Assembly (NCBI RefSeq): GCF_030733385.1
Contig: NZ_JASHJC010000001.1
Span: forward strand, 62,001 to 126,000
Source: Roseovarius sp. MMSF_3359
GTDB lineage: Bacteria > Pseudomonadota > Alphaproteobacteria > Rhodobacterales > Rhodobacteraceae
Direction: 5' to 3'
DNA length: 64,000 nucleotides
Shown here: positions 1-64,000 of the stretch, one piece after another
Layout: each line of letters starts with the position of its first letter
Numbering within the stretch: position 1 is the stretch's first letter
Notes under the pieces: model-generated
The model's input: only the letters and a program-made list of their open reading frames with translations
Databases searched by the model: none
Told to the model about the DNA's origin: nothing
Translations under genes and position numbers: made by a program

Positions 1-1454
1 TTGCCAATGCCGAACCCCTGCACGTGCCGGCACCCGAGTTGAGACAGCATCACATGTTCTCCGGCCGTCTCCACACCCTCGGCCAGCGTATCAAGATCAA
101 GCCGTTCCGCCATCAACAGGATGGCGGACACCATGCGCTGTTGCTCCTGGTCCTGATCGACTTTCATGACGAAGGAGCGGTCGATCTTGAGCCGCTGGAT
201 GTCGAACCGGCGGATCGACGAGATCGAAGCATGACCGGTGCCGAAATCATCAAGGTCGATCTGACAACCAAGATCGGAAAGACCGCTGATGTTGCGCGCA
301 ACCATGTCGTCGGGGGATGTGGCCACAACGGTTTCCAGAATTTCAACAGCCAGCCGATCGGGCGTCAGGTCGAACTTGTCCAGCTCCCACTCGATCTTCT
401 TGATGAGGTTCGGATTGCTCAATTCGTCGGGCGAGAAATTGACGCCGACCCGCGGGACGTCGATGCCCAGATCGTCCCACATCTTTAGCGCTTCAAGGGC
501 CTTGGACAACATCACCTCGCCCAGCCGTTCCATTTTGCCGGCTTGTTGAATCTTGGGCAGAAACTCCGCCGGGGAAATCGTTCCACGCTCCGGGTGTTCC
601 CATCGGGCGAGCGCCTCGAACCCGGTGACAAGCCCGGTATCCGTCGAAATCTGCGGCTGGAACCACGGTAGGATTTCGCCTTTTTCCAGGGCCTTGTCGA
701 TTTCGGACGACATAACATCATTGCCGGGTTTGATCTTGTGCATGTCCGGAGAGTAGGCGCGAAGCGACGATGGCCCGTTACGCTGAGCGGCGGTCAGCGC
801 CAGCTCTGCGGCCTCGACCATCCTGCTGCCATTGTCCTCGCGGAAATGCGTATCGAGGGAGATCCCGATCGACGCCGAGATGTAAATTGTCGCTTCACCC
901 AGGATAATGGGCTTTTCGATCGCCTCTTGTAGACGCCCTGCGACCTGCAGCGCGATGTCGAGGTTCAGATGGGGGACAGGCGCCATCACGACACCCATTT
1001 TCCGTTCACCATGTTTGGACACCAGATCACGCGCCCGGACGGTTGCGCTCAGACGTTCGCATAGCTGGTTGACAACGTCCTGGGCGACAGACAGGCCATA
1101 ACGGTCAACAATCGCGTCGAAGTCATCCGGTGCCAGTAGCAAGCAGGCCGTATGCTTCCCGTCGATGCGGGCCTGCTCCAACGTCCGCCCCAGATCGTCA
1201 CTCAACCGGTCTTTTCGCGGGCGCCCCGATCCGCCCACGTCACTTTTCAGACGTTTGCGCATGGGTTGCAGCAAAGCAAAAAGACCCAGTGCCGCCGGAA
1301 ACCCGACGGCCATCAGGGCCAGGCCGAACTCACCACCCATCCAATACCCGGCGAGGACAAAAGACGGCAGAAACGCCAACATCAGCGGACCGGACAAAAG
1401 CGATTGCGATGTATTGCGCGCGGCTGCAGAGACACGTTTCAGATGGCGGTTCAT
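1..1454 (-). CDS. EAL-domain cyclic-di-GMP phosphodiesterase with degenerate GGDEF domain, cut by the left edge
   Basis: Reading the minus strand from the ATG at 1454 gives an open frame of about 484 codons that runs off the window. Two hydrophobic segments lie near residues 20-60. A GGDEF-like domain follows, but the motif at 149-153 reads GERKM, so it cannot be a working cyclase. The EAL domain follows with E280-A-L, NFSPDEL, a VEILE strand, DDFGTG and AEGVET, all typical of an active phosphodiesterase. I infer hydrolysis of cyclic-di-GMP at the inner membrane. The last visible residues (QGFGIG) lie close to the usual end of an EAL domain, so little is probably missing. The gene lies 55 bases downstream of ttcA on the same strand. 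Confidence 0.85.
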   Translation of the reverse strand, partial: MNRHLKRVSAAARNTSQSLLSGPLMLAFLPSFVLAGYWMGGEFGLALMAVGFPAALGLFALLQPMRKRLKSDVGGSGRPRKDRLSDDLGRTLEQARIDGKHTACLLLAPDDFDAIVDRYGLSVAQDVVNQLCERLSATVRARDLVSKHGERKMGVVMAPVPHLNLDIALQVAGRLQEAIEKPIILGEATIYISASIGISLDTHFREDNGSRMVEAAELALTAAQRNGPSSLRAYSPDMHKIKPGNDVMSSEIDKALEKGEILPWFQPQISTDTGLVTGFEALARWEHPERGTISPAEFLPKIQQAGKMERLGEVMLSKALEALKMWDDLGIDVPRVGVNFSPDELSNPNLIKKIEWELDKFDLTPDRLAVEILETVVATSPDDMVARNISGLSDLGCQIDLDDFGTGHASISSIRRFDIQRLKIDRSFVMKVDQDQEQQRMVSAILLMAERLDLDTLAEGVETAGEHVMLSQLGCRHVQGFGIG

Positions 1455-1509
1455 TAAGTGATTCCCGTGATTGCCGGTGAAAGCTAATCTTTTGGGCCTC
1501 AAAACCGTG

Positions 1510-2379
1510 TTAACGCAGCTTTGGCGGCGCCTCGGGATTTGCGTCGAATTTTATCGTTTCGCGGTGCAGCCCGGCGAAATCGAACAGCTTGGGGTCAAGC
1601 AAATGCGATGGCCGCGCATTCATCAGCGCGCGAAACATTACCTGCCGGCGGCCGGGGCTATTGGCCTCCCAGCCATCAAGGATCTGCTTGACCTGCTGGC
1701 GCTGCAACCCGTCCTGCGAGCCGCAAAGATCGCAAGGGATGATCGGATAGTTCATTGCGGTGGCGAATTTCTCGCAATCGGCTTCGGCCACATGGGCGAG
1801 CGGACGATAGACGAACAAATCGCCCTCTTCATTCACCAGTTTCGGCGGCATCGTGGCAAGCCGTCCGCCATGGAAGAGGTTCATGAAGAAAGTTTCAAGA
1901 ATGTCGTCGCGATGATGACCCAGGACGACCGCGGAACACCCCTCTTCACGCGCAATCCGGTAAAGATTTCCGCGTCTTAGCCGGGAACAAAGCGCGCAAT
2001 AGGTGCGGCCCGCGGGGACTTTGTCGACCACCACGGAATAGGTGTCCTGATATTCGATCCGGTGCGGTACCTGCATGCGTTCGAGGAACTCGGGCAGGAC
2101 GGTCGCGGGAAATCCGGGCTGCCCCTGATCCAGATTGCAAGCCAGGATATCGACCGGCAGAAGGCCGCGCCATTTCAGTTCATGCAGAATCGCCAGCAGC
2201 GTATAGCTGTCCTTGCCGCCCGACAGGCAGACCAGCCACCGCGCATCGCGTTCGATCATGCCATATTGCTCGATCGCCTCGCGCGTCTGCCGCACGATGC
2301 GCTTGCGCAGCTTCTTGAACTCGGTGGTTCCGGGCGCGCCTGCAAAAAGCGGGTGGATATCGTCGGTCTCGTCCAGCAT
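1510..2379 (-). CDS. ttcA: tRNA 2-thiocytidine(32) synthetase TtcA
   Basis: The 289-residue protein belongs to the PP-loop ATPase family that thiolates cytidine 32 of certain tRNAs using ATP and an iron-sulfur cluster. The PP-loop SGGKDS is at residues 53-58. Two CxxC pairs are visible, in TYCALCSR near the middle and [11 protein letters not shown] further on, as in TtcA, where they bind the cluster. [11 protein letters not shown] segment also matches the family. Length is close to the usual 290-310. The gene starts 41 bases after the meaB stop on the same strand, so the two may be co-transcribed. Confidence 0.92.
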
Positions 2380-2420
2380 GGGCAGGCTTTAGGCGCTTTG
2401 CCCGCAGCGGGCAAGGGGGA

Positions 2421-3395
2421 TCAGGCCTTCAGGCGCGTCAGCATTTCTTGCGCCGCAAGCGAGGGGACAACCGTGCCGTCGCCCACTTGATCGGCAAGGT
2501 CCTGCATCGCGGTCTTGGCTTCGGGCGTGTCGAGCTGTGCCAGAAGCGCCTGACGCACCTCCTGCTCGAACCAATACCGCGCCTGCGCCGCACGGCGCCC
2601 GTCGAAATGGCCGTTTTCGCGGCGCCAGTTGGTCAGCGTGGTCATCTCTTCCCAGGCGTTCACCAAGCCGTCTTCCTGCAGGGCCGAGACCATAAGCGCC
2701 TTGGGAAACCCGTCCGGGTCCTGCGGTCGTTTGCGCAGGAGCCGCAGCGCGCCCGCATAGTCCGAACAGGTGCGCGTGGCCGCCGGTTTCAGATCGCCAT
2801 CTGCCTTGTTAACCAGGATGATGTCGGCCATCTCCATGATGCCGCGCTTGACGCCCTGCAACTCGTCCCCGCCCGCCGGGGCCAGTAGCAGGATGAAGAG
2901 GTCAGACATCTCGGCCACAACGGTCTCTGATTGCCCGACGCCCACGGTTTCGATCAAGACCGCGTCAAATCCCGCCGCCTCACAGACGGCCACCGCCTCG
3001 CGCGTGCGCCGGGCGACACCGCCCAGATGGGTCTGACTGGGTGAGGGGCGAATGAAGGCATTGGGATCGCGGCTCAGCCGTTCCATCCGCGTCTTGTCTC
3101 CCAGAATCGAGCCGCCAGAGCGCGCTGAGCTGGGATCGACCGCCAGAACGGCCACCCGCAACCCCTGACCGGTCAGCATCATGCCAAAGCTCTCGATAAA
3201 GGTTGATTTGCCCACGCCGGGTGTCCCCGAGAGGCCGATGCGCACGGCCTGATGGGTGGACTTGCGCAGCGCATCCATCAATTCGGCGGCCTGCGCGCGG
3301 TGCTCTGGCTTGGTGCTCTCGATCAGGGTGATCGCGCGAGCCAGCGCCCGGCGGTCCTGTTTGATGATCTTGTCGGCAAGCTCGGGAATGTTCAT
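2421..3395 (-). CDS. meaB: Methylmalonyl-CoA mutase-associated GTPase MeaB (ArgK/MeaB family)
   Basis: MeaB is a G3E GTPase chaperone that loads and protects adenosylcobalamin in methylmalonyl-CoA mutase. The P-loop GTPGVGKS, the AVDPSS switch region, ETVGVGQSE and the guanine-specificity motif NKADGD are all visible. I chose the ATG at 3395 (MNIPELADKI), giving 324 residues, the usual family length. The open frame continues upstream to 3533, but that extension overlaps the hrpB start on the other strand and does not look like MeaB. The mutase itself is not in the window; the link to B12 fits the large cobalamin cluster downstream. It is divergent from hrpB, with 114 bases between starts. Confidence 0.9.
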   Translation of the reverse strand: MNIPELADKIIKQDRRALARAITLIESTKPEHRAQAAELMDALRKSTHQAVRIGLSGTPGVGKSTFIESFGMMLTGQGLRVAVLAVDPSSARSGGSILGDKTRMERLSRDPNAFIRPSPSQTHLGGVARRTREAVAVCEAAGFDAVLIETVGVGQSETVVAEMSDLFILLLAPAGGDELQGVKRGIMEMADIILVNKADGDLKPAATRTCSDYAGALRLLRKRPQDPDGFPKALMVSALQEDGLVNAWEEMTTLTNWRRENGHFDGRRAAQARYWFEQEVRQALLAQLDTPEAKTAMQDLADQVGDGTVVPSLAAQEMLTRLKA

Positions 3396-3509
3396 GGGCA
3401 GGCTGCAATCCGGGTCAAATCTCTGACCGCCTTCATGCCTTGGTGCGAACCGCTTTGTCCAGAGCATCCGGCGGTAGAAAAGGTCGCGGATTTGGCCGAT
3501 AAGCGGGGG

Positions 3510-5954
3510 ATGAAGACAGATCTGCCCATCCATGACGCGCTTGATCCGCTGATGATCGCCCTCCGGTCACGCGGGCGTGCGGTGTTGCAGGCACCGCCCG
3601 GCGCGGGCAAGACAACGATGGTACCGCTGGCCATGCTCGAGGCGGGCCTGTGCGAGGGCCGCATCCTGATGCTGGAGCCGCGAAGGTTGGCGGCGCGAGC
3701 GGCGGCGGAACGGATGGCCGAAACCCTGGGCGAAAAGGCGGGGCAGACCGTCGGCTTCCGCGTCCGCGGACAGTCCAAAACCTCTGCCCAGACCCGCATC
3801 GAGGTGGTGACCGAGGGTATCCTGACCCGCTTGATTCAATCCGACCCCGAACTTTCCGGTGTCGGCGCGGTGATATTTGACGAATTTCACGAACGCTCAC
3901 TCAACGCCGATCTGGGGCTGGCGTTCTGCCTTGAGGTGGCCGATGCCCTGCGCGATGATCTGATCCTGCTGGCCATGTCCGCCACGCTCGATGCCGGGCC
4001 GGTGGCGGCGCTGATGGGCGACGTGCCGATGATCACGTCTGAAGGACGGTCTTTCCCCGTCGATACCGTCTGGCTTGATCGTCTGGTCCCCAAGCAGCAG
4101 CGGTTCGAACAGGCGATTGGCGACCTGGTGGCCCGGGCGGTGTCGGAGACCGAAGGGGGCGTTTTGGTCTTCCTGCCGGGGGAAGGAGAGATACGCCGGG
4201 TGGAGGGGCTGCTCAAATCCCTCCTGCTCGACGATTGCCAGATCCGCCCGCTGTTTGGCGCGATGGACTTTGCGGCGCAGCGTGCGGCCATATCCCCATG
4301 TAACCAAGGACGGAAAGTCGTGCTGGCCACGGCCATTGCGGAGACCTCCTTGACCATTCAGGACATCCGCGTCGTGGTCGATGGCGGGCGTGCGCGCCGG
4401 GCCCGATTCGATCCGGCCAGCGGCATGTCGCGGCTGGTGACCGAGCCTGTCACCCGCGCCGAAGCGACGCAACGTGCAGGCCGCGCGGGCAGGGTCGCGG
4501 AAGGCGTCTGCTACCGCCTCTGGACGCGGGGGGAGGAGGGCGCCTTGCAGGCCTATCCCCCGGCCGAGATCGAGGCGGCGGACCTGAGTGGCCTGGCGCT
4601 TGAACTGGCGCTCTGGGGCTCGGCGCCGGGGGACATGCCCTTCCTGACGCCCCCCAACCCCGGTGGCTTTGCCGAGGCGCAGGCGCTGCTGCGGATGCTG
4701 GGGGCTTTGGATCGCGACAACCGGATCACCGATCATGGCCGTGGGCTCGCGGCGTTGCCACTGCATCCCCGGCTTGCGCATATGCTGACCTTGGCCGGAC
4801 CGGATGCCGCCCCCCTGGCCGCGCTTCTGGCCGATCGTGATCCGCTGTCGCGGGGCGCGCCGGTCGACCTCTCGTTGCGCCTTGCGGCGGTGCGGGATTT
4901 CCGGGCGTATGCTGACCGTCACCCGTGGCAGCCCAATCGCGGTGCGGTGGAGCGCATCAAGGCAGAGGGGCGGCGACTGGCGTCACGGGCCAAGGGTGAT
5001 AGTGATTTCGGCGATGCCGAGATGGCGGCATTGGCCTATCCCGACCGCGTGGGCCTGCGCCGCAAGGGGGAGGTGCCGCGCTACGTCCTGTCCGGTGGCA
5101 AAGGCGCAGTGCTGCCCGAGGGGGATGACCTGTCGGCCACGCGGCTTATCGTTGTGACCGATCAGGATGGTGACCCGCGGGAGGCGCGCATCCGGCAGGC
5201 CGTCGCGATCTCGGAAAGCGAATTGCGTGGGCTTTTCCCCGATCAGATCGCTTGGGTCGACGCCTGCGCCTGGTCCAAAAGAGAGCGGCGGGTGATTGCC
5301 CGGCGGCAGGAGGTTTTCGGCGCGCTGGTGCTGGATGACCGGCAATGGAAGGACGCTCCGCCCGAAGCGGTGGCGCGGGCGATGCTGGACGGGGTGCGCG
5401 ATCTGGGCCTGAGCTGGACAGACGCGGCGCGCCGATTTGCCGCACGGGTGATGCTGCTGTGCGACGCCGGTGAGGATTTGCCGGATATGTCGGAAAACAG
5501 CCTTCTGGCGACCCTAGAGGAGTGGCTTTTGCCCTATCTTGACGGTGTGACCACCGCGCAGGACTGGAAACGCTTTGACATGCTTGAGGCCCTCCGTGCG
5601 CGCATGAACTGGGAGCAGATGCAGGCGCTCGATAGGGCGGCCCCGGCGCATTTCACCACGCCTTTGGGGCGCAAGACGCCGATCGACTATAGCGGCGAGG
5701 CTCCGGAGATCAGCCTGCGCCTGCAAGAGATGTTCGGCCAGACCACGCATCCGAAGGTCGGCAAAACACCTCTCAGGGTGACGCTTTTGTCCCCGGCGGG
5801 GCGGCCCTTGCAGACGACGATGGATATCCCCGGTTTCTGGGCCTCGTCCTATGCGGATGTGCGCAAGGATATGCGGGGACGTTACCCGAAACATCCCTGG
5901 CCCGAAGATCCCACCCAGGCCGACCCCACCTTGCGCGCCAAGCGCCGACAGTGA
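3510..5954 (+). CDS. hrpB: ATP-dependent RNA helicase HrpB
   Basis: The 814-residue protein is a DEAH-box helicase of the HrpB type. It shows motif I APPGAGKTT, motif Ia EPRRLAARAAA, motif II DEFHER (the DEFH variant typical of HrpB), motif III SATLD, and the late motifs ATAIAETSLTI and QRAGRAGR. The long C-terminal HrpB-specific region follows and ends near the conserved tail GRYPKHPWPEDP. I chose the ATG at 3510 (MKTDLPIHD) because it sits just ahead of the helicase core and gives the normal family length. Upstream in-frame codons overlap meaB and are non-coding by composition. The cellular role of HrpB is poorly known in bacteria generally. Confidence 0.93.
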   Translation: MKTDLPIHDALDPLMIALRSRGRAVLQAPPGAGKTTMVPLAMLEAGLCEGRILMLEPRRLAARAAAERMAETLGEKAGQTVGFRVRGQSKTSAQTRIEVVTEGILTRLIQSDPELSGVGAVIFDEFHERSLNADLGLAFCLEVADALRDDLILLAMSATLDAGPVAALMGDVPMITSEGRSFPVDTVWLDRLVPKQQRFEQAIGDLVARAVSETEGGVLVFLPGEGEIRRVEGLLKSLLLDDCQIRPLFGAMDFAAQRAAISPCNQGRKVVLATAIAETSLTIQDIRVVVDGGRARRARFDPASGMSRLVTEPVTRAEATQRAGRAGRVAEGVCYRLWTRGEEGALQAYPPAEIEAADLSGLALELALWGSAPGDMPFLTPPNPGGFAEAQALLRMLGALDRDNRITDHGRGLAALPLHPRLAHMLTLAGPDAAPLAALLADRDPLSRGAPVDLSLRLAAVRDFRAYADRHPWQPNRGAVERIKAEGRRLASRAKGDSDFGDAEMAALAYPDRVGLRRKGEVPRYVLSGGKGAVLPEGDDLSATRLIVVTDQDGDPREARIRQAVAISESELRGLFPDQIAWVDACAWSKRERRVIARRQEVFGALVLDDRQWKDAPPEAVARAMLDGVRDLGLSWTDAARRFAARVMLLCDAGEDLPDMSENSLLATLEEWLLPYLDGVTTAQDWKRFDMLEALRARMNWEQMQALDRAAPAHFTTPLGRKTPIDYSGEAPEISLRLQEMFGQTTHPKVGKTPLRVTLLSPAGRPLQTTMDIPGFWASSYADVRKDMRGRYPKHPWPEDPTQADPTLRAKRRQ

Positions 5955-5997
5955 CGCCCCGGCGGGTCGCGTCGATTGACCGGTGGTCAGATCGCGG

Positions 5998-6984
5998 TCA
6001 CGCGCGGCGTTGTCGGCGGTCCTTCAGCCGGGCGTGCGCCTCGGGGGTGCCGTCATGGAATGAGCCGAACCACTTGTCCCAAGGCATTTCCAGGTTGCCG
6101 TAATTCACCTCGAAATAGCGGTGGTGCATCTGGTGGTGAAACGTGCCAAGCGCCAGTTGCTTCTTGTCCTTGACCAGCAGGCTTTCGAACCCGGTGTGGG
6201 ACGTGGCCGCGGTCAGGGATTGATGCTGCATGTGGAAAAGGATGTGCAGCGGGTGCGCAGGAACGATGAAATGGATCAGGATCGAGCTGAAGAATATCAC
6301 ATGTTCGACCGGGTGCATCGACAGGCCCGACCACGGCCCGACATTGACGTTGCGGTGGTGCAGCGCATGGGCCAGTCGATAGAGCGGGCCCCAGTGCAGC
6401 GCCCGGTGGACCCAGTAGAAATGGAACGAGATCCAGACCGGCGTCAGCAGGAAAAGCAACGCGAACCATACCGGATGTGCCGCGGGATGCAGAACCGGCG
6501 CCCAGCCATTGCCCATGGCCCAGAGCAGCAGGACCTCATACCCGGTCCAGAAGCCCACGCCACTGGTCAGGGACCAGAACATATTGTCGCGGACCTGCCC
6601 GCCAAAGCTGAACTGCCTGCCTTTGAGCATCAGGTCCCGCTTGTCGAACTTCAGGCGCATCCGCTGGCCCTTGCGCATGTAGAAGAACCAGTGCAATCCG
6701 CCCGCAACCAGCACCATCAGGCCCACGTTGCGCAGCCAGATGCCGATGATCCACCCCGGTGCCAGCGTCGCGGCGGTTTCAAGACTGGGCGACAGCCATG
6801 TCCAGCAGATCAGCGCGATGCCAAGCACCAGCAGGTTTTCCGCCAGGTTCAGCCAGCGGACCGCCAGCCATGTCGCCATGCGTTTGGGGTTCGGCGGCCA
6901 GCTGAAGAACGGCGAAACCTCGATTGGCACGTCCGGCGTGTGATGCCAGCCGGGCAGGGCGGGATTGGTGTCGGTTTCCTGCAT
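5998..6984 (-). CDS. Sterol desaturase / fatty acid hydroxylase family membrane protein
   Basis: This 328-residue integral membrane protein has hydrophobic stretches near residues 50-75, 85-105, 150-170 and 185-205. Histidine clusters typical of the di-iron fatty acid hydroxylase superfamily are visible: HFYWVHRALHW, HALHHRN, HPVEH and FHHQMHHRYFE. Members hydroxylate or desaturate lipids, sterols or carotenoids using oxygen, but the substrate cannot be read from the sequence. It is divergent from the LysR-type gene that starts 100 bases away, which suggests that the regulator may control it. The next gene on its other side, hrpB, is convergent and unrelated. Confidence 0.85.
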   Translation of the reverse strand: MQETDTNPALPGWHHTPDVPIEVSPFFSWPPNPKRMATWLAVRWLNLAENLLVLGIALICWTWLSPSLETAATLAPGWIIGIWLRNVGLMVLVAGGLHWFFYMRKGQRMRLKFDKRDLMLKGRQFSFGGQVRDNMFWSLTSGVGFWTGYEVLLLWAMGNGWAPVLHPAAHPVWFALLFLLTPVWISFHFYWVHRALHWGPLYRLAHALHHRNVNVGPWSGLSMHPVEHVIFFSSILIHFIVPAHPLHILFHMQHQSLTAATSHTGFESLLVKDKKQLALGTFHHQMHHRYFEVNYGNLEMPWDKWFGSFHDGTPEAHARLKDRRQRRA

Positions 6985-7084
6985 CGGGCGTGTCTCCTTG
7001 TCGGTACTTACTGTGCCACAGGGGCAATGCTTGGAAAAACAGAATTATATGATATTTGATATCGGTATTTCCGAGGAATTGCCG

Positions 7085-8017
7085 ATGCAAACCGATCTCC
7101 GCCTGTCCCTGCGTGCCTTACGGGCCTTTGTTGCCGCCGTGGATCACGGGTCAATCACCGGTGCCGCGCGGGTGCTCAACCTTGCGGCCTCCGCGGTGGC
7201 CGCCGCGCTGGATCAGGTCGAGGCAGAATTTGGCGCCGATCTTCTGATCCGTACCCGTGCTCGGGGTATCGCGGCGACCGCCGAGGGGCGCGAAATTGCG
7301 GAACGGTTCCGGCATCTGCTGGAGGATTACGCGGATGTCATGGATCATGGCCGCGCCCTGGCGCAAACGCTCAGCGGGACATTACGCATCGGGTATTACG
7401 CGCCGGTCGCCCCGGCGTTTTTGCCAGCGGTCCTGCATCCGATCATGCGGGAAAACCCGGGCCTTCGGCTGGAGATGTTCGAACATGACAATGACAGCGC
7501 GCAGGAAGCGTTGCTGAACGGTGCGCTCGACGTGATCCTCTTTGCCGGGCAGGACCTGCGCAGCGGGATCGACATCCGCCCGCTTTGCGATTTACCGCCC
7601 TATGTTCTGGCACCCAAGGGACATAATTTGACCAGGACGACGCCAGTACAAATCCGCGACGCCGCGACCTGTCCGATCATCCAACTGGATCGCCCCCTGG
7701 CGCGGCCCTATGTCGAACGCCTGTTCCGACAGCAGGGCCTCAAGCCGGATATCGTGGCGCGTGTCGACAGTACCGAGATGGTGCGGAGCCTGGTCGGGGC
7801 CGGTGCGGGCATTGCCATCCTGTCGATGAAGCCGTTCATCGATGTGAGCTATGGCGGCGACGACCTTGTCGCCCTGCCGCTGCAGCCCGACCTGCCAAAA
7901 TTGCAGTTGTTTGTCGGCCATGTGCTGGGTCGGCCGCGCAAACCGGCGGCGGTGTTTCTCGAGGCGCTGGATGCCTTCATGTCCACACCGGCGGCATCGC
8001 GCCTGATCTGCGCTTGA
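7085..8017 (+). CDS. LysR-family transcriptional regulator
   Basis: The 310-residue protein has the LysR layout: a winged helix-turn-helix at residues 5-65 (LRAFVAAVDHGSITGAARVL) and a periplasmic-binding-like effector domain from about residue 90. I chose the ATG at 7085 because it places the HTH at the usual distance from the N-terminus; the open frame extends 40 codons upstream without LysR features. It is divergent from the sterol-desaturase-like gene, with an AT-rich spacer (7045-7070) containing ATAT-rich half-sites that could hold a LysR operator. The effector is unknown. An ordinary LysR assignment; the target is inferred from gene order only. Confidence 0.87.
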   Translation: MQTDLRLSLRALRAFVAAVDHGSITGAARVLNLAASAVAAALDQVEAEFGADLLIRTRARGIAATAEGREIAERFRHLLEDYADVMDHGRALAQTLSGTLRIGYYAPVAPAFLPAVLHPIMRENPGLRLEMFEHDNDSAQEALLNGALDVILFAGQDLRSGIDIRPLCDLPPYVLAPKGHNLTRTTPVQIRDAATCPIIQLDRPLARPYVERLFRQQGLKPDIVARVDSTEMVRSLVGAGAGIAILSMKPFIDVSYGGDDLVALPLQPDLPKLQLFVGHVLGRPRKPAAVFLEALDAFMSTPAASRLICA

Positions 8018-8100
8018 GGCGGCGGGATCAAGATCTCTGGCGATGTGCGCAATCATCCGGTAGCTTTGTGCGGGAAACCTGTACCGGGAAAGGGGACAAC

Positions 8101-9177
8101 ATGGCAGAGAATGGGATTCGTCGCACAAGCGGTCGCGGCAGACTTTTCGACAGCGTTCTGGACACGATCGGCGATACGCCGGTGATCCGGGTGAACAATC
8201 TCGCGCCGGACGGGGTGCGTATGTATGTGAAGGCCGAGGCTTTCAACCCGGCGGCCTCGGTCAAGGACCGGCTCGCCGTCAACATCATCGAAGCGGCGGA
8301 GCGCAGCGGTGCATTGAAACCCGGCCAGACGGTCGTTGAGGCCACCAGCGGCAACACCGGCATCGGCCTCGCAATGGTTTGCGCGCAGAAGGGCTATCCG
8401 CTTGTGGTCACCATGGCGGACAGTTTTTCGATCGAGCGGCGGCGCCTGATGCGGATCCTCGGGGCCAAGGTTGTTCTGACCCCGCGGGCCGAGAAGGGCT
8501 TTGGCATGTACAAAAAGGCGGTGGAACTGGCCGAGAAACATGGGTGGTTCCTTGCGCATCAGTTCGAGACGGAGGCAAATGCCGACATCCATGAGGTGAC
8601 AACCGCACAAGAGATCATGGCGGATTTTGCCGGTGACAGGCTGGACTATGTGGTCACCGGGTATGGCACCGGCGGCACGGTCACCGGTCTCGGCCGGGTG
8701 CTGCGCAAAGAACGTCCCGATACCAAAATCATCCTGTCTGAGCCCGCCAATGCGGCACTGGTAAGCAGCGGTCATGCGCAGGAACGGCTCGACGATGGCG
8801 CGCCAGCGGTCAGTCACCCGGAATTCGAGCCGCACCCGATCCAGGGTTGGACGCCCGATTTCATTCCGCTCGTGCTGCAGGAGGCCATCGACAAGGGGTT
8901 CTATGACGACCTCATCCCCGTGGCGGGGCCCGATGGGATCAAATGGGCGCGGGAATTGGCGGCGAAAGAGGGGATCTTTACCGGGGTGTCGGGAGGTTCC
9001 ACCTTTGCGGTCGCCATGGATCTGGCGCAGAAAGCGGAACCTGGGAGTGTCATCCTGGCCATGCTGCCGGATACCGGTGAACGCTATATGACGACGCCGC
9101 TTTTCGAGGGTATTCCCGAAGATATGTCCGAAGAAGAGGTCGAGATTTCACAATCCACGCCTGGCTATCAGATGTAA
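8101..9177 (+). CDS. cysK: Cysteine synthase A family PLP enzyme
   Basis: The 358-residue protein is a fold-type II PLP enzyme that makes L-cysteine from O-acetylserine and sulfide. The Schiff-base lysine is K55 in NPAASVKDR. TSGNTGIG is the substrate-binding loop, and GTGGTVTG binds the PLP phosphate. The ATG at 8101 is preceded by AAAGGGG at good spacing, and the longer open frame upstream is not CysK-like. It is longer than E. coli CysK (323) because of an N-terminal extension and an acidic tail after GERYMTTPLF. A cystathionine beta-synthase-like or CysM role cannot be excluded by eye. It is convergent with the HD-GYP gene. Confidence 0.88.
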   Translation: MAENGIRRTSGRGRLFDSVLDTIGDTPVIRVNNLAPDGVRMYVKAEAFNPAASVKDRLAVNIIEAAERSGALKPGQTVVEATSGNTGIGLAMVCAQKGYPLVVTMADSFSIERRRLMRILGAKVVLTPRAEKGFGMYKKAVELAEKHGWFLAHQFETEANADIHEVTTAQEIMADFAGDRLDYVVTGYGTGGTVTGLGRVLRKERPDTKIILSEPANAALVSSGHAQERLDDGAPAVSHPEFEPHPIQGWTPDFIPLVLQEAIDKGFYDDLIPVAGPDGIKWARELAAKEGIFTGVSGGSTFAVAMDLAQKAEPGSVILAMLPDTGERYMTTPLFEGIPEDMSEEEVEISQSTPGYQM

Positions 9178-9234
9178 TCTGACGGCGCTTTGGACAGGCG
9201 GGGAACCGCCCACGCCCGTAAGAACGGCCATGCG

Positions 9235-10602
9235 TCAGCTATTGGCGATGGCCGTTTGCAGCGCGGCATAGCAATCAATGTCGATGGCACTGCCGACCAT
9301 GTCATCCATGATCGTATAGACCTTTTCCAACGGCAGGGCCGGGCGATAGGGCCGATCGGCTGTCAGCGCGTCAAAGATGTCGGCCACCGCCAGCACCCGC
9401 ATGTCGCGCGACAGGTTTTCGGCGGTCATTCCCTGCGGATACCCCTTGCCATCCAACCGTTCGTGATGCGCGGAGGCCGTGATGGCCAGGTCATGAAAAA
9501 CCGATACGCGGCCCAGGATTTGTTGACTGTATAGCGGGTGCAACTTGATCTGCTCGAACTCCGCATCGGTGAGTTTGCCGGGCTTGTCGAGGATCGTGTT
9601 CGACACGCCAAGTTTGCCGATGTCGTGCAACAGGCCCGCGCGCATCATCCAGCGGCGGTGAGCGGTTGAATACCCCATCTCGGTGCAGATCGTATCGGTG
9701 AACTGCGCCACCCGTTCGGAATGTCCGTGGGTGAAGGGGCTTTTCGCGTCGATCACCTTTGCAAAAGCATAGGCGATTTCATCAAGGTAATCCTCATCGA
9801 CCAGATGTTGCTGCCGTACGGGTTCGCTGGCGAAAACATGCGCTTCAAGTCCGGGGTCGTGAAAGGCCTGCAGGAACCCGGGACGTTGCAGCAGCTCGAC
9901 AAAGAAGGGCACCAGATCGGGATCAAACCACTGCCCGGCACGACGAGCCAGTTCCGCAACGGCGGCGTCAACTCCCAGTTCCGCGACAAAGACCTCCGCG
10001 ACCTGCGCCAGCAGGGCCACGCGCGAGTAGAGCGGGATATCCGGCCCCCTCAATCCTTCGGGCCAACCACCGCCGTTCCAGTGTTCGTCAAGGCCCGCGA
10101 TACCCTCTGCCACGTCTTCGGAAAACCGCATCAGGCGGGCAATCTCGGCGCCGCGGTGGCACCGCGTCTGAAACACCTCGGCCACGATGTCATCGGAGTC
10201 TTTCAGCACGCTGGTCACTGTCCGGAGCCGTTGCAGCAGCCCCGACTCTGATGCCGTGTGACTGAGCAGAAATTCCAATCCCTTCTTGGCGGAACTGTCG
10301 ATGAGCTTGTAGCTGCGTTTGAAGCCGATATCGTCCGTCAGGTAAAGTTGGCAAATCCTCGCGGCGTTGGAACTGCACCCGAGATCCTTGAGAAGAATGG
10401 TGAAATAGAGATCCGATCTCTGCGCCGCGGTCAGGTCAAGCGTCTCCGCGACCTCCATCCCGATCCAGCAGGACCGCACGCAATGCCCCTTGGGCTGCCC
10501 TTCGGTGAGGTCCAGTGCATGACTAAGCGCGCCGAGGAGTTCACCAAGGCTAACAACGGCATCTGAGGAGGCGGGGAATTTCGGATTTGGCTGCATGGGC
10601 AA
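9235..10602 (-). CDS. Tandem HD-domain protein with C-terminal HD-GYP cyclic-di-GMP phosphodiesterase domain
   Basis: The 455-residue protein has two HD-type halves. The C-terminal half (about residues 270-440) carries LLHDIGKLG with H326-D327, a downstream HHERLDGKGYP motif and DIFDALTADRPYR, all diagnostic of HD-GYP phosphodiesterases. The N-terminal half keeps the fold signature DEHWNGGGWP but has KDLGCS where HDIG is expected, so it is probably not catalytic. There is no receiver domain. It starts 78 bases after the stop of the histidine kinase gene on the same strand, so they may form one operon. I infer cyclic-di-GMP breakdown to GMP. Confidence 0.87.
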   Translation of the reverse strand: MPMQPNPKFPASSDAVVSLGELLGALSHALDLTEGQPKGHCVRSCWIGMEVAETLDLTAAQRSDLYFTILLKDLGCSSNAARICQLYLTDDIGFKRSYKLIDSSAKKGLEFLLSHTASESGLLQRLRTVTSVLKDSDDIVAEVFQTRCHRGAEIARLMRFSEDVAEGIAGLDEHWNGGGWPEGLRGPDIPLYSRVALLAQVAEVFVAELGVDAAVAELARRAGQWFDPDLVPFFVELLQRPGFLQAFHDPGLEAHVFASEPVRQQHLVDEDYLDEIAYAFAKVIDAKSPFTHGHSERVAQFTDTICTEMGYSTAHRRWMMRAGLLHDIGKLGVSNTILDKPGKLTDAEFEQIKLHPLYSQQILGRVSVFHDLAITASAHHERLDGKGYPQGMTAENLSRDMRVLAVADIFDALTADRPYRPALPLEKVYTIMDDMVGSAIDIDCYAALQTAIANS

Positions 10603-10680
10603 GAACGACCGGAACTGAAAACTGTACAGGCCGTGTTCTAAAGGCTTTGACCTAACAACCTCTTACCATTCGAGTTTTCC

Positions 10681-12648
10681 CTAGGCGGCAACGGTTCCGG
10701 CCTCTTCGTGCGGCAGCCAGACGGTAAAGACGGCACCGCCCTCTGGCCGGTTTGCCACCGTGACGAGACCATTTGCATTCTGAATGAGCGTTTGACTGAC
10801 CGAAAGGCCAAGGCCCGTCCCCTCGCCCAACTTGGTGGTGAAGAAGGGATCAAATACCGTCTTGAGCTTTTCTTCGGAAATGCCCGGTCCGGTATCCGCA
10901 ATGACAAGCTGCGCCCCGGCGGTCCCATCCCGACTTGCCGCTGAAATCGAGATGTCGAGTGTGCCACGCCCGTCCATCGCCTGTACGGCGTTGACGATCA
11001 GGTTGATAACCACCTGCTGCAACTCGCCGGGGTTGATCCGAACCGGCGGCGCGTCGCCCCGGTCGATCGACACGGAAATGTCCCCCTTGGCGATGACATG
11101 ATCGACGAGGATCAGGCAATCGTCGAGAACCTGCGCCACATCGACACTTTCTTCGAACGTGCCGAAATCGGACGGACGGGCAAATTGCAGGAGCTTGCCG
11201 ACGATGGCGTTGATGCGGCCCACCTGCTGGTCGATCAAGGCCAGTTCGGTCATCACGGGCCGCGCGTCGTCGCCCAGGTTCTGTCGGATCACGTCGATGT
11301 TCCCTTGGATCACCGCCACCGGATTGTTGATCTCATGGGCGACCCCGGCGGTGATTTCCCCGATCGAGGCGAGCTTTTCACTCATGACAAGCTGCTGGTA
11401 AGTGGTTTCCAGCTTCTCATTTGCCTCGCGCAACTCGGCGGTGCGCTGTTCGACCCTTATATTCAACTCATCGGCCCAGCTGCGCAATTTCCGGTCGCGT
11501 TCCTGCACCTCATCGAGAAGCGTGTCGAGATGCGCCGCCACCGTGCCGATTTCATCCTTGGATGCCACGGTCCCGATCCGGGCGCCAAGTTCACCCGACT
11601 CGACCTTCTCCATCGTTTTGGTCATTTGCTCCAGCGGCGAAAAAATCCCCCCCGCAAGGCGCAGGAAAAGCGGCGCCGTCAACGCCAGAACCAGGGCGAA
11701 TGCAGCAAAGATGAGGATATAGGCACTGCGCTTGGCCGCGGTGAAGGGCGCTTCGAGAAAACCCACGTAAAGCATCCCCACCCGTTTGCCGAAACTGTCG
11801 ATCAGGGGCAGGTACCCGGAGATGTACCAGTCGTTGACCACAAAGGCGCTATCAAGCCAGGTCTGTCCCTCGACCAGCACCTTGTTGCGCACCACGGCGG
11901 ACACGCGGGTTCCAAGCGCGCGGGCGCCTTCAAACAACCGAACATTGGTCGAAACCCGCACATCCTCCAGAAACAGCGTTGCCGTCCCCTGCCGATCATC
12001 CCCGGCACCTTCGGAATGGTAGACCAGCGCGTTGATCGTATCTATGAAATCGAGGTTGCGGTTCAGAAGGACACCGCCCACCAGGACGCCCAGACGTCCG
12101 GGCACACGCACATCCGTGGCCGTGTGCACTACCATACCGCGGTCCTCGACGGTGCGGTCGGTCGGCACCGCAGCCTCGGTGTCGATCAACGGCAACCGCG
12201 CCTGCTGCGCCAGTTCCGGGGATAGCGCGATCAGGTCCTCGTGGGAAAAGATGTCGATCTCGCTGGCCCCGTTTCCGGCCACGGCGGCGGCGATCACCGG
12301 CCATTTCTGCGCCATTTCGCGCGCTTGCCCCAGGGGCAGATAAAGCAGGAAATCGAGCTGCAGACGGTCCCGGCTGCGGTCGAGATAGGCACTGAAGGCG
12401 TCATTGGGCAATGCCGCCGCATCGCGGAACGCCACGGAGCGCGCGAGGCTTTCGACATCGCCGCCGGTGGTTACAAGAATGCGCTGCATATATTGTTCTG
12501 CAATGCGCAGGTCGCTTTCGACATTGGCAATCAGGACATCGTCGTAGTTGGCCGACCACCTGCCGATTGCCACGAAAAGCAAAAGCGGCATGAGCACCAC
12601 CAGTGGCAATAGCGCCAGGATCAGCAATCTCAGCCGAACGGAGGTCAT
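10681..12648 (-). CDS. Membrane sensor histidine kinase with extracytoplasmic Cache-like domain and HAMP
   Basis: The 655-residue protein has an N-terminal membrane segment (residues 7-28), a large periplasmic sensor region of about 280 residues with a likely Cache fold, a second membrane segment near 310-335 and HAMP to about 390. A coiled coil with EQRTAELREANEKLE follows, then the kinase core: H438 in GVAHEINNP, the N-box NLIVNAVQAM, G1 DTGPGIS and G2 GTGLGLSVS. There is no receiver domain, and no response regulator is adjacent. The downstream HD-GYP gene is the only possible output in the locus. The ligand is unknown. Confidence 0.88.
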   Translation of the reverse strand: MTSVRLRLLILALLPLVVLMPLLLFVAIGRWSANYDDVLIANVESDLRIAEQYMQRILVTTGGDVESLARSVAFRDAAALPNDAFSAYLDRSRDRLQLDFLLYLPLGQAREMAQKWPVIAAAVAGNGASEIDIFSHEDLIALSPELAQQARLPLIDTEAAVPTDRTVEDRGMVVHTATDVRVPGRLGVLVGGVLLNRNLDFIDTINALVYHSEGAGDDRQGTATLFLEDVRVSTNVRLFEGARALGTRVSAVVRNKVLVEGQTWLDSAFVVNDWYISGYLPLIDSFGKRVGMLYVGFLEAPFTAAKRSAYILIFAAFALVLALTAPLFLRLAGGIFSPLEQMTKTMEKVESGELGARIGTVASKDEIGTVAAHLDTLLDEVQERDRKLRSWADELNIRVEQRTAELREANEKLETTYQQLVMSEKLASIGEITAGVAHEINNPVAVIQGNIDVIRQNLGDDARPVMTELALIDQQVGRINAIVGKLLQFARPSDFGTFEESVDVAQVLDDCLILVDHVIAKGDISVSIDRGDAPPVRINPGELQQVVINLIVNAVQAMDGRGTLDISISAASRDGTAGAQLVIADTGPGISEEKLKTVFDPFFTTKLGEGTGLGLSVSQTLIQNANGLVTVANRPEGGAVFTVWLPHEEAGTVAA

Positions 12649-12716
12649 GTATACGCGTGGTCAACTGTCATCGGCGATCAGCTTAGCGCCATGGCGCAAT
12701 CCCGGCAAACGCCCCG

Positions 12717-13442
12717 TCAGAACGGGTGCAGAAGCGCCGTTTCGCCAACGACAAACTGATGCCTCTGCCGCAGGGTTTCGCAATGGGCGCGGACCAGTTT
12801 GGGCGTCAGCATAAGATGCCAGGTTTGGGTCGAAATCGGCGCTGGCTGCGCAAATCCCGCACAATCGAGCACCGCAACATTCGCCCCCCGATCAGGATGC
12901 CGGGCCGATGTATAGCGGATCGCCTGGCACCCTTGGGTACGGACCTCATCGGCGAGGTCCAGGCAGTCGCCGTAATCATCAGGATCGTCCCAATGGCCCT
13001 GATCCGCCATTTCCGGCTGGGTCAGGTCAATTGCAATATCGACCCGGATATCGGCCATCACCGCCGTGTGTTCCACGGGCCATCGGGGCATGGGCGTGTC
13101 GGGAGAGGCCGAAAAAAATGCGAGACTGCCCCAGATGCTTTCCGCCACGGCGGTCAGGACATCTTCCGAGCCGTACCAGACACCGGGCGTTGGTCCCGCC
13201 CTTCGAAACCGGGAAGCGCGCGGATAACGACCGTACCGGAAAGGCGACCAGAACTGGTAATCGAGATGCTGGCAAGGCGCGGGAACTGGCGGTTTGGCTG
13301 CTTCAAGCACGTCCTCCAGAACCGATTGTTCGCTGTCGGTGTCGACAATCCGCATGGTGGACGCGCGATATTGCCCCTCGATCACGCGCCAGAGGTTGCC
13401 GCGATAAGGCGCAAAATGATCAGGTGGGTGCACGGGCGGCAT
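12717..13442 (-). CDS. RES-domain toxin (predicted NAD-degrading)
   Basis: The 241-residue protein contains the RES domain, named for conserved Arg, Glu and Ser. R19 in NLWRVIEGQY, the RYPRASRFR stretch, the Glu in TAVAES and the Ser in IRYTSARH are visible. Characterised RES toxins of Res-Xre systems deplete NAD+ and arrest growth. The gene overlaps the 3' end of the Xre-type antitoxin gene by 23 bases on the same strand, the usual antitoxin-first arrangement. The frame is intact. NADase activity is inferred from the family, not shown here. Confidence 0.86.
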   Translation of the reverse strand: MPPVHPPDHFAPYRGNLWRVIEGQYRASTMRIVDTDSEQSVLEDVLEAAKPPVPAPCQHLDYQFWSPFRYGRYPRASRFRRAGPTPGVWYGSEDVLTAVAESIWGSLAFFSASPDTPMPRWPVEHTAVMADIRVDIAIDLTQPEMADQGHWDDPDDYGDCLDLADEVRTQGCQAIRYTSARHPDRGANVAVLDCAGFAQPAPISTQTWHLMLTPKLVRAHCETLRQRHQFVVGETALLHPF

Positions 13443-13800
13443 CCAGGTAATTCATCACCGCAATCAAACCGGTAGCCTGAACGACCATCTGCCGCGGGAT
13501 ACCGCCCAGATCTGCATTCCCGTTGGTCATCCAGCCTCGTATCGTATCGGGGTCCGCGCCTGCAATCGCGTCGAGGGATCGGAAAATGCGGATCACGCAA
13601 GTCGCCAGTTCAAACGGTTTGCCCTGCAAGAGAAAACCACCGTCTTTCATACGCGACACCGTCGCCTCGCTGACGCCAATCGCCTGCGCCAGTTCACGCT
13701 GCGACAGCCCGAGTTCCTGAGCCGCGTTAAACACGGCTTTCGCGACAACCCGCCCGGGTTCGGGACTTACATCGGCGATAGGTTTTGAAAGAACAGACAT
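13420..13800 (-). CDS. Xre/MbcA/ParS-type antitoxin
   Basis: The 126-residue protein has an N-terminal helix-turn-helix (LSQRELAQAIGVSEATVSRM, residues 33-52) followed by the C-terminal toxin-binding region of the MbcA/ParS/Xre family with a conserved GxPRQMV-type segment near residue 100. Such antitoxins bind and block RES toxins and repress their own promoter. The ATG at 13800 is preceded on the minus strand by AAAGGAA at good spacing. The toxin gene follows with overlap. An AT-rich imperfect palindrome sits just upstream and may be the operator. Confidence 0.87.
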   Translation of the reverse strand: MSVLSKPIADVSPEPGRVVAKAVFNAAQELGLSQRELAQAIGVSEATVSRMKDGGFLLQGKPFELATCVIRIFRSLDAIAGADPDTIRGWMTNGNADLGGIPRQMVVQATGLIAVMNYLDAARAPT

Positions 13801-13819
13801 ATGATATTCCTTTCCACAG

Positions 13820-13838
13820 AAATATACATAGCATATCT
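13820..13838. promoter_or_regulatory. Candidate operator of the RES-Xre module
   Basis: An imperfect 19-base palindrome (AAATATACATAGCATATCT) lies about 20 bases upstream of the antitoxin start in an AT-rich spacer between otherwise GC-rich genes. Its arms, A.ATAT.C and G.ATAT.T, are symmetric. Autorepression at such sites is usual for Xre antitoxins. The assignment rests on position and symmetry only. Confidence 0.35.
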
Positions 13839-13954
13839 TGCCTCAAAATTCAATAACCGGCTGTTTTCCACAGATTACTGGATGAATTACAGACCAGCCC
13901 GAGGACGCAGCCGGAGGCGGAGGACGAGATATCCGGTGTGCGCGGGACGCGCAC

Positions 13955-14851
13955 TCATCTTGATTGTGAGGTCTCACCACCCAGGGAAAGCGTATGTTCC
14001 CGCAGCCAGGTCATGAACCCGCGCGGGTCGGTCTCCAACATCTTCAGCCGTTCCTCGGTAATCGGTTTGCCAACCACCGGTTTCTGCGGCCTGTTGCAGC
14101 TTTTGACCACCTCGTGCAGCAGCAGGCCCTGACGCAACGTGGCGGAGATCCGGTTGGCCATCTGGTACCAGCGTGAATTCGCACCGGGGAAGTAAATCGG
14201 CACCACCTGGGCGCCTGACCGGCGGATCATCTGCGCGGTAAAGACATTCCATTCCCGTTCGATCACCGGCCCGAACAACGTATCGGACGATGCCACGACA
14301 CCGGAGGGAAAGACGCTGATCAACCCACCGCTCTTCAAATGCGCCATGGCCTGCGCGCGCATCTCGACGGATTTGCGCTGGGCATCGGGGTCATGGGGAA
14401 ACGGCACCGCGATCATGTAGGAGGCGGCGACCTCATCGATACCGGTCAGAAGCGCGCGGGTCAGGATCTTGTAGTCGTTACGCCGCCGCCCGATCAGGTC
14501 GGCCAGGATCATCCCGTCCACCAACCCGTGCGGATGGTTCGACACCGCCACGACGGGCCCGGTCAGCGGAATGTTCTCAAGCTCTGCATCGGGCGTCTTG
14601 AGGTCAATCCCCATCGTCCCCAAGGCCGCGCGCCAGAAGGCCTGCCCTGTGGGCGCGCCGCGTTTTTCGAATTTCCGGATCATGCGGACGATCGAAATCT
14701 TCCCCGTCATCCACTCGATGGCGCGGATGATGACGGAGGTCACGGGCGTGTCGAAGGAATTGGCGTAGGTCAGGCTGCGGCGGTCATAGGTGGTGAATGT
14801 CACCTCTCCGTCCGGTGGATTGCCACCCCTGTCCTGCTGATTTTGCACCAA
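13955..14851 (-). CDS. Lysophospholipid acyltransferase family protein (NHPxGxxDG type)
   Basis: The protein of about 298 residues has the acyltransferase motif SNHPHGLVDG near residues 104-113, an FPSG substrate motif and PIYFPGANSRW. This is the variant found in hemolysin-like and ornithine-lipid-type acyltransferases rather than classic PlsC (NHxxxxD). It probably transfers an acyl chain to a lyso-lipid at the inner membrane. The start is uncertain: TTG at 14851 and GTG at 14848 are adjacent and there is no good ATG. It lies 44 bases downstream of ptsH on the same strand, so it may be the last gene of the chvI operon. Confidence 0.8.
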   Translation of the reverse strand: MVQNQQDRGGNPPDGEVTFTTYDRRSLTYANSFDTPVTSVIIRAIEWMTGKISIVRMIRKFEKRGAPTGQAFWRAALGTMGIDLKTPDAELENIPLTGPVVAVSNHPHGLVDGMILADLIGRRRNDYKILTRALLTGIDEVAASYMIAVPFPHDPDAQRKSVEMRAQAMAHLKSGGLISVFPSGVVASSDTLFGPVIEREWNVFTAQMIRRSGAQVVPIYFPGANSRWYQMANRISATLRQGLLLHEVVKSCNRPQKPVVGKPITEERLKMLETDPRGFMTWLREHTLSLGGETSQSR

Positions 14852-14895
14852 CTGGTTTGCCCCTGTTTCCCCGTCTGCGCGCCGGTTGAGCGCGG

Positions 14896-15174
14896 TTACA
14901 TCTCCTCGCCGAACCTGTCGGCCACTAGGGCCTCGACGGCATCTGCCATGGCCTCCGCGTCCGGCCCCGAGACCTGCACGTCAATAGTGGTTCCTTTTGA
15001 TGCTGCCAACATCAAAAGCCCCATAATACTGTCCGCGCCGGTGGATTGGCCGTTCTGTGACACTTCTGCCGTTGCGTCAAAACCCTCGGCCACTTCCACC
15101 AGCTTGGCGGCGGCCCGCGCGTGCAGCCCCTTTTCATTCACGATCTTCAGATGTCGGGTAATTGATTCTGACAT
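14896..15174 (-). CDS. ptsH: HPr phosphocarrier protein
   Basis: The 92-residue protein is HPr. The phosphorylatable H18 lies in KGLHARAAAK, and S49 lies in ADSIMGLLML, the site that HPr kinase modifies. It sits at the end of a chvI-chvG-hprK-rapZ-EIIA-ptsH block with gaps of a few bases. No sugar permease is nearby. In alphaproteobacteria such incomplete PTS chains act as regulators of carbon and nitrogen metabolism and not as transporters. Here it probably receives phosphate from an EI protein encoded elsewhere and passes it to the adjacent EIIA. Confidence 0.94.
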   Translation of the reverse strand: MSESITRHLKIVNEKGLHARAAAKLVEVAEGFDATAEVSQNGQSTGADSIMGLLMLAASKGTTIDVQVSGPDAEAMADAVEALVADRFGEEM

Positions 15175-15179
15175 GGGTT

Positions 15180-15572
15180 CTATTCCGCGGTCACATTATG
15201 GCTGTCGAGATACTTGCGTCCGGCATCCAGCGCCGCGCGGACGGCTTCCGGCACGGTCAGGTGACGGCTCTTGGCGAGCTTGATGAGCATCGGCAGGTTT
15301 GCCCCGTAAAGGATCCGCCGGTTTTCCGGTGTACAGGCGCGCAGCGACAGGTTCGACGGCGAGCCGCCAAACAGGTCGACAACGATCACGACACCTTCGC
15401 CGGTGTCCACCTCGTTGGCAGCGATACAGATTTCGGATTCCTTGGCCGCCCGGTCATGATCCCCTTCGATCGTGATGGCCCGTGCGCCCGTCTGATGTCC
15501 AACAACATGCTCGATCGCGCGCAGGTACTCGCGGGCCAAACCGCCATGCGCCACGATCACAATACCGATCAC
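15180..15572 (-). CDS. Mannose-family PTS EIIA component (regulatory)
   Basis: The 130-residue protein is a mannose-type EIIA with the phosphorylatable H9 in IVIVAHGGLA and the DLFGGSPSN motif. The family normally feeds EIIB and membrane EIIC/EIID partners, but none is present. It is encoded five bases upstream of ptsH and seven bases downstream of rapZ, within the conserved alphaproteobacterial regulatory PTS operon. I infer a signalling role, probably sensing carbon status together with HprK and ChvG/ChvI, rather than sugar uptake. Confidence 0.92.
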   Translation of the reverse strand: MIGIVIVAHGGLAREYLRAIEHVVGHQTGARAITIEGDHDRAAKESEICIAANEVDTGEGVVIVVDLFGGSPSNLSLRACTPENRRILYGANLPMLIKLAKSRHLTVPEAVRAALDAGRKYLDSHNVTAE

Positions 15573-15579
15573 CGCTCAA

Positions 15580-16509
15580 TCACTCCTTGGTCATCCCCAA
15601 AGTCGCCTGGCCTGTTTCCGGCCGGGAAGACTCAATCGCGCGCCGTTCCAGCTCGCGATGCCTAATTGACACCTGCCAGCCGCTCTCCGCAAGGGCCTTG
15701 GCCAATGTTTCTGCCATTGCAACGCTGCGGTGTTGTCCCCCGGTACACCCGAACCCGATCGACAGATACGCCTTGCCCTCGGCCTCGTAGGCCGGCAGCA
15801 GCAACTCCGCCAGATCAAGCACCTTCAGGCGAAATGCCTCGAACCGGGCATCCTCCCTGATATAGGCCGTGACCGGATCTGACCGGCCATCCAGCGGTCG
15901 CAGGCTTTCCTCCCAATAGGGATTGCGCAGAAACCGGCAGTCGAGCACCATATCAAGGCCGCGGGGCAGCCCGCGTTTGTAGGAAAACGACTGGACCGAC
16001 ACGGCCAATCCGCTGCCAGGTTGTTGCACGAACCAACGCTCCAGTTCGGCGCAGAGGTCGCGTGGCGCCATTTCGGAGGTGTCGATCAGGATATCCGCCC
16101 GCGCCCGGATCGGCACCAGCAGGTCGAACTCCCGCGCGATGCCGATGTCCGGCGTCTCGGCCGGAGCCATTGGATGACGCCGCCGGGTTTCGGAGAAGCG
16201 GCGCAACAGCACGTCGGCGCGGCAATCGAGGTAGAGCACCTGCATGGGCGCCTGGCTCAACCCGTCGATTGCCTCGATCAGAGCATTGGTCGAGAAATCC
16301 CGGTTGCGCGTGTCGATCCCAAGGGCGAGAGGTTTTTCGGGCGCCGGACCGTCGAGCAGGCGGGGCAGGAGCGACAGCGGCAGGTTATCAATCGCCTCAT
16401 AGCCCATGTCCTCAAGCGCCCGGATGGCTGAACTGCGCCCCGCCCCCGAGGGGCCGGTCACAAGCACGAGGCGGTTTGGCGGGCGATCTGGCACCGGGGC
16501 CGTCGTCAT
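15580..16509 (-). CDS. rapZ: RapZ family nucleotide-binding protein
   Basis: The 309-residue protein matches RapZ (YvcJ/YhbJ) in length and in two conserved blocks: the N-terminal P-loop region ending in [19 protein letters not shown] and the C-terminal [17 protein letters not shown]. In E. coli RapZ is an adaptor that targets sRNA GlmZ to RNase E; the alphaproteobacterial role is less clear. The P-loop reads GPSGAGRSS, with Arg at position 25 where Lys is usual. It lies 12 bases downstream of hprK and seven upstream of the EIIA gene. Confidence 0.92.
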
Positions 16510-16521
16510 CAGCTATGTCCT

Positions 16522-16965
16522 TCAGGCTAGTCGTCCATGCTTCAAATAAGATAGTAGCGCCGCAGGGAAATGGGGCAAATTGACCTTTTTCTGCAAGGGC
16601 AAGGGAACACCAAGGATATCGATCATGTCCGGATCCGGCAGGCGGTCGGTTTCTTCGGTATCCATGTCGACCACCAGCGCCAGCCGGGTTGCCTCGGCGG
16701 GGGCGGCGGCCAGGATGCCCACGCCCCTCGCCTCGATCCGTCCCCGGATGGTTTCGGGGCACCTGGCGATCAGGATGTCGCCGCGGCGTTGCAAGGTCGT
16801 GCGATCATCTGCGATCAACCTGCCGCCCAGGGCTATCATCTGTAGCGCAAGCCCGGACTTGCCGCTGCCCGACGCGCCACGGATCAGCGCGGCCCGTCCC
16901 GCATATGCTACGGTGGTCGCGTGCATTGTGCATATGTCGGATGGATTGTCGCCGGCTGGCGTCAT
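16522..16965 (-). CDS. hprK: HPr kinase/phosphorylase, short alphaproteobacterial form
   Basis: The 147-residue protein corresponds to the C-terminal catalytic half of HprK only. Walker A GASGSGKS is at 30-37, followed by LIADDRT and RGRIEARGVGIL (the HprK signature). The N-terminal domain of firmicute HprK is absent, as is usual for alphaproteobacteria. It probably phosphorylates HPr on S49. It starts three bases after the chvG stop, which suggests that sensor kinase and HPr kinase are made together. The start could also be M14. Confidence 0.9.
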   Translation of the reverse strand: MTPAGDNPSDICTMHATTVAYAGRAALIRGASGSGKSGLALQMIALGGRLIADDRTTLQRRGDILIARCPETIRGRIEARGVGILAAAPAEATRLALVVDMDTEETDRLPDPDMIDILGVPLPLQKKVNLPHFPAALLSYLKHGRLA

Positions 16966-16968
16966 CTC

Positions 16969-18654
16969 TTACACCGGCAGGCCCACGACGAAGCGCGCGC
17001 CCAGCGGGTCCGAGGTAATGTCTGCGTCCGTCGGCCGGATGTTTTCGGCCCAGATCACGCCGTCATGCGCCTCGACGATCTGTTTTGAAATCGCAAGGCC
17101 AAGCCCGGAATTGTTGCCGAAATCACCTTCGAGCCGCTCGGAATAGAACCGCTGGAACACTTTGGTCAGTGCCTGATCCGGGATGCCAGGGCCGGTATCC
17201 TCGACCACGATCAACACCCTGTTTTCGCGTTTGCGGGTCCAAAGGCGGATGGCATCGCCATCCTCGCAGAAACTGATCGCGTTGGTGATGAGGTTGACGA
17301 AAACCTGTGCCAGACGCCCTTCAAGCCCGGTGATGACAATCGGTTGATCCGGGAAGTCGGTGATGAAGTCGATGCCTTTCTTGCTGGCCTCTTCGCCGAG
17401 GTAATGGCCAAGATTGCCAAGCATACCAACCAGATCGAAGGCTTCCTGCTCTTCCTTGACCAACTCGCTGTCGAGCCGCGAGGCGTTTGAAATGTCGCTG
17501 ACCAACCGGTCGAGCCGGCGCACGTCATGTTCGATCACCTCGAGCAGCCGTTCGCGCTGATCGTCGCGCTTGGCCACGCGCATGGTGCCCACGGCGCTGC
17601 GCAGGCTGGCAAGGGGGTTCTTGATCTCATGGGCCACGTCGGCCGCAAATTGTTCGTTGCTGTCGATGCGATTGTAGAGCGCCGAGACCATGCCCCGCAG
17701 CGCCCCGCTCAGGCGGCCGATTTCATCCGGGCGTGCTGTTAGATCGGGGATACGGATCCGCCCCGCGTTTGAATTGTTGCCCTGCTTGCGGTCGCCGCCG
17801 ATTTCCGCGGCGGAGGCTAGATCCGCCAGCGGGTTTGCGATGGTGGATGCCAGGATGAGGCTGAGGCCCACGCTGACCAATGTGGCGATCACGAACATCT
17901 GCAAGACCCTTTCGCGCTCGGAGGCGACCAGGTTGTCAATCTCGCCTGAGGCGCTGACGAGGGCCACGACGGCAACCGGCGCAGTACCTTGGATCACTGG
18001 CGTGGCAACGGAGAAAACCGTACCCTCATAGATATCACCGGACGCCACCTGCGTGCCGGCGGATAAGGTCTTGGGGACCAGCGCACGGGCCTGATCCTCG
18101 ACCGATGGCGGGATCGGCGTCGCCGTGAAAGAGGAGAAGGGCGCGGACACCATGTTCCACACCTTCGACAATGCGTCGGTGATGACGGTCGGGCGTATCT
18201 CGGGCTCGTCGCCGCGCTCGGCCTGACCAATGGTGTGTCCTACGAGCGTCCCCTTGGGATCGAACACGTAGACCTCGACGCCGGACCGGATATCGAGGCC
18301 CTTGAGGGTCTCATCCACATCGACCCCGTCACCGGTCAGCAGGTTGACCGGTATGCCCGACGGCATCTGGGCCTCGAATACGTCGGCGATCAATTCGACC
18401 TCACCGACCAGACCGTTGGCGCGTTGCAGCGCGAGGCTGTCGCGGGAAGAGTTCAGATAAAGGATACCCGCGACGAGGACGTTCAGCGCGATCAGGTTGA
18501 AGGTGACGATCTTGCGGGTCAGAGAGGATTCCCGCAATGGAAAGACACGCCGACGCTCTCTGCGGGATCGCAGCTCGTCCTCGACATTATCCGGGGCAAC
18601 AAAATCGTCGCCCAGAACGACGTCACCGTCCCTGTGTGGGGTCAGATCACGCAC
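16969..18654 (-). CDS. chvG: Sensor histidine kinase ChvG
   Basis: The 561-residue protein has a membrane segment near 48-68, a periplasmic region of about 190 residues, a second membrane segment near 255-275, HAMP, and a kinase core with H342 in DVAHEIKNPL, the N-box NLITNAISFC, DTGPGIP and GLGLAISKQ. Order and size match ChvG/ExoS of alphaproteobacteria, which respond to acid or envelope stress and are held off by a periplasmic inhibitor in rhizobia. The start is GTG at 18654, 26 bases after chvI. It is co-transcribed with the PTS-regulatory genes. Confidence 0.92.
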   Translation of the reverse strand: MRDLTPHRDGDVVLGDDFVAPDNVEDELRSRRERRRVFPLRESSLTRKIVTFNLIALNVLVAGILYLNSSRDSLALQRANGLVGEVELIADVFEAQMPSGIPVNLLTGDGVDVDETLKGLDIRSGVEVYVFDPKGTLVGHTIGQAERGDEPEIRPTVITDALSKVWNMVSAPFSSFTATPIPPSVEDQARALVPKTLSAGTQVASGDIYEGTVFSVATPVIQGTAPVAVVALVSASGEIDNLVASERERVLQMFVIATLVSVGLSLILASTIANPLADLASAAEIGGDRKQGNNSNAGRIRIPDLTARPDEIGRLSGALRGMVSALYNRIDSNEQFAADVAHEIKNPLASLRSAVGTMRVAKRDDQRERLLEVIEHDVRRLDRLVSDISNASRLDSELVKEEQEAFDLVGMLGNLGHYLGEEASKKGIDFITDFPDQPIVITGLEGRLAQVFVNLITNAISFCEDGDAIRLWTRKRENRVLIVVEDTGPGIPDQALTKVFQRFYSERLEGDFGNNSGLGLAISKQIVEAHDGVIWAENIRPTDADITSDPLGARFVVGLPV

Positions 18655-18680
18655 ATCAGTCCTCTCGGCCAGAGCCTCAC

Positions 18681-19382
18681 CTATTCTTCGTTGTAGCGGT
18701 ATCCGATACCGTAAAGCGTTTCGATCGCCGAAAACTCGTCATCGACCATCCGCAGCTTCTTGCGCAGACGCTTGATGTGACTGTCGATGGTGCGGTCATC
18801 CACATAGACCTGGTCGTCATAGGCCACATCCATCAACTGATCGCGCGATTTCACGAAACCGGGGCGTTGCGCCAGTGCCTGCAGCAGCAGGAATTCGGTC
18901 ACGGTCAGCGAGACATCCTGCCCCTTCCAGGTCACCGCATGGCGCAGCGGGTCCATCCGCAGGTCGCCACGTTCGATCACCTTGGTCTCTTCGGTATCGC
19001 CAACGATTTCGCCGGCCACCGCGTCCTGCCGCCGGAGAAGCGCGCGGATGCGTTCCACCAGAAGGCGTTGCGAGAAGGGTTTCTTGACGTAGTCGTCGGC
19101 ACCCATCCGGAGGCCAAGCACCTCGTCAATCTCATCATCTTTCGACGTCAGGAAAATCACCGGCATCGAGGATTTCTGCCGCAGACGTTGGAGCAGATCC
19201 ATCCCGTCCATGCGCGGCATCTTGATATCGAGAACCGCCATATCGGGCAGCTTCTTGCTGAATGCGTCGAATGCCTGTTGGCCGTCATTGTAGGTTTCCA
19301 CTTCGAAACCCTCCGCTTCGAGGGTCATCGACACCGATGTCAGAATATTCCTGTCATCGTCCACAAGGGCGATTTTTGACAT
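18681..19382 (-). CDS. chvI: Response regulator ChvI, OmpR family
   Basis: The 233-residue protein has a receiver domain with acidic pocket D8-D9-D10, phospho-acceptor D52 in [11 protein letters not shown] in FLTSKDD and K in YVKKPF, followed by an OmpR-type winged helix (residues 135-230). It is the first gene of the operon chvI-chvG-hprK-rapZ-EIIA-ptsH. In rhizobia and Agrobacterium ChvI controls envelope, acid-response and central carbon genes. The divergent gene here is pckA, and repeated TTGCGC elements in the spacer are candidate binding sites. Confidence 0.94.
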
Positions 19383-19564
19383 TGGGGTTTTCCTTATACT
19401 GCTCTTGTTGCCTGTTTTTTTCTTTCACTATGCGCTTTTTCGCTCTTTACAATCAATCCCAAAGTGCGAATCGCCCTATTCCACTGTCTCAATTGGGTCA
19501 CAAACCTTTTAGGATTGACTAAATTGACTCACTTTTCATTTCAGGAGTGGATGTGGTTCCGGGG

Positions 19565-19608
19565 TTGCGCGCCATGGTTGCGCTAACTTGCGCTTGGTTG
19601 CGCTAACT
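19565..19608. promoter_or_regulatory. Phased TTGCGC direct repeats in the chvI-pckA intergenic region
   Basis: TTGCGC occurs at 19565, 19578, 19588 and 19598, so the last three copies are exactly 10 bases apart. Within this, the 14-mer TGGTTGCGCTAACT is repeated perfectly at 19575-19588 and 19595-19608. Direct repeats at one helical turn are the usual target geometry of OmpR-family regulators. The element lies about 180 bases from the chvI start and 150 from pckA, so it could control either or both. That ChvI is the binder is inferred. Confidence 0.5.
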
Positions 19609-19759
19609 GTGCCAAACCCGCCTGTTCATTCCGGAAAGCGTCATGTTAAGAGGCGCGCAAATGGCGGTATGCACCGCCACACCGGCGCCATTTTTGGCGC
19701 GTATGACCACGCGATCCGGCACCCTTTTGAGTGCGATTTGCTACAGGAGCATGACACCG

Positions 19760-21358
19760 ATGACATTTGGACGGGTAAACCCGCAATTCCGGCTTGAAGA
19801 TCAGGGGATCGAGGGCCTGGGCAATGTCTATTACAACCTGATTGAACCGGCGCTGATCGAGACCGCGTTGAAGAACGGCGAAGGCAAACTGGGGATCGGC
19901 GGATCGTTCCTGGTGACCACCGGCAAGTTCACCGGCCGCTCACCCAAGGACAAGCACGTCGTCAAGACCGAGAGCGTTAAGGATACGATCTGGTGGGACA
20001 ACAACGCCGCAATGTCGCCGGAAGGGTTCGATGCGCTTTACGAAGACATGATCGCGCATATGAAAGGCCGGGACTACCACGTGCAGGATCTCGTCGGTGG
20101 CGCGGATGCGGCGCATTCGATCAATGTCCGCATGGTCACGGAACTGGCCTGGCATGGCCTCTTCATCCGGACCATGCTGCGCCGTCCGGACCGCGAGGAT
20201 CTGGACGATTTCACCGCCGATTTCACCGTGATCAACTGTCCGAGCTTCCAGGCCGATCCGAAGAAACACAATTGCCGCTCGGAAACCGTGATCGCGATGA
20301 ATTTCGACCGCAAGATGATCCTGATCGGCGGGACGGAATACGCGGGCGAGAACAAGAAATCGGTCTTTACCCTGCTGAACTACCTGCTGCCGGAGAAGGG
20401 CATCATGCCGATGCACTGCTCGGCAAACCATGCCAATAACAACGCGGTCGACACTGCCGTGTTCTTCGGCCTTTCCGGTACCGGCAAGACGACGCTTTCC
20501 GCTGATCCGGCCCGCACGCTCATCGGCGACGATGAACATGGCTGGTCCGATCGCGGCACCTTCAATTTCGAGGGTGGTTGCTATGCCAAGACCATCAACC
20601 TCAACCCCGAGGCCGAGCCCGAGATTTATGCCACCACAACCAAGTTCGGCACCGTGATCGAGAACATGGTTTTCGACGAGGAAACGCTGGAGCTGGATTT
20701 CGAGGATGATTCACTCACCGCGAACATGCGCTGCGCCTATCCGCTGCACTATATCTCGAACGCCTCGCAATCGGCGATTGGCGGGCATCCCAAGAATATC
20801 ATCATGCTGACCTGCGACGCCTTTGGTGTCCTGCCTCCGATTTCGCGGCTGACCCCGGCGCAGGCGATGTATCATTTCCTCTCGGGCTTCACCTCGAAGG
20901 TCGCGGGGACCGAGCGCGGCGTGACCGAGCCCGAACCCACCTTTTCGACCTGCTTCGGCGCGCCTTTCATGCCGCGCCGTCCGGAGGTTTATGGCAACCT
21001 CCTGCGCGAAAAGATCGCCAAACATGGTGCCACCTGCTGGCTGGTCAATACCGGCTGGACCGGCGGGGCCTATGGCACCGGAAGCCGGATGCCGATCAAG
21101 GCTACCCGCGCGCTGCTGACTGCCGCACTCGACGGTTCGCTTTCAAAGGTCGAGTTCCGCAAGGATGAGAATTTCGGCTTTGAAGTGCCCGTCGACGCTC
21201 CTGGCGTGCCCACGGTTCTGCTCAACCCGCGCCGGACCTGGGACAAGCCCGACAGCTATGACAAGCAGGCCGCGAAACTGGTGCAGATGTTTGCCGACAA
21301 TTTCGAGCAATACCTGCCTTACATCGACGAAGACGTGAAAGCCGCCGCGATCGGCTAA
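19760..21358 (+). CDS. pckA: Phosphoenolpyruvate carboxykinase (ATP)
   Basis: The 532-residue enzyme converts oxaloacetate and ATP to phosphoenolpyruvate in gluconeogenesis. [11 protein letters not shown] is the P-loop, LIGDDEHGW the kinase-2 motif, and [15 protein letters not shown] and NTGWTGG are family blocks. The Shine-Dalgarno CAGGAG at 19744-19749 is only one base from the ATG at 19751 but ten bases from the ATG at 19760, so I chose 19760 ([10 protein letters not shown]). It is divergent from chvI across a 377-base regulatory spacer and is followed by a clear terminator. Confidence 0.95.
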
Positions 21359-21385
21359 CCCCCCGTCGGCGTCTGAGAACCATGA

Positions 21386-21414
21386 AAGGTGCGCCTTCCG
21401 GTGCACCTTTTTTC
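21386..21414 (+). terminator. Rho-independent terminator after pckA
   Basis: AAGGTGCGCC and GGTGCACCTT form a ten-pair stem with one G-U pair around a TTCC loop, followed immediately by a T-run. It lies 27 bases after the pckA stop. Confidence 0.88.
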
Positions 21415-21530
21415 TTGGATGCGGGCATGGGACGCAAAAAATGACCGAACCCCGAGGAAAGACGGTTGATTTCCGACCTCATCCAACCCAAACCTGCCGG
21501 GATGACAATGACCACGCATGAGACAGGGCG

Positions 21531-23441
21531 GTGAAGTATCGCCCCGAAATAGACGGTCTGCGTGCCGTTGCGGTGTTGCCCGTGATCTTCTTTCATGCGG
21601 GGTTTGAACCCTTCCGGGGCGGCTTTGTCGGCGTCGATGTCTTCTTTGTGATCAGTGGCTATCTAATCACCAGCCTGATCCTCGAAGAGCTGAAAATCGG
21701 ACGTTTCAGCGTCGCGAATTTTTACGACAGGCGCGCACGCCGCATCCTGCCTGCGCTGTTCTTCGTGGTGCTCTGTTCGATCCCGGTCGCGTGGGTGCTG
21801 CTCCTGCCAAAGAGCTTGAACGAATTTTTCCAAAGCGTCATGGCGGTCAGCGTCTTTTCCTCCAACATCCTGTTTTGGTGGCAAAGCGGGTATTTCGACA
21901 CGGGCGCCGAGCTGAAACCGCTTCTGCACACCTGGAGTCTCGCAGTCGAAGAACAATTCTACATCATATTCCCACTGCTCCTGATGGCGCTTTGGCGGTT
22001 CTACCGCTCGATGGTTTTCTGGATCCTGCTGGGTCTTTGCGTGGTCAGCCTCGGGTATGCGCATTGGGGGGCGTATACCTACCCGTCTGCCACGTTTTTC
22101 CTGTTGCCCGCCCGCGGTTGGGAACTCCTGATCGGGTCGCTCGCGGCGTACCGGCTGCAGCACGGGTTTAGCGCCCCGCCGAACCTGACGAGCAACCTGC
22201 TGTCTGCCGCGGGGCTTCTGGCGATTGCCTATGCGGTGGTCGATTTCAACGAGCGAACGCCGTTTCCAAGCCTCTATGCGCTGGCCCCGACCGTGGGGAC
22301 GGCGCTCGTCATCCTCTTTGCAGTGCCCGGCACGGTGGTCTACCGGCTGCTGAGCCTCAAAGCGTGCGTGGGCATCGGTCTCATCTCCTACAGCATGTAT
22401 CTCTGGCATCAGCCGATCTTTGTCTTTGCGCGCTACATCACGGCACTGCCCGAAGGGTCATATGTGTTCCTTGCGCTGACGGTCCTGACCACGGCACTGG
22501 CCTTCTTTTCCTGGCGGTTCGTCGAACGGCCGTTCCGTACGAAGAAATTCCCCGTGGCGCGGGTGCTGAGCGGTGCTGCGCTTGCCAGTGTCGCGGTTCT
22601 GGCCTTGGGGTTCGCCCTGCCGAAGCTGGCCAATCAGACGGCGGATGAGACGGATTACATGACCCATTGGCAAGGATGGACCGCCTGCTATCCCTTCGGT
22701 TCGCGCGAAGAAGCCGGCGGGGGATGCCGGATCATGGACGCGACCCGGGCGCCGACAATGGCGGTCATCGGTGACAGCCACGCGGGTCACCTGGCCTCCG
22801 GCATCCGCGAATTTTACGAGGGCAGCGATGAAAATGTCCTGATCCTGCTTAGCGGCGGGTGCTATCCGACCGTCTCGCGCGCCACCGACTCCGAGGATTT
22901 CATGCAATGCGAACAAGGCTTCATGGACAAGGCCATCGCCCATGTCATCGCGGATCCCGACATCGCCAAGGTGATCGTGAGCGGATATGGCAACCTCGAA
23001 TTGCTCGGGAACCAGGCGTTTCACGGAACGGATTTCGCCGCGTCGGACGTCCCCGGGAGGCAGGAATTGCTGACCGACGGCCTGATCGAGACCATTGGCG
23101 GTCTGATGGGCGCGGGCAAGAAGGTTCTTTTCATCACCGACAATCCGGAGATGATCGAGCATCCGGCCCATTGCAGCACCCGGTTCGCCAGCCTTCTGGG
23201 AACCTGTCCGCACAAGGTGTCGCAGTCGGAATTCGAGGAAAGATCGCAGCCGATGAATGCAGTGACGGCCAGGGTGCAGGCGGCCTTTCCCGACCTCCAG
23301 GTGGTCGATGGCAAAACCGTCTTCTGCGATGGCAGCTATTGCTACTCCGGCAGTGCCGAGGCGAATTGGTACCAAAACCGCCATCACCTGACGCCAACGG
23401 GATCGTTGATGCTGGTAGAGCACGCGCTCGGCGGGTTTTAG
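21531..23441 (+). CDS. OafA/YrhL-like acyltransferase with C-terminal SGNH domain
   Basis: The 636-residue protein has an N-terminal acyltransferase-3 domain with about ten membrane segments (residues 10-360), beginning with the hallmark YRPEIDGLRAVAVLPVIFFH and including FFVISGYL and HTWSLAVEEQFY. The periplasmic SGNH half (about 400-636) carries the catalytic block in AVIGDSHAGH and ends with a DGSYCY...HHLTP region. Such proteins O-acetylate surface polysaccharides or LPS. The start is GTG at 21531 because no in-frame ATG is available. Its end overlaps the convergent LysR gene by four bases. Confidence 0.9.
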   Translation: MKYRPEIDGLRAVAVLPVIFFHAGFEPFRGGFVGVDVFFVISGYLITSLILEELKIGRFSVANFYDRRARRILPALFFVVLCSIPVAWVLLLPKSLNEFFQSVMAVSVFSSNILFWWQSGYFDTGAELKPLLHTWSLAVEEQFYIIFPLLLMALWRFYRSMVFWILLGLCVVSLGYAHWGAYTYPSATFFLLPARGWELLIGSLAAYRLQHGFSAPPNLTSNLLSAAGLLAIAYAVVDFNERTPFPSLYALAPTVGTALVILFAVPGTVVYRLLSLKACVGIGLISYSMYLWHQPIFVFARYITALPEGSYVFLALTVLTTALAFFSWRFVERPFRTKKFPVARVLSGAALASVAVLALGFALPKLANQTADETDYMTHWQGWTACYPFGSREEAGGGCRIMDATRAPTMAVIGDSHAGHLASGIREFYEGSDENVLILLSGGCYPTVSRATDSEDFMQCEQGFMDKAIAHVIADPDIAKVIVSGYGNLELLGNQAFHGTDFAASDVPGRQELLTDGLIETIGGLMGAGKKVLFITDNPEMIEHPAHCSTRFASLLGTCPHKVSQSEFEERSQPMNAVTARVQAAFPDLQVVDGKTVFCDGSYCYSGSAEANWYQNRHHLTPTGSLMLVEHALGGF

Positions 23442-24337
23442 GCGGCGGGAACGGCGGCCTCCCGGCTCAGCAGATTGACAATCTCCGCGATCACCGGATC
23501 CTCACCCGCGCCCAGACCGATACGCAGAAATAGTTGTCGAACGAGCGGCACAGGGTCCGGAAACGGAGCCACAAGCGCCCCGCTTTGCAGGTGTTTCCCC
23601 ACAAGGAGCCTGTGGCCGATAAGTACGCCTGCGCCGTTGATGGCTTCTTCCAGCGCAAGACCAAAAAGCGAAAAGACCGGCCTTGAAGCCGGTTGCGGAA
23701 TGCCGCCGCCGGTGGCGGAAACCCATCGGTCCCAATCACCGCTCCAGTTTTCATCGTTGAGCCAGGTTTCTGCCGCCAGATCAGCGCGCTTCGCAAGCCG
23801 TTGGGCCACGGATGGCGCACAGACGGGAAAAATCTCGTCCTGCGCCAGCGGGATCGCGCCCGATGCATCCGACGACTTCTCTAGGAAGAGGCAGAGGTCA
23901 AACGGTTCCCGCTTGAGGTTCGGCAGGGTTTCGCGGGCCGTCACCGATATCTCAAGCCCCGGCACCGCATCTCTGAGGGCCGACAGGCGGGGTGACAGCC
24001 AGAACTGCGCGATGCTGGGCAGCGCGGCGATCTTGATCGCGCGGGGGCGCGCCTTGCGGACAAGCGTGTGCACGGATGAGCCCAGCAGGTCGAACGCCTC
24101 GGTCAGGGTCGGAAGAGCATCCCGCGTCGCATCGGTGAGGGTGACGCCCTGCGCGTGGCGTTCGAACAAGACCATACCGGCCCAGGCTTCCAGCGATTTG
24201 ATCTGCTGGGTGACGGCCGCCGGTGTCACGTAAAGCTCTTCTGCGGCCAGGGAGAAACTGCCCAACCTCGCGGCGGCTTCAAAAGCGCGCAGCGCATTCA
24301 GGTGCGGCATGTTGGGGCGAGGCGAACTGGCGGACAT
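23438..24337 (-). CDS. LysR-family regulator, GcvA-like
   Basis: The 299-residue protein has an N-terminal LysR helix-turn-helix (LNALRAFEAAARLGSFSLAA, from residue 13) with the TPAAVTQQIK recognition region typical of the GcvA subgroup, and a LysR effector domain. It is divergent from the SHMT-like gene, whose start is 138 bases away. GcvA in E. coli controls the glycine cleavage system, so control of the neighbouring glycine/serine enzyme is a fair inference. AT-rich bases at 24336-24375 are the likely promoter/operator. Confidence 0.88.
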   Translation of the reverse strand: MSASSPRPNMPHLNALRAFEAAARLGSFSLAAEELYVTPAAVTQQIKSLEAWAGMVLFERHAQGVTLTDATRDALPTLTEAFDLLGSSVHTLVRKARPRAIKIAALPSIAQFWLSPRLSALRDAVPGLEISVTARETLPNLKREPFDLCLFLEKSSDASGAIPLAQDEIFPVCAPSVAQRLAKRADLAAETWLNDENWSGDWDRWVSATGGGIPQPASRPVFSLFGLALEEAINGAGVLIGHRLLVGKHLQSGALVAPFPDPVPLVRQLFLRIGLGAGEDPVIAEIVNLLSREAAVPAA

Positions 24338-24475
24338 GTTAGATTTAGATAATCTATGCCTAGCACAAAGTAAAACTCATTTGCGCGAAAAGCCTTACCA
24401 TGGTCGAAATGCAGGCATCCACTGACCTGCGGTGCCGCTTGACCGGTACCTAATCCCCATTCGAAAGCCGACCCG

Positions 24476-25738
24476 ATGACCGACCATTTCACCTCTGCTC
24501 TCGCCCGCACCGATCCGACGATTGCTGCGGCATTGGGCCAGGAACTCACGCGCCAACAGAATCAGATCGAGTTGATTGCCTCGGAAAACATCGTGAGCCG
24601 CGCGGTCCTCGATGCCCTTGGCCACGAGATGACCAACAAGACCCTCGAAGGCTATCCGGGCGCGCGGTTCCACGGCGGTGGCCAGAATGTCGATATCGTG
24701 GAGCAGGCCGCGATTGATCGGGCCTGCCAGCTATTCGAGTGCGCCTATGCCAATGTGCAGCCGCATTCCGGCAGCCAGGCCAACCTGGCGGTCTTCTTTG
24801 CGCTGCTCTCCCCCGGCGACAAGGTGTTGAGCCTCGATCTGGCGGCAGGGGGGCACCTGAGCCACGGGTTGGGCGCAAACCTGTCGGGGCGTTGGTTCGA
24901 GGCGCATCACTACGGCGTTGATCGAGACACCGGCCTGATCGACTACGATCAGGTGGCAGCGCAGGCGAGGGCGCTCAGGCCGAAGCTCCTCATCACCGGC
25001 GGGTCTGCCTATCCCCGCGCCCTGGATTTTGCGCGGATGGCCGAAATCGCGCGGGAGGTTGGTGCCGTTTTCATGGTCGACATGGCCCATATCGCGGGGC
25101 TGGTTGCGGGGGGTGTTCATCCGTCGCCCATTCCTTATGCGGATATTGTCACCTGCACCACGACGAAAACCCTGCGCGGTCCGCGCGGTGGGATGATCCT
25201 CGCGCGGGAGGACGCGTGGGGCAAGAAACTGCAATCATCGGTTTTTCCGGGCGTGCAAGGCAGCCTGCATACGCAGGTTCTGGCGGCCAAGGCAGTGAGC
25301 CTGGGCGAGGCATTGCAGCCCGAATTCCGCAGCTACGCCCGCCAGGTCGTGGAAAATGCCGACACCCTTTGCCGCGTCTTGCAAGCGGGCGGCATAGAGC
25401 TCGTCGCGGGCGGGACCGACACGCATGTTGCTTTGTTGGATTTGTCCACGATTGGGATGCCCGGCCGCGTGGCCGAGGCGCTATTGGACGAGGCCCATAT
25501 CACCAGTAACAAGAACCCGATCCCCTTCGATGATGCGAACCCGAACAACTGGGCGGGTCTCAGGCTTGGCGTCTCTGCGGCCACCACGCGCGGGTTCCGG
25601 CAGGCGGAGTTTCAGGAACTCGGTCGGGTCATCGCGGAACTGTTGACCTCCGACGAGAGCAATCGCGCAGCACGATTAGGTGCCGCGCAGTCGGTGACCG
25701 CACGTCTGTGTGAGGCGCACCCGATTTACAATTCGTAG
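24476..25738 (+). CDS. Atypical serine hydroxymethyltransferase family enzyme
   Basis: The 420-residue protein is a fold-type I PLP enzyme of the GlyA family with IELIASENIVS, NKTLEGYPGARF, VDMAHIAGLVAGG and TKTLRGPRGG. The PLP lysine is K231. Canonical GlyA has His directly before it (TTHKTL); here it is T230. The conserved block PGKRYYGGCEYVD of E. coli GlyA reads PGARFHGGGQNVD, losing both tyrosines. These changes flank the cofactor and substrate sites, so I think it is a paralogue with changed reaction or substrate, for example an alpha-methylserine or aldol-type enzyme. The divergent LysR gene is its probable regulator. I leave the symbol empty for that reason. Confidence 0.85.
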   Translation: MTDHFTSALARTDPTIAAALGQELTRQQNQIELIASENIVSRAVLDALGHEMTNKTLEGYPGARFHGGGQNVDIVEQAAIDRACQLFECAYANVQPHSGSQANLAVFFALLSPGDKVLSLDLAAGGHLSHGLGANLSGRWFEAHHYGVDRDTGLIDYDQVAAQARALRPKLLITGGSAYPRALDFARMAEIAREVGAVFMVDMAHIAGLVAGGVHPSPIPYADIVTCTTTKTLRGPRGGMILAREDAWGKKLQSSVFPGVQGSLHTQVLAAKAVSLGEALQPEFRSYARQVVENADTLCRVLQAGGIELVAGGTDTHVALLDLSTIGMPGRVAEALLDEAHITSNKNPIPFDDANPNNWAGLRLGVSAATTRGFRQAEFQELGRVIAELLTSDESNRAARLGAAQSVTARLCEAHPIYNS

Positions 25739-25764
25739 GCCCTTGCGCCTGCCATCCGCAGCCC

Positions 25765-28023
25765 TCAGGCGAAGTCGATGAACTTGTTGAACGGCATCTC
25801 GCGCAATCGCTGGCCGGTCGCGGCGAAGATGGCCCCTGCAAGGGCGGGAGCGGCGGGCGGGACAGGCGGTTCGCCGATGCCCCGGACCTTGTCGCCGTTC
25901 TCAAGGCCACGGACATGGATTTCGGGGCATTGGTTGATCCGCATCGCTTCGAAATCATAGTAGTTTGCCTGCTCTGCCATGCCATCCGAATAGGTGATTT
26001 CGCAGTTCATCGCATGCCCCAGGCCCCAGATGACACCACCCATGACCTGATTTTCGAAATTGACAGGGTCGACCACGATGCCCACCTCCGCCGCCACGAA
26101 TACCTTGTCGATCCGGATGCCATCCGCCGTCATCGTCACTTCGACAACCTCCGCCGTTGGTGCGCCGAAGGACATGCAAAATGCAATACCGCGGCCCCGG
26201 TTCGGCCCAGGATCCGTACCCCATCCGGACATCTCTGCCACGGCCTCGACCGTTTTGCGGGACGGCGCATCGTCGATCAGGTGCAAGCGTTCCTCGAGCG
26301 GATCCCCCCCGGCGGCGAGGATGACCTCATCCAGCGCCGAATTGAGGAAGAAGGCGTTTGCCGATGACCCGACCGATCGCCATGAACTGACCGGCGCATG
26401 TGCGTCCAGCGGCGTGCGATAGCCGCGCACCCTGAAGTTCGGGATCGCCAGCGGTTGATCCCAGGTCCCCTGGATCAGGGCACCATCGGCCCCCGGCGGT
26501 GTCGGGATGCTGGGCGACCTGCCGAATTGCGAGGCCAGAAGCCCCGGCCCCGCGATGCCCAGGTCAAGGGTATCGACCTTGCCGTTCCGCGCAACGCCCC
26601 GCATGCGCCCGATCCCAAGCGGACGCGGGAAATCCTGGGCAAAATCCTCTTCGCGGCTATGGGTGAGTTTGATCGGAACGCCGGGCATCGCCATGGCAAT
26701 CTCTGCGCAGGTGCGGATGTGGCTATCCTCAAGGCGCAAGCCGAAGCTGCCGCCGCAATACTGGTTATGCAGATGCACCTTTTCGGGATCGACCCCCACC
26801 ACGCCTGCAACGTTGTCGCGATGAAAGATCGGCAGTTGTGATCCCGCCCAGACATCGACCCGCTCAGGCCCCACCAGAACCACCGCCGAGAGGGGTTCAA
26901 GCGGCGCATGCGCCAGGTATGGCGCGCGGTATTCGGCTTCGATGACGGTGCCGTCGGGTGCCGCCAACGCGGCCTCCGTGTCCCCATCGTCACGGCGGGT
27001 CGAGTCGAGCCGTTCTTCGACAAAGCTGTCCTCGACCGCTTGCCAATGCGCGTCCATCTCCGCCGGATAGGGGGCCGGGCCCCATTCGATTTCGATGGCT
27101 TCCGCGGCCTGGATCGCGCGCCAGGTATTGTCGGCCAAGACCGCCACGCCCCCCTCGATCGGGACGATCCCGGTGACGCCGCGCATACGCTCCGCCGCGC
27201 TGGCGTCATAGCTCTTCATGGCGCCACCAATGCGCGGATTGCGCCGGACCGCCGCATGCAGCATCCCGTCGAACTCAAGGTCGATGCCAAATTCAAGCGT
27301 GCCGGTGGATTTGGCGACGATATCGGTCCGCTGCACCGGTTTGCCGATCAACCGCCATTCGGAGGGATCACGCAAAGGCGTGTCCTTGACCGGCGTGATG
27401 TTGGCTGCCTCCGCCGCAAGGTCCGTGTAGGCCAAACGAGTACCATCCGGCAGAATGACCGCCCCATCGGCGGTTCTCAGGTCAGCAACCGCCACGCCGG
27501 TCTTTTGGGCCGCCGCGAGTTTGAGGGTTTCGCGGGCCATGGCGCCGGCTTCGCGGAGTTTGGTGAACTGGTTGGGCACGGTTGTCGAGCCGCCCGTTGA
27601 CATGACCCCGAGGGCCTTGACCGCGCTGCTGGCTGCGCCGCGCAGGGAGGTTGCGATCAGGCCGGTATCGACCGGGGAGTAGGGAACCGCCTCGTCTACA
27701 CCGCCATCATTATAATAAGCCGGGGACGGGATGCCGGGGCTGAGTGTGACCTGATCCAGTGCGATATCCATCTCCTCGGCGATCAACATCGCCTGCACGC
27801 TGCGGGCGCCCTGACCTACATCGGTATGCGGGACGATCAGGGTCACGGCATCTTTCGAGATTTTGACAAACGGGTTGAAGGTCGCGTCACCTTCCCCGAT
27901 CAGATCCTCAAGCGGATTGTCATGGGGCCGCATGACCACATAGGTGCCAAAGGCGATCCCGCCGGCGATGGCGGCCGCTCCGACGAGGAAGCTGCGGCGT
28001 GCGATTGTTCCCAGCCTTGCCAT
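25765..28023 (-). CDS. Molybdenum hydroxylase large subunit (IorB / aldehyde-oxidase-like)
   Basis: The protein of 752 residues belongs to the isoquinoline 1-oxidoreductase beta / membrane-bound aldehyde dehydrogenase family of the xanthine oxidase superfamily. It starts with a Tat signal (ARRSFLVGAAAIAGG), so the enzyme should be exported folded with its molybdopterin cofactor. Family blocks such as HTDVGQGA, QYCGGSFG and the C-terminal GIGEPPVPPAAPALAGAI, with the catalytic Glu, are present. I chose the ATG at 28023, one base after the small-subunit stop. The longer open frame upstream is the small-subunit gene in another frame. The substrate is unknown. Confidence 0.88.
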   Translation of the reverse strand: MARLGTIARRSFLVGAAAIAGGIAFGTYVVMRPHDNPLEDLIGEGDATFNPFVKISKDAVTLIVPHTDVGQGARSVQAMLIAEEMDIALDQVTLSPGIPSPAYYNDGGVDEAVPYSPVDTGLIATSLRGAASSAVKALGVMSTGGSTTVPNQFTKLREAGAMARETLKLAAAQKTGVAVADLRTADGAVILPDGTRLAYTDLAAEAANITPVKDTPLRDPSEWRLIGKPVQRTDIVAKSTGTLEFGIDLEFDGMLHAAVRRNPRIGGAMKSYDASAAERMRGVTGIVPIEGGVAVLADNTWRAIQAAEAIEIEWGPAPYPAEMDAHWQAVEDSFVEERLDSTRRDDGDTEAALAAPDGTVIEAEYRAPYLAHAPLEPLSAVVLVGPERVDVWAGSQLPIFHRDNVAGVVGVDPEKVHLHNQYCGGSFGLRLEDSHIRTCAEIAMAMPGVPIKLTHSREEDFAQDFPRPLGIGRMRGVARNGKVDTLDLGIAGPGLLASQFGRSPSIPTPPGADGALIQGTWDQPLAIPNFRVRGYRTPLDAHAPVSSWRSVGSSANAFFLNSALDEVILAAGGDPLEERLHLIDDAPSRKTVEAVAEMSGWGTDPGPNRGRGIAFCMSFGAPTAEVVEVTMTADGIRIDKVFVAAEVGIVVDPVNFENQVMGGVIWGLGHAMNCEITYSDGMAEQANYYDFEAMRINQCPEIHVRGLENGDKVRGIGEPPVPPAAPALAGAIFAATGQRLREMPFNKFIDFA

Positions 28024-28024
28024 G

Positions 28025-28486
28025 TCATTGACCCCGCAAGGTTCTGGCCGCCGATTTGATCGCCTCGCGAATGCGCGGATAGGTGCCGCAGCGGCAGAGA
28101 TTGCCGCGCATCGCGTCGTCGATATCGCCGTCTGTGGGTGATGTGTTCGTGGCGAGAAGTGCCGCCGCCTGCATGATCTGACCGGACTGGCAATAGCCGC
28201 ATTGCGCGACCTGATGGTCGATCCACGCGGCCTGTACCGCATGCAGCGCATCGGGCGTGCCGAGGCCTTCGATGGTCGTGACCTCGGCCCCGTCGAACAT
28301 GTCCGCGGTGACCTGGCAGGACCTGACCGCTTCGCCATTCATATGGACCGTGCAGGCGCCGCATTGCGCCACGCCGCAACCGTATTTAACGCCCTTTATG
28401 CCCAACTCATCCCGCAACACCCACAAAAGTGGCATGTCGTCTTCGACATCCACCTCATGGGCTTTTCCATTGACGGTGATCTTCAT
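28025..28486 (-). CDS. [2Fe-2S] small subunit of molybdenum hydroxylase (IorA-like)
   Basis: The 153-residue protein has two [2Fe-2S] cluster domains: a plant-ferredoxin-type one with [12 protein letters not shown] and a later Cys near residue 60, and a C-terminal helical one with CGYCQSGQ and [11 protein letters not shown]. This is the electron-transfer subunit of isoquinoline 1-oxidoreductase and related hydroxylases. It is translated immediately before the large subunit, with one base between them. No cytochrome subunit or XdhC-like maturation factor is visible next to the pair. Confidence 0.92.
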
Positions 28487-28760
28487 GTGCCAAACATCCC
28501 GCTTGCCTGTTTACCTCAGTGTACAGCCATCTGGCGAGATGTGGCACAGCTGCGGTGTCCGAGAACGAAGTTACTTCGCGTCACACAGTTTCAACGGGCA
28601 TCTTTTGAGCCGACAACCAGGCCTCTTTGGGATTGAGGTGCAGGAGGACGGGAATGGCCCTGCGGTCAGAATGTATCGCCAGGGTCGGGCGGATCGGCGC
28701 CCGACCGGCAAGGTCAAAGAGAGTGGAGGCCATATCCGTCCGGGCGGTTGCGATGGCAGG

Positions 28761-31628
28761 CTACCAATCGTTGCGTTCGTAGCTGTCCGTCATCTCGTGT
28801 GATTGCTCGGAACTGCCCGATTCGGATACGGGTTCATCCATGACATCGTCGTCGCGTTCGTGATCGGCATCGTCATCGCGCGGCTCTGCTTGATCACCCG
28901 CCCAGCCCTGGTTGCCTGAATTGTCATCCGCGTCCGCCAGGAAAACATCTTCATCCCCACCTTGGCCGGATGGGGCATTGCTGATGTCGCCAACCTCGAT
29001 CTCGAAGCTACGGGTTGCTTCGATTGGCTCGCCGTTGAACGCGGTATCGGCATAGGCGAACTCCGCCGAAATGATCCCTTCGAAACCGGGCGGTGGCATC
29101 AGTTCGACCATATCCAGATCCCAACCGGAGAGATCGAGATCGGACCCATCGGCCACGATGGAATCCTCGCCGCTGACAAGGATCGTGTCGGCGGGGATGC
29201 CGGAGACGATGACACTGCTGTCGTCGCCCATGTCCGAGATTGACAGACCCATTTCCAATGTGCCGTTTTCCGGAACAGCCAGATCCGTGTCTGCGGTAAC
29301 AAGCTCACGCCCATCCGTATCGGGGCCGTCCCATTCGAGCTTCAGGCCGGCATGTCCGTAATTCTCGAAATACCGGATTTCGACCTCATGAGTGCCGGGT
29401 TCGAGGTCAATTTCGCCGGAGCGTGTCCGAAACCCGTGCAGCCCGTCATTATCGATGACCTCAACACCGTTGATGTAGAGAACAACGCCATCATCGCCGC
29501 CAATGAAGAAATCATAATTTCCCCCTTCTTCCACGGTTATCTCGCCGGTGATGCGGGCGCCAAAGGTATCGTCGTCACCACCCTCCCAGAACGAGTCACG
29601 GCCATTCTTGTAGTTCACCTCGCCGACGATCTCCTCCTTGGTGGGATCGGCATCCCAATTGATCTGATCCAACCGGCTGAGGCTGTGATCGACATCGAAG
29701 TAGCTGGCCCGAAACCCGCCTTGCAGGGTCATCTCGGGCGGGGTGATATCGGCCTGGTCCACATCAAACGAAAGCTCCTGCGCCGACACGGCGGTATCCC
29801 CGTTTTCCATCGTGACTTCGGTGGTGACCTGCGCATTGACCGTCCCGGTGAAATCAACCGGTGGGGTGATCTGCATCATCGACGTGTCCCAATCGGTGAT
29901 GTCGGCGGTGCCGTTCTCGCCGACCTCCACCATGTGATCGCCAGCCTGAACGATTGTTCCCGGTGGCAGCCCGTCGATCATCTGGCTGATTGTCCCGTCC
30001 GACAGCTGCCCCGCACCCGTGTCGAGGTTCAGGTTCAGCGGCATCCCGTTGACCGTGTGCAGGTCGTCGACCCCCGGCGGGGTCAGCAATTCGCGCCCGT
30101 CGAGCCCGGGCCCCTCCCATTCCACTTTCAGCCCCGCATGGCCGTAGTTCTCAAAGTACCGGACCTCAATCACGTGAGTACCGGGTTCCAGATCAATCTC
30201 ACCGGAGCGGGTCCGAAACCCATGCAGACCGTCATTATCAACGACTTCCTGACCGTTGATGTAGAGCACGACCCCGTCGTCACCACCGATATGAAAATCG
30301 AATGTGCCGCCTTCTTCGACCTCGATATTGCCGGTGATCTGGACCCCAAATGTATCCTTCGAGCCGTTCTCCCAGAAAGAATTGCGGCTATTGGTGTAAT
30401 TGATGTCGTCAACCAGTTCCTGATGGGTGACATCGCCGTTCCAATCGACATCGTCAATCGAACGGATCGTCTGGTTCATGTCGAAATAGCGCGCGTGAAA
30501 TCCGGTGCCGATCGACGTATCGGGGACGTCTGCGACCGCGATATCAAAACTCTGGACAATGCTCGCACCACCTGAATCCGTGGCGGTGACGTCAAGCGTC
30601 AGGTTCGCCGCCTCATCCGGATCAAGGGTGCCCCCCTCCTTGAGCTTGACCTCGTTTCCGACCACCTCGAACCGATCATCGGAGACCGCGAAGCTGTGGC
30701 TGTCGCCAATATCCTGGTCGGTGACCGACAGGGTGCCGACAACGGCGCCGTCGGCATTTCCGGCAAGCGCGTGGTTCGACAGCGCCATTTCAACCGGTGC
30801 TTCGTTCATGTCGGTAACCGCGATCTCGAAACTCTGCGTCACGGAGGCGCCCGCGTCATCGGTCGCGGTCACGTCGAGGGTCAGGTTTTGTATCTCCTCA
30901 TGGTCGAGGCTGATGCCGTCCTTGAGTTTGACGAACCCATCCACGACTTCGAAACGCTCATCGGACAGGGTGTAGGTATGGCTGTCGCCCCTGTCCTGAT
31001 CCGACACGGAAAGCTCGCCCACGATTGCGCCTTCGGCGTTTTCTGCAACCGCCGTGTTGGACATCCACACACTGGTGGGCGCGCTATTCTCTGCGGTGGT
31101 TTCTTCGGGCGCGGCCTCTTCTTGTTCGGCGGCCTCACCATTGGCCTCGGTCGCGGGCCCGTCATCGGTGGTCGGTGCGGTGTCTGCACTGCCGGATTGC
31201 TGCGCCGTCGCAGAGCGCGCAGGCGCTGCTTGCGCGGTGTCGGCTTGCGGAGTGCTGTTACGTTCTCCGGTGTCTCGGGTCCCGGTCGTCCGTTGGTCCT
31301 GCACATCGTCTTCATCACCGGTGACATCGGCATTGGTGCCGCTGGCTGGCGCGTCGGATGGTGCTGTGTGGGTAGTGCCCGCGGCTGACGGTTCACTGTC
31401 ATCCTGAGGTTTTTGCGCAGAGGCTTCCTGCGGCGCGGCAGCATCCTGATACGCCGAGCCAGATGTCTCCCCCTCATGATCTTCGCCGTAATGCAGGGCG
31501 CCCCGACTTTGATCTTCGGGGTTATGCTGGGCCGCCTGCTTGGATTGCGCTGCGGCCTTTTTCTTCAAGTCATCGGACTGAGGCTGAACTTCTTCCGAGC
31601 CACCTTCATCAAAAGCGTGATCTTCCAT
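28761..31628 (-). CDS. Large acidic cadherin-like/PA14 repeat protein, candidate type I secretion cargo
   Basis: The 955-residue protein begins at the ATG at 31628 with AGGAGA upstream. Residues 1-185 are low-complexity, acidic and Ala/Gln/Thr-rich. Two cadherin-like repeats follow (about 190-370), each with a DQDxGDSH motif. Two PA14 domains (376-516 and 636-776) are separated by an Ig-like segment (516-636), another Ig-like segment reaches about 886, and a very acidic tail ends in ERNDW. There is no Sec or Tat signal, and no GGxGxD nonapeptide repeats. PA14 domains often bind carbohydrates. It is divergent from two ABC proteins and HlyD, so I infer export by them as an adhesin or surface protein. 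Confidence 0.8.
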   Translation of the reverse strand: MEDHAFDEGGSEEVQPQSDDLKKKAAAQSKQAAQHNPEDQSRGALHYGEDHEGETSGSAYQDAAAPQEASAQKPQDDSEPSAAGTTHTAPSDAPASGTNADVTGDEDDVQDQRTTGTRDTGERNSTPQADTAQAAPARSATAQQSGSADTAPTTDDGPATEANGEAAEQEEAAPEETTAENSAPTSVWMSNTAVAENAEGAIVGELSVSDQDRGDSHTYTLSDERFEVVDGFVKLKDGISLDHEEIQNLTLDVTATDDAGASVTQSFEIAVTDMNEAPVEMALSNHALAGNADGAVVGTLSVTDQDIGDSHSFAVSDDRFEVVGNEVKLKEGGTLDPDEAANLTLDVTATDSGGASIVQSFDIAVADVPDTSIGTGFHARYFDMNQTIRSIDDVDWNGDVTHQELVDDINYTNSRNSFWENGSKDTFGVQITGNIEVEEGGTFDFHIGGDDGVVLYINGQEVVDNDGLHGFRTRSGEIDLEPGTHVIEVRYFENYGHAGLKVEWEGPGLDGRELLTPPGVDDLHTVNGMPLNLNLDTGAGQLSDGTISQMIDGLPPGTIVQAGDHMVEVGENGTADITDWDTSMMQITPPVDFTGTVNAQVTTEVTMENGDTAVSAQELSFDVDQADITPPEMTLQGGFRASYFDVDHSLSRLDQINWDADPTKEEIVGEVNYKNGRDSFWEGGDDDTFGARITGEITVEEGGNYDFFIGGDDGVVLYINGVEVIDNDGLHGFRTRSGEIDLEPGTHEVEIRYFENYGHAGLKLEWDGPDTDGRELVTADTDLAVPENGTLEMGLSISDMGDDSSVIVSGIPADTILVSGEDSIVADGSDLDLSGWDLDMVELMPPPGFEGIISAEFAYADTAFNGEPIEATRSFEIEVGDISNAPSGQGGDEDVFLADADDNSGNQGWAGDQAEPRDDDADHERDDDVMDEPVSESGSSEQSHEMTDSYERNDW

Positions 31629-31805
31629 AACGTCTCCTGCGCGTCTAGGTGGGCAAACCAATGGCGGATTATTGAAAAGAAAAATTTAATCGCAACGAAC
31701 TTCACCGGCGCATTCGACTCAAATCCAATGCAAAAACCAGGAAAGCTAAGGAATTAAGAAACCTTGATCCTTCATAGGTAAGGCCGGTGATGAAGGATTC
31801 GATTT

Positions 31806-33524
31806 GTGAATAAACCGGACTCAGTTCAGTCTTTGCCCGTGCCTCCGCCGCGGATCGGCTTCACGGTCTTTGCGGCCACGCTAAGCCTTAATTTACTGGC
31901 GCTGGCGCTGCCTTTGGTGGTGCTGCAGGTCTTTGACCGGGTGATCCCGTTCGCGGCGACGGCAACCCTGTTCTACCTCTTTGTCGGCCTTTGTGTCGTC
32001 GCCCTGCTCGAATTCGCTCTGAAATGGGCACGGGCGGTTTTGCTCGGCGGTAAAGCCGAGCAATTTGAGATAAAACTGAGTGAAAAATTCGTCGATGCGA
32101 CCCTGAACGCAGACCCGGAAGAGTTTCGCAAGACAACGCCAGCCTCTCACCTTGATCGGTTGAGTGCAATATCGCAACTGCGCGGGCATTATGGCGGGCA
32201 GGCGCGGGCGCTGTCGATTGACCTGCCGTTTACGGTGATCTTTGTCGCGATGATCGCGATGATCGGCGGTTGGCTTGTTGTTGTTCCCCTGGCAAGTCTC
32301 GCGCTGCTCTTGCTTTTCAAAACGGCCCTAACACGGGCGCAATCCAAGGTGTTCGACCGGCGCAAGACCCTGGATAGCCGACGATACTCCTTTCTGGTCG
32401 AAGTGTTGTCGCAGATCAGAACGCTGAAAGCGAATACGATGGAGCCGCAAATGCAGCGGCGTTATGAGCTTTTGCAGGAGCAGACCGTTGATATCAGCCA
32501 CGATGTCATCCTCTTTTCGGGCTTTTCGCAAACATTTGGCGCGCTGTTTTCGCAGATGGCTGTGGCGGGTATGGGCCTCTTGGGCGGCTACCTTGTCATC
32601 ACATCCCATATCGGCATTGCCGAACTTGCGGCATGCATGCTCCTCAATGGCCGCACGGTTCAACCCATGTTGAAAGCCCTGAGCCTCTGGGCGCAATCCG
32701 AGAGTCTGTCGATGGCCAAGGCCAAGATTGCCGAGGCTTGCGATGCGCCGCAGCGACCGGTGATGACAACCCTTCAGCCGGACATGCAGGGGCAAATCCT
32801 GTTCGATGACCTGGGCATGAAACACCATGACCGGGAGGAGTATCTTTTCCAGGGCATTCATGGGGAAGTGCAATCGGGGGAATGTCTGGTACTGGACGGT
32901 CATAGCGGGTCCGGCAAATCAACCTTGATGAAGTTGATCCTGGCCGAATTGTCGCCATCGGAGGGGGACATCCTGATTGATGGTGAACCTGCGGACCGGT
33001 TTGCGAACCTGCGTGGGGCGGGCGGCATCGTCTATTGCGATCAGAACCCCGTGACGTTCGCCGGAACCGTGCTGGAAAACATCTCGTCCTTTGGCGATGG
33101 CGAGGTGATCGAGCGATCGCTGCGACTGTCCGAACAGCTTGGGTTGGATAAAATTCTTCACCGTCTGCCCATGGGCTACAACACCCCAATTCACGAAAGC
33201 AGGGCGCTGCTGAACAACCAGAATTTCCTGCAAGCCGTGACCATCGTTCGGGCGTTGGCACTGCGTCCCCGGGTTCTGCTGCTGAACAATGTCACGGTCA
33301 CGATGGATGATGCGACCCGGTCGAAACTCGCCGATGTCCTCGAAAATCTCAAAGGACACACGACGATAGTCATCTCCAGTACCGATGGCGCGCTGACCCA
33401 ATTGGCCGACACCCGCATACACCTCGAAACCAGCACGGAAATGCTGGTCCGCGAATGGGATGCAGATACGGCCGAAGACAGCGAAAGTGCCCAGCAGGAA
33501 ACCGTTGAGAAGAGGGCCGGATGA
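31806..33524 (+). CDS. Type I secretion ABC protein 1 with degenerate ATPase domain
   Basis: The 572-residue protein has five to six membrane segments (residues 15-290) and a C-terminal nucleotide-binding domain. Walker A is good (GHSGSGKST, 365-373), and a Q-loop Gln is present in YCDQNPVTFAG. The signature LSGGQ is replaced by LLNNQ (468-472). Walker B reads LLLNNVT, with N494 and N495 instead of Asp-Glu. The H-loop has VISSTD and no His. It probably binds ATP but hydrolyses it poorly. The start is GTG at 31806, preceded by GAAGGA. The stop overlaps the next ABC gene (ATGA), so it is probably half of a heterodimer. Confidence 0.82.
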   Translation: MNKPDSVQSLPVPPPRIGFTVFAATLSLNLLALALPLVVLQVFDRVIPFAATATLFYLFVGLCVVALLEFALKWARAVLLGGKAEQFEIKLSEKFVDATLNADPEEFRKTTPASHLDRLSAISQLRGHYGGQARALSIDLPFTVIFVAMIAMIGGWLVVVPLASLALLLLFKTALTRAQSKVFDRRKTLDSRRYSFLVEVLSQIRTLKANTMEPQMQRRYELLQEQTVDISHDVILFSGFSQTFGALFSQMAVAGMGLLGGYLVITSHIGIAELAACMLLNGRTVQPMLKALSLWAQSESLSMAKAKIAEACDAPQRPVMTTLQPDMQGQILFDDLGMKHHDREEYLFQGIHGEVQSGECLVLDGHSGSGKSTLMKLILAELSPSEGDILIDGEPADRFANLRGAGGIVYCDQNPVTFAGTVLENISSFGDGEVIERSLRLSEQLGLDKILHRLPMGYNTPIHESRALLNNQNFLQAVTIVRALALRPRVLLLNNVTVTMDDATRSKLADVLENLKGHTTIVISSTDGALTQLADTRIHLETSTEMLVREWDADTAEDSESAQQETVEKRAG

Positions 33525-35614
33525 TGGAAAACACCTTGCCATCTGCTATCAATATCCTCGACCGCGTCATGTCTGCCGCGGGATGGCACAGTAATCACAA
33601 CCGGCTTTTTGAAGCGGTGCCGCATATGTCCGACACGCTGAGTGCGGACGACATGATCAAGACACTCGAAAATCTCGGTGTCCCGATCGCCTCCCAAAGG
33701 TGCAGTTCGAGCCAGATACAGTCCAAAGACTGCCCTGCGCTCTTTATCCAAGACGATGGCGCGGTTGTCGCGATGTTCGAACGTGCGGGCGACAGTGTCT
33801 TGGCCTGCGACATCGAAGAAGAAACACCGGATTGGCGCGAGTTGGGCAATGCCAGCGGCCTTCTGGTCCGGTTGGAGCGGTTCGACAGCAACCAGGAAGT
33901 TGACGAAACCGTCGGGTTTTCGCAAATCACCCGGGAATTCAGCGGGTTGTTTCCCTGGCTGGTCTTTGCATCATTCATGTCCAACCTGGCCGGCCTGGCC
34001 ACGCCTTTGCTCATCATGGTCATTTACGACCGGGTTATTCCCTCCGGGTCGGTTGACCTTGTCTTTTCGCTGGTGCTGGCGGTTCTGCTGGCCCTGGCGG
34101 CCGATTGCGGTTTCCGATACGCAAGGTCAAGCGCCGTCGCCTTCATGGGGCGGCGCACCGAGCACCGGATGGGACTGGCACTTTTCCGCAAACTTCTTGC
34201 CCTGCCGATCGACCAGATCCAGAAATCCGATGTCGAGCAGCAATTGTCCCGTTTCAGGCAGTTCGAAAGCCTGCGGGATGTCTTCAGCGGCCAGACGATG
34301 ACGACGCTGCTGGACCTCCCCTTCATCTTCATCTTTCTGATTGTCCTTTTCATCCTTTGCCCGCCGGTTGCATGGCTCGTCATCGGGTTGTCGGTCATCT
34401 TCGGTTTTGCCATCTGGCTGAACCTGCCGAAACAAAAGGCCCTCAACGCCCAGGCCGCGGAACGCAAGACACAACTGCATAGTCACGTCTTCGAGGCGAC
34501 CGAGAAACAACGTGCCATCCAAAGGCTGGGCCTTGTCGATCGTTGGCGGGATCGAAATGCCGTTCTGGCCCGACAGGCCGCGCAAGCCGCCCGCAAGGCG
34601 AGCAATTTCAACCTGGTCTCACAAGCCTTTGGGCAGACCTTGATGGCCATCGCCGGGATTGGCGCCGTGGCAATGAGTGCCCTGGGCGCAATCGAGGGCA
34701 GCATCACTTTTGGCGCCCTGATTGCGGTTATGGCGCTGGTCTGGAAGGTGCTGACCCCGCTTCAGGCCCTCTATTCCAACGCGCCGCAAATCCTCTCCTT
34801 CGTCGCAAGCAAGCAACAAAGCGACCGTGTCCTTGCCCTGCCTGAAGAGGTGGTTCGCGGCATCGGACAGAACCACCAGAAGGCCTTTAACGGGCAGGTG
34901 ACCATAAGCGGCGTGACCCATCGCTACGACGCCACGACATCGGCGGTTCTGTCTCAGGTGTCATTGGATATCGCCGCCGGAGAGTTCGTGGTCGTCTGCG
35001 GCGACAGCAACAGCGGCAAGACAACGCTTTTTGACCTCATCTGCGGTTTTCGGCAGCCCAGCATTGGATCAATCCAGCTTGACGGTGTCGATGTGCGCCA
35101 GATAGCAGTGGACGATCTGCGGCGGTCCATCACCTATGAGCAGTCGCGGACCGAGCTCTTTTACGGCACGATCTATCAAAATTTCCGCCTTGCCTCGCCC
35201 AGCCTGAGCGAGACAGACATGATTGCCGCGCTGGAAGCGATGCAGTTGATGGACGAAGTGCGGAAGTTCCCCGATGGCATCCATACCCGCCTTTCCGAAG
35301 CCTTTCGCGGAAGCCTTTCGCCGACCATGCTGAGATCACTCGCATTGTGCCGCAGTCTCGTGCGGGAGGGGCCGGTGCTTTTGCTCAATGACCCATCGGC
35401 GGGTCTGGATCAGCCGCGCAAGGACGCATTGGCCAGCGAGCTTGCCCGGCTGAAAACCTCGAAAACGATCCTGGTGGCAACCAACGATCCCAGCCTGATC
35501 TCCTTGGGTGAGCGTTTCGTTTACCTGGACCAGGGCCGGATCGTGGCCAATGACACCGGCGCTGCGGGGCGAAAGAAACTGACCGCGATACAGAACAAAC
35601 TCGGAGGTAGATGA
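33521..35614 (+). CDS. Type I secretion ABC protein 2 with N-terminal extension and degenerate ATPase domain
   Basis: The 697-residue protein has an N-terminal domain of about 130 residues that resembles the inactive C39-peptidase-like domain of RTX exporters. Membrane segments follow (about 145-410), then a nucleotide-binding domain. Walker A is GDSNSGKTT (494-502). The signature reads LSPTM (599-603), Walker B reads LLLNDPS with N623 and D624 for the usual Asp-Glu, and the H-loop is VATND. So this ATPase also departs from consensus at three catalytic positions. It overlaps the preceding ABC gene by four bases and precedes the HlyD gene by four, which supports one export complex. Confidence 0.82.
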   Translation: MMENTLPSAINILDRVMSAAGWHSNHNRLFEAVPHMSDTLSADDMIKTLENLGVPIASQRCSSSQIQSKDCPALFIQDDGAVVAMFERAGDSVLACDIEEETPDWRELGNASGLLVRLERFDSNQEVDETVGFSQITREFSGLFPWLVFASFMSNLAGLATPLLIMVIYDRVIPSGSVDLVFSLVLAVLLALAADCGFRYARSSAVAFMGRRTEHRMGLALFRKLLALPIDQIQKSDVEQQLSRFRQFESLRDVFSGQTMTTLLDLPFIFIFLIVLFILCPPVAWLVIGLSVIFGFAIWLNLPKQKALNAQAAERKTQLHSHVFEATEKQRAIQRLGLVDRWRDRNAVLARQAAQAARKASNFNLVSQAFGQTLMAIAGIGAVAMSALGAIEGSITFGALIAVMALVWKVLTPLQALYSNAPQILSFVASKQQSDRVLALPEEVVRGIGQNHQKAFNGQVTISGVTHRYDATTSAVLSQVSLDIAAGEFVVVCGDSNSGKTTLFDLICGFRQPSIGSIQLDGVDVRQIAVDDLRRSITYEQSRTELFYGTIYQNFRLASPSLSETDMIAALEAMQLMDEVRKFPDGIHTRLSEAFRGSLSPTMLRSLALCRSLVREGPVLLLNDPSAGLDQPRKDALASELARLKTSKTILVATNDPSLISLGERFVYLDQGRIVANDTGAAGRKKLTAIQNKLGGR

Positions 35615-35618
35615 CGCC

Positions 35619-36944
35619 ATGAACTGGAAAAATCGCCCAAACACCGACGGTGTGATCGCTCGCGCCGAAGCGCGCAACGCGCAACGTGGTGCGGGAACGG
35701 CAAAAATCATCATCATCACGATCGCGGGTTTCATCGCGGGCGCTATCTGGCTCGCGACCGCGACGACGGTGCCGGAACTGGTGCGCGCCCAAGGAGAATT
35801 GCTCCCCACAGGTAACTACCAGCAAGTACAAGCGCCCGAACAGGGCATCGTGAGGGCGGTTCTCGTCGAAGAGGGGGACAGTGTTGCGGTCGGGCAGGTC
35901 TTGACCGTCCTTGCGTCCGCTACGCTGGAACAGGAGTGGCAGGATGTCAGCCGGGAGAGGAACGCCCAGGAATTGCGATTGCAAAATTTGCGCGTGATCG
36001 CGAAAGTGGCCAGCTCAGGGCGGATGATTGCTCCGGATGAAATCGCTGCCATGGCGCCGGTCGATCTGTCCTACGCCATCGCCCGGCTGGAGCTATTTGC
36101 GGACCAATATGCGGTTCAGCAAAAACTCGAGAAACACCTGCAACACACGCAATCGACGCTCAAAAATGCGCGCTCCCTGACGCTTGAACGTATCGAGGAA
36201 CGCAAGAAGCGGGTCGACCGTGCAGAGCGTCTGTTTGGGGAAAACCTGACGCCGCTCCGTGATCTGGAGAGGCAGCAGGACAGCCTGGATCAATTGCGGG
36301 CCAGCCTGATCGAGATCGACATTCGCCTGTCGCAGGCGGCCAAGGAGCTTGGCAGCGCAAGCGCCCCGCTGGAGCAGACGCGCATCGCGCTGATGGAACA
36401 GACGAACAAGGAGATTTTTGACCTTGAACAGGTGGTGGCGCAACTGACGCTACGCGAAAACGCGCTGCGACAACGGCAGGCCTCATTGGAAATCCGTGCG
36501 CCTGAATCCGGCGTGATCCACGCGGTTGGCTTTCCGAATCCTGGCGAAGTGATTGCCACTGGCACAACCCTTTTCGAACTGATGCCCTCGGGGCCGCAAC
36601 TGGTTGCACAACTCAAGATCGACCCGGTGGACATCGGTCACATCAAGCGAGGCGATACGGTGGCGCTGAAATTTGACACTTTCGATCCCCGTCGTTTCGG
36701 TCAGGTCGCAGGCCGGATCAGCAGTATTTCCCCAAACTCGGTCATTGATGAACAAACCGGCGCTGGTCACTTCCGGGCGACAGTCGCATTGGAGCAGGAA
36801 GCCATTGGCAGCGGTGTTTGGCAACGGGAGCTTCAGGCGGGAATGGGCGCCTCTGCCGAGATCGTGACAGATGAGCGGACCGTGCTGGCCTACCTGATGA
36901 AGCCGATCAAACGCTCCTTCGATAATGCCTTTGGCGAACGCTGA
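35619..36944 (+). CDS. HlyD-family membrane fusion protein of type I secretion
   Basis: The 441-residue adaptor has one N-terminal membrane helix (about 27-48), a split lipoyl domain (VQAPEQGIVRAVLVEEGDSV and later EIRAPESGVIHAV), a long coiled coil between them (about 100-290) and a C-terminal beta-barrel region. Such proteins link an inner-membrane ABC exporter to a TolC-type outer-membrane channel. GGAGGT precedes the ATG at 35619. It is the last gene of the three-gene operon; no TolC gene is present nearby. Confidence 0.92.
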   Translation: MNWKNRPNTDGVIARAEARNAQRGAGTAKIIIITIAGFIAGAIWLATATTVPELVRAQGELLPTGNYQQVQAPEQGIVRAVLVEEGDSVAVGQVLTVLASATLEQEWQDVSRERNAQELRLQNLRVIAKVASSGRMIAPDEIAAMAPVDLSYAIARLELFADQYAVQQKLEKHLQHTQSTLKNARSLTLERIEERKKRVDRAERLFGENLTPLRDLERQQDSLDQLRASLIEIDIRLSQAAKELGSASAPLEQTRIALMEQTNKEIFDLEQVVAQLTLRENALRQRQASLEIRAPESGVIHAVGFPNPGEVIATGTTLFELMPSGPQLVAQLKIDPVDIGHIKRGDTVALKFDTFDPRRFGQVAGRISSISPNSVIDEQTGAGHFRATVALEQEAIGSGVWQRELQAGMGASAEIVTDERTVLAYLMKPIKRSFDNAFGER

Positions 36945-37167
36945 CGGCACCAGCCGGTCCAGCGCATTCCAAAAGGGCCGTTTGGTGGCCGTCACAGCTT
37001 CGACGACTTGCCAGTGGAATAGGCCGGTCCTGCATTGTTACAGAGATGCGGCCGACCTGAGGTTGCAAGCCGGTTGAAGTGCGCGCTAATCAATCAAGGA
37101 CAAAACGAAGCGCCGATCCAGGCAAACGCCAGGTGGTCACCTAAGCTGCGCCGCTGCTGACGATGTG

Positions 37168-37386
37168 TCACCGGTTCAGCATCTCGAACCGGCCATCTTC
37201 GAACTCGCTCGTCGGCCTGACCCAGACCGTCCCCTGAGCGTCGTCGTAGATGACAACGGGACTACGGTCGGTCTCCAGGATACCGCGGCTGATAAACCGG
37301 TAAAGACCGCCCTTTCGGTGCCGGTGCGTTGGCACCCAATCGGCACGGATCGGTGGGCCCGGCGGCGGCGTTGCAGACGTTTTCAT
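37168..37386 (-). CDS. Small DUF1653-like protein coupled to nrdJ
   Basis: The 72-residue protein contains a DUF1653-like core: THRHRKGGLYRF, a beta-rich middle and TVWVRPTSEFEDGRF. The function of the family is unknown. I chose the ATG at 37386 because it overlaps the ribonucleotide reductase stop as ATGA, which implies translational coupling. An in-frame upstream start at 37446 lies inside nrdJ. The close link suggests a role next to nucleotide reduction, but nothing in the sequence shows which. The 223 bases between this gene and the HlyD gene hold no gene that I can see. Confidence 0.7.
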   Translation of the reverse strand: MKTSATPPPGPPIRADWVPTHRHRKGGLYRFISRGILETDRSPVVIYDDAQGTVWVRPTSEFEDGRFEMLNR

Positions 37387-39107
37387 GACGAAAGCACCGA
37401 ACCGGTTATGGCATTTGGCCGGTAGGTCGTGCACCCTTTGCACCATGCCTCGTAAGCCTGAAGGTAGACGTCTTCAAAGGCCGAGAACGGGATGTTCTCG
37501 GGACAGTTCACGGTTTTCGAGATACCGCTGTCGACCCAGCGTTGCGCCGCGGCCTGCATCCGCACATGCTCGTCCGGGCGCAAATCCTTCATCGTCACAA
37601 ATGCATCGGTCAGCGGCGTGTCCTTGCCGAACATCTTGTGGAAAAGAAGGGCCGCGTAATCTTCCACAAGCTCTTCCGATTTGCTGCCATCCGGACGGGT
37701 GATCTTGCGTTTGAACGCAGTGGCAAAAACCGGCTCGATCCCCGACGACACATTGCCAGCAAACATCGAAATCGTACCGGTTGGCGCGATCGTGGTCAGC
37801 ACGCCATTGCGCAAGCCATAAGCCGCGATTGCCTTGCGAACGTCAGGGTCAAGCGCCTGAATGCCTGGGCGCGCCTGATGTTGCTGAGGGTCGTAGAGCG
37901 GGAAGCTGCCGCGCTCGGCAGCCAGTTCGGCGGAAGCCAGGTAAGCTGCGTTCTGAATGATCTGCATCCAGGAACCCACGACTTTGGCCGCCTCGGGTGT
38001 GCCATAGCGGATGCCAAGCATGATGAGGGCGTCCCCGACACCGGTCACACCCACGCCAATGCGCCGTTTCTGCATGGCCTCCTTGCGTTGCGCATCCAGA
38101 GCGAACCCCGATGTCTCAAGCGCATTGTCCAACAGCCGTACCGCCGTCCCAACAAGGCGCTGCAGTTCCGCGGTATCCAGACGGGCATCAGGCCAGAAAG
38201 GTGATGTGACCAATCGGGCGAGGTTGACGGAGGCCAGCGGACACGTCCCGTTCGGTGGCAGCGGTTGTTCCGCGCAGGAATTCGTCGCCGAGATCTCTTC
38301 AAGATAGCCCAAGGGGTTCGCCGCGTTGATCCGGTCGATGAAAAGAACGCCAGGCTCTGCTGCGTCATAGGCACGTTCCATGATGGCCTGCCACAGGGCG
38401 CGCGCCTTGACCCGGCGGACAGGTTTTCCGTTCCACACCAGATCCCAGTTATCATTCGCGTCGACGGCCCGCATGAAGAGGTCGGTCACCATCACCGAGA
38501 GGTTGAAGTTCCGCAGGCGCATCGGATCGGTTTTCGCGGCGATGAACGCCTCGATGTCCGGATGATCACAACGCATGGTCGCCATCATCGCGCCACGCCC
38601 CATGCCCGTCACCAGCATCTTGCAAACCGCGTCACATACATCCATCGCCGCCAGCGGTCCTGCCGCCGGGCAATCCAGACCGCGCACCACGTTGCCCTTG
38701 GGGCGCAGCGTGGAGAAATCGAACCCGATCCCGCCCCCCATTTGCATCGTCAGCGCCGCGTCCTTGACCGTGTCCATGATCCCGACGATCGAATCCGGGA
38801 TCGCCCGCATGACGAAGGTGTTGCACAGCGACACGTGCCGCTTGGTTCCCGCACCGGAGAGGATACGCCCCGCCGGCAGCAGCCGGAAACCCTCCATCGC
38901 CGCATAGAACTGATCCGCGATTTCTTTCCGGGCATCTGCCCGCTCGCATTGTGCGAGGCTATCGGCCACGCGCCGCCAGGTGTCGCCGACATTATGGTCC
39001 AATGTGCGCCCTTGCGACTTGTACTGGTACTTTGCGCGCCAGATCTGCTCCGCAATTGGCTGATCGAATATCGCCGGTGAAAAAGCGACGTCTGAATGAT
39101 GTAACAT
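37383..39107 (-). CDS. nrdJ: Adenosylcobalamin-dependent (class II) ribonucleotide reductase, short form
   Basis: The protein of about 574 residues has class II features: RILSGAGT, SLCNTFVM, MQMGGGIGFDFSTLRPKG, the radical-site block SATNSCAEQPLPPNGTC and APTGTISMFAG. It reduces ribonucleotides using adenosylcobalamin, which fits the cobalamin cluster nearby. It ends at GCTTYRPNAITGSVLSS, where longer NrdJ proteins continue into a C-terminal domain with a redox CxxC tail. A CKGC pair lies just before the end. I prefer the ATG at 39107; an in-frame GTG at 39131 is possible. Two CtrA-like sites lie upstream. Confidence 0.88.
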   Translation of the reverse strand: MLHHSDVAFSPAIFDQPIAEQIWRAKYQYKSQGRTLDHNVGDTWRRVADSLAQCERADARKEIADQFYAAMEGFRLLPAGRILSGAGTKRHVSLCNTFVMRAIPDSIVGIMDTVKDAALTMQMGGGIGFDFSTLRPKGNVVRGLDCPAAGPLAAMDVCDAVCKMLVTGMGRGAMMATMRCDHPDIEAFIAAKTDPMRLRNFNLSVMVTDLFMRAVDANDNWDLVWNGKPVRRVKARALWQAIMERAYDAAEPGVLFIDRINAANPLGYLEEISATNSCAEQPLPPNGTCPLASVNLARLVTSPFWPDARLDTAELQRLVGTAVRLLDNALETSGFALDAQRKEAMQKRRIGVGVTGVGDALIMLGIRYGTPEAAKVVGSWMQIIQNAAYLASAELAAERGSFPLYDPQQHQARPGIQALDPDVRKAIAAYGLRNGVLTTIAPTGTISMFAGNVSSGIEPVFATAFKRKITRPDGSKSEELVEDYAALLFHKMFGKDTPLTDAFVTMKDLRPDEHVRMQAAAQRWVDSGISKTVNCPENIPFSAFEDVYLQAYEAWCKGCTTYRPNAITGSVLSS

Positions 39108-39168
39108 GACCCCCGGTACAACCTTTCCCACATTTGATTAAAATGCGTTTCTTGTTTGTTCTTTTTCG

Positions 39169-39234
39169 TTAACCCTTTGTTAACCAAATAAAAAATACGG
39201 GTGGATGTTTAAAAAATGGTTAAGAATCCGTTAA
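39169..39234. promoter_or_regulatory. Two CtrA-type binding sites (TTAA-N7-TTAA) upstream of nrdJ
   Basis: TTAACCCTTTGTTAAC (39169-39184) and TTAAGAATCCGTTAA (39220-39234) both match the alphaproteobacterial CtrA consensus of two TTAA half-sites with exactly seven bases between. They lie 62 and 113 bases upstream of the nrdJ ATG in a strongly AT-rich stretch, and about 300 bases from the glutathione S-transferase gene on the other side. The remaining bases to 39524 show no convincing gene. Binding is inferred from motif only. Confidence 0.55.
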
Positions 39235-39524
39235 TGAAACGGAGTGTTTCGCGATGATGGTAAACGGACTCACGCCCCAAGTTTTATTGAGTGGCAAAGG
39301 GCTTCCTGCGGCGGCAGCAGGCCCTCGGAAACAGTTCGTTCACAAGAATTTCATCCGGAGAAACCCGGGGATCGGGAAGGCTCCGGCGATGATTCGGACC
39401 CTGTGACGCCGGAAAATGGGAACAATTTGAGTATCAATCGACTCTCCAAATGGGCGCGGATTTAGCTGGATTTAACGAGGACTCAATAGCGAGGGGGAAG
39501 TGAAACAGTTGGAAGGTTGTTCTT

Positions 39525-40157
39525 GTGGTGAAACTATATGCGTGCCTGGGGTCGGGGAACTGCTTCAAACCATGGCTGGTGATGCACCAGCTCGGGCAGG
39601 AATTTAATCTGACCCTGATCGACGTGTTGAAGGGGGAACAGAAATCTCCTGAATACCTGGCCATCAACCCCCTGGGGGTTGTTCCCTATCTTGAAATCGA
39701 GGCCGGTCAGGGTATCGGCGAAAGCAATGCGATGTTGTGGTATCTCGCGGATGGCAGCCACCTTATGCCGGCGGATAGGGCCGAGCGTGCCGAGGCTTTG
39801 CAATGGATGTTCTTTGAGCAATCAAAACTCGAACCCTACATCTCGCCCGCGCGCTTTTTCACGACGATCGTACCGGAGCAACGCGAGGCGCGCGCCGATG
39901 ACATTACAAATTGGCAGGCTCTGGCGGAGCCTGGTCTTTTCCGTCTCGATGCGCACCTGGCCGGGCGGAAATTCATGCTGGCGTCGGGTTATTCGATCAC
40001 GGATATCGCCGTCTTCGGCTATGTGCATGTCCTCGAAGAGGCCGGGTTGACCCTGAGCCACTTCCCGTCCGTTGAACGATGGATCGCCGATGTGACCCAG
40101 ACCCACGGTTACCGGCCGCTGGCGGAACTGGGACAGGCGGAAAGCAAGGCGGCGTAA
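39525..40157 (+). CDS. Glutathione S-transferase family protein
   Basis: The 210-residue protein has a thioredoxin-like N-terminal domain (residues 1-80) with the INPLGVVPYL cis-Pro block and the glutathione-site GESNAMLWYLAD, followed by an all-helical C-terminal domain with YSITDIAVFGY. The substrate is unknown. The start is GTG at 39525 or 39528, with GGAAGG about eight bases upstream. The GGDEF-EAL gene follows 26 bases later on the same strand and may be co-transcribed. Confidence 0.87.
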   Translation: MVKLYACLGSGNCFKPWLVMHQLGQEFNLTLIDVLKGEQKSPEYLAINPLGVVPYLEIEAGQGIGESNAMLWYLADGSHLMPADRAERAEALQWMFFEQSKLEPYISPARFFTTIVPEQREARADDITNWQALAEPGLFRLDAHLAGRKFMLASGYSITDIAVFGYVHVLEEAGLTLSHFPSVERWIADVTQTHGYRPLAELGQAESKAA

Positions 40158-40183
40158 CCTAAATCAACCGGGCGGATGTCGCC

Positions 40184-42250
40184 ATGCGCAACGAAAGAAT
40201 TGATCTAGGCTCTTCTGTGCCGCTGTCGGAGGCGGTGTCCGAGGTATCGGGCGCCGCATCCGATCCGTTTGCCTTGGCCAGACGGTTGCAAACGGCCGTC
40301 TGGATCTATGACATTGACAATGCGCGCATCGCCTATGCCAACCAATCCGCCGTGCATCTTTGGGATGCCAAGAGCGAGGACGATCTGCGCAAGCGCGATC
40401 TGGCCAAAGATATGTCCTCGACGGTCGCGAACCGGTTGAAACAGTACCAGGCCGATTTTCAGGAGCGCGATGCCGTCTTCAACGAGATGTGGACGCTCTA
40501 TCCCAAGGGGAAGCCCACAAGCGCGATGGTGGTCTATCGGGGCTTCGAGATGCCCGATGGACGCATGGCCATGCAGTGCGAGGTTCTGGGCGAGGCGAAC
40601 GACCAACCCGACAACCTGCGCAGCGCCGAAGCGTTGCTGCACACCGATGTCATGATCACGCTTTACGAAATGGACGGCCCGCCGCTCTACATGAACCCGG
40701 CCGCTCGAAACGCGGCGAAAGAGGTCATGCAGAAGATTTCGGACAAGTTCGTCGATCACACCGATTATGACAAGCTGGTCGCCAAGATGTCGACCAGTGG
40801 CGAACACCGGATGGTGGCCAAGGTAAAGGCGGACAATGGGCAACGTTGGTATGACCTGTCGGCTAAACAGTGTTCGGACGCGGTCACGGGTGATCCGGCC
40901 ATTCTGGTCACGGCCATTGATGTCAGCGAACTTAAGATTGCCCGCGACAAGGCGCGGTACCTGGCGGATCGCGATCAACTGACCGGATGCTACAACCGGG
41001 CTTACCTGCTCCGGCACATGGCGGCGCTGGAGAAATTTAAAACCGAACGCTGCGCGCTGCTCTATTTCGATGTCGATCACTTCAAACAGATCAACGACCG
41101 GCTGGGGCACGAGTTGGGCGATGTTGTTCTGCAGCGGATTGCCACACGCACCAATGATGCGATCCGCAGCAATGACACGCTTGTGCGTCTTGGCGGGGAC
41201 GAGTTTGTCATCGTGTTCGAAGATGTGCCGAGTGAGGCGGAATTCCTGCCAAAGATCGAAAACCTGCTTGAGGTTCTGTCGCGGCCGATCACCCATGACA
41301 CGATGCGCGTGAGTGTCACGGCAAGCATGGGCATCGCGATGTTTTCGCCGGTCTCTGCCGATTTCACGGCGGTGATGCGCGAAGCCGATACCGCTCTTTA
41401 CGCATCCAAACAGGCGGGCCGAAACCGGGTCACGGTCTTCAACGATGAAATGGGCAGCAAGGCGCAGGCGCGCGATCTGGTCGAATTGCAACTCAAGAAT
41501 TCGGTCAAGGAGCGTGATTTCGTGCTGCACTTTCAACCGCGCGTGAACCTGGCCACGGGCCGGGTTGTTTCGGTTGAAGGGCTGGTGCGCTGGCAGCATC
41601 CGGATCGTGGTATCGTGCTACCGGGTGAATTTATTCCGATCTGTGAGGAGACCGGCCTGATCGAAGAGCTGGGTCAACTCGTGCTGGAGATGGGGTGCAA
41701 ACAGGCCATTGCGTGGCACCGCTCCGGCATCGACGTCGAACTTTCGCTGAACATTTCACCCCGGCAGTTTGACGATGCGAGGTTGATGGAGGCGTTGCGC
41801 GAGTTTTCCAAACATCCCGACTTCCCCGACGGCAAGATTGAACTTGAGATCACTGAAAGTGTCCTCATCGGCGATCACGGGCTGATCGAAGGGAAGTTGG
41901 AGAAAATTGCACAGATGGGGTATCGCATCGCGATTGATGATTTTGGCACGGGGTATTCGAACCTCTCCTACATCTCCCGTTTTCCGCTGAACTGCCTGAA
42001 AATCGACCAGTCGTTTATCAACCAGTTGCCCAAAACTGGGCCCATCATCGGCCTTATCCTCACGCTCGCCAAACAAATCGGGGCAACGGTCGTGGCAGAA
42101 GGTGTCGAGACCCAGGAACAATTTGACTGGCTTTGCCAGAACGAGTGCAACCAGGTCCAGGGTTTCCTGTTGTCGCGGCCTGTGCCGGTCGAGGAAATCG
42201 AGAAGGTGATAGAGAAGCTCGACCTCTCGAGACGTGGTGAATGCACTTAG
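40184..42250 (+). CDS. PAS-GGDEF-EAL cyclic-di-GMP turnover protein
   Basis: The 688-residue soluble protein has two PAS-like sensor regions (about 30-145 and 150-265), a GGDEF domain with an intact catalytic motif G337-G-D-E-F, and an EAL domain. The EAL signature reads E465-G-L, a common active variant, and the catalytic positions in NISPRQF, LEITES, DDFGTGYSNLSYI and AEGVET are kept. Both synthesis and hydrolysis of cyclic-di-GMP are possible. There are no membrane segments. It is convergent with cobF, 24 bases away. Confidence 0.9.
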   Translation: MRNERIDLGSSVPLSEAVSEVSGAASDPFALARRLQTAVWIYDIDNARIAYANQSAVHLWDAKSEDDLRKRDLAKDMSSTVANRLKQYQADFQERDAVFNEMWTLYPKGKPTSAMVVYRGFEMPDGRMAMQCEVLGEANDQPDNLRSAEALLHTDVMITLYEMDGPPLYMNPAARNAAKEVMQKISDKFVDHTDYDKLVAKMSTSGEHRMVAKVKADNGQRWYDLSAKQCSDAVTGDPAILVTAIDVSELKIARDKARYLADRDQLTGCYNRAYLLRHMAALEKFKTERCALLYFDVDHFKQINDRLGHELGDVVLQRIATRTNDAIRSNDTLVRLGGDEFVIVFEDVPSEAEFLPKIENLLEVLSRPITHDTMRVSVTASMGIAMFSPVSADFTAVMREADTALYASKQAGRNRVTVFNDEMGSKAQARDLVELQLKNSVKERDFVLHFQPRVNLATGRVVSVEGLVRWQHPDRGIVLPGEFIPICEETGLIEELGQLVLEMGCKQAIAWHRSGIDVELSLNISPRQFDDARLMEALREFSKHPDFPDGKIELEITESVLIGDHGLIEGKLEKIAQMGYRIAIDDFGTGYSNLSYISRFPLNCLKIDQSFINQLPKTGPIIGLILTLAKQIGATVVAEGVETQEQFDWLCQNECNQVQGFLLSRPVPVEEIEKVIEKLDLSRRGECT

Positions 42251-42274
42251 GCACCAACCTTGTTGGACCAGCGG

Positions 42275-43033
42275 CTAGCGCGAGCGACGACGCAGCAGGT
42301 AGATATCCATGATCCACCCGTTTTCGTCCTTCAACGCTTTGCGCCGGGTGATGATCTCATCGGCCACATCCCCCAAAGCACCTGAGATCGAGACCTCCTG
42401 TGGCATCCCGGCATAGGCGGACCACCAGATGTCGAGGTGGCCTGGTTCCAACACCTGGAACGCGCAGCTGCCATCCAGCATCACCACGATTGTATCGGCG
42501 TCCTCGGGCCACCCGTTATCGCGCAATTGCCGCCCGGTGGTGATGAGGACCGGTGCGCCGATTTCGTTCAGCGTGATGGCGTGGCTCGCGGTCAGCGCCT
42601 GGATCGACGTGATGCCGGGGGTGACCTCCAGCATGAGTTCCATTTTTGCCTTCAGACGCTCGACGATCCGTAGTGTGCTGTCGTAAAGCGATGGGTCGCC
42701 CCAGACCAGGAAGCCAGCCCTCCCGCCATCTGGCAGGCCCCTGCGAAGTTCCCGCATCCAGGTTTCGGCAATGGCGTCGTGCCAATCATCCACGCCCGCG
42801 CGATAGTTCGGGTTGTCCGCATCGCGCACGGGCAGATCGAATTCGCAAATCCGGGGGCCGTTTTCGTTCAGGACCTGCGCGCAGATCTGGCGACGGGTCT
42901 CCGCCAGGTCGTCCTTGTTATCGCCTTTCCGCGGGATCAGGATGAGGTCACAGGCATTCATGGCGTCGATCGCCTGCAGCGTCAGGTGTTTGGGATTGCC
43001 GGTGCCGATACCGATCAGGGAAAGCGCGATCAT
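42275..43033 (-). CDS. cobF: Precorrin-6A synthase (deacetylating) CobF
   Basis: The 252-residue SAM-dependent methyltransferase methylates C1 and releases the acetyl group to give precorrin-6A, a step found only in the aerobic pathway. SLIGIGTGNPKHLTLQA at the N-terminus, VWGDPSLYDS and EVTPGITSIQALTA fit CobF and the wider tetrapyrrole methylase fold. I chose the ATG at 43033; a GTG three codons upstream is in frame. It lies downstream of the CbiM-like gene, with a terminator-like hairpin between them. Confidence 0.9.
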   Translation of the reverse strand: MIALSLIGIGTGNPKHLTLQAIDAMNACDLILIPRKGDNKDDLAETRRQICAQVLNENGPRICEFDLPVRDADNPNYRAGVDDWHDAIAETWMRELRRGLPDGGRAGFLVWGDPSLYDSTLRIVERLKAKMELMLEVTPGITSIQALTASHAITLNEIGAPVLITTGRQLRDNGWPEDADTIVVMLDGSCAFQVLEPGHLDIWWSAYAGMPQEVSISGALGDVADEIITRRKALKDENGWIMDIYLLRRRSR

Positions 43034-43049
43034 GTTACCCACCGCAAAT

Positions 43050-43080
43050 GAAAACGCGGCCCCGAAAACCGGAGCCGCGT
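43050..43080 (-). terminator. Intrinsic terminator or attenuator between cbiM-like gene and cobF
   Basis: On the minus strand ACGCGGC pairs with GCCGCGT, with further inner pairs and a T-rich loop, followed by TTTT. It begins 17 bases after the cbiM-like stop and ends only 17 bases before the cobF ATG, so it should limit read-through into cobF. Confidence 0.65.
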
Positions 43081-43096
43081 CAGGATCAAGAGGATC

Positions 43097-43774
43097 TTAA
43101 CCCGCGCCATGCAGGCGTGTGTTGAAAAGTGGCCCCTTGGTCAGGTCACGCGCGCTTTTCGCCCCGGCCAAAACGGCGAGATCGGCCAGCGGTTCGATGA
43201 TGATGACCAGCATGTAGGCCGCGCCGAAGGTCGAAACGGCGGCGAGTGTTTCCGCGCCAAAGCCCTGACCATAGAGCGCCCAGAAGGCGACCCAGGCCAC
43301 AACGCCGCCCTGGTAGGCGGTCGAAAGCGCTAGCGCCTGGCTGTACTTCAGGTCCACATAGGCCGTATTCGGCGCGATGATGCGCTTGGCCAGCATGCGT
43401 ACACCGTAAAGCGGCACCAGAAGCGTGGTCACGTTGATGAAGTATTGCGGCAGATCGAAAGGTGCAAAGAGGACACCCTGCGCCAGCAGGCCCAATGCCA
43501 GGCCGAAGGCCGCCGGTGCCGCACCCAGAAGCAGGAACAAGGTCGAGCCGAGAATGAAGTGAACTTCGCTGACCCCGACCGGGTAGTGCGGCAGCACTTC
43601 GAAGAACACGAAGGTCAGCGCCGTCGCAATCAGCGTACGACCGACGAAGGAAAGCGCGCCATTCTCGCGCAGCGTATCCCACGCGAGTTTTGCGCCGACC
43701 GAGGCGGCACCTGCAGCGGTGGCATAAGACAGGGCGATTTTGGCCCCGTCGACGATACCGGGTTCAATATGCAT
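43097..43774 (-). CDS. CbiM-like cobalt transport permease component
   Basis: The 225-residue membrane protein has about six hydrophobic segments and the CbiM-type start MHIEPGIVDGAK; His2 forms part of the metal site in CbiM/NikM. It also has the block VLPHYPVGVSEVHFILGSTL, in which CbiM proteins carry a conserved Glu-His. It follows a cobalamin riboswitch, which supports cobalt uptake. No CbiN, CbiQ or CbiO gene is adjacent, so it must work alone or with partners encoded elsewhere. AAGGAGAT at good spacing precedes the ATG. Confidence 0.85.
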   Translation of the reverse strand: MHIEPGIVDGAKIALSYATAAGAASVGAKLAWDTLRENGALSFVGRTLIATALTFVFFEVLPHYPVGVSEVHFILGSTLFLLLGAAPAAFGLALGLLAQGVLFAPFDLPQYFINVTTLLVPLYGVRMLAKRIIAPNTAYVDLKYSQALALSTAYQGGVVAWVAFWALYGQGFGAETLAAVSTFGAAYMLVIIIEPLADLAVLAGAKSARDLTKGPLFNTRLHGAG

Positions 43775-43862
43775 GTTTCGATCTCCTTACCGTCTTCCCC
43801 GACGGTTTTGAAACTATGTTATGGCCCGCGTGGGGGCCGGTTGGGGCGGGCTCTTTGCCCAT

Positions 43863-44045
43863 CGACGGCAGGTCTCCTGACTTCGCGGGTCCGTGCTTGC
43901 CGCGCCTTCCCGGGCCGGGGCCCAGTGGCTATGCGGGTCGCTCGCCGCTCACAGTTGCGGGGGCAGTCACGGAATCGGCGCCTGTTGGCTACACCTCACC
44001 GTGTTCCCTTTTACCCCGGACGCTTGGCGTCGCTTGGGGAACCGT
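43863..44045 (-). promoter_or_regulatory. Cobalamin riboswitch upstream of cbiM-like gene
   Basis: Read on the minus strand, the element has the conserved parts in order: GGTTCCCC, AAAAGGGAACACGGTG, CTGCCCCCGCAACTGT, GCCACTGGG, CCGGGAAGGC and GAAGTCAGGAGACCTGCC (the B12 box region). It ends 88 bases before the cbiM-like ATG. Just before the Shine-Dalgarno there is a six-pair stem ACCGTC/GACGGT (43789-43806) that could help to control ribosome access. Confidence 0.95.
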
Positions 44046-44080
44046 CGTCTGTTTTGCGTGTCATATCGGTGATTGCCCTG

Positions 44081-44806
44081 TCAATCCTCCTCTTGCGCCA
44101 AAGGGCCATATAAAATGAGCGCCGGGGTGGTTCCCGACATTCCGGAAAGCGATTGCGACAGGCTTGCGATCGTGTGGCTGCTGAGCGATTGCGCGGGGGT
44201 GGAGACGGCCTCGGCCAGAAGGGCGGGCGTGTCCGCGGGCAACCCGTGCGCGATCAACAGATCCGCCATCGCCACGAAGGTTCGCCGGCCCATGTAAACC
44301 ACGGTCGTGGCTTCGGGATCAGCAAGTGCCGCCATGTTCAGGTTTTCGGGCAATTGTCCGGTAACGTCATGGCCGGTCACGAATTGCAGCCGCCGGGCCG
44401 TTACGCGCCGGGTCAGCGGGATTGCCGCTGCTGCCGCGGCGGCAGATGCGGCCGTAACCCCGGGGATGACCTCAAACGGGATGCCCGCGGCGCGCAAGGC
44501 GTTGATCTCTTCTTCGAGCCGACCGAACACACCGGCGTCGCCCGATTTCAGCCGCACCACATGGCCACCCTCGCTGGCATGATCGACAAGCAGGCGGCTC
44601 ACATGTTCCTGCTTGGGCGACGCCCGCCCGGCCCGTTTGCCCACCCCGATGAAATCCGCTTCTTCGCGCGCGCAGGACAGGATCGGCCCCGAGGAGAGAT
44701 CGTCGAAGAGGATCACATCCGCGGCTTCAAGCCGTTTGACCGCCTTCACGGTCAGCAGCTCGGGATCGCCCGGCCCCGATGACACGAAGGAGACGAAACC
44801 GCTCAT
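44081..44806 (-). CDS. cobA: Uroporphyrinogen-III C-methyltransferase CobA
   Basis: The 241-residue enzyme uses two SAM to make precorrin-2 from uroporphyrinogen III, the entry step to corrins. VSSGPGDPELLTVKA, VVRLKSGDAGVFGR, IPGVTAASAAAAA and a VVYMG segment are SUMT hallmarks. It is a stand-alone methyltransferase, not fused to a siroheme-synthase module. Its start overlaps the cobB stop by four bases. It is the last gene of the long cob operon; the next riboswitch begins about 35 bases after its stop. Confidence 0.93.
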   Translation of the reverse strand: MSGFVSFVSSGPGDPELLTVKAVKRLEAADVILFDDLSSGPILSCAREEADFIGVGKRAGRASPKQEHVSRLLVDHASEGGHVVRLKSGDAGVFGRLEEEINALRAAGIPFEVIPGVTAASAAAAAAAIPLTRRVTARRLQFVTGHDVTGQLPENLNMAALADPEATTVVYMGRRTFVAMADLLIAHGLPADTPALLAEAVSTPAQSLSSHTIASLSQSLSGMSGTTPALILYGPLAQEED

Positions 44807-46116
44807 GTGGCCCCCGTAATGAGGTGAAAGAACGTGCCGGTTGCATTGCCCCGGCGCGATCCGGTTTCGGGAACCTCGACACCATTCGAATCCGAGACTT
44901 GCGCAAGCGGCGTGTCCGGCTGCGCGAGAATGGTCGAGTAGTGAAACTCGTGCCCACGAAGCCGCGTGCCGGTGTCATGGCCGAGCATCGGGGAATGCAA
45001 GGTCGCCTGACGATAGCCGAGGTGCATTTTGCGTTTCTCGTAGGAGGTCTCGAGCCCCAGAAGCCCCGCCATCTGGTGCCGGATGCCGTCCTTGTCGACC
45101 AGCCCGACCCCCATCGCCATGTAGCCCCCGCATTCGCCGTGCACCGGGCGGGTTTCGGCAAAGCTCTGCAGCGAGGTGCGGAAGTTTTCCGCGGCGGCCA
45201 GGGTTCCGGCATGCAGTTCCGGATATCCGCCGGGGAGCCAGCAGACATCCGCATCGGGATCCGGAGCCTCGTCCGCAAGTGGGGAGAAGGTCATGATTTC
45301 AGCACCTTCCGCACGCCAACTGTCCATAAGATGCGGGTAAACAAAGGAAAATGCCGCGTCGCGCGCCAGGGCGATCCGCTGACCCGGCGGCTGCGCGATA
45401 TGCTTGTCGCCAGAGGTCAGTTGCGTCTGACCCGCGGCGTCGAGCAGCGCATCGAGATCGAGGTTTTCGGCGATAAAGGCCCCGGCCTCGTCCAGCAGCG
45501 CCTGCAAGTGTGGCTGTTCCTCCGCCTGGATAAGGCCCAGATGCCGTTCTGGAAGTTCGACCGCGCCGCGCCGGGGCAGCGCGCCCAGGACACGCACGCC
45601 AACCTGCTCCATCCCCGCGCGCAGCAGAGTCTCGTGACGCGGGCTGGCCACGCGGTTCAGGACCACACCGGCCAATGGCACATCCGCGCGCATTTTTGAA
45701 AACCCAAGCGCCGTGGCTGCCGCCGATTGCGCCTGCCCGGAGACATCGAGGATCAGGACCACGGGCCATCCTGCCATGGCCGAGATGTCGGCACTCGCGC
45801 CGCTGCCGGTCTCGCCCGGAATGGCCACACCGTCGAAAAGCCCCATCGACCCTTCGGCCAGCGCCAGATCCGCCCCGTCCGCGGCGCTGACCAGGTGGCC
45901 CAGCATCCCGCGGCTCATCGACCAACTGTCGAGGTTGTAGGAAGGTCGCCCGGAGGCCGCGAGGTGAAAGGCCGGGTCGATGTAATCCGGTCCGCTCTTG
46001 AACGGCTGCACGGTCACACCGCGATTGGCCAACGCCCGCAGCAGGCCCAGCATCAGCGTGGTTTTGCCCGTCCCCGACGCGGGGGCCGAGATCATCAGGC
46101 CTGGGGGAAATGTCAT
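44803..46116 (-). CDS. cobB: Hydrogenobyrinic acid a,c-diamide synthase CobB
   Basis: The 437-residue amidotransferase adds amide groups at positions a and c using glutamine and ATP. The N-terminal ATPase half has [10 protein letters not shown] and KSGPDYIDP. The C-terminal class I glutaminase-like half has [11 protein letters not shown] with the nucleophilic Cys, and GHEFHYS with the His. Length is as expected. It overlaps cobM upstream and cobA downstream by four bases each, so translation is coupled. Confidence 0.94.
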
Positions 46117-46898
46117 TCGGTACCCTCCGGAAATCGCGGCTCGGTCCCAACGGGCCGGAACCGGCGGTCATAGTCGCCTGCATAGAGGCAGCTTTCGTCA
46201 AATTCCTTGGACCCCAAAGCGTGTCCCACGAGGATCAGCGCAGTGCGCCCGCGCTCGCCACCGGTTGCGTCGATCACGCTGCCAAGGGTCGCGCGCACGA
46301 TCCGCTGATCCGGCCAGGACGCGCGCCAGACCACCGCCACCGGGCATTCGGCGCCATATCGCGGGGTCAGGCGGGCCACCACGTCGTCCAGTACATGGAC
46401 CGAGAGGTGAATGGCCAGCGTCGCCCCGGTTGCGGCGAAGTTTTCGAGTGTTTCATCATCGGGCATCGTCGAGGCCCGGCCCGAGGTGCGGGTCAGCACC
46501 AGCGATTGCGCCACGCCGGGCAGGGTCAGTTCGGTACCGAGCGCCGCGGCGGAGGCGGCAAAGGCCGGAACACCCGGGGTCACGTCATAAGGGATGTCCG
46601 CCGCGCGCAAACGGCGGAGTTGTTCGCCCATCGCGGACCAGACAGACAGATCGCCGGAATGCAGCCGCGCCACATCGTGGCCGGCGCGGTGGGCGGCGCT
46701 GATCTCGGCCATGATCTCATCGAGCGACAGGGGTGCGGTGTTGACGATCCGGGCGTCCGGCGGGCAATGCGCCAGCAACGCCTCCGGCACCAGCGACCCT
46801 GCATAGAGGCAGACCGGGCAGGCCGCGATAAGGTCGCGCCCGCGCAGCGTGATGAGGTCCGCAGCCCCCGGCCCGGCCCCGATGAAATGCACGGTCAT
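46113..46898 (-). CDS. cobM: Precorrin-4 C11-methyltransferase CobM
   Basis: The 261-residue tetrapyrrole methylase transfers a methyl group to C11 of precorrin-4. [18 protein letters not shown] at the N-terminus, [21 protein letters not shown] and [14 protein letters not shown] are typical of CobM/CbiF. It overlaps cobE upstream and cobB downstream by four bases each. Confidence 0.93.
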
Positions 46899-47272
46899 GT
46901 GGTTGTCCTTTCTGCGATGGCCGCCGTGGCCATGCCATTGTCGGTCTGCACCCGTGGGACGGTCAGGTGCGCGATCGCCCCAGCCGCTCCGTGTCCCGCT
47001 CCGGCAAGGGCGACCGCTTCCGCAAGGCTTCCGGTGCCGAACCGGGCCTTGATCCGCGCCGATTGGGTGGCGGTGTCGAGGTCCGCGATCTGTTCCTCGG
47101 TCACGGCAATGACCGGCAGGTTCAGGTTACGGGCGAGTTGCACCATCACCTCTCCGTCGGCCTTCCCCGCAACGCTGGCGAGTGCCGTTGGTGTAGCCCC
47201 GGTCAGCGCCAGCGCCGCTTGCAAATCCGCCAGCGTAGCTGCTTGGCGATATCCGATCCCGGCCACGATCAT
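46895..47272 (-). CDS. cobE: CobE (CbiG C-terminal-like) cobalamin biosynthesis protein
   Basis: The 125-residue protein matches CobE and the C-terminal domain of Cbi[11 protein letters not shown] at the N-terminus and [12 protein letters not shown], followed by AVTEEQIAD. Its biochemical role in the aerobic pathway is not well settled. I chose the ATG at 47272 because it overlaps the cobL stop as ATGA; an upstream GTG at 47287 lies inside cobL. Confidence 0.85.
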
Positions 47273-48456
47273 TTGACCACGCTCCACTGTAGCTGTGCGC
47301 GCGAAGCCTTCCAGCCGCGCATGCGGCCCAAGGGTTCGGCCTGGGCCAGGTCGATGCGCCAGAGATCGCCACCTTTGTCCTGATGCCAGCGGGTCAGTAA
47401 TTCCTGGCTCTCCAGCGTGACGGAATTGGCCACGATCCGGGTGCCCGCGGGCACCATGGCCCAGATCGTGTTCAACAAAGCGTCATTCGCGCCGCCGCCG
47501 ATGAACACCGCATCCGGTGCGGGCAGGTTTTCCAGTACGTCCGGGGCGTGACCTGCGATAGTCGTGATCCGATGACCCAACCCGAAGCGGTGAATGTTGT
47601 CCCGGATGAAATCCAACCGGTCGGTGCGGGGCTCAATGGCGCTTGCGGTGCAGCCCGCACCACACAGCGCCCATTCGACCGAAATCGACCCCGAACCCGC
47701 CCCGATATCCCACAAATGCTCGCCGGCGCGTGGCGCCAGGGCCGACAGGGTCAGCGCCCGCATCGGGCGTTTGGTGATCTGGCCATCCTGAGCGAACAGA
47801 TCATCGGCAAGCCCGGATGCGCGGGAAAGCCATTTGCCACCCTTGGGAGTGATCGCCAAAGACACCGGTGCTGCGATGTCGGCGATGTCAAATGCCGCCG
47901 CGCTCGCCGACCTGATCCGTTCGCGTGGCCCGCCAAGCGCCTCGAACACCGTCAGGGCGGATGCACCGAAGCCCTGTTCGGTGAGCCAGGCCGCTAGTTC
48001 TGCGGGGGCCGTGCCGTCGCGCAGGGTGCAGATGATGGGTTGTGAAGGCCCCAGAACGGGCCGAAGCCGGTCGAACGGCGCGGCATGCAGGCCAATGCAG
48101 ATGGTCTCTTCGATCCGCCATCCCATCCGGGCGGCGGCGAGGGAAAAGACCGACGGGGCGGGCAGGGCGCGCCAGCTTTCCGCCGGCAGATGTGCGGCCA
48201 GAGATCCGCCCGCGCCGTGCCAGAACGGATCGCCCGAGGCGAGTACCACGACCTTCCGTCCGGCGAGTGCCAGCACCGGATCGACCGAAAACGGCACTGG
48301 CCAGGGACGACCCTTGTCGCCTGCGCCCACCAGTTCCAGATGCCGGGGGCCGCCGAAGATGATTTCGGCGCGTGCCAGTGCGTCACGGCTTGCATCTGAC
48401 AGGCCCGCCGGTCCATCTTCGCCGATACCGATGATGGTCAACCAGGGGTCAGCCAT
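47269..48456 (-). CDS. cobL: Precorrin-6Y C5,15-methyltransferase (decarboxylating) CobL
   Basis: The 395-residue enzyme is a fusion of two methyltransferases: an N-terminal CbiE-like domain (WLTIIGIGEDGPAGLS, VVLASGDPFWHG) and a C-terminal CbiT-like Rossmann domain (LWDIGAGSGSISVEW). It methylates C5 and C15 and decarboxylates the acetate side chain at C12. I chose the ATG at 48456 with AAGGA eight bases upstream. This codon overlaps the cobK start codon on the opposite strand (shared CATG). Confidence 0.92.
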   Translation of the reverse strand: MADPWLTIIGIGEDGPAGLSDASRDALARAEIIFGGPRHLELVGAGDKGRPWPVPFSVDPVLALAGRKVVVLASGDPFWHGAGGSLAAHLPAESWRALPAPSVFSLAAARMGWRIEETICIGLHAAPFDRLRPVLGPSQPIICTLRDGTAPAELAAWLTEQGFGASALTVFEALGGPRERIRSASAAAFDIADIAAPVSLAITPKGGKWLSRASGLADDLFAQDGQITKRPMRALTLSALAPRAGEHLWDIGAGSGSISVEWALCGAGCTASAIEPRTDRLDFIRDNIHRFGLGHRITTIAGHAPDVLENLPAPDAVFIGGGANDALLNTIWAMVPAGTRIVANSVTLESQELLTRWHQDKGGDLWRIDLAQAEPLGRMRGWKASRAQLQWSVVK

Positions 48457-49204
48457 GCCACGCATCCTTGTTCTGGGCGGCACCAGCGAAGCGTCGCGCC
48501 TGGCGCGGGCCTTGGCCGAGCGTGGTGATGACGCGATCTTCTCCTATGCCGGGCGTACAGCATCGCCCGTGGCGCAACCCTTGCCCATGCGGGTCGGCGG
48601 GTTTGGCGGTGTTGACGGGCTGGCGGCCTATCTCCGCGCCGAGAAGATCGAGGCGGTGATCGACGCCACGCATCCCTTTGCCGCGCAAATGACCGCGAAT
48701 GCCGTGCGCGCCTGCGCGCAGATTGGTGTGCCGCTTGCGGCCTTTGAAAGACCACCGTGGCAGGCCGGACCCGATGACAACTGGCGGCACGTTCCCGATC
48801 TGGCCGCGGCGGCGGCTGCCCTGCCAGACGACCCCGTGCGTGTGTTCCTGGCCATTGGCAAGCAGAACCTGGATCTCTTCGCCGACAAGGCGCAGCATCA
48901 TTACCTGGTGCGGCTGGTTGATCCGCCCGAGGGCGAGCTGCCGTTTGTCAACGTAGGCATCGTGATTGCGCGTGGGCCGTTCGAGATGTCCGCGGATCAG
49001 GCCTTGATGCGCGATCACCGGATCGACATCGTTATTGCCAAGAATTCCGGGGGTTCCGGCGCACGAGCCAAGCTCGACGCGGCACGGGCGCTTGGCCTGC
49101 CGGTGGTGATGATTGACCGGCCAGAGGTGCCAGCACGCACCACCTGCGCGCGGCTTGAGGATATCCTGCACTGGCTCGATCATTCCGCCCGCCTCGGGGT
49201 GTAG
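48455..49204 (+). CDS. cobK: Precorrin-6A reductase CobK, antisense within the cob operon
   Basis: The 249-residue NADPH-dependent reductase converts precorrin-6A to precorrin-6B. ILVLGGTSEASRLARAL at the N-terminus, VIDATHPFAAQMTANA and VIAKNSGGSGARAKLDAA are CobK hallmarks. It is the only gene of the main cob run on the plus strand. It fills the gap between cobJ and cobL, overlapping the cobJ stop by 25 bases and the cobL start codon by two. AGGGG at 48444-48448, six bases before its ATG, lies inside cobL coding sequence on the other strand. Confidence 0.93.
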   Translation: MPRILVLGGTSEASRLARALAERGDDAIFSYAGRTASPVAQPLPMRVGGFGGVDGLAAYLRAEKIEAVIDATHPFAAQMTANAVRACAQIGVPLAAFERPPWQAGPDDNWRHVPDLAAAAAALPDDPVRVFLAIGKQNLDLFADKAQHHYLVRLVDPPEGELPFVNVGIVIARGPFEMSADQALMRDHRIDIVIAKNSGGSGARAKLDAARALGLPVVMIDRPEVPARTTCARLEDILHWLDHSARLGV

Positions 49205-49917
49205 ACATGCGGCCCGACACGCCGTGTATCAGCGTTGCCGACGATCACGACGGTGCGCATATCGGCCATGTCCGGTGTCGCATCGCCCAGGGTGACGGTG
49301 GTGAGCGTCTCGTCGTCCTTTGACACGTTGCGCGCAAAGGAGATCAGGCAATCTGGCCCGCATTCCGCGCGTAGAATCTCCAGGGCCTCGCCGAATTGAT
49401 GCGGACGCGAGGCCGAGCGCGGATTGTAGAAGGCCATAGCAAACCCGGCCTGGGCGGCCAGACGCAGCCGGTGTTCGATCAACGACCATGGCTTGAGGTT
49501 GTCCGACAGGTTGATGGCGCAGAAATCATGGCCTAATGGCGCGCCCAACCGCGCCGCCGCTGCCAGCATCGCGGTGATCCCGGGCAAGACGCGAATTTCA
49601 AGCGATAACCACACCTCGGGCCCGGCTTCCAGCGCCTCGAAGAGCGCGCTTGCCATGGCAAAGACACCGGGATCGCCCGATGAGACGACAACGACGCGCT
49701 TGCCTTCGGCAGCCATTTCCAACGCATGTGTGGCGCGTTCGACCTCGACCCTGTTGTCGGATTCATGCAGCGTCAGGCCCGGGCGTGGGGTTACCCGCCG
49801 GACGTAAGGAATGTAGCCGACCACATCGGTGGCCTCGGCCAGGGCATCGCGGACTTCGGGGGTGACAAGTGCGGCGTCCCCCGGACCGAGGCCCGCTATG
49901 ACAACCCAACCGCTCAC
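49180..49917 (-). CDS. cobJ: Precorrin-3B C17-methyltransferase CobJ
   Basis: The 245-residue enzyme methylates C17 and contracts the ring to form precorrin-4. GWVVIAGLGPGDAALVTPE, VVVVSSGDPGVFAMA, VLPGITAMLAAAARLGAPLG and MAFYNPRSASRP are CobJ/CbiH blocks. Its start overlaps the cobI stop by four bases. Its 3' end overlaps cobK, which runs the other way. Confidence 0.93.
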   Translation of the reverse strand: MSGWVVIAGLGPGDAALVTPEVRDALAEATDVVGYIPYVRRVTPRPGLTLHESDNRVEVERATHALEMAAEGKRVVVVSSGDPGVFAMASALFEALEAGPEVWLSLEIRVLPGITAMLAAAARLGAPLGHDFCAINLSDNLKPWSLIEHRLRLAAQAGFAMAFYNPRSASRPHQFGEALEILRAECGPDCLISFARNVSKDDETLTTVTLGDATPDMADMRTVVIVGNADTRRVGPHVYTPRRAE

Positions 49918-50630
49918 GGCCGCCGTCCGTGTCCGTGAACCAGGGCGATGGAGAAATAGGGAACCTTTTCCGGCGCATCGACCAGGCGCTGAACCGTCTG
50001 ACCGGGCATCGTGCCGCGTTCAACCAGCCAGGCATCCTCCAAACGCCCCGCCGCCGTCAGCGCGCGGCGCAGCTTGCCGAGGTTGCGGCCTATCTTCATC
50101 ACCACCAGCGCATCCGTATTGGCGGCCCGCGCGGTCAACTCCTCTTCGGAGAGGGTGGCCATCGCAACGGTCAGCACGTCATCGCCCCAAGTGATCGGGA
50201 CATCCGTCGCGGTCCAGCAACCCGACATGCCGGTGATCCCGGGGACCACCTCGACCTCGGCCTTGCCGCGCAGGCGGCTGTGCAGGTGCATGAAGGAGCC
50301 GAAGAAAAACGGATCGCCCTCGCAGAGCACGATCACCTCTTCGGTCTGGCTGAGATCCGCCAGACGTGCGGCCCAGTCCTCGTAGAATTCGGCAAGGATA
50401 TTGTTGTAGCGCGGGTCGCTGACCGGGATTTCCGTGGTGACCGGATATTCCATCGCATGTTCGATGGCATCCTCGGGTAACATCCCGTTAACGATCTTGC
50501 GCGCCTGTCCCGAAAGGCCCTTCTTGCGGAAGAAGGCCACGTGACGCGCGTTGGTGATGAGCCGGTGCGCACGCACGCTCATCAGGTCGGGATCGCCGGG
50601 GCCGAGGCCCACGCAGGTGACTTTGCCCAT
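49914..50630 (-). CDS. cobI: Precorrin-2 C20-methyltransferase CobI
   Basis: The 238-residue enzyme makes precorrin-3A. VTCVGLGPGDPDLMSVRA, VLCEGDPFFFGSFMHL and VVPGITGMSGCWTA are CobI/CbiL blocks. GGAAGG lies one base before the ATG at 50636 but seven before the ATG at 50630, so I chose 50630 (MGKVTCVG). It lies two bases after the cobH stop. Confidence 0.92.
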   Translation of the reverse strand: MGKVTCVGLGPGDPDLMSVRAHRLITNARHVAFFRKKGLSGQARKIVNGMLPEDAIEHAMEYPVTTEIPVSDPRYNNILAEFYEDWAARLADLSQTEEVIVLCEGDPFFFGSFMHLHSRLRGKAEVEVVPGITGMSGCWTATDVPITWGDDVLTVAMATLSEEELTARAANTDALVVMKIGRNLGKLRRALTAAGRLEDAWLVERGTMPGQTVQRLVDAPEKVPYFSIALVHGHGRRP

Positions 50631-50632
50631 GG

Positions 50633-51262
50633 TCATTCCTTCCAACTGGCCAGCGCATTGACCGCGGCCACTGTGATGGCACTTCCGCCCAGGCGCCCCT
50701 TCACGATCATCGACGGCACCGGCAGGTCCTGCATCAGCGCCTCTTTCGATTCCGCAGCGCCTACGAAGCCCACCGGGCAGCCGATGATCGCCGCCGGACG
50801 TGGACAGGTGGGATCTTCGAGCATGTTGAGCAGGTGGAAAAGCGCGGTGGGGGCGTTACCGATGGCTACCACCGCACCGTTGAGATGTGGCCGCCAAAGC
50901 TCCAACGCGGCGGCGGAGCGTGTATTCGACATGTCCTTTGCCATCTCCGGCACACGCGGATCGCGCAGGGTGCAGATGACCTCGTTGTCGGCGGGCAGGC
51001 GCGGGCGGGTGATGCCCTCGGACACCATGTAAGCGTCGCAGAGGATCGGCGCGCCAGCGGCCAGTGCGGCCCGCGCGATTTCGGCCATGCCGGGAGAGAA
51101 ACGCACATGTTCTTCCAGCCCGACCATGCCCGCCGCGTGGATCATCCGCACGACAACGCTTTCCTCGTCACGGGTGAAGGACGACAGGGCGGCTTCGGCG
51201 CGGATGGTGGCGAAGCTCTCGGCATAAATCGCGGCGCCATTGGTTTCGTAGAGATGCGGCAT
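50633..51262 (-). CDS. cobH: Precorrin-8X methylmutase CobH
   Basis: The 209-residue isomerase moves the C11 methyl group to C12 to give hydrogenobyrinic acid. RMIHAAGMVG contains the catalytic His, and GAPILCDAYMVSEGI, ATGNAPTAL-like AIGNAPTALFHLL and GCPVGFVGAAESK are family blocks. It begins directly after the cobG stop with no spacer. Confidence 0.94.
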   Translation of the reverse strand: MPHLYETNGAAIYAESFATIRAEAALSSFTRDEESVVVRMIHAAGMVGLEEHVRFSPGMAEIARAALAAGAPILCDAYMVSEGITRPRLPADNEVICTLRDPRVPEMAKDMSNTRSAAALELWRPHLNGAVVAIGNAPTALFHLLNMLEDPTCPRPAAIIGCPVGFVGAAESKEALMQDLPVPSMIVKGRLGGSAITVAAVNALASWKE

Positions 51263-52393
51263 TCAAAGCACTCCGCTCAGAAGATCGGTTAGGGTCAGGC
51301 CCGTGCGGGCCGGTGTGTCACTGGCACGCCCGTCATGGATCACGTCAAACCGGTCGCTGCCGGTTGCAACGATGGTCCGGGCCGCGGGGCCGGGATGGGC
51401 GCAGCCCTTGGTGCAGCCGGAGACATGCACATGCCGCGGTGTCTGGCCCGCCAGTGACCGGGCGATATCCCGGGTGGGCGACAGGGCCTGCGGGCAGCCC
51501 GGCGCGCCGGTGCAGGCAGTCACGCGCAGCCGGGGATCGGACGGATCGGTGATGAGGTCATCCAAGGCGGGCGCGTCGTCGGCCCCTTCGATCAGCACCA
51601 TGCGCCAGGGCGTCAGGCGCAGCGCACCATGTTCCGCCAGTGCGGCCAGTGTGGTGGCCCGCATCTGCCCGAACTCCAACCCCACCAGAACGCCGGCCTC
51701 GACCTTTCCCGGGGCCGGGGCCGGTTGTGCCGTGATCGCCGGTTGATCGCACCCGTCGGGCAGGCCGGTGCGGGCGATATGGGCGGCCATGCGCCCGCGC
51801 CCGTTGGACACGCCACCAGTGTCGAGGAACCAGCGGGCCAGGGCAAGGGCGGCATCGGCGGCGGTGGTCTCGGTCACCGGTCGTCCAGTCGGGGCCCCGT
51901 CGGGGCGGCAGATCAACCCATCCATGCCCTGCTCGATGCGAATATCTGCGGAGGTCGCAGAAAGGCAGGGCCGGGGACCACAATCCACCGCGAAGCCGAA
52001 CTTGCCGGGTAAATCAGGCGCATCCGTAGCCGCCAGTTTATCGGTCAGGTGCCGTGCGATCGTCTCGGTCGCATCACCAGGTTTCCAGAACGGTTGCACG
52101 ATGAGGTTGCGCCGGGTTTCGGCAGCGATATCGCGGTCAATCAGGTCGAGATCGCGCAGGCCGTCGATTAGGGTCGGGTGACCCTCCTCGCTCATACCGC
52201 GCAGTTGGATATTCGCGCGCGACGACAGGTCAATTAGGCCATTGCCGTATTGCTGCGACAGATCCGCGATGCCTCTGGCCTGCGCGGGCGTCAGACGCCC
52301 CAACAGCGCACGCACGCGCACCACAAGCCCGTCACCCGACATCATCGGGCGCAAGGCGCCCGGACACCAGCCATAGACCCGGGGCGCGCTCAT
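51263..52393 (-). CDS. cobG: Precorrin-3B synthase CobG
   Basis: The 376-residue iron-sulfur monooxygenase uses oxygen to make precorrin-3B and so marks the aerobic pathway. It belongs to the nitrite/sulfite reductase-like family, with LSSRANIQLRG and the cluster cysteines in TACTGAPGCPQAL and HVSGCTKGCAHP. I chose the ATG at 52393, which overlaps the cobN stop as ATGA; the longer open frame starts inside cobN. Confidence 0.92.
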   Translation of the reverse strand: MSAPRVYGWCPGALRPMMSGDGLVVRVRALLGRLTPAQARGIADLSQQYGNGLIDLSSRANIQLRGMSEEGHPTLIDGLRDLDLIDRDIAAETRRNLIVQPFWKPGDATETIARHLTDKLAATDAPDLPGKFGFAVDCGPRPCLSATSADIRIEQGMDGLICRPDGAPTGRPVTETTAADAALALARWFLDTGGVSNGRGRMAAHIARTGLPDGCDQPAITAQPAPAPGKVEAGVLVGLEFGQMRATTLAALAEHGALRLTPWRMVLIEGADDAPALDDLITDPSDPRLRVTACTGAPGCPQALSPTRDIARSLAGQTPRHVHVSGCTKGCAHPGPAARTIVATGSDRFDVIHDGRASDTPARTGLTLTDLLSGVL

Positions 52394-55300
52394 GCAATCC
52401 GCTCCAGATCGGCGGCGATGGAGTTGCGGCGGGTCTGCCACAGCCCCGCATCGCGCAGCGCGTTGAACCGGTCGCGCATCGCTGCAAGCGCCAGCGGGTT
52501 TTCCGCCGCCATGAAGTCCACCAGCGGGGCGTGGCCCAACGTGGCCTCATAGTAGAGGTCGAAGAGGTGCGACGGCACCACCCCTGCCAGATGCGCGAAA
52601 GCGGCCATGTGATCGAGCGTGGCGGCCACTTCGGCGGCACCGCGGAACCCGTGTTCCATCATGCTGCTGACCCAATCGGGATTGGCGGCGCGGGCGCGGG
52701 TCACACGGGCGATCTCTTCGCCCAGGGTACGGGCATGGGGCGTGTCGGGACGGGTCGCATCGAGGTGATACAGCGCCGGGGTGGTGTGCCCGAGCCGGGC
52801 CATCGCGGCGGCAAAGCCGGCCTCATGGGCGGCGTAGTCGGTGGCCACAAGCAAATCGGTTTCCGGCAGGTCTTGCAGATGCACAAAGGCATCGGCCCCC
52901 TGCAGGCGCAGCTCCAACGCCTCGCGCGCCGGGCTGATCGCGCCGCCTGCATCAATGGCGTAGGATGACGCGGTGAGCCACGCCTCGCCCGCCGCCGCGC
53001 GGCCCGCATCGGTGTAATCCTCAAGCGTAGCGGTCATGTTGAGTCCGTACTGGCCCGGCCGTGGGCCAAAAACGCGCGGTGTTGCAGCGAGGTAGGGGTT
53101 GTCCTGCGCGGTCTCTTCCCGCTCAGCCAAGGCGGCGGCGGCGGCTTCGAACATCTGCGCAAGGCCGGGGAAGACGTCGCGAAAGAGGCCGGAGACGCGC
53201 AAGGTCACGTCGATGCGCGGGCGGTTCAGCAGCGCCAGCGGGAGGATCTCGAACCCGCTCACCCGTTCCGATCCGTCATCCCATTTCGGTGCGAGCCCTG
53301 CCAGGTGCAGCGCCATGGCAAACTCCTCGCCCGCCGTGCGCATGGTGGCCGAACCCCAGAGATCCACGACCAGACCGCGTGGCCAGTCGCCATGATCCTG
53401 CAGGTGTTTGCGCAAGAGTTCCTCGGCCAGTTTGACGCCCTGTGCATGAGCCGCGCGGGACGGGACGGCACGCGGGTCGGTGGTAAAGAGGTTGCGCCCT
53501 GTGGGCAGAACATCGGCGCGGCCCCGGAAGGGCGAGCCGGACGGCCCCGGCGGCACAAACCGCCCGGAAAGCGCCGTGGTGATACCGGTCAGTTCCGCCG
53601 CGCCGCACTGCCCAGTGCCAAGGATATGAAGCCCCTCGCCATACTGGCTTTCCTTGATGTCGCACACGAAACGGTCGATGCGGGTGATCGCCTCGGCGGC
53701 GCAGGCATCATCGTGCAGGCCCAGATCGGCCTCGACCCCGCTGGCCTGCGCTTCGGCGCGGATATCGGCGATCAGCCGGTCGCGCCGCGCCGGATCGAGC
53801 CCGTCGGCGGTGGAGTACTCGTCCAGCAGGCTTTCGAGCCGGGTCATCCCTTCGGGCAGTTTGGTCTGCGCCAGGGGAGGCGGCAGGTGGCCCAACGTGG
53901 CGGCCCCGATGCGGCGTTTGGCCTGCGCGGCCTCGCCGGGGTCGTTGACGATGAACGGATAAATGACCGGCGTCGAACCGATCAGCGCCTCGGGCCAGCA
54001 TTCATCAGAGAGCGCCACGGATTTGCCCGGCAACCATTCCAGCGTCCCATGCGCGCCCATGTGAATAAGCGCGTCGGATTGCGCGCGCAGCCACAGGTAA
54101 AACGCCACGTAGCTGTGGCGCGGGGTGCGCGACAGGTCATGATAGTCGTCATCGCGGGTCGTCACATCACCGCGTTCCGGTTGCAACGCGATCAGGATCT
54201 TGCCGGACCGGATCGCCGGAAAATGGAACGCGCCGTCGCGAACCAGCGGATCGTTCTCGACCGCGCCCCAGGCATCCGTCAGATCGTCGCGCAGGGCTTG
54301 CGGGAGATTTTCCAGCGCATCTGCGTATTCCGTGAGCGGCCAGCTTTGGGTTTCCTGTGTCAGGAGAGCGCCGAGGTCGGCCACCGAGGGAATATCGTAT
54401 CCCGCCTGCGAGAGGCCGGTAAGCAAGGCGCCGGTTGATGCCAGAGCATCAAGCCCCACCGCATGGGCAAGCTGCCAAGTCTTGCCGGGGTAGGTCGATA
54501 GGACCAGGGCCAGCCGTTTGTCACCGTTGGGCAGCTCCGTCAGGCGATGCCATGCGGCGACACGGTCGGCGACGGCGGTGATCCGGGCGGCGTCGGCGCG
54601 GTGGGCGAAGCGGCTATACTCCAGGTCGGGATCGCGTTTGCCGGGTTGCTTGAAGCTCACCACGCCCGCGAAAAGACGGCCATCGACCTCGGGCAGAACG
54701 ACATGCATGGCCAGATCGGCGGGCGACAGGCCACGCTCCGCCTCGGCCCATTCCTTGCGCCGTGCGGTCGAAAGCGCCACCTGAAACACCGGGCATCCCG
54801 CCATGTCGAGGGGCGAAGGCTGACCGTCGCCCGCCTTGGCCGAAAACGCCGTGGCGTTGACGATGGTAGCCGGGGCGAGTGTTTCGACCTGCTCCTTGAG
54901 CCAACCGGTGCAGGACGGGGCCTTAAGGCTTGGCGCGAAGATCCCGCAGGCGTCAAAACCACGCTCTTCAAGCGCGCCGATCAGGGCGTCTATGGCGTCG
55001 GTGTCTGCCGCAGTGAGGTAGGAGCGGTAGAAGCTGACCAAGGCCAGCGGTTTGCCGGACCGCTCCGGGGCCGCGATCACGCCTTGGCCGGGGGCATAGA
55101 AACCTGCTTCGGGCAGGGTCTTCGCGCCACTCACCGGCCCGGCATATAGCCCCGCCGCTAGCGACAGTTGCGCCAATGCGGCCTGCATGGCGACCGCACC
55201 GCCGGTATCGCAGAGTGTCTGTAGCCGCCGCAAGGTAGAGACCGGCAAGGTCGACAGCTCATCAAGCCGTTCGTCGGGCTGACCATTGGCGGGCAGGATC

Positions 55301-55635
55301 GCCAGAGCGATGCCGTTCCGCCGGGCCATGTCCTGCAATGTGGCCAGACCATAGGACCAATAGCTTTCGCCACCGATCAGACGCACCAGCACCGCCTTGG
55401 CACCGATCAGGGTCTGCTCCGCATAGGTGTCCACGGAAAGCGGGTGTTTCAGGGCGACCAGATTGGCCAGGCGCAGCGTCGGCAATTTGCCTGCCGCCCG
55501 GTGCCAGCCCGCCGCGAAAGCGCCAAGGTCGCTATCGGAGAACGACAACACCACCAGATCCGCCGGGCTTTGGCCAAGATCCTGCGGGGTGTCGGTCTCC
55601 TCTAACCCGTGGCTTTCGCGAAAGACGACATGCAT
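52390..55635 (-). CDS. cobN: Cobaltochelatase large subunit CobN
   Basis: The 1081-residue protein is the large subunit of the ATP-dependent CobNST chelatase, which inserts cobalt into hydrogenobyrinic acid a,c-diamide. Family blocks include LIGGESYWSYG, IHMGAHGTLEWLPGK, PVIYPFIVNDPGEAAQAKRR and NPDWVSSMMEHGFRGA. It is somewhat shorter than the roughly 1250-residue Pseudomonas protein, but the frame is intact. CobS and CobT are not in the window. It starts three bases after the cobW stop. Confidence 0.93.
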   Translation of the reverse strand: MHVVFRESHGLEETDTPQDLGQSPADLVVLSFSDSDLGAFAAGWHRAAGKLPTLRLANLVALKHPLSVDTYAEQTLIGAKAVLVRLIGGESYWSYGLATLQDMARRNGIALAILPANGQPDERLDELSTLPVSTLRRLQTLCDTGGAVAMQAALAQLSLAAGLYAGPVSGAKTLPEAGFYAPGQGVIAAPERSGKPLALVSFYRSYLTAADTDAIDALIGALEERGFDACGIFAPSLKAPSCTGWLKEQVETLAPATIVNATAFSAKAGDGQPSPLDMAGCPVFQVALSTARRKEWAEAERGLSPADLAMHVVLPEVDGRLFAGVVSFKQPGKRDPDLEYSRFAHRADAARITAVADRVAAWHRLTELPNGDKRLALVLSTYPGKTWQLAHAVGLDALASTGALLTGLSQAGYDIPSVADLGALLTQETQSWPLTEYADALENLPQALRDDLTDAWGAVENDPLVRDGAFHFPAIRSGKILIALQPERGDVTTRDDDYHDLSRTPRHSYVAFYLWLRAQSDALIHMGAHGTLEWLPGKSVALSDECWPEALIGSTPVIYPFIVNDPGEAAQAKRRIGAATLGHLPPPLAQTKLPEGMTRLESLLDEYSTADGLDPARRDRLIADIRAEAQASGVEADLGLHDDACAAEAITRIDRFVCDIKESQYGEGLHILGTGQCGAAELTGITTALSGRFVPPGPSGSPFRGRADVLPTGRNLFTTDPRAVPSRAAHAQGVKLAEELLRKHLQDHGDWPRGLVVDLWGSATMRTAGEEFAMALHLAGLAPKWDDGSERVSGFEILPLALLNRPRIDVTLRVSGLFRDVFPGLAQMFEAAAAALAEREETAQDNPYLAATPRVFGPRPGQYGLNMTATLEDYTDAGRAAAGEAWLTASSYAIDAGGAISPAREALELRLQGADAFVHLQDLPETDLLVATDYAAHEAGFAAAMARLGHTTPALYHLDATRPDTPHARTLGEEIARVTRARAANPDWVSSMMEHGFRGAAEVAATLDHMAAFAHLAGVVPSHLFDLYYEATLGHAPLVDFMAAENPLALAAMRDRFNALRDAGLWQTRRNSIAADLERIA

Positions 55636-55638
55636 GGA

Positions 55639-56673
55639 TCAGGCGGCCAGGACCGCGCGGATGGCATCGGGGTTGATGTCGTCATGTTCGGCAATCACCA
55701 CGAGTTGCGAGCGGCGCGGCGTGTCACCCCAAGGCTGATCGAACTGCGCGCGCAGACGCTCGGAGACCGCCTGGACCAGAAGGCGCATCGGCTTGTCCTT
55801 GACCGCCACGTAGCCCTTGACCCGCAGGATGTTCTGTTCGCGGGCCAGGCGGACAATCGCCTCTTTCAGCGCCTCGGCATCCTCGACTTCGCCCAGCTCG
55901 ATCACGACGCTTTCGAAATCGTCATGTTCGTGATCGTCATGGCCATCGTGATGCGAGGGACGCGCATCCAGGTCATCTTCGGCGGCGGCCTCAAGGCCCA
56001 GCACGACGCGTGGGTCGATCACGCCATCGGTCATCGGCAGGGTGGGCAGGGTACGGGGCGCCTCGGCCTCGATCACCGCGCGGGCCTTGGCCAGTCCGTC
56101 CTCGCCAGCAAGATCGGCCTTGGACAGCAGGATGATGTCGGCGCAGGAGATCTGATCCTCGAACACTTCGGAGAGCGGCGTTTCGTGATCGAGGCTTTCA
56201 TCTGCCTCACGCTGCGCCTGCACCGCGTCCTCGTCTGGCGCAAAACGCCCGGCGGCGACGGCCTCGGCATCGGCGAGCGCAATCACGCCGTCCACGGTAA
56301 TCCGCGAGCGGATCGCGGGCCAGTCGAACGCTTTCAAAAGCGGCTTGGGCAGGGCCAAGCCGGAGGTTTCGATCAGGATGTGATCCGGCGTCTCGGGCAG
56401 CGCCATCAGCGCCTCGATCGTCGGGATGAAATCATCGGCGACGGTGCAGCAGATGCAGCCATTAGCCAGTTCCACGATATTTTCCGCTGGGCAGTTTTCA
56501 TCGGCGCAGGTCTTTAGGATATCGCCATCCACGCCCGCGGTGCCGAACTCGTTGACCAGAACGGCAAGGCGCTTGCCCTGCGGGTTCTGCATCAGGTGAC
56601 GAATGAGCGTCGTCTTGCCGGAGCCCAGAAAGCCGGTGACGATGGTGACGGGGATTTTCGTGAGATTGGACAT
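55639..56673 (-). CDS. cobW: CobW, G3E GTPase metal chaperone
   Basis: The 344-residue GTPase has Walker A GFLGSGKTT (14-22), the metal-binding GCICCT motif near residue 70, LLSKADL as a guanine-specificity motif and a His/Asp-rich linker (SHHDGHDDHEHDD). CobW proteins are thought to deliver cobalt to the CobNST chelatase, and here the gene sits directly upstream of cobN. It starts three bases after the DUF1636 stop. Confidence 0.93.
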   Translation of the reverse strand: MSNLTKIPVTIVTGFLGSGKTTLIRHLMQNPQGKRLAVLVNEFGTAGVDGDILKTCADENCPAENIVELANGCICCTVADDFIPTIEALMALPETPDHILIETSGLALPKPLLKAFDWPAIRSRITVDGVIALADAEAVAAGRFAPDEDAVQAQREADESLDHETPLSEVFEDQISCADIILLSKADLAGEDGLAKARAVIEAEAPRTLPTLPMTDGVIDPRVVLGLEAAAEDDLDARPSHHDGHDDHEHDDFESVVIELGEVEDAEALKEAIVRLAREQNILRVKGYVAVKDKPMRLLVQAVSERLRAQFDQPWGDTPRRSQLVVIAEHDDINPDAIRAVLAA

Positions 56674-56676
56674 GTA

Positions 56677-57039
56677 CTACTCCTGCGGGGGGATACGGGC
56701 GATGGATTGTTTGCGGAAGACCTCAGGGCGTTCGCGCCATGGGACAAGACCGTCGGGCGTACCGGCATAGGCGCGGATACCGTCGAGGATCTGCGGCACA
56801 TGTTGGTCGGGGTCCATGTCGCCATAGATATAGGTCCAGCGGTCCGGACCCCCGGCCACGATCATCGAACACCCGCGCTTGCAGGCCGACAGGCATTCAA
56901 CCGGGCGCAGGCGCACACCTTCGGGCAACTCTTCTGCGGATAGCGCCTCATACAAACGGGCACCGGGACGCGGGCCTTCATCGTCGGTCGCCTGACCGGC
57001 GCGGCAGGTGGTGCAGACGGTGACAACGACCTCGGCCAT
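56677..57039 (-). CDS. DUF1636 cysteine-rich metal-binding protein
   Basis: The 120-residue protein has cysteines in VTVCTTCRAG and ECLSACKRGCSMI, a pattern like thioredoxin-fold [2Fe-2S] ferredoxins; DUF1636 members are often encoded with cobalamin genes. I chose the ATG at 57039, preceded by AAAGGG. The open frame upstream runs through the riboswitch and is not coding. It is the first gene of the riboswitch-controlled cob operon and is followed at once by cobW, so a cobalt or redox role is likely but unproven. Confidence 0.85.
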   Translation of the reverse strand: MAEVVVTVCTTCRAGQATDDEGPRPGARLYEALSAEELPEGVRLRPVECLSACKRGCSMIVAGGPDRWTYIYGDMDPDQHVPQILDGIRAYAGTPDGLVPWRERPEVFRKQSIARIPPQE

Positions 57040-57145
57040 TTCATCCCTTTCAAGTGCGGCGGAAAGGGGAGGCCAGCAGGGAAAGCGCGACGTGCGATCC
57101 AACAGCCGGACGCGAAACACCCCGTTCGCCCGTGACATTTCATAC

Positions 57146-57315
57146 GCTGGCAGGTTTCCCGGCTTGCGGATCCCGGGCCATCGGCCCATCGGCACACCCA
57201 CCTTCCCAGCCATCAGGCCAGTGGTTAGGCACCCTCTCCGGTCACGGTCGCGGGGGCGGCTGCGGTTCGGCTTTGACACGTCACGTGTCGTTTGACCTAT
57301 CGCATTCCCTCTTCG
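57146..57315 (-). promoter_or_regulatory. Cobalamin riboswitch upstream of the main cob operon
   Basis: On the minus strand the conserved parts appear in order: GAGGGAATGCG, GCCGCCCCCGCGACCGTGA, CCACTGG, CTGGGAAGGTGGG and the 3' element CAAGCCGGGAAACCTGCC. It ends about 107 bases before the DUF1636 start, so it should control DUF1636-cobW-cobN and the genes behind them. cobO, divergent from it, lies upstream of the aptamer and is not under it. Confidence 0.93.
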
Positions 57316-57389
57316 TCTGTCCTAAGACAGAAACCAACGTGTGCCTCACCTGCGGCATTGCGCCCCGTCTTGTCAAGAAAGGATACGCC

Positions 57390-58010
57390 ATGTCAGATGC
57401 CGATACCGACGACAACGCCCGCCATGCCGCGAAAATGGCGAAAAAGAAAGCCGCGCGCGACAAGATGATGGAAGACAAGACCGGCGAGAAGGGCCTTGTC
57501 ATCGTCCATACCGGCCCGGGCAAGGGCAAGAGTTCCTCGGGGTTTGGGATGATTCTGCGCTGCATCGCGCATGAGATGCCCTCGGCGGTGGTGCAGTTCA
57601 TCAAGGGCGCGTGGCAGACCGGCGAACGGACCCTGATCGAAGAGAACTTTTCCGACCTCTGCCAGTTCTACGCCATGGGTGAGGGTTTCACCTGGGAGAC
57701 GCAGGACAAATCCCGCGACATCGCCGCCGCAAAGGCCGGGTGGGAGAAGGCCAAGGAACTGATCCGCAATCCCGAGAACCGCATGGTCCTTCTGGACGAG
57801 ATCAACATCGCCATCCGTTACGAATATCTCGACATTGACGAGATCGTTAGTTTCCTCACCGCCGAGAAGCCCGAGATGACCCATGTCGTCCTCACCGGCC
57901 GCAACGCCAATGATAAGCTGATCGAGATCGCCGATCTGGTCACCGAAATGGCGGTGGTCAAACACCCGTTCCGGCAAGGGATCAAGGCGCAGAAGGGTGT
58001 GGAGTTCTGA
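57390..58010 (+). CDS. cobO: Cob(I)yrinic acid a,c-diamide adenosyltransferase CobO
   Basis: The 206-residue enzyme transfers adenosyl from ATP to the cobalt of corrinoids (CobO/BtuR/CobA-type). The P-loop is HTGPGKGKSS (40-49), with QFIKGAWQTGE and VLLDEINIAIRY as family blocks. I chose the ATG at 57390 with AAGAAAGGA upstream; the longer open frame runs antisense through the riboswitch. It is divergent from the main cob operon. Confidence 0.93.
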   Translation: MSDADTDDNARHAAKMAKKKAARDKMMEDKTGEKGLVIVHTGPGKGKSSSGFGMILRCIAHEMPSAVVQFIKGAWQTGERTLIEENFSDLCQFYAMGEGFTWETQDKSRDIAAAKAGWEKAKELIRNPENRMVLLDEINIAIRYEYLDIDEIVSFLTAEKPEMTHVVLTGRNANDKLIEIADLVTEMAVVKHPFRQGIKAQKGVEF

Positions 58011-58101
58011 TCCACCCCTCACGGCTCCCCGCGCGTGTGTGACCAGACGTGTTGGACCAAGGGGTGTTTGTTACAGCCCCGCCTCCCCAGATCATGTGTA
58101 T

Positions 58102-58152
58102 CGCAGGGCAGAACGCTCTGCGGACAACACCGCAGCCCGGGTGCCGGGCTGC
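58102..58152 (+). promoter_or_regulatory. Two strong hairpins in the leader of a 26-codon gene
   Basis: Hairpin 1 (58102-58122) pairs CGCAGGGC with GCTCTGCG around AGAAC, with one G-U pair. Hairpin 2 (58132-58152) pairs GCAGCCCGG with CCGGGCTGC perfectly around GTG. Neither is followed by a T-run, so they do not look like terminators of cobO. Hairpin 2 ends five bases before the AAGGAG of the small gene, so it could affect translation. Confidence 0.55.
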
Positions 58153-58171
58153 CTGGAAAGGAGACCTTGAT

Positions 58172-58252
58172 ATGATCCGTGTGATTTTGCCAACCGTTTT
58201 CGCCTTTGCCACTATGATGAGCCTTTGGGGCGTGATGGCGACTGTGGCCTGA
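58172..58252 (+). CDS. 26-residue hydrophobic small protein, function unknown
   Basis: The ATG at 58172 is preceded by AAAGGAG at good spacing and opens a 26-codon frame that is almost entirely one hydrophobic helix (MIRVILPTVFAFATMMSLW, then GVMATVA). A terminator follows 25 bases after the stop, and two hairpins precede the ribosome-binding site. That complete unit argues for a real small gene, probably a single-pass membrane peptide. I do not recognise it. The reading frame continues upstream to 58049, but that extension runs through the hairpins and is not credible. Confidence 0.6.
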   Translation: MIRVILPTVFAFATMMSLWGVMATVA

Positions 58253-58277
58253 ACGGCCGCATAAGCAAAGACCGATG

Positions 58278-58306
58278 GGGGCGCTTCCGGCGCCCCTTTG
58301 TATTTT
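58278..58306 (+). terminator. Rho-independent terminator after the 26-codon gene
   Basis: GGGGCGC pairs with GCGCCCC around TTCCG and is followed by TTTGTATTTT. Confidence 0.82.
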
Positions 58307-58347
58307 GGGCTAGGCGGGGTGGTCGTTGCCCCTGTCGCGCCATCGTC

Positions 58348-58382
58348 GGGTGGGGGAATGGTGCGTGCAAGCACACACCTAC
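58348..58382. repeat. Palindromic REP-like repeat, copy 1
   Basis: GGGTGGGGGAATGGTGCGTG leads into an imperfect hairpin GTGCGTG-CAAG-CACACAC followed by CTAC. It shares its GGTGGGG-AA box, hairpin arms and CCTAC end with the copy at 58691. Confidence 0.65.
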
Positions 58383-58690
58383 CGTTTCGGTTGATGGTAC
58401 GACCTCGCGCGGAGTCAAGGCCGCAGGCCGCCGCGCATCGCCGGACCGCCCGCGAGGGCCGGCGATTTGTCTGACGTAGGTGCATTGTCTTGAGTGTAGA
58501 GCTTTATGGCCGGGATAAAGTGCTCACCACAACCGTTGGATCGCCAACCCGCGGTCCGTCGATGCGCGGCTTCACGTGATAGAGGTTTCGTGGACCAACA
58601 TCCCGCCCGTGGCGCTTGCGGCCCGGGCAGAGCCCGACCGCCCCCATGGGCGGGCGCTTCGCTTCCGCCCGCGATCAGGCGATGCCCTCA
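58383..58690. other. Intergenic stretch between two palindromic repeats, no gene seen
   Basis: These 308 bases contain no convincing reading frame. They hold several GC-rich inverted repeats, such as CCGCCCCCATGGGCGGGCG near 58641, and look like degenerate repeat DNA. Confidence 0.5.
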
Positions 58691-58725
58691 GGGTGGGGAA
58701 CAGTGCGTGAAATCACGCACCCTAC
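58691..58725. repeat. Palindromic REP-like repeat, copy 2
   Basis: GGGTGGGGAACAGTGCGTGA leads into a perfect hairpin GTGCGTG-AAAT-CACGCAC followed by CCTACG. It ends seven bases before the stop of the AT-rich hypothetical gene. It matches copy 1 in layout and orientation. Confidence 0.7.
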
Positions 58726-58732
58726 GCCTGCT

Positions 58733-59488
58733 TTAGAATGACATTTCAAACCGGTCCTCTTCTTCCCGCAATTTCATGGCTTCATCCAAGAATGGAAAAT
58801 CATCCCAAAAATGCACGATGTCAAAAAACTGGGAACGCACTCTTTCATTTACTGGTTCTGTACAAATGCTCTGATCTTTTCCTCGCGCATAGGGAAAGAC
58901 TTTTTCAACCATTGCGGATAGTACTGCCCAATTTATCGCACTGTACCAATGCTCGTTATGAGCGATGTTTGCAGGGTCATTTAGAGCAGCGTCACACACT
59001 TCAGCGTTTAATTCTCTCCCTCTTGCAAAGAGTACTTGGTAGTGCCTAATGATTCTTAGTAAGTACTCAGCAGTTTCTTTCTCGGAATACGCTATTGTGC
59101 CTCGCAATTTCTCCAACGGGCTTTCAAATTCAGACCAATCTGGGAAAGGTTCTGAACTGTCGAAATGCCACTTTAGAGCCTTATCGCAAAGGTTCTTGAG
59201 AACGCTGATGCTTAATGGCAAGTCAGCTCTTGCCATTCGTTCCAATTGGTCGTTTTTCTCAATATCCAAGTCCTGAGCCAAGCGGCTTTGTTCCGATATT
59301 GATTGCAAAGTTACATAAGCTGCTAAGAATGCAGGAAATAGAACCAGCCAAGGTGAGTCTACCCAAGATTGGCCATTAAAAAATCTTTGTGACAGTTCGA
59401 AGAAACCAAAAACGATTGAGCCAAGTAACAGCCCAAGTGACAGTCCCTCATAATAGAAAACACGGGATATTCTTCGTTTACTTTTCAA
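58733..59488 (-). CDS. Hypothetical membrane-anchored protein of unusual base composition
   Basis: The 251-residue protein has two N-terminal hydrophobic segments (about 13-31 and 46-60) and a long soluble, mostly helical remainder. I recognise no family. Its DNA is visibly AT-richer than all neighbours, with many TTT, AAA and ATT codons, which suggests recent transfer. The only start that keeps the membrane helices is TTG at 59488, which overlaps the parE stop as TTGA. A REP-like repeat lies just past its stop. A phage-defence or other accessory role is possible but not shown. Confidence 0.65.
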   Translation of the reverse strand: MKSKRRISRVFYYEGLSLGLLLGSIVFGFFELSQRFFNGQSWVDSPWLVLFPAFLAAYVTLQSISEQSRLAQDLDIEKNDQLERMARADLPLSISVLKNLCDKALKWHFDSSEPFPDWSEFESPLEKLRGTIAYSEKETAEYLLRIIRHYQVLFARGRELNAEVCDAALNDPANIAHNEHWYSAINWAVLSAMVEKVFPYARGKDQSICTEPVNERVRSQFFDIVHFWDDFPFLDEAMKLREEEDRFEMSF

Positions 59489-61443
59489 ACATCCAACTCC
59501 TCCACGAAGCGCGCGTTTTCTTGAATGTACTGGAACCGCAGTTCGGGTTTCTTGCCCATGAGGCGCTCGACGAGGTCTCCGGTTTCGCCGGGTTCGTCCT
59601 CGTCTATGGTCACGCGGATGAGTTTGCGGGTCTTCGGGTCCATTGTCGTTTCCTTGAGGTCCTTGGCGTCCATCTCTCCGAGACCCTTGAACCGCTGCAC
59701 GTCGATCTTGCCCTTGCCGCCAAGGCCCTTCTCCAGCAGTGCGTTCTTCTCGGCATCGTCGGCCACGTAAACGCGTTTGGCGCCTTGGGTCAGGCGGTAG
59801 AGCGGCGGGCAGGCGAGGTACAAATGTCCGTGGTCGATCAGTGGCCGCATCTGGGTAAAGAAGAAGGTCATCAGCAGCGAGGCGATATGGGCGCCGTCCA
59901 CATCCGCGTCGGTCATGATGATGATCTTTTCATAGCGCAGATCGTCGATGTTGAACCGCGTGCCCATGCCGCAGCCAAGCGACTCGCAGAGGTCCGAAAT
60001 CTCGGCATTTGACCCGAGCTTGGACGAGGCCGCGCCCAGCACGTTCAGGATCTTGCCCTTGAGCGGCAGTAATGCCTGTGTCTCACGGTTGCGCGCGCCC
60101 TTGCCGGAGCCGCCAGCCGAATCCCCCTCGACGATGAAAAGCTCCGTCCCCTCGCGGTCCTTCGACGAACAATCGGTCAGCTTGCCGGGCAGACGGAGTT
60201 TCTTGGTGGCGGATTTGCGCTGCGTCTCCTTCTCCTGCTTTCGGCGCAGGCGTTCTTCGGCGCGCAGCACGAGGAAATCTAGGATGGCCCCCGCGGATTT
60301 CGTATCCGCCGCCAGCCAGTTGTCGAAATGGTCGCGGACGGAGTTTTCAACGAGCCGCTGCGCCTCGGTCGTGGCCAGCCGATCCTTGGTTTGACCCACG
60401 AATTCCGGTTCGCGGATGAAACACGAGACCAAAGCGCAGCCGCCGGTCATCAGGTCATCGCGGGTGATTTGCGACGCCTTGCGGTTATTGACGAGCTCGC
60501 CATAGGCCTTGATACCCTTGAGGATCGCGGCCCAGAACCCCGCCACATGGGTGCCGCCCTCGGGCGTGGGGACGGTGTTGCAATAGCTCTGGATGAAACC
60601 GTCGCGGCTTGGGGTCCAGTTGATCGCCCATTCGACCTTGCCGGGGGTCTGGAACCGTTCCTGGAAGTCGACGGTGCCGGCGAAGGGTTGTTCGGCATAG
60701 GTGGAGGCGGGGCCGAGCGTTTCCTTGAGGTAGTCGCTGAGGCCGCCGGGGAAGTGGAACGTGGCCTCCTGCGGGGTGTCGCCATCGGAAATCGCGGATT
60801 TCCAGCGGATTTCCACGCCGGAGAAAAGATATGCCTTGGAGCGGATGGATTTGAAAAGCCGCGCGGGTTTGAACCGGTGGTGGCCGAAAATCTGTTCGTC
60901 CGCGTGGAAGGTTACGGTGGTGCCGCGGCGGTTCTGCGTGGGTCCGAGCTTCTCGACTGGACCGAGCGGGATGCCGCGCGAGAAGCGTTGTTCGTAAAGC
61001 TCCTTGTTGCGCGCCACCTGCACCACCATCGAATCCGACAGCGCATTGACCACCGACGCGCCGACACCATGCAGGCCACCAGACGTCTGGTAAGCCTTGC
61101 CGCTGAACTTGCCGCCCGCGTGAAGGGTGCAGAGGATCACCTCCAACGCGGATTTGTCGGGAAACTTCGGGTGCGGGTCGACGGGGATGCCACGGCCATT
61201 GTCGCGGATGGTAATCGCATAATCCTCGTGCAACTCGACCTCGATCCGGTTGGCATGGCCCGCGACGGCCTCGTCCATCGAGTTATCCAGAACTTCGGCC
61301 ACCAGGTGATGCAGCGCGCGCTCATCGGTGCCGCCGATATACATGCCGGGGCGTTTGCGGACCGGTTCCAGCCCCTCAAGCACCTCGATCGAGGAGGCGT
61401 CGTAATCCGTAGGTTCAAGGTTCCCGGTGAGGAGATCGTTCAT
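59485..61443 (-). CDS. parE: DNA topoisomerase IV subunit B ParE
   Basis: The 652-residue GHKL ATPase has LEGLEPVRKRPGMYIGG, EVLDNSMDEA, DNGRGIPV and SGGLHGVGASVVNALS in the ATP site, and the TOPRIM motifs VEGDSAGGSGKG and IIMTDADVDGAHI. The block ALLPLKGKILNV, the short length and the lack of a GyrB-type insertion favour ParE over GyrB. With ParC it unlinks daughter chromosomes. The start is the ATG at 61443; the divergent glycosylase-like gene begins 121 bases away. Confidence 0.9.
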   Translation of the reverse strand: MNDLLTGNLEPTDYDASSIEVLEGLEPVRKRPGMYIGGTDERALHHLVAEVLDNSMDEAVAGHANRIEVELHEDYAITIRDNGRGIPVDPHPKFPDKSALEVILCTLHAGGKFSGKAYQTSGGLHGVGASVVNALSDSMVVQVARNKELYEQRFSRGIPLGPVEKLGPTQNRRGTTVTFHADEQIFGHHRFKPARLFKSIRSKAYLFSGVEIRWKSAISDGDTPQEATFHFPGGLSDYLKETLGPASTYAEQPFAGTVDFQERFQTPGKVEWAINWTPSRDGFIQSYCNTVPTPEGGTHVAGFWAAILKGIKAYGELVNNRKASQITRDDLMTGGCALVSCFIREPEFVGQTKDRLATTEAQRLVENSVRDHFDNWLAADTKSAGAILDFLVLRAEERLRRKQEKETQRKSATKKLRLPGKLTDCSSKDREGTELFIVEGDSAGGSGKGARNRETQALLPLKGKILNVLGAASSKLGSNAEISDLCESLGCGMGTRFNIDDLRYEKIIIMTDADVDGAHIASLLMTFFFTQMRPLIDHGHLYLACPPLYRLTQGAKRVYVADDAEKNALLEKGLGGKGKIDVQRFKGLGEMDAKDLKETTMDPKTRKLIRVTIDEDEPGETGDLVERLMGKKPELRFQYIQENARFVEELDV

Positions 61444-61564
61444 ACCGCTGCTCTTTGTTTTCTTGGTTGGAACGCATTATGGCAGAGCAAAGCGGAGTGG
61501 AAAAGCGGCTTCGGACAGAAGTTGACAGTATTCCGGTATAGCATTCGCAAAAAGGGAGTGTTGC

Positions 61565-62230
61565 ATGCGCAGCTTTCAGGAGATTTTCGACATCAGCGCC
61601 GAACGTCATGGCGGGGCAGAGGCGTTGGAGGCCAGGCTGGGCGGGGCCAAGACGGCGGCTGAACTGGCCGCGATCCCGGAGGACCGGTGGCTGGCGGAGA
61701 TGTCGAAATACATCTTTGCGACCGGGCTGAACTGGACCGTGATCGAAAAGAAATGGCCCGGGTTCGAAGAGGCGTTTCATGGCTTTGACGTGGGCCGTTG
61801 CGCGATGATGGATGACGAGATGTTTGACAGCCTGCTCACCGACACCCGGATCGTGCGGCACGGGGCCAAGATCGCCTCGGTTCGCGACAATGCCGCTTTC
61901 ATGTTGGAATTGCGCGATGAAGGCGGTATCGCGAAGGTAGTCGGCGAATGGCCATCCGAGGATTTCGCCGCCCTTCTGGAGATGCTCAAGAAACGCGGGT
62001 CGCGACTGGGCGGGATGACCGGCGCCTATTCGATGCGGATGCTGGGGCGGGACAGCTATATCCTGTCGAAGGACGTGATCGCGCGGCTGATCGCCGAAGG
62101 TGTGGTCGACAAGGCCCCCACCTCGAAAGCGGCCATGCGGGCGGTACAGGAAGCGTTTAACCTCTGGATGGCGCAATCGGGGCGGTCCCTCACCGATATC
62201 AGCCGGGTGCTTGCGATGAGCATCGGCTGA
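61565..62230 (+). CDS. DNA-3-methyladenine glycosylase I family protein
   Basis: The 221-residue protein resembles the Tag (glycosylase I) helix-hairpin-helix fold: MSKYIFATGLNWTVIEKKWPGF is the conserved block, followed by FHGFDVGRCAMM and LLTDTRIVRHGAKI. It probably removes alkylated adenine from DNA. The zinc-binding ends of E. coli Tag are not evident, so it may be a divergent subfamily. It is divergent from parE and 150 bases upstream of era on the same strand. Confidence 0.82.
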   Translation: MRSFQEIFDISAERHGGAEALEARLGGAKTAAELAAIPEDRWLAEMSKYIFATGLNWTVIEKKWPGFEEAFHGFDVGRCAMMDDEMFDSLLTDTRIVRHGAKIASVRDNAAFMLELRDEGGIAKVVGEWPSEDFAALLEMLKKRGSRLGGMTGAYSMRMLGRDSYILSKDVIARLIAEGVVDKAPTSKAAMRAVQEAFNLWMAQSGRSLTDISRVLAMSIG

Positions 62231-62380
62231 CAACCGCGCCGTCGGTTTGGCGCTTGATTTCTCAGCCTCTCAAACTCCTGCGTGGCCCTTTGAGGGATGC
62301 GGGTACCAGCCTTCGAATTCATCTGGCCCGTCTTGGCCTTTTCCGCTACACCCCCGGCAATGCAAAACGAGGCCCCGCAT

Positions 62381-63286
62381 ATGACCACCCGCGCCGGATT
62401 TATCGCCCTGATCGGAGAGCCCAATGCGGGCAAATCCACGCTGCTCAACCGGATGGTCGGCGCGAAGGTCAGTATCGTCACCCACAAGGTGCAGACGACC
62501 CGCGCGCGCATCCGTGGGGTCGCCATCGAGGGCGAGAGCCAGCTTGTTTTCGTTGACACGCCGGGCCTTTTCAAACCGCGTCGCCGGCTGGACCGGGCCA
62601 TGGTCGCGGCGGCCTGGGGCGGCGCTGCGGATGCCGATATCGTCGTCCTTCTGGTTGAGGCGCATCGCGGCATCACCGAGGGGGTCGAGCGAATTCTTGA
62701 CGGGCTGGAAGAGGTCACCAGGGGCCGCAAGGTGGCGCTTGCCATCAACAAGATCGACCGGGTGAAATCCGAGGCGCTGCTTGGCCTGACGCAAGACCTC
62801 AACGAGCGTTATGATTTCTCTGAAACCTTCATGATCTCTGCCGAAAAGGGCCACGGGGTCGATGCCCTTCGGTCCTGGCTGGCCTCAGGGCTTCCCGAAG
62901 GCCCCTGGCTCTACCCCGAGGATCAGATTGCCGATCTTCCCATGCGAATGATTGCCGCGGAAATGACCCGCGAAAAGCTGACACTGCGGCTGCATCAGGA
63001 ACTGCCCTACCAATTGACGGTCGAGACCGAGAACTGGGAAGAGCGCAAAGACGGCTCCGCTAAGATCGACCAGATAATCTACGTCATGCGCGACGGCCAC
63101 AAGGGCATTGTGCTTGGCAAGAAGGGAGAAACAGTCAAAGCGGTCTCCAAGGCTGCACGGGAAGAGCTGGAAGAGTTCCTCGGGCGCCGCGTTCACCTGT
63201 TTTTGCAGGTCAAGGTTCGACCCAACTGGCTGGAAGAGGCCGAGCGGTATTCGGAAATGGGCCTTGATTTCAAGGACGGCAACTGA
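62381..63286 (+). CDS. era: GTPase Era, ribosome assembly factor
   Basis: The 301-residue GTPase has G1 GEPNAGKST, the G2 region VQTTRARIRG, G3 DTPGLF and G4 NKID, followed by a C-terminal KH domain with HKGIVLGKKGETVKAVSKAA. Era binds 16S rRNA during assembly of the 30S subunit. I chose the ATG at 62381 (MTTRAGFIALIG), with GAGG nine bases upstream; the in-frame ATG at 62360 would add seven residues. DUF1491 follows. Confidence 0.95.
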   Translation: MTTRAGFIALIGEPNAGKSTLLNRMVGAKVSIVTHKVQTTRARIRGVAIEGESQLVFVDTPGLFKPRRRLDRAMVAAAWGGAADADIVVLLVEAHRGITEGVERILDGLEEVTRGRKVALAINKIDRVKSEALLGLTQDLNERYDFSETFMISAEKGHGVDALRSWLASGLPEGPWLYPEDQIADLPMRMIAAEMTREKLTLRLHQELPYQLTVETENWEERKDGSAKIDQIIYVMRDGHKGIVLGKKGETVKAVSKAAREELEEFLGRRVHLFLQVKVRPNWLEEAERYSEMGLDFKDGN

Positions 63287-63366
63287 CCGATGCGCGCCTG
63301 TTTCATCTTGCCCGAAATACTCCCGCCGGGGGCGCCGACACTGGCCCCTGGCGGATCGGACCGCTC

Positions 63367-63699
63367 ATGACGCGCCTGACCGCGCAATTCTGGGTGCAGG
63401 CCTATCTGACCCGTCTGCGCCTGCAGGATATTCCCGCCTTTGTCGTGGCCCATGGTGACGACACCGCCGGCGCGGTTCTGGTCAAGCTCAACACGCTGGA
63501 TGGCACCGCCAAAGCATTTCAGCGCAGCTTCGATCTGATGACCGGCGCGCGGCAATGGGTCGAACTGGCCGCAGGTGTCGAAGCAGATGTGGACGCGGCA
63601 ATCGCGAAGCAAAGCAGCTTTGATCCCGATCTTTGGGTGATCGAGGTCGAAGACGCCCGCGGACGGCACCTTTTGGACGAACCGGGCCTTTCGGACTAG
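63367..63699 (+). CDS. DUF1491 family protein
   Basis: The 110-residue protein begins LTAQFWVQAYLTRLRLQDIP and ends with DPDLWVIEVEDARGRHLLDE, the pattern of DUF1491, a short alphaproteobacterial family of unknown function. It is usually found beside era, as here (80 bases downstream, same strand). Confidence 0.85.
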   Translation: MTRLTAQFWVQAYLTRLRLQDIPAFVVAHGDDTAGAVLVKLNTLDGTAKAFQRSFDLMTGARQWVELAAGVEADVDAAIAKQSSFDPDLWVIEVEDARGRHLLDEPGLSD

Positions 63700-63805
63700 G
63701 CAAAACGCCCCCGGCACCACCAGAAAAAGACGAACCCGCACCTTAGTTACGCCCAATTCTCCCGCGACAAAGCAGCGAGATATTTGGTGGATCACGAGGG
63801 ATTTC

Positions 63806-64000
63806 ATGTTTAATTTTCAGGCGGTTGGGTTTGTTGTCATTCTTGGGATCGTGGGTATTGGCCTCGACTATTATCAACAGACGCTCAAAGCCGATCTCGA
63901 ACTCGGTGAATTGTCCGCCGGCGCCTATGTCGAGACGGTCACCGGGCGTTTCGGCGATGTGCAGGAGGCCAAGGCGGCCAAGACTGCCGAACGCGAGCGC
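63806..64000 (+). CDS. Membrane-anchored protein of unknown function, cut by the right edge
   Basis: The ATG at 63806 is preceded by CGAGGG and opens a frame that runs to the end of the window (65 codons). The first 20 residues (MFNFQAVGFVVILGIVGIGL) form a membrane helix, followed by DYYQQTLKADLELGELSAG and a charged, Ala-rich region that may be a coiled coil. I do not recognise the family from this part. Confidence 0.65.
   Translation, partial: MFNFQAVGFVVILGIVGIGLDYYQQTLKADLELGELSAGAYVETVTGRFGDVQEAKAAKTAERER

Follow-up and report, generated by a model that had tools for sequence, protein, structure and literature searches.

The locus described here lies between positions 28,761 and 36,944 of a 64,000-nucleotide stretch of the Roseovarius sp. 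MMSF_3359 genome (the window, in which all positions below are counted). It consists of four genes, as a preliminary description of this DNA had it: a large protein, here denoted the cargo, is encoded divergently from two ABC proteins, ABC1 and ABC2, the genes of which overlap by 4 bp (bases 33521-33524), and from a HlyD-type adaptor:

28761-31661, minus strand: cargo frame from a TTG start, 966 aa (ORF reading)
28761..31628, minus strand: cargo from the ATG at 31628, 955 aa (ORF reading, Pfam, homologues)
31629..31805, no strand: divergent intergenic region of 177 bp between the cargo ATG and the ABC1 start
31806..33524, plus strand: ABC1, GTG start, 572 aa; exporter membrane domain and degenerate nucleotide-binding domain (NBD), without a C39-like domain
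33521..35614, plus strand: ABC2, 697 aa; N-terminal C39-like region, exporter domain and degenerate NBD
35619..36944, plus strand: HlyD-type periplasmic adaptor, 441 aa (TIGR01843)

According to Pfam, ABC1 and ABC2 each combine ABC_membrane with ABC_tran, and the adaptor contains HlyD_3; the adaptor also matches TIGR01843 with 243.3 bits, above the cut-off of 208.65. A single-chain model of ABC1 adopts the exporter fold (TM-score of 0.84 to HlyB, PDB 8dck), and the NBD fold is retained in the predicted models of both ABC proteins. The N-terminal 143 aa of ABC2 have no Pfam match to the C39 family, and the label 'C39-like' is used here because ABC2 produces a full-length LssB match from residue 13 as well as fold matches to HlyB and PCAT1. 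TolC is encoded elsewhere in the genome, unlinked and on another contig (TIGR01844, 302.5 bits; cut-off 225.15).

The four-gene module is present in marine bacteria of the Roseobacter group, with open frames at 32 of 32 loci. Because the order ABC1-ABC2-HlyD is kept in all 31 unfused related loci, the layout reflects more than chance. The 177-bp gap, previously regarded as a shared regulatory region, shows little sequence conservation (mean column identity of 45% over five aligned loci), and the idea of a shared promoter was dropped because the alignment of the five intergenic regions contains no conserved operator. A survey of frames of at least 150 aa around 33 fetched loci, several flanks of which are shortened by contig ends, did not reveal a fifth gene or energiser, the commonest flanking groups being found at no more than 4 of these loci. 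One recurrent flanking group is made up of unlike ABC ATP-binding proteins (246-589 aa, 25-40% alike) that keep LSGGQ.

ATP sites of the ABC1-ABC2 pair

Judging from the sequences, both ABC subunits lack key ATP-hydrolysis residues, and this unusual feature of the locus was absent from the preliminary description. The relevant motifs are as follows:

32898..32924, plus strand: ABC1 Walker A, GHSGSGKST, intact in Roseovarius sp. MMSF_3359
33207..33227, plus strand: ABC1 signature region, LLNNQNF replacing LSGGQ
33276..33296, plus strand: ABC1 Walker B, LLLNNVT, with Asp changed to Asn and the catalytic Glu to Asn
33375..33389, plus strand: ABC1 switch region, SSTDG, without His
35000..35026, plus strand: ABC2 Walker A, GDSNSGKTT, intact in Roseovarius sp. 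MMSF_3359
35315..35329, plus strand: ABC2 signature region, LSPTM replacing LSGGQ
35378..35398, plus strand: ABC2 Walker B, LLLNDPS, with Asp changed to Asn and Glu to Asp
35477..35491, plus strand: ABC2 switch region, ATNDP, without His

The degeneration extends to the homologues. Neither LSGGQ nor the catalytic Glu together with the switch His was found in any of the 240 listed homologues (120 of ABC1 and 120 of ABC2). The Walker B Asp is retained in 7 of the 120 ABC1 (113 lost) and 22 of the 120 ABC2 proteins (98 lost), the switch His in 4/120 and 1/120, and the Walker A Lys in 55/120 and 66/120, respectively. As a control, the Walker A Lys, Q-loop Gln, Walker B Asp and Glu, and switch His are all present in 30 of 30 LssB proteins from the same family, a set of top-scoring loci that is biased towards intact motifs. 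Some less degenerate homologues (P0239, P0120) count against an ATPase-dead reading, and the fused Azospirillum protein has Walker B in both halves and the switch His in one.

The loss of constraint in ABC1 and ABC2 is strongest at the ATP site: the ATP-site columns score 0.448 versus 0.488 for the rest in ABC1 and 0.505 versus 0.585 in ABC2, compared with 0.957 versus 0.554 in LssB. Other NBD residues hardly vary, in contrast to the drifting ATP site. The dN/dS ratios of the NBDs, 0.137 and 0.170, are far below 1 in the sole unsaturated, and hence only usable, pair of loci (L033/L034), most other pairs being saturated (pS 0.67 or more). These low ratios, together with the constrained non-catalytic NBD residues, led us to reject a pseudogene reading.

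ABC1 and ABC2 form two separate groups (100/100, 100/99) and are adjacent in 31 of the 31 unfused loci; in Azospirillum and one other genome (L068, L105) they are joined in a single fused protein. Given the conserved pairing and the fusion in relatives, ABC1 and ABC2 probably form a heterodimer. The earlier proposal of an obligate pair of unlike subunits is thus borne out as far as order, overlap, fusions and a distance correlation of 0.98 between the two proteins can speak for it.

The cargo and its link to the pair

The cargo is strongly acidic, with 207 D/E versus 41 K/R and no Cys among its 955 aa, and on inspection of the sequence its N-terminus is hydrophilic and acidic, without a visible Sec signal. 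The following features were delineated in it:

31482..31517, minus strand: N-terminal tag EDQSRGALHYGE, residues 38-49 (alignment of homologues)
30822..31055, minus strand: cadherin-like repeat, residues 192-269 (Pfam, 4.4e-05, under cut-off)
30108..30503, minus strand: PA14 domain 1, roughly residues 376-507 (approximate boundaries), with GGDDG at 448
29322..29717, minus strand: PA14 domain 2, roughly residues 638-769 (approximate boundaries), with GGDDG at 710
28764..28781, minus strand: C-terminal tag YERNDW, the last residues of the cargo (R-x-[DE]-W)

Of the PA14/cadherin composition suggested previously, the PA14 part stands, with two stretches detected by Pfam (4.6e-30), and the cadherin part amounts to one weak match (4.4e-05) under the curated cut-off; the number of cadherin-like repeats differs between cargo homologues. 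RTX nonapeptide repeats (GGxGxDxx) are found in none of 20 complete cargoes.

A full-length cargo (>400 bits) is encoded in 7 of the 295 genomes of the host family, all seven of which contain the ABC pair, and in none of the 284 genomes without ABC1 (at 1e-60), as expected if the cargo is dedicated to the pair. It is missing from 4 of the 11 family genomes with an ABC1 match. A cargo gene adjoins ABC1 in 26 of 31 loci. Cargo homologues that regularly occur without the pair, which would speak against such a dedication, were sought and not found, apart from one distant paralogue in one genome (G171).

Both ends of the cargo are conserved. Near the N-terminus, R42, L45, H46 and G48 of the LHxG tag are invariant in 35 alignment rows, hand-picked as full length from the 120 cargo homologues listed of 235 matches, and the motif is present in 24 of the 26 cargoes adjoining ABC1. 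Of the 20 complete cargoes that adjoin ABC1, 19 terminate in R-x-[DE]-W; the terminus is absent in L028 and in the G001 cargo (L035). Among the same 120 homologues, many of which are fragments, 94 carry the C-terminal tag, 68 the N-terminal tag and 62 both. The DNA pattern of the C-terminal tag occurs once in the Roseovarius sp. MMSF_3359 genome, at the cargo end. A search of 7 genomes with this pattern returned cargo ends only, one each in 4 of the 7, and no other protein carrying the tag. The two tags may be viewed as a candidate export signal. Cargoes of type I systems carry an uncleaved signal at the C-terminus, for which the R-x-[DE]-W end would be the candidate here.

Known exporters and possible modes of action

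By definition, type I secretion employs an ATP-hydrolysing ABC protein. The present module has an ABC exporter of the HlyB/LssB/PrtD fold, a HlyD-type adaptor above its cut-off and an unlinked TolC in the genome, and further resembles type I systems (TIGR03375 LssB/LapB, HlyB) in the C39-like N-terminus of ABC2 and in a large repeat cargo without a visible Sec signal. It differs in that there are two unlike ABC subunits, both with degenerate ATP-hydrolysis motifs, and in that the 20 complete cargoes lack RTX repeats. The combination of Walker A, LSGGQ, Walker B Asp-Glu and switch His that marks a type I ABC protein is found in neither subunit, and ABC1 and ABC2 score 300.6 and 363.9 bits against the LssB model TIGR03375, the cut-off of which is 693.1. 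The NHLP bacteriocin export pair (TIGR03796/TIGR03797) likewise consists of two unlike ABC proteins named as a set, but the scores here are far under the cut-offs (147.3/135.8 for ABC1 and 193.3/200.4 for ABC2).

Unlike subunits with degenerate motifs are also known from TmrAB, TM287/288, BmrCD and TAP. In these exporters, TAP among them, one working site is retained. In the 64 subunits of the 32 loci, the catalytic Glu and switch His never occur together, so that the single consensus site of TAP and TmrAB has no counterpart here. According to the accessible text of the source, TmrAB keeps one working nucleotide site (PMC8277102), whereas the module here is degenerate at both.

SbmA and the SLiPT group share with the pair an ABC-exporter-like membrane domain and, in the portion of the source at hand, SbmA is not run on an ATPase of its own and SLiPTs are proposed to originate from ABC transporters that lost their NBDs (PMC13316013). 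The same text describes SbmA as a peptide importer with a glutamate ladder and without an NBD or coupling helices (PMC13316013); the module here retains the NBD bodies (PF00005 in 55 of 60 scanned ABC1, at odds with the 'no nucleotide-binding domain' feature of SLiPT) and has, within the membrane helices, a single newly conserved acid:

32622..32624, plus strand: ABC1 Glu273, start of the last membrane helix (acidic in 119/120 listed ABC1, 0/30 LssB)

In the model, Glu273 is placed near the outer end of the helix, and Asp117 and Asp190 fall in cytoplasmic parts. Glu273 is thus the sole acid of its kind in the ABC1 membrane helices, and the proton-ladder reading was set aside, because one such residue is a hint at most and no SbmA-like glutamate ladder is seen.

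By sequence, PA14 of the cargo matches PDB 6m8m, 'Putative large adhesion protein (Lap) involved in biofilm formation' (6.7e-07), from which the cargo differs in having two PA14 domains and end tags of its own. Among the literature matches listed, most subscription papers being outside their scope, no paper deals with this cargo or with a type I exporter in which both ATP sites have degenerated. Two roseobacter genome papers (PMC4148982, PMC4511512), in their accessible parts, mention other type I genes and leave this locus unnamed.

We consider it reasonably plausible, with moderate confidence, that the locus encodes a type I-derived module in which the ATPase-degenerate pair, with HlyD and the unlinked TolC, exports the adjacent PA14 cargo without ATP hydrolysis of its own. 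The ABC1-ABC2 heterodimer would, together with these partners, carry the adhesin-like cargo out. The remaining NBD bodies might act as a dimer and cargo-docking scaffold, a role suggested by the near invariance of their other residues while the ATP site drifts. As to energy, one guess among several is that, in calcium-rich sea water, calcium-dependent folding outside the cell would draw out the acidic, repeat-rich cargo; export might perhaps, again as a guess, be started by the membrane potential. More tentatively, there could be an ATP-independent type I system across the Roseobacter group, in which an ATPase-dead heterodimer, derived from an ancestor, fused or paired, of which one half still worked, moves an end-tagged adhesin to the surface through folding or membrane potential.

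It is unlikely that the pair is still run by ATP through non-canonical chemistry, in which ATP would bind at the Walker A motifs that certain species have kept and export would be driven by slow hydrolysis or by the binding step itself. Both Walker A motifs of the Roseovarius sp. MMSF_3359 pair are intact, so that ATP binding may persist, and the Walker A Lys is retained in both subunits of 7 of the 32 loci and in one subunit of another 7; the predicted NBD fold is intact in both proteins, and heterodimeric exporters are described, in the text accessible to us, as functioning with one degenerate site (PMC8277102). However, 18 of the 32 loci (related loci being counted repeatedly) have the Lys in neither subunit, which means that a mechanism common to all loci cannot depend on it, and in both proteins the signature, Walker B and switch His have degenerated.

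Rather improbable is a mixed complex, in which the dead pair would accompany a canonical ABC dimer, encoded elsewhere in the genome, that supplies ATP hydrolysis as one of three dimers. HlyB-HlyD is composed of three HlyB dimers and six HlyD, as given in the available part of PMC11026475, and Roseovarius sp. MMSF_3359 does encode further ABC exporters whose motifs are intact, including two labelled type-I-like by size. Against this, a third exporter gene is not conserved at the locus, the top flanking groups reaching 4 of 33 fetched loci, and the Roseovarius sp. MMSF_3359 genome contains no LssB above the family cut-off.

The eroded ATP sites in otherwise constrained NBDs would also suit a role of the pair as an anchor or assembly platform in the inner membrane, where it would hold or position an adhesin that leaves the cell by a different system and would not itself translocate the cargo, with the conserved cargo ends as possible docking tags; the lack of a visible Sec signal in the cargo and the retention of an exporter-like HlyD above cut-off in the operon make this reading distinctly improbable. 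That the ABC genes are decaying relics without a present role, as the lost ATPase motifs alone might imply, is highly improbable, being contradicted by the open frames at all loci, the low dN/dS, the near-invariant non-catalytic residues and the co-occurrence with the cargo.

If export by the degenerate pair without its own ATP hydrolysis proves true, it would call into question the rule that type I secretion depends on an ATPase of its own. An eroded yet selected pair, tied to one cargo, makes the need for an ATPase in export, and folding outside the cell as the driver, amenable to experiment. The relatives provide a natural series of loss, from the Azospirillum fusion through partly degenerate pairs to pairs without Walker A.

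ATP-site motifs of the exporter pair

Re-reading of the window sequence bore out the preliminary description of a cargo gene divergent from an ABC1-ABC2-HlyD operon, in coordinates, sizes, the 4-bp ABC1/ABC2 overlap and the 177-bp gap as well as in the domain content of the four proteins, the cadherin match in the cargo being weak:

28761..31628, - strand: cargo, PA14/cadherin-like protein, 955 residues
31806..33524, + strand: ABC1, 572 residues
33521..35614, + strand: ABC2, 697 residues
35619..36944, + strand: HlyD, adaptor

In profile comparison, HlyD exceeded the type I adaptor cut-off, and both ABC1 (300.6 bits) and ABC2 (363.9 bits) best matched the model of LssB, the canonical type I exporters (TIGR03375), far below its cut-off of 693.1. 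About 3 kb past HlyD lies a gene for a GGDEF-EAL protein (40184-42250, + strand), a relative of which (30% identity) was found only in locus L095 among the flanking frames of 33 fetched loci. The ATP-site motifs of the two ABC proteins read as follows:

ABC1: Walker A GHSGSGKST, intact; LLNNQNF in place of LSGGQ; Walker B LLLNNVT, with Asp and catalytic Glu both Asn; SSTDG at the switch-His position
ABC2: Walker A GDSNSGKTT; signature LSPTM; Walker B LLLNDPS; switch ATNDP

In an ABC dimer, the Walker motifs of one subunit and the signature of its partner together make up each ATP site, so that both sites of an ABC1-ABC2 heterodimer are degenerate. The homologues follow the same trend, with LSGGQ in none of the 240 sequences of the two sets.

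Motif residues in homologues, counted on one common alignment (best 120 of 154 ABC1 matches and best 120 of 141 ABC2 matches; about 8,000 candidates scored each)
Residue: ABC1; ABC2
Walker A Lys: 55/120; 66/120
Q-loop Gln: 46/120; 29/120
Signature Ser-Gly-Gly at its own column: 0/120; 0/120
Letters SGG anywhere in last 230 residues: 4/120; 7/120
Walker B Asp: 7/120; 22/120
Walker B Glu: 51/120; 75/120
Switch His: 4/120; 1/120
His within 3 columns of the switch position: 9/120; 5/120
Glu and His in one protein: 0/120; 0/120

Counted by locus (32, window included), the Walker A Lys is present in both subunits in 7, in one in 7 and in neither in 18, and none of the 64 subunits has Glu and His together. 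All 30 control LssB exporters from the same family (Rhodobacteraceae; top-scoring loci of the LssB search) retain the Lys, the Ser/Thr, the Q-loop Gln, the signature Ser, both Walker B acids (Asp, Glu) and the switch His, and 24 of them have Gly at the second signature position. Intact motifs are also present in the Ensifer and Cupriavidus exporters and in three further ABC exporters encoded in this genome.

Heterodimeric exporters in which one site is degenerate are already known, and one of them, TmrAB, is listed as a type I system (PMC8277102); among the papers listed in literature searches, none describes a secretion exporter with both ATP sites degenerate. Homologues of ABC1 and ABC2 are often named 'ABC transporter transmembrane domain-containing protein' in public records, others HlyB, LapB or RTX-I toxin determinant B; annotation has thus overlooked the missing ATP sites.

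Constraint and history of the ABC pair

Decay of the pair is ruled against by low dN/dS, near-invariant residues elsewhere in the ATP-binding parts (NBDs; e.g., ABC2 F547, G549, T550, Q553 and N554) and retention of the NBD fold in AlphaFold models (mean pLDDT 85.2 and pTM 0.68 for ABC1; 81.0 and 0.44 for ABC2), for both of which HlyB of the HlyB/D complex is the best solved-structure match. In the unsaturated locus pair L033/L034, dN/dS was 0.137 and 0.170 for the NBDs of ABC1 and ABC2, 0.083 and 0.115 for their membrane parts and 0.098 for HlyD; the remaining locus pairs, all saturated, gave values of at most 0.25 where computable. Conservation of the LssB NBD peaks at the 14 ATP-site columns (mean 0.957 vs 0.554 elsewhere), but in ABC1 (0.448 vs 0.488) and ABC2 (0.505 vs 0.585) these columns are conserved no more than the remainder; because set size and depth are unequal, these are contrasts within each set only.

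The order ABC1-ABC2-HlyD on one strand is kept in all 31 unfused fetched loci, two of which (L033 and L071) are near-identical Phaeobacter plasmids. The overlap of the ABC genes measures 4 bp in 16 loci and 1 bp in four loci; for the remaining 11, mechanical frames give a longer overlap, with an uncertain start. ABC1 and ABC2 distances correlate at 0.98 (31 loci, window included), much of which is accounted for by shared history, since ABC1 and HlyD also reach 0.96. The module resides on plasmids in Phaeobacter piscinae, P. inhibens and P. gallaeciensis (L033, L034, L071).

ABC1 and ABC2 form a single protein of about 1,380 residues on plasmid AZO_p3 of Azospirillum lipoferum 4B (L068, annotated 6009-10145) and one of about 1,307 residues in genome G378 (L105, 7185-11108). 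A 61-row tree was built from 14 of the 120 ABC1 and 14 of the 120 ABC2 homologues, five distant loci, both fusions, 14 of the 30 LssB and five other canonical exporters, and some of its end branches are long. One branch splits off all 21 ABC1 rows, fused N-halves included (100/100), and another all 21 ABC2 rows with the fused C-halves (100/99). In the Azospirillum fusion, both halves retain Walker B and the second also has the switch His, so that the homologues form a series ranging from a single half that plausibly works to none, a direction that we infer.

Cargo distribution and end tags

The family sample comprised 295 genomes (ABC1 threshold E 1e-60; cargo threshold 1e-20, two candidates scored per genome), of which 11 contained ABC1 and 22 some cargo match. 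The co-occurrence of cargo and exporter anticipated in the preliminary description held: cargo matches above 400 bits occurred in seven genomes, all seven with the pair, and in none of the 284 without ABC1 at E 1e-60. In the remaining four genomes with ABC1 (G008, G024, G194 and G276; identity 28-31%), the cargo match was absent or domain-level. Across the order sample, ABC1 was found in 20 of 390 genomes and 9 of 139 genera.

The cargo is divergent from and adjoins ABC1 in 26 of the 31 unfused loci; three of the other five (L027, L029, L030) lie close to contig ends, and the same search gave no adjacent cargo in L031 and L032. Cargo length ranges from 833 to 3,449 residues (mechanical frames, 20 complete adjacent cargoes), reaching about 3,400 on Phaeobacter plasmids, where the annotation of L034 and L071 places the cargo start downstream of that of the longest mechanical frame; longer cargoes carry more cadherin-like repeats. 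None of the 20 contains the RTX nonapeptide. G194, with a less degenerate pair, has partial frames with RTX-like glycine-rich repeats (L029 3-917; L042), one of them divergent and adjoining ABC1.

The conserved parts are the two ends: 24 of 26 adjacent cargoes have LHxG close to the N-terminus, and 19 of the 20 complete ones have R-x-[DE]-W at the extreme C-terminus. The C-terminal tag is absent from the L028 cargo and from that of G001, which lies on a second contig (L035), and present in that of G086 (L039). A distant cargo-like protein of G171 (L056, C1:840444-842216), encoded away from the exporter, has an LLHTG stretch and no C-terminal tag, and is possibly a second substrate. In the genome of the window itself (G000), at the end of contig C33 (L010), a frame with a PA14-like stretch ends in a long HGDGDNHGGGDN repeat that runs off the contig. 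Solved-structure relatives of the PA14 domain include a large adhesion protein, 6m8m. Domains of this type can bind sugars with calcium.

A putative export module and its drive

We take the four-gene locus as a putative export module because the cargo has no visible Sec signal, HlyD is kept, TolC is encoded elsewhere in the genome (302.5 bits) and the pairing is strict. The NBD bodies would serve as scaffold and docking surface. Calcium-driven folding outside the cell aids export of RTX proteins and, by analogy, folding of the cargo on external calcium is the candidate drive that we favor. An ATPase borrowed from a different exporter might power the module, a possibility raised by the HlyB/HlyD assembly of three HlyB dimers with six HlyD (PMC11026475). 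As to a proton gradient, PMC13316013 describes SbmA as an ABC-type membrane domain that works on such a gradient without an NBD and has a glutamate ladder, whereas ABC1 and ABC2 offer no counterpart beyond one residue:

32622-32624, + strand: ABC1 Glu273, start of the last membrane helix

This column is acidic in 119 of 120 ABC1 homologues (best 120 of 154) and in 0 of 30 LssB, and is mostly Ala in ABC2.
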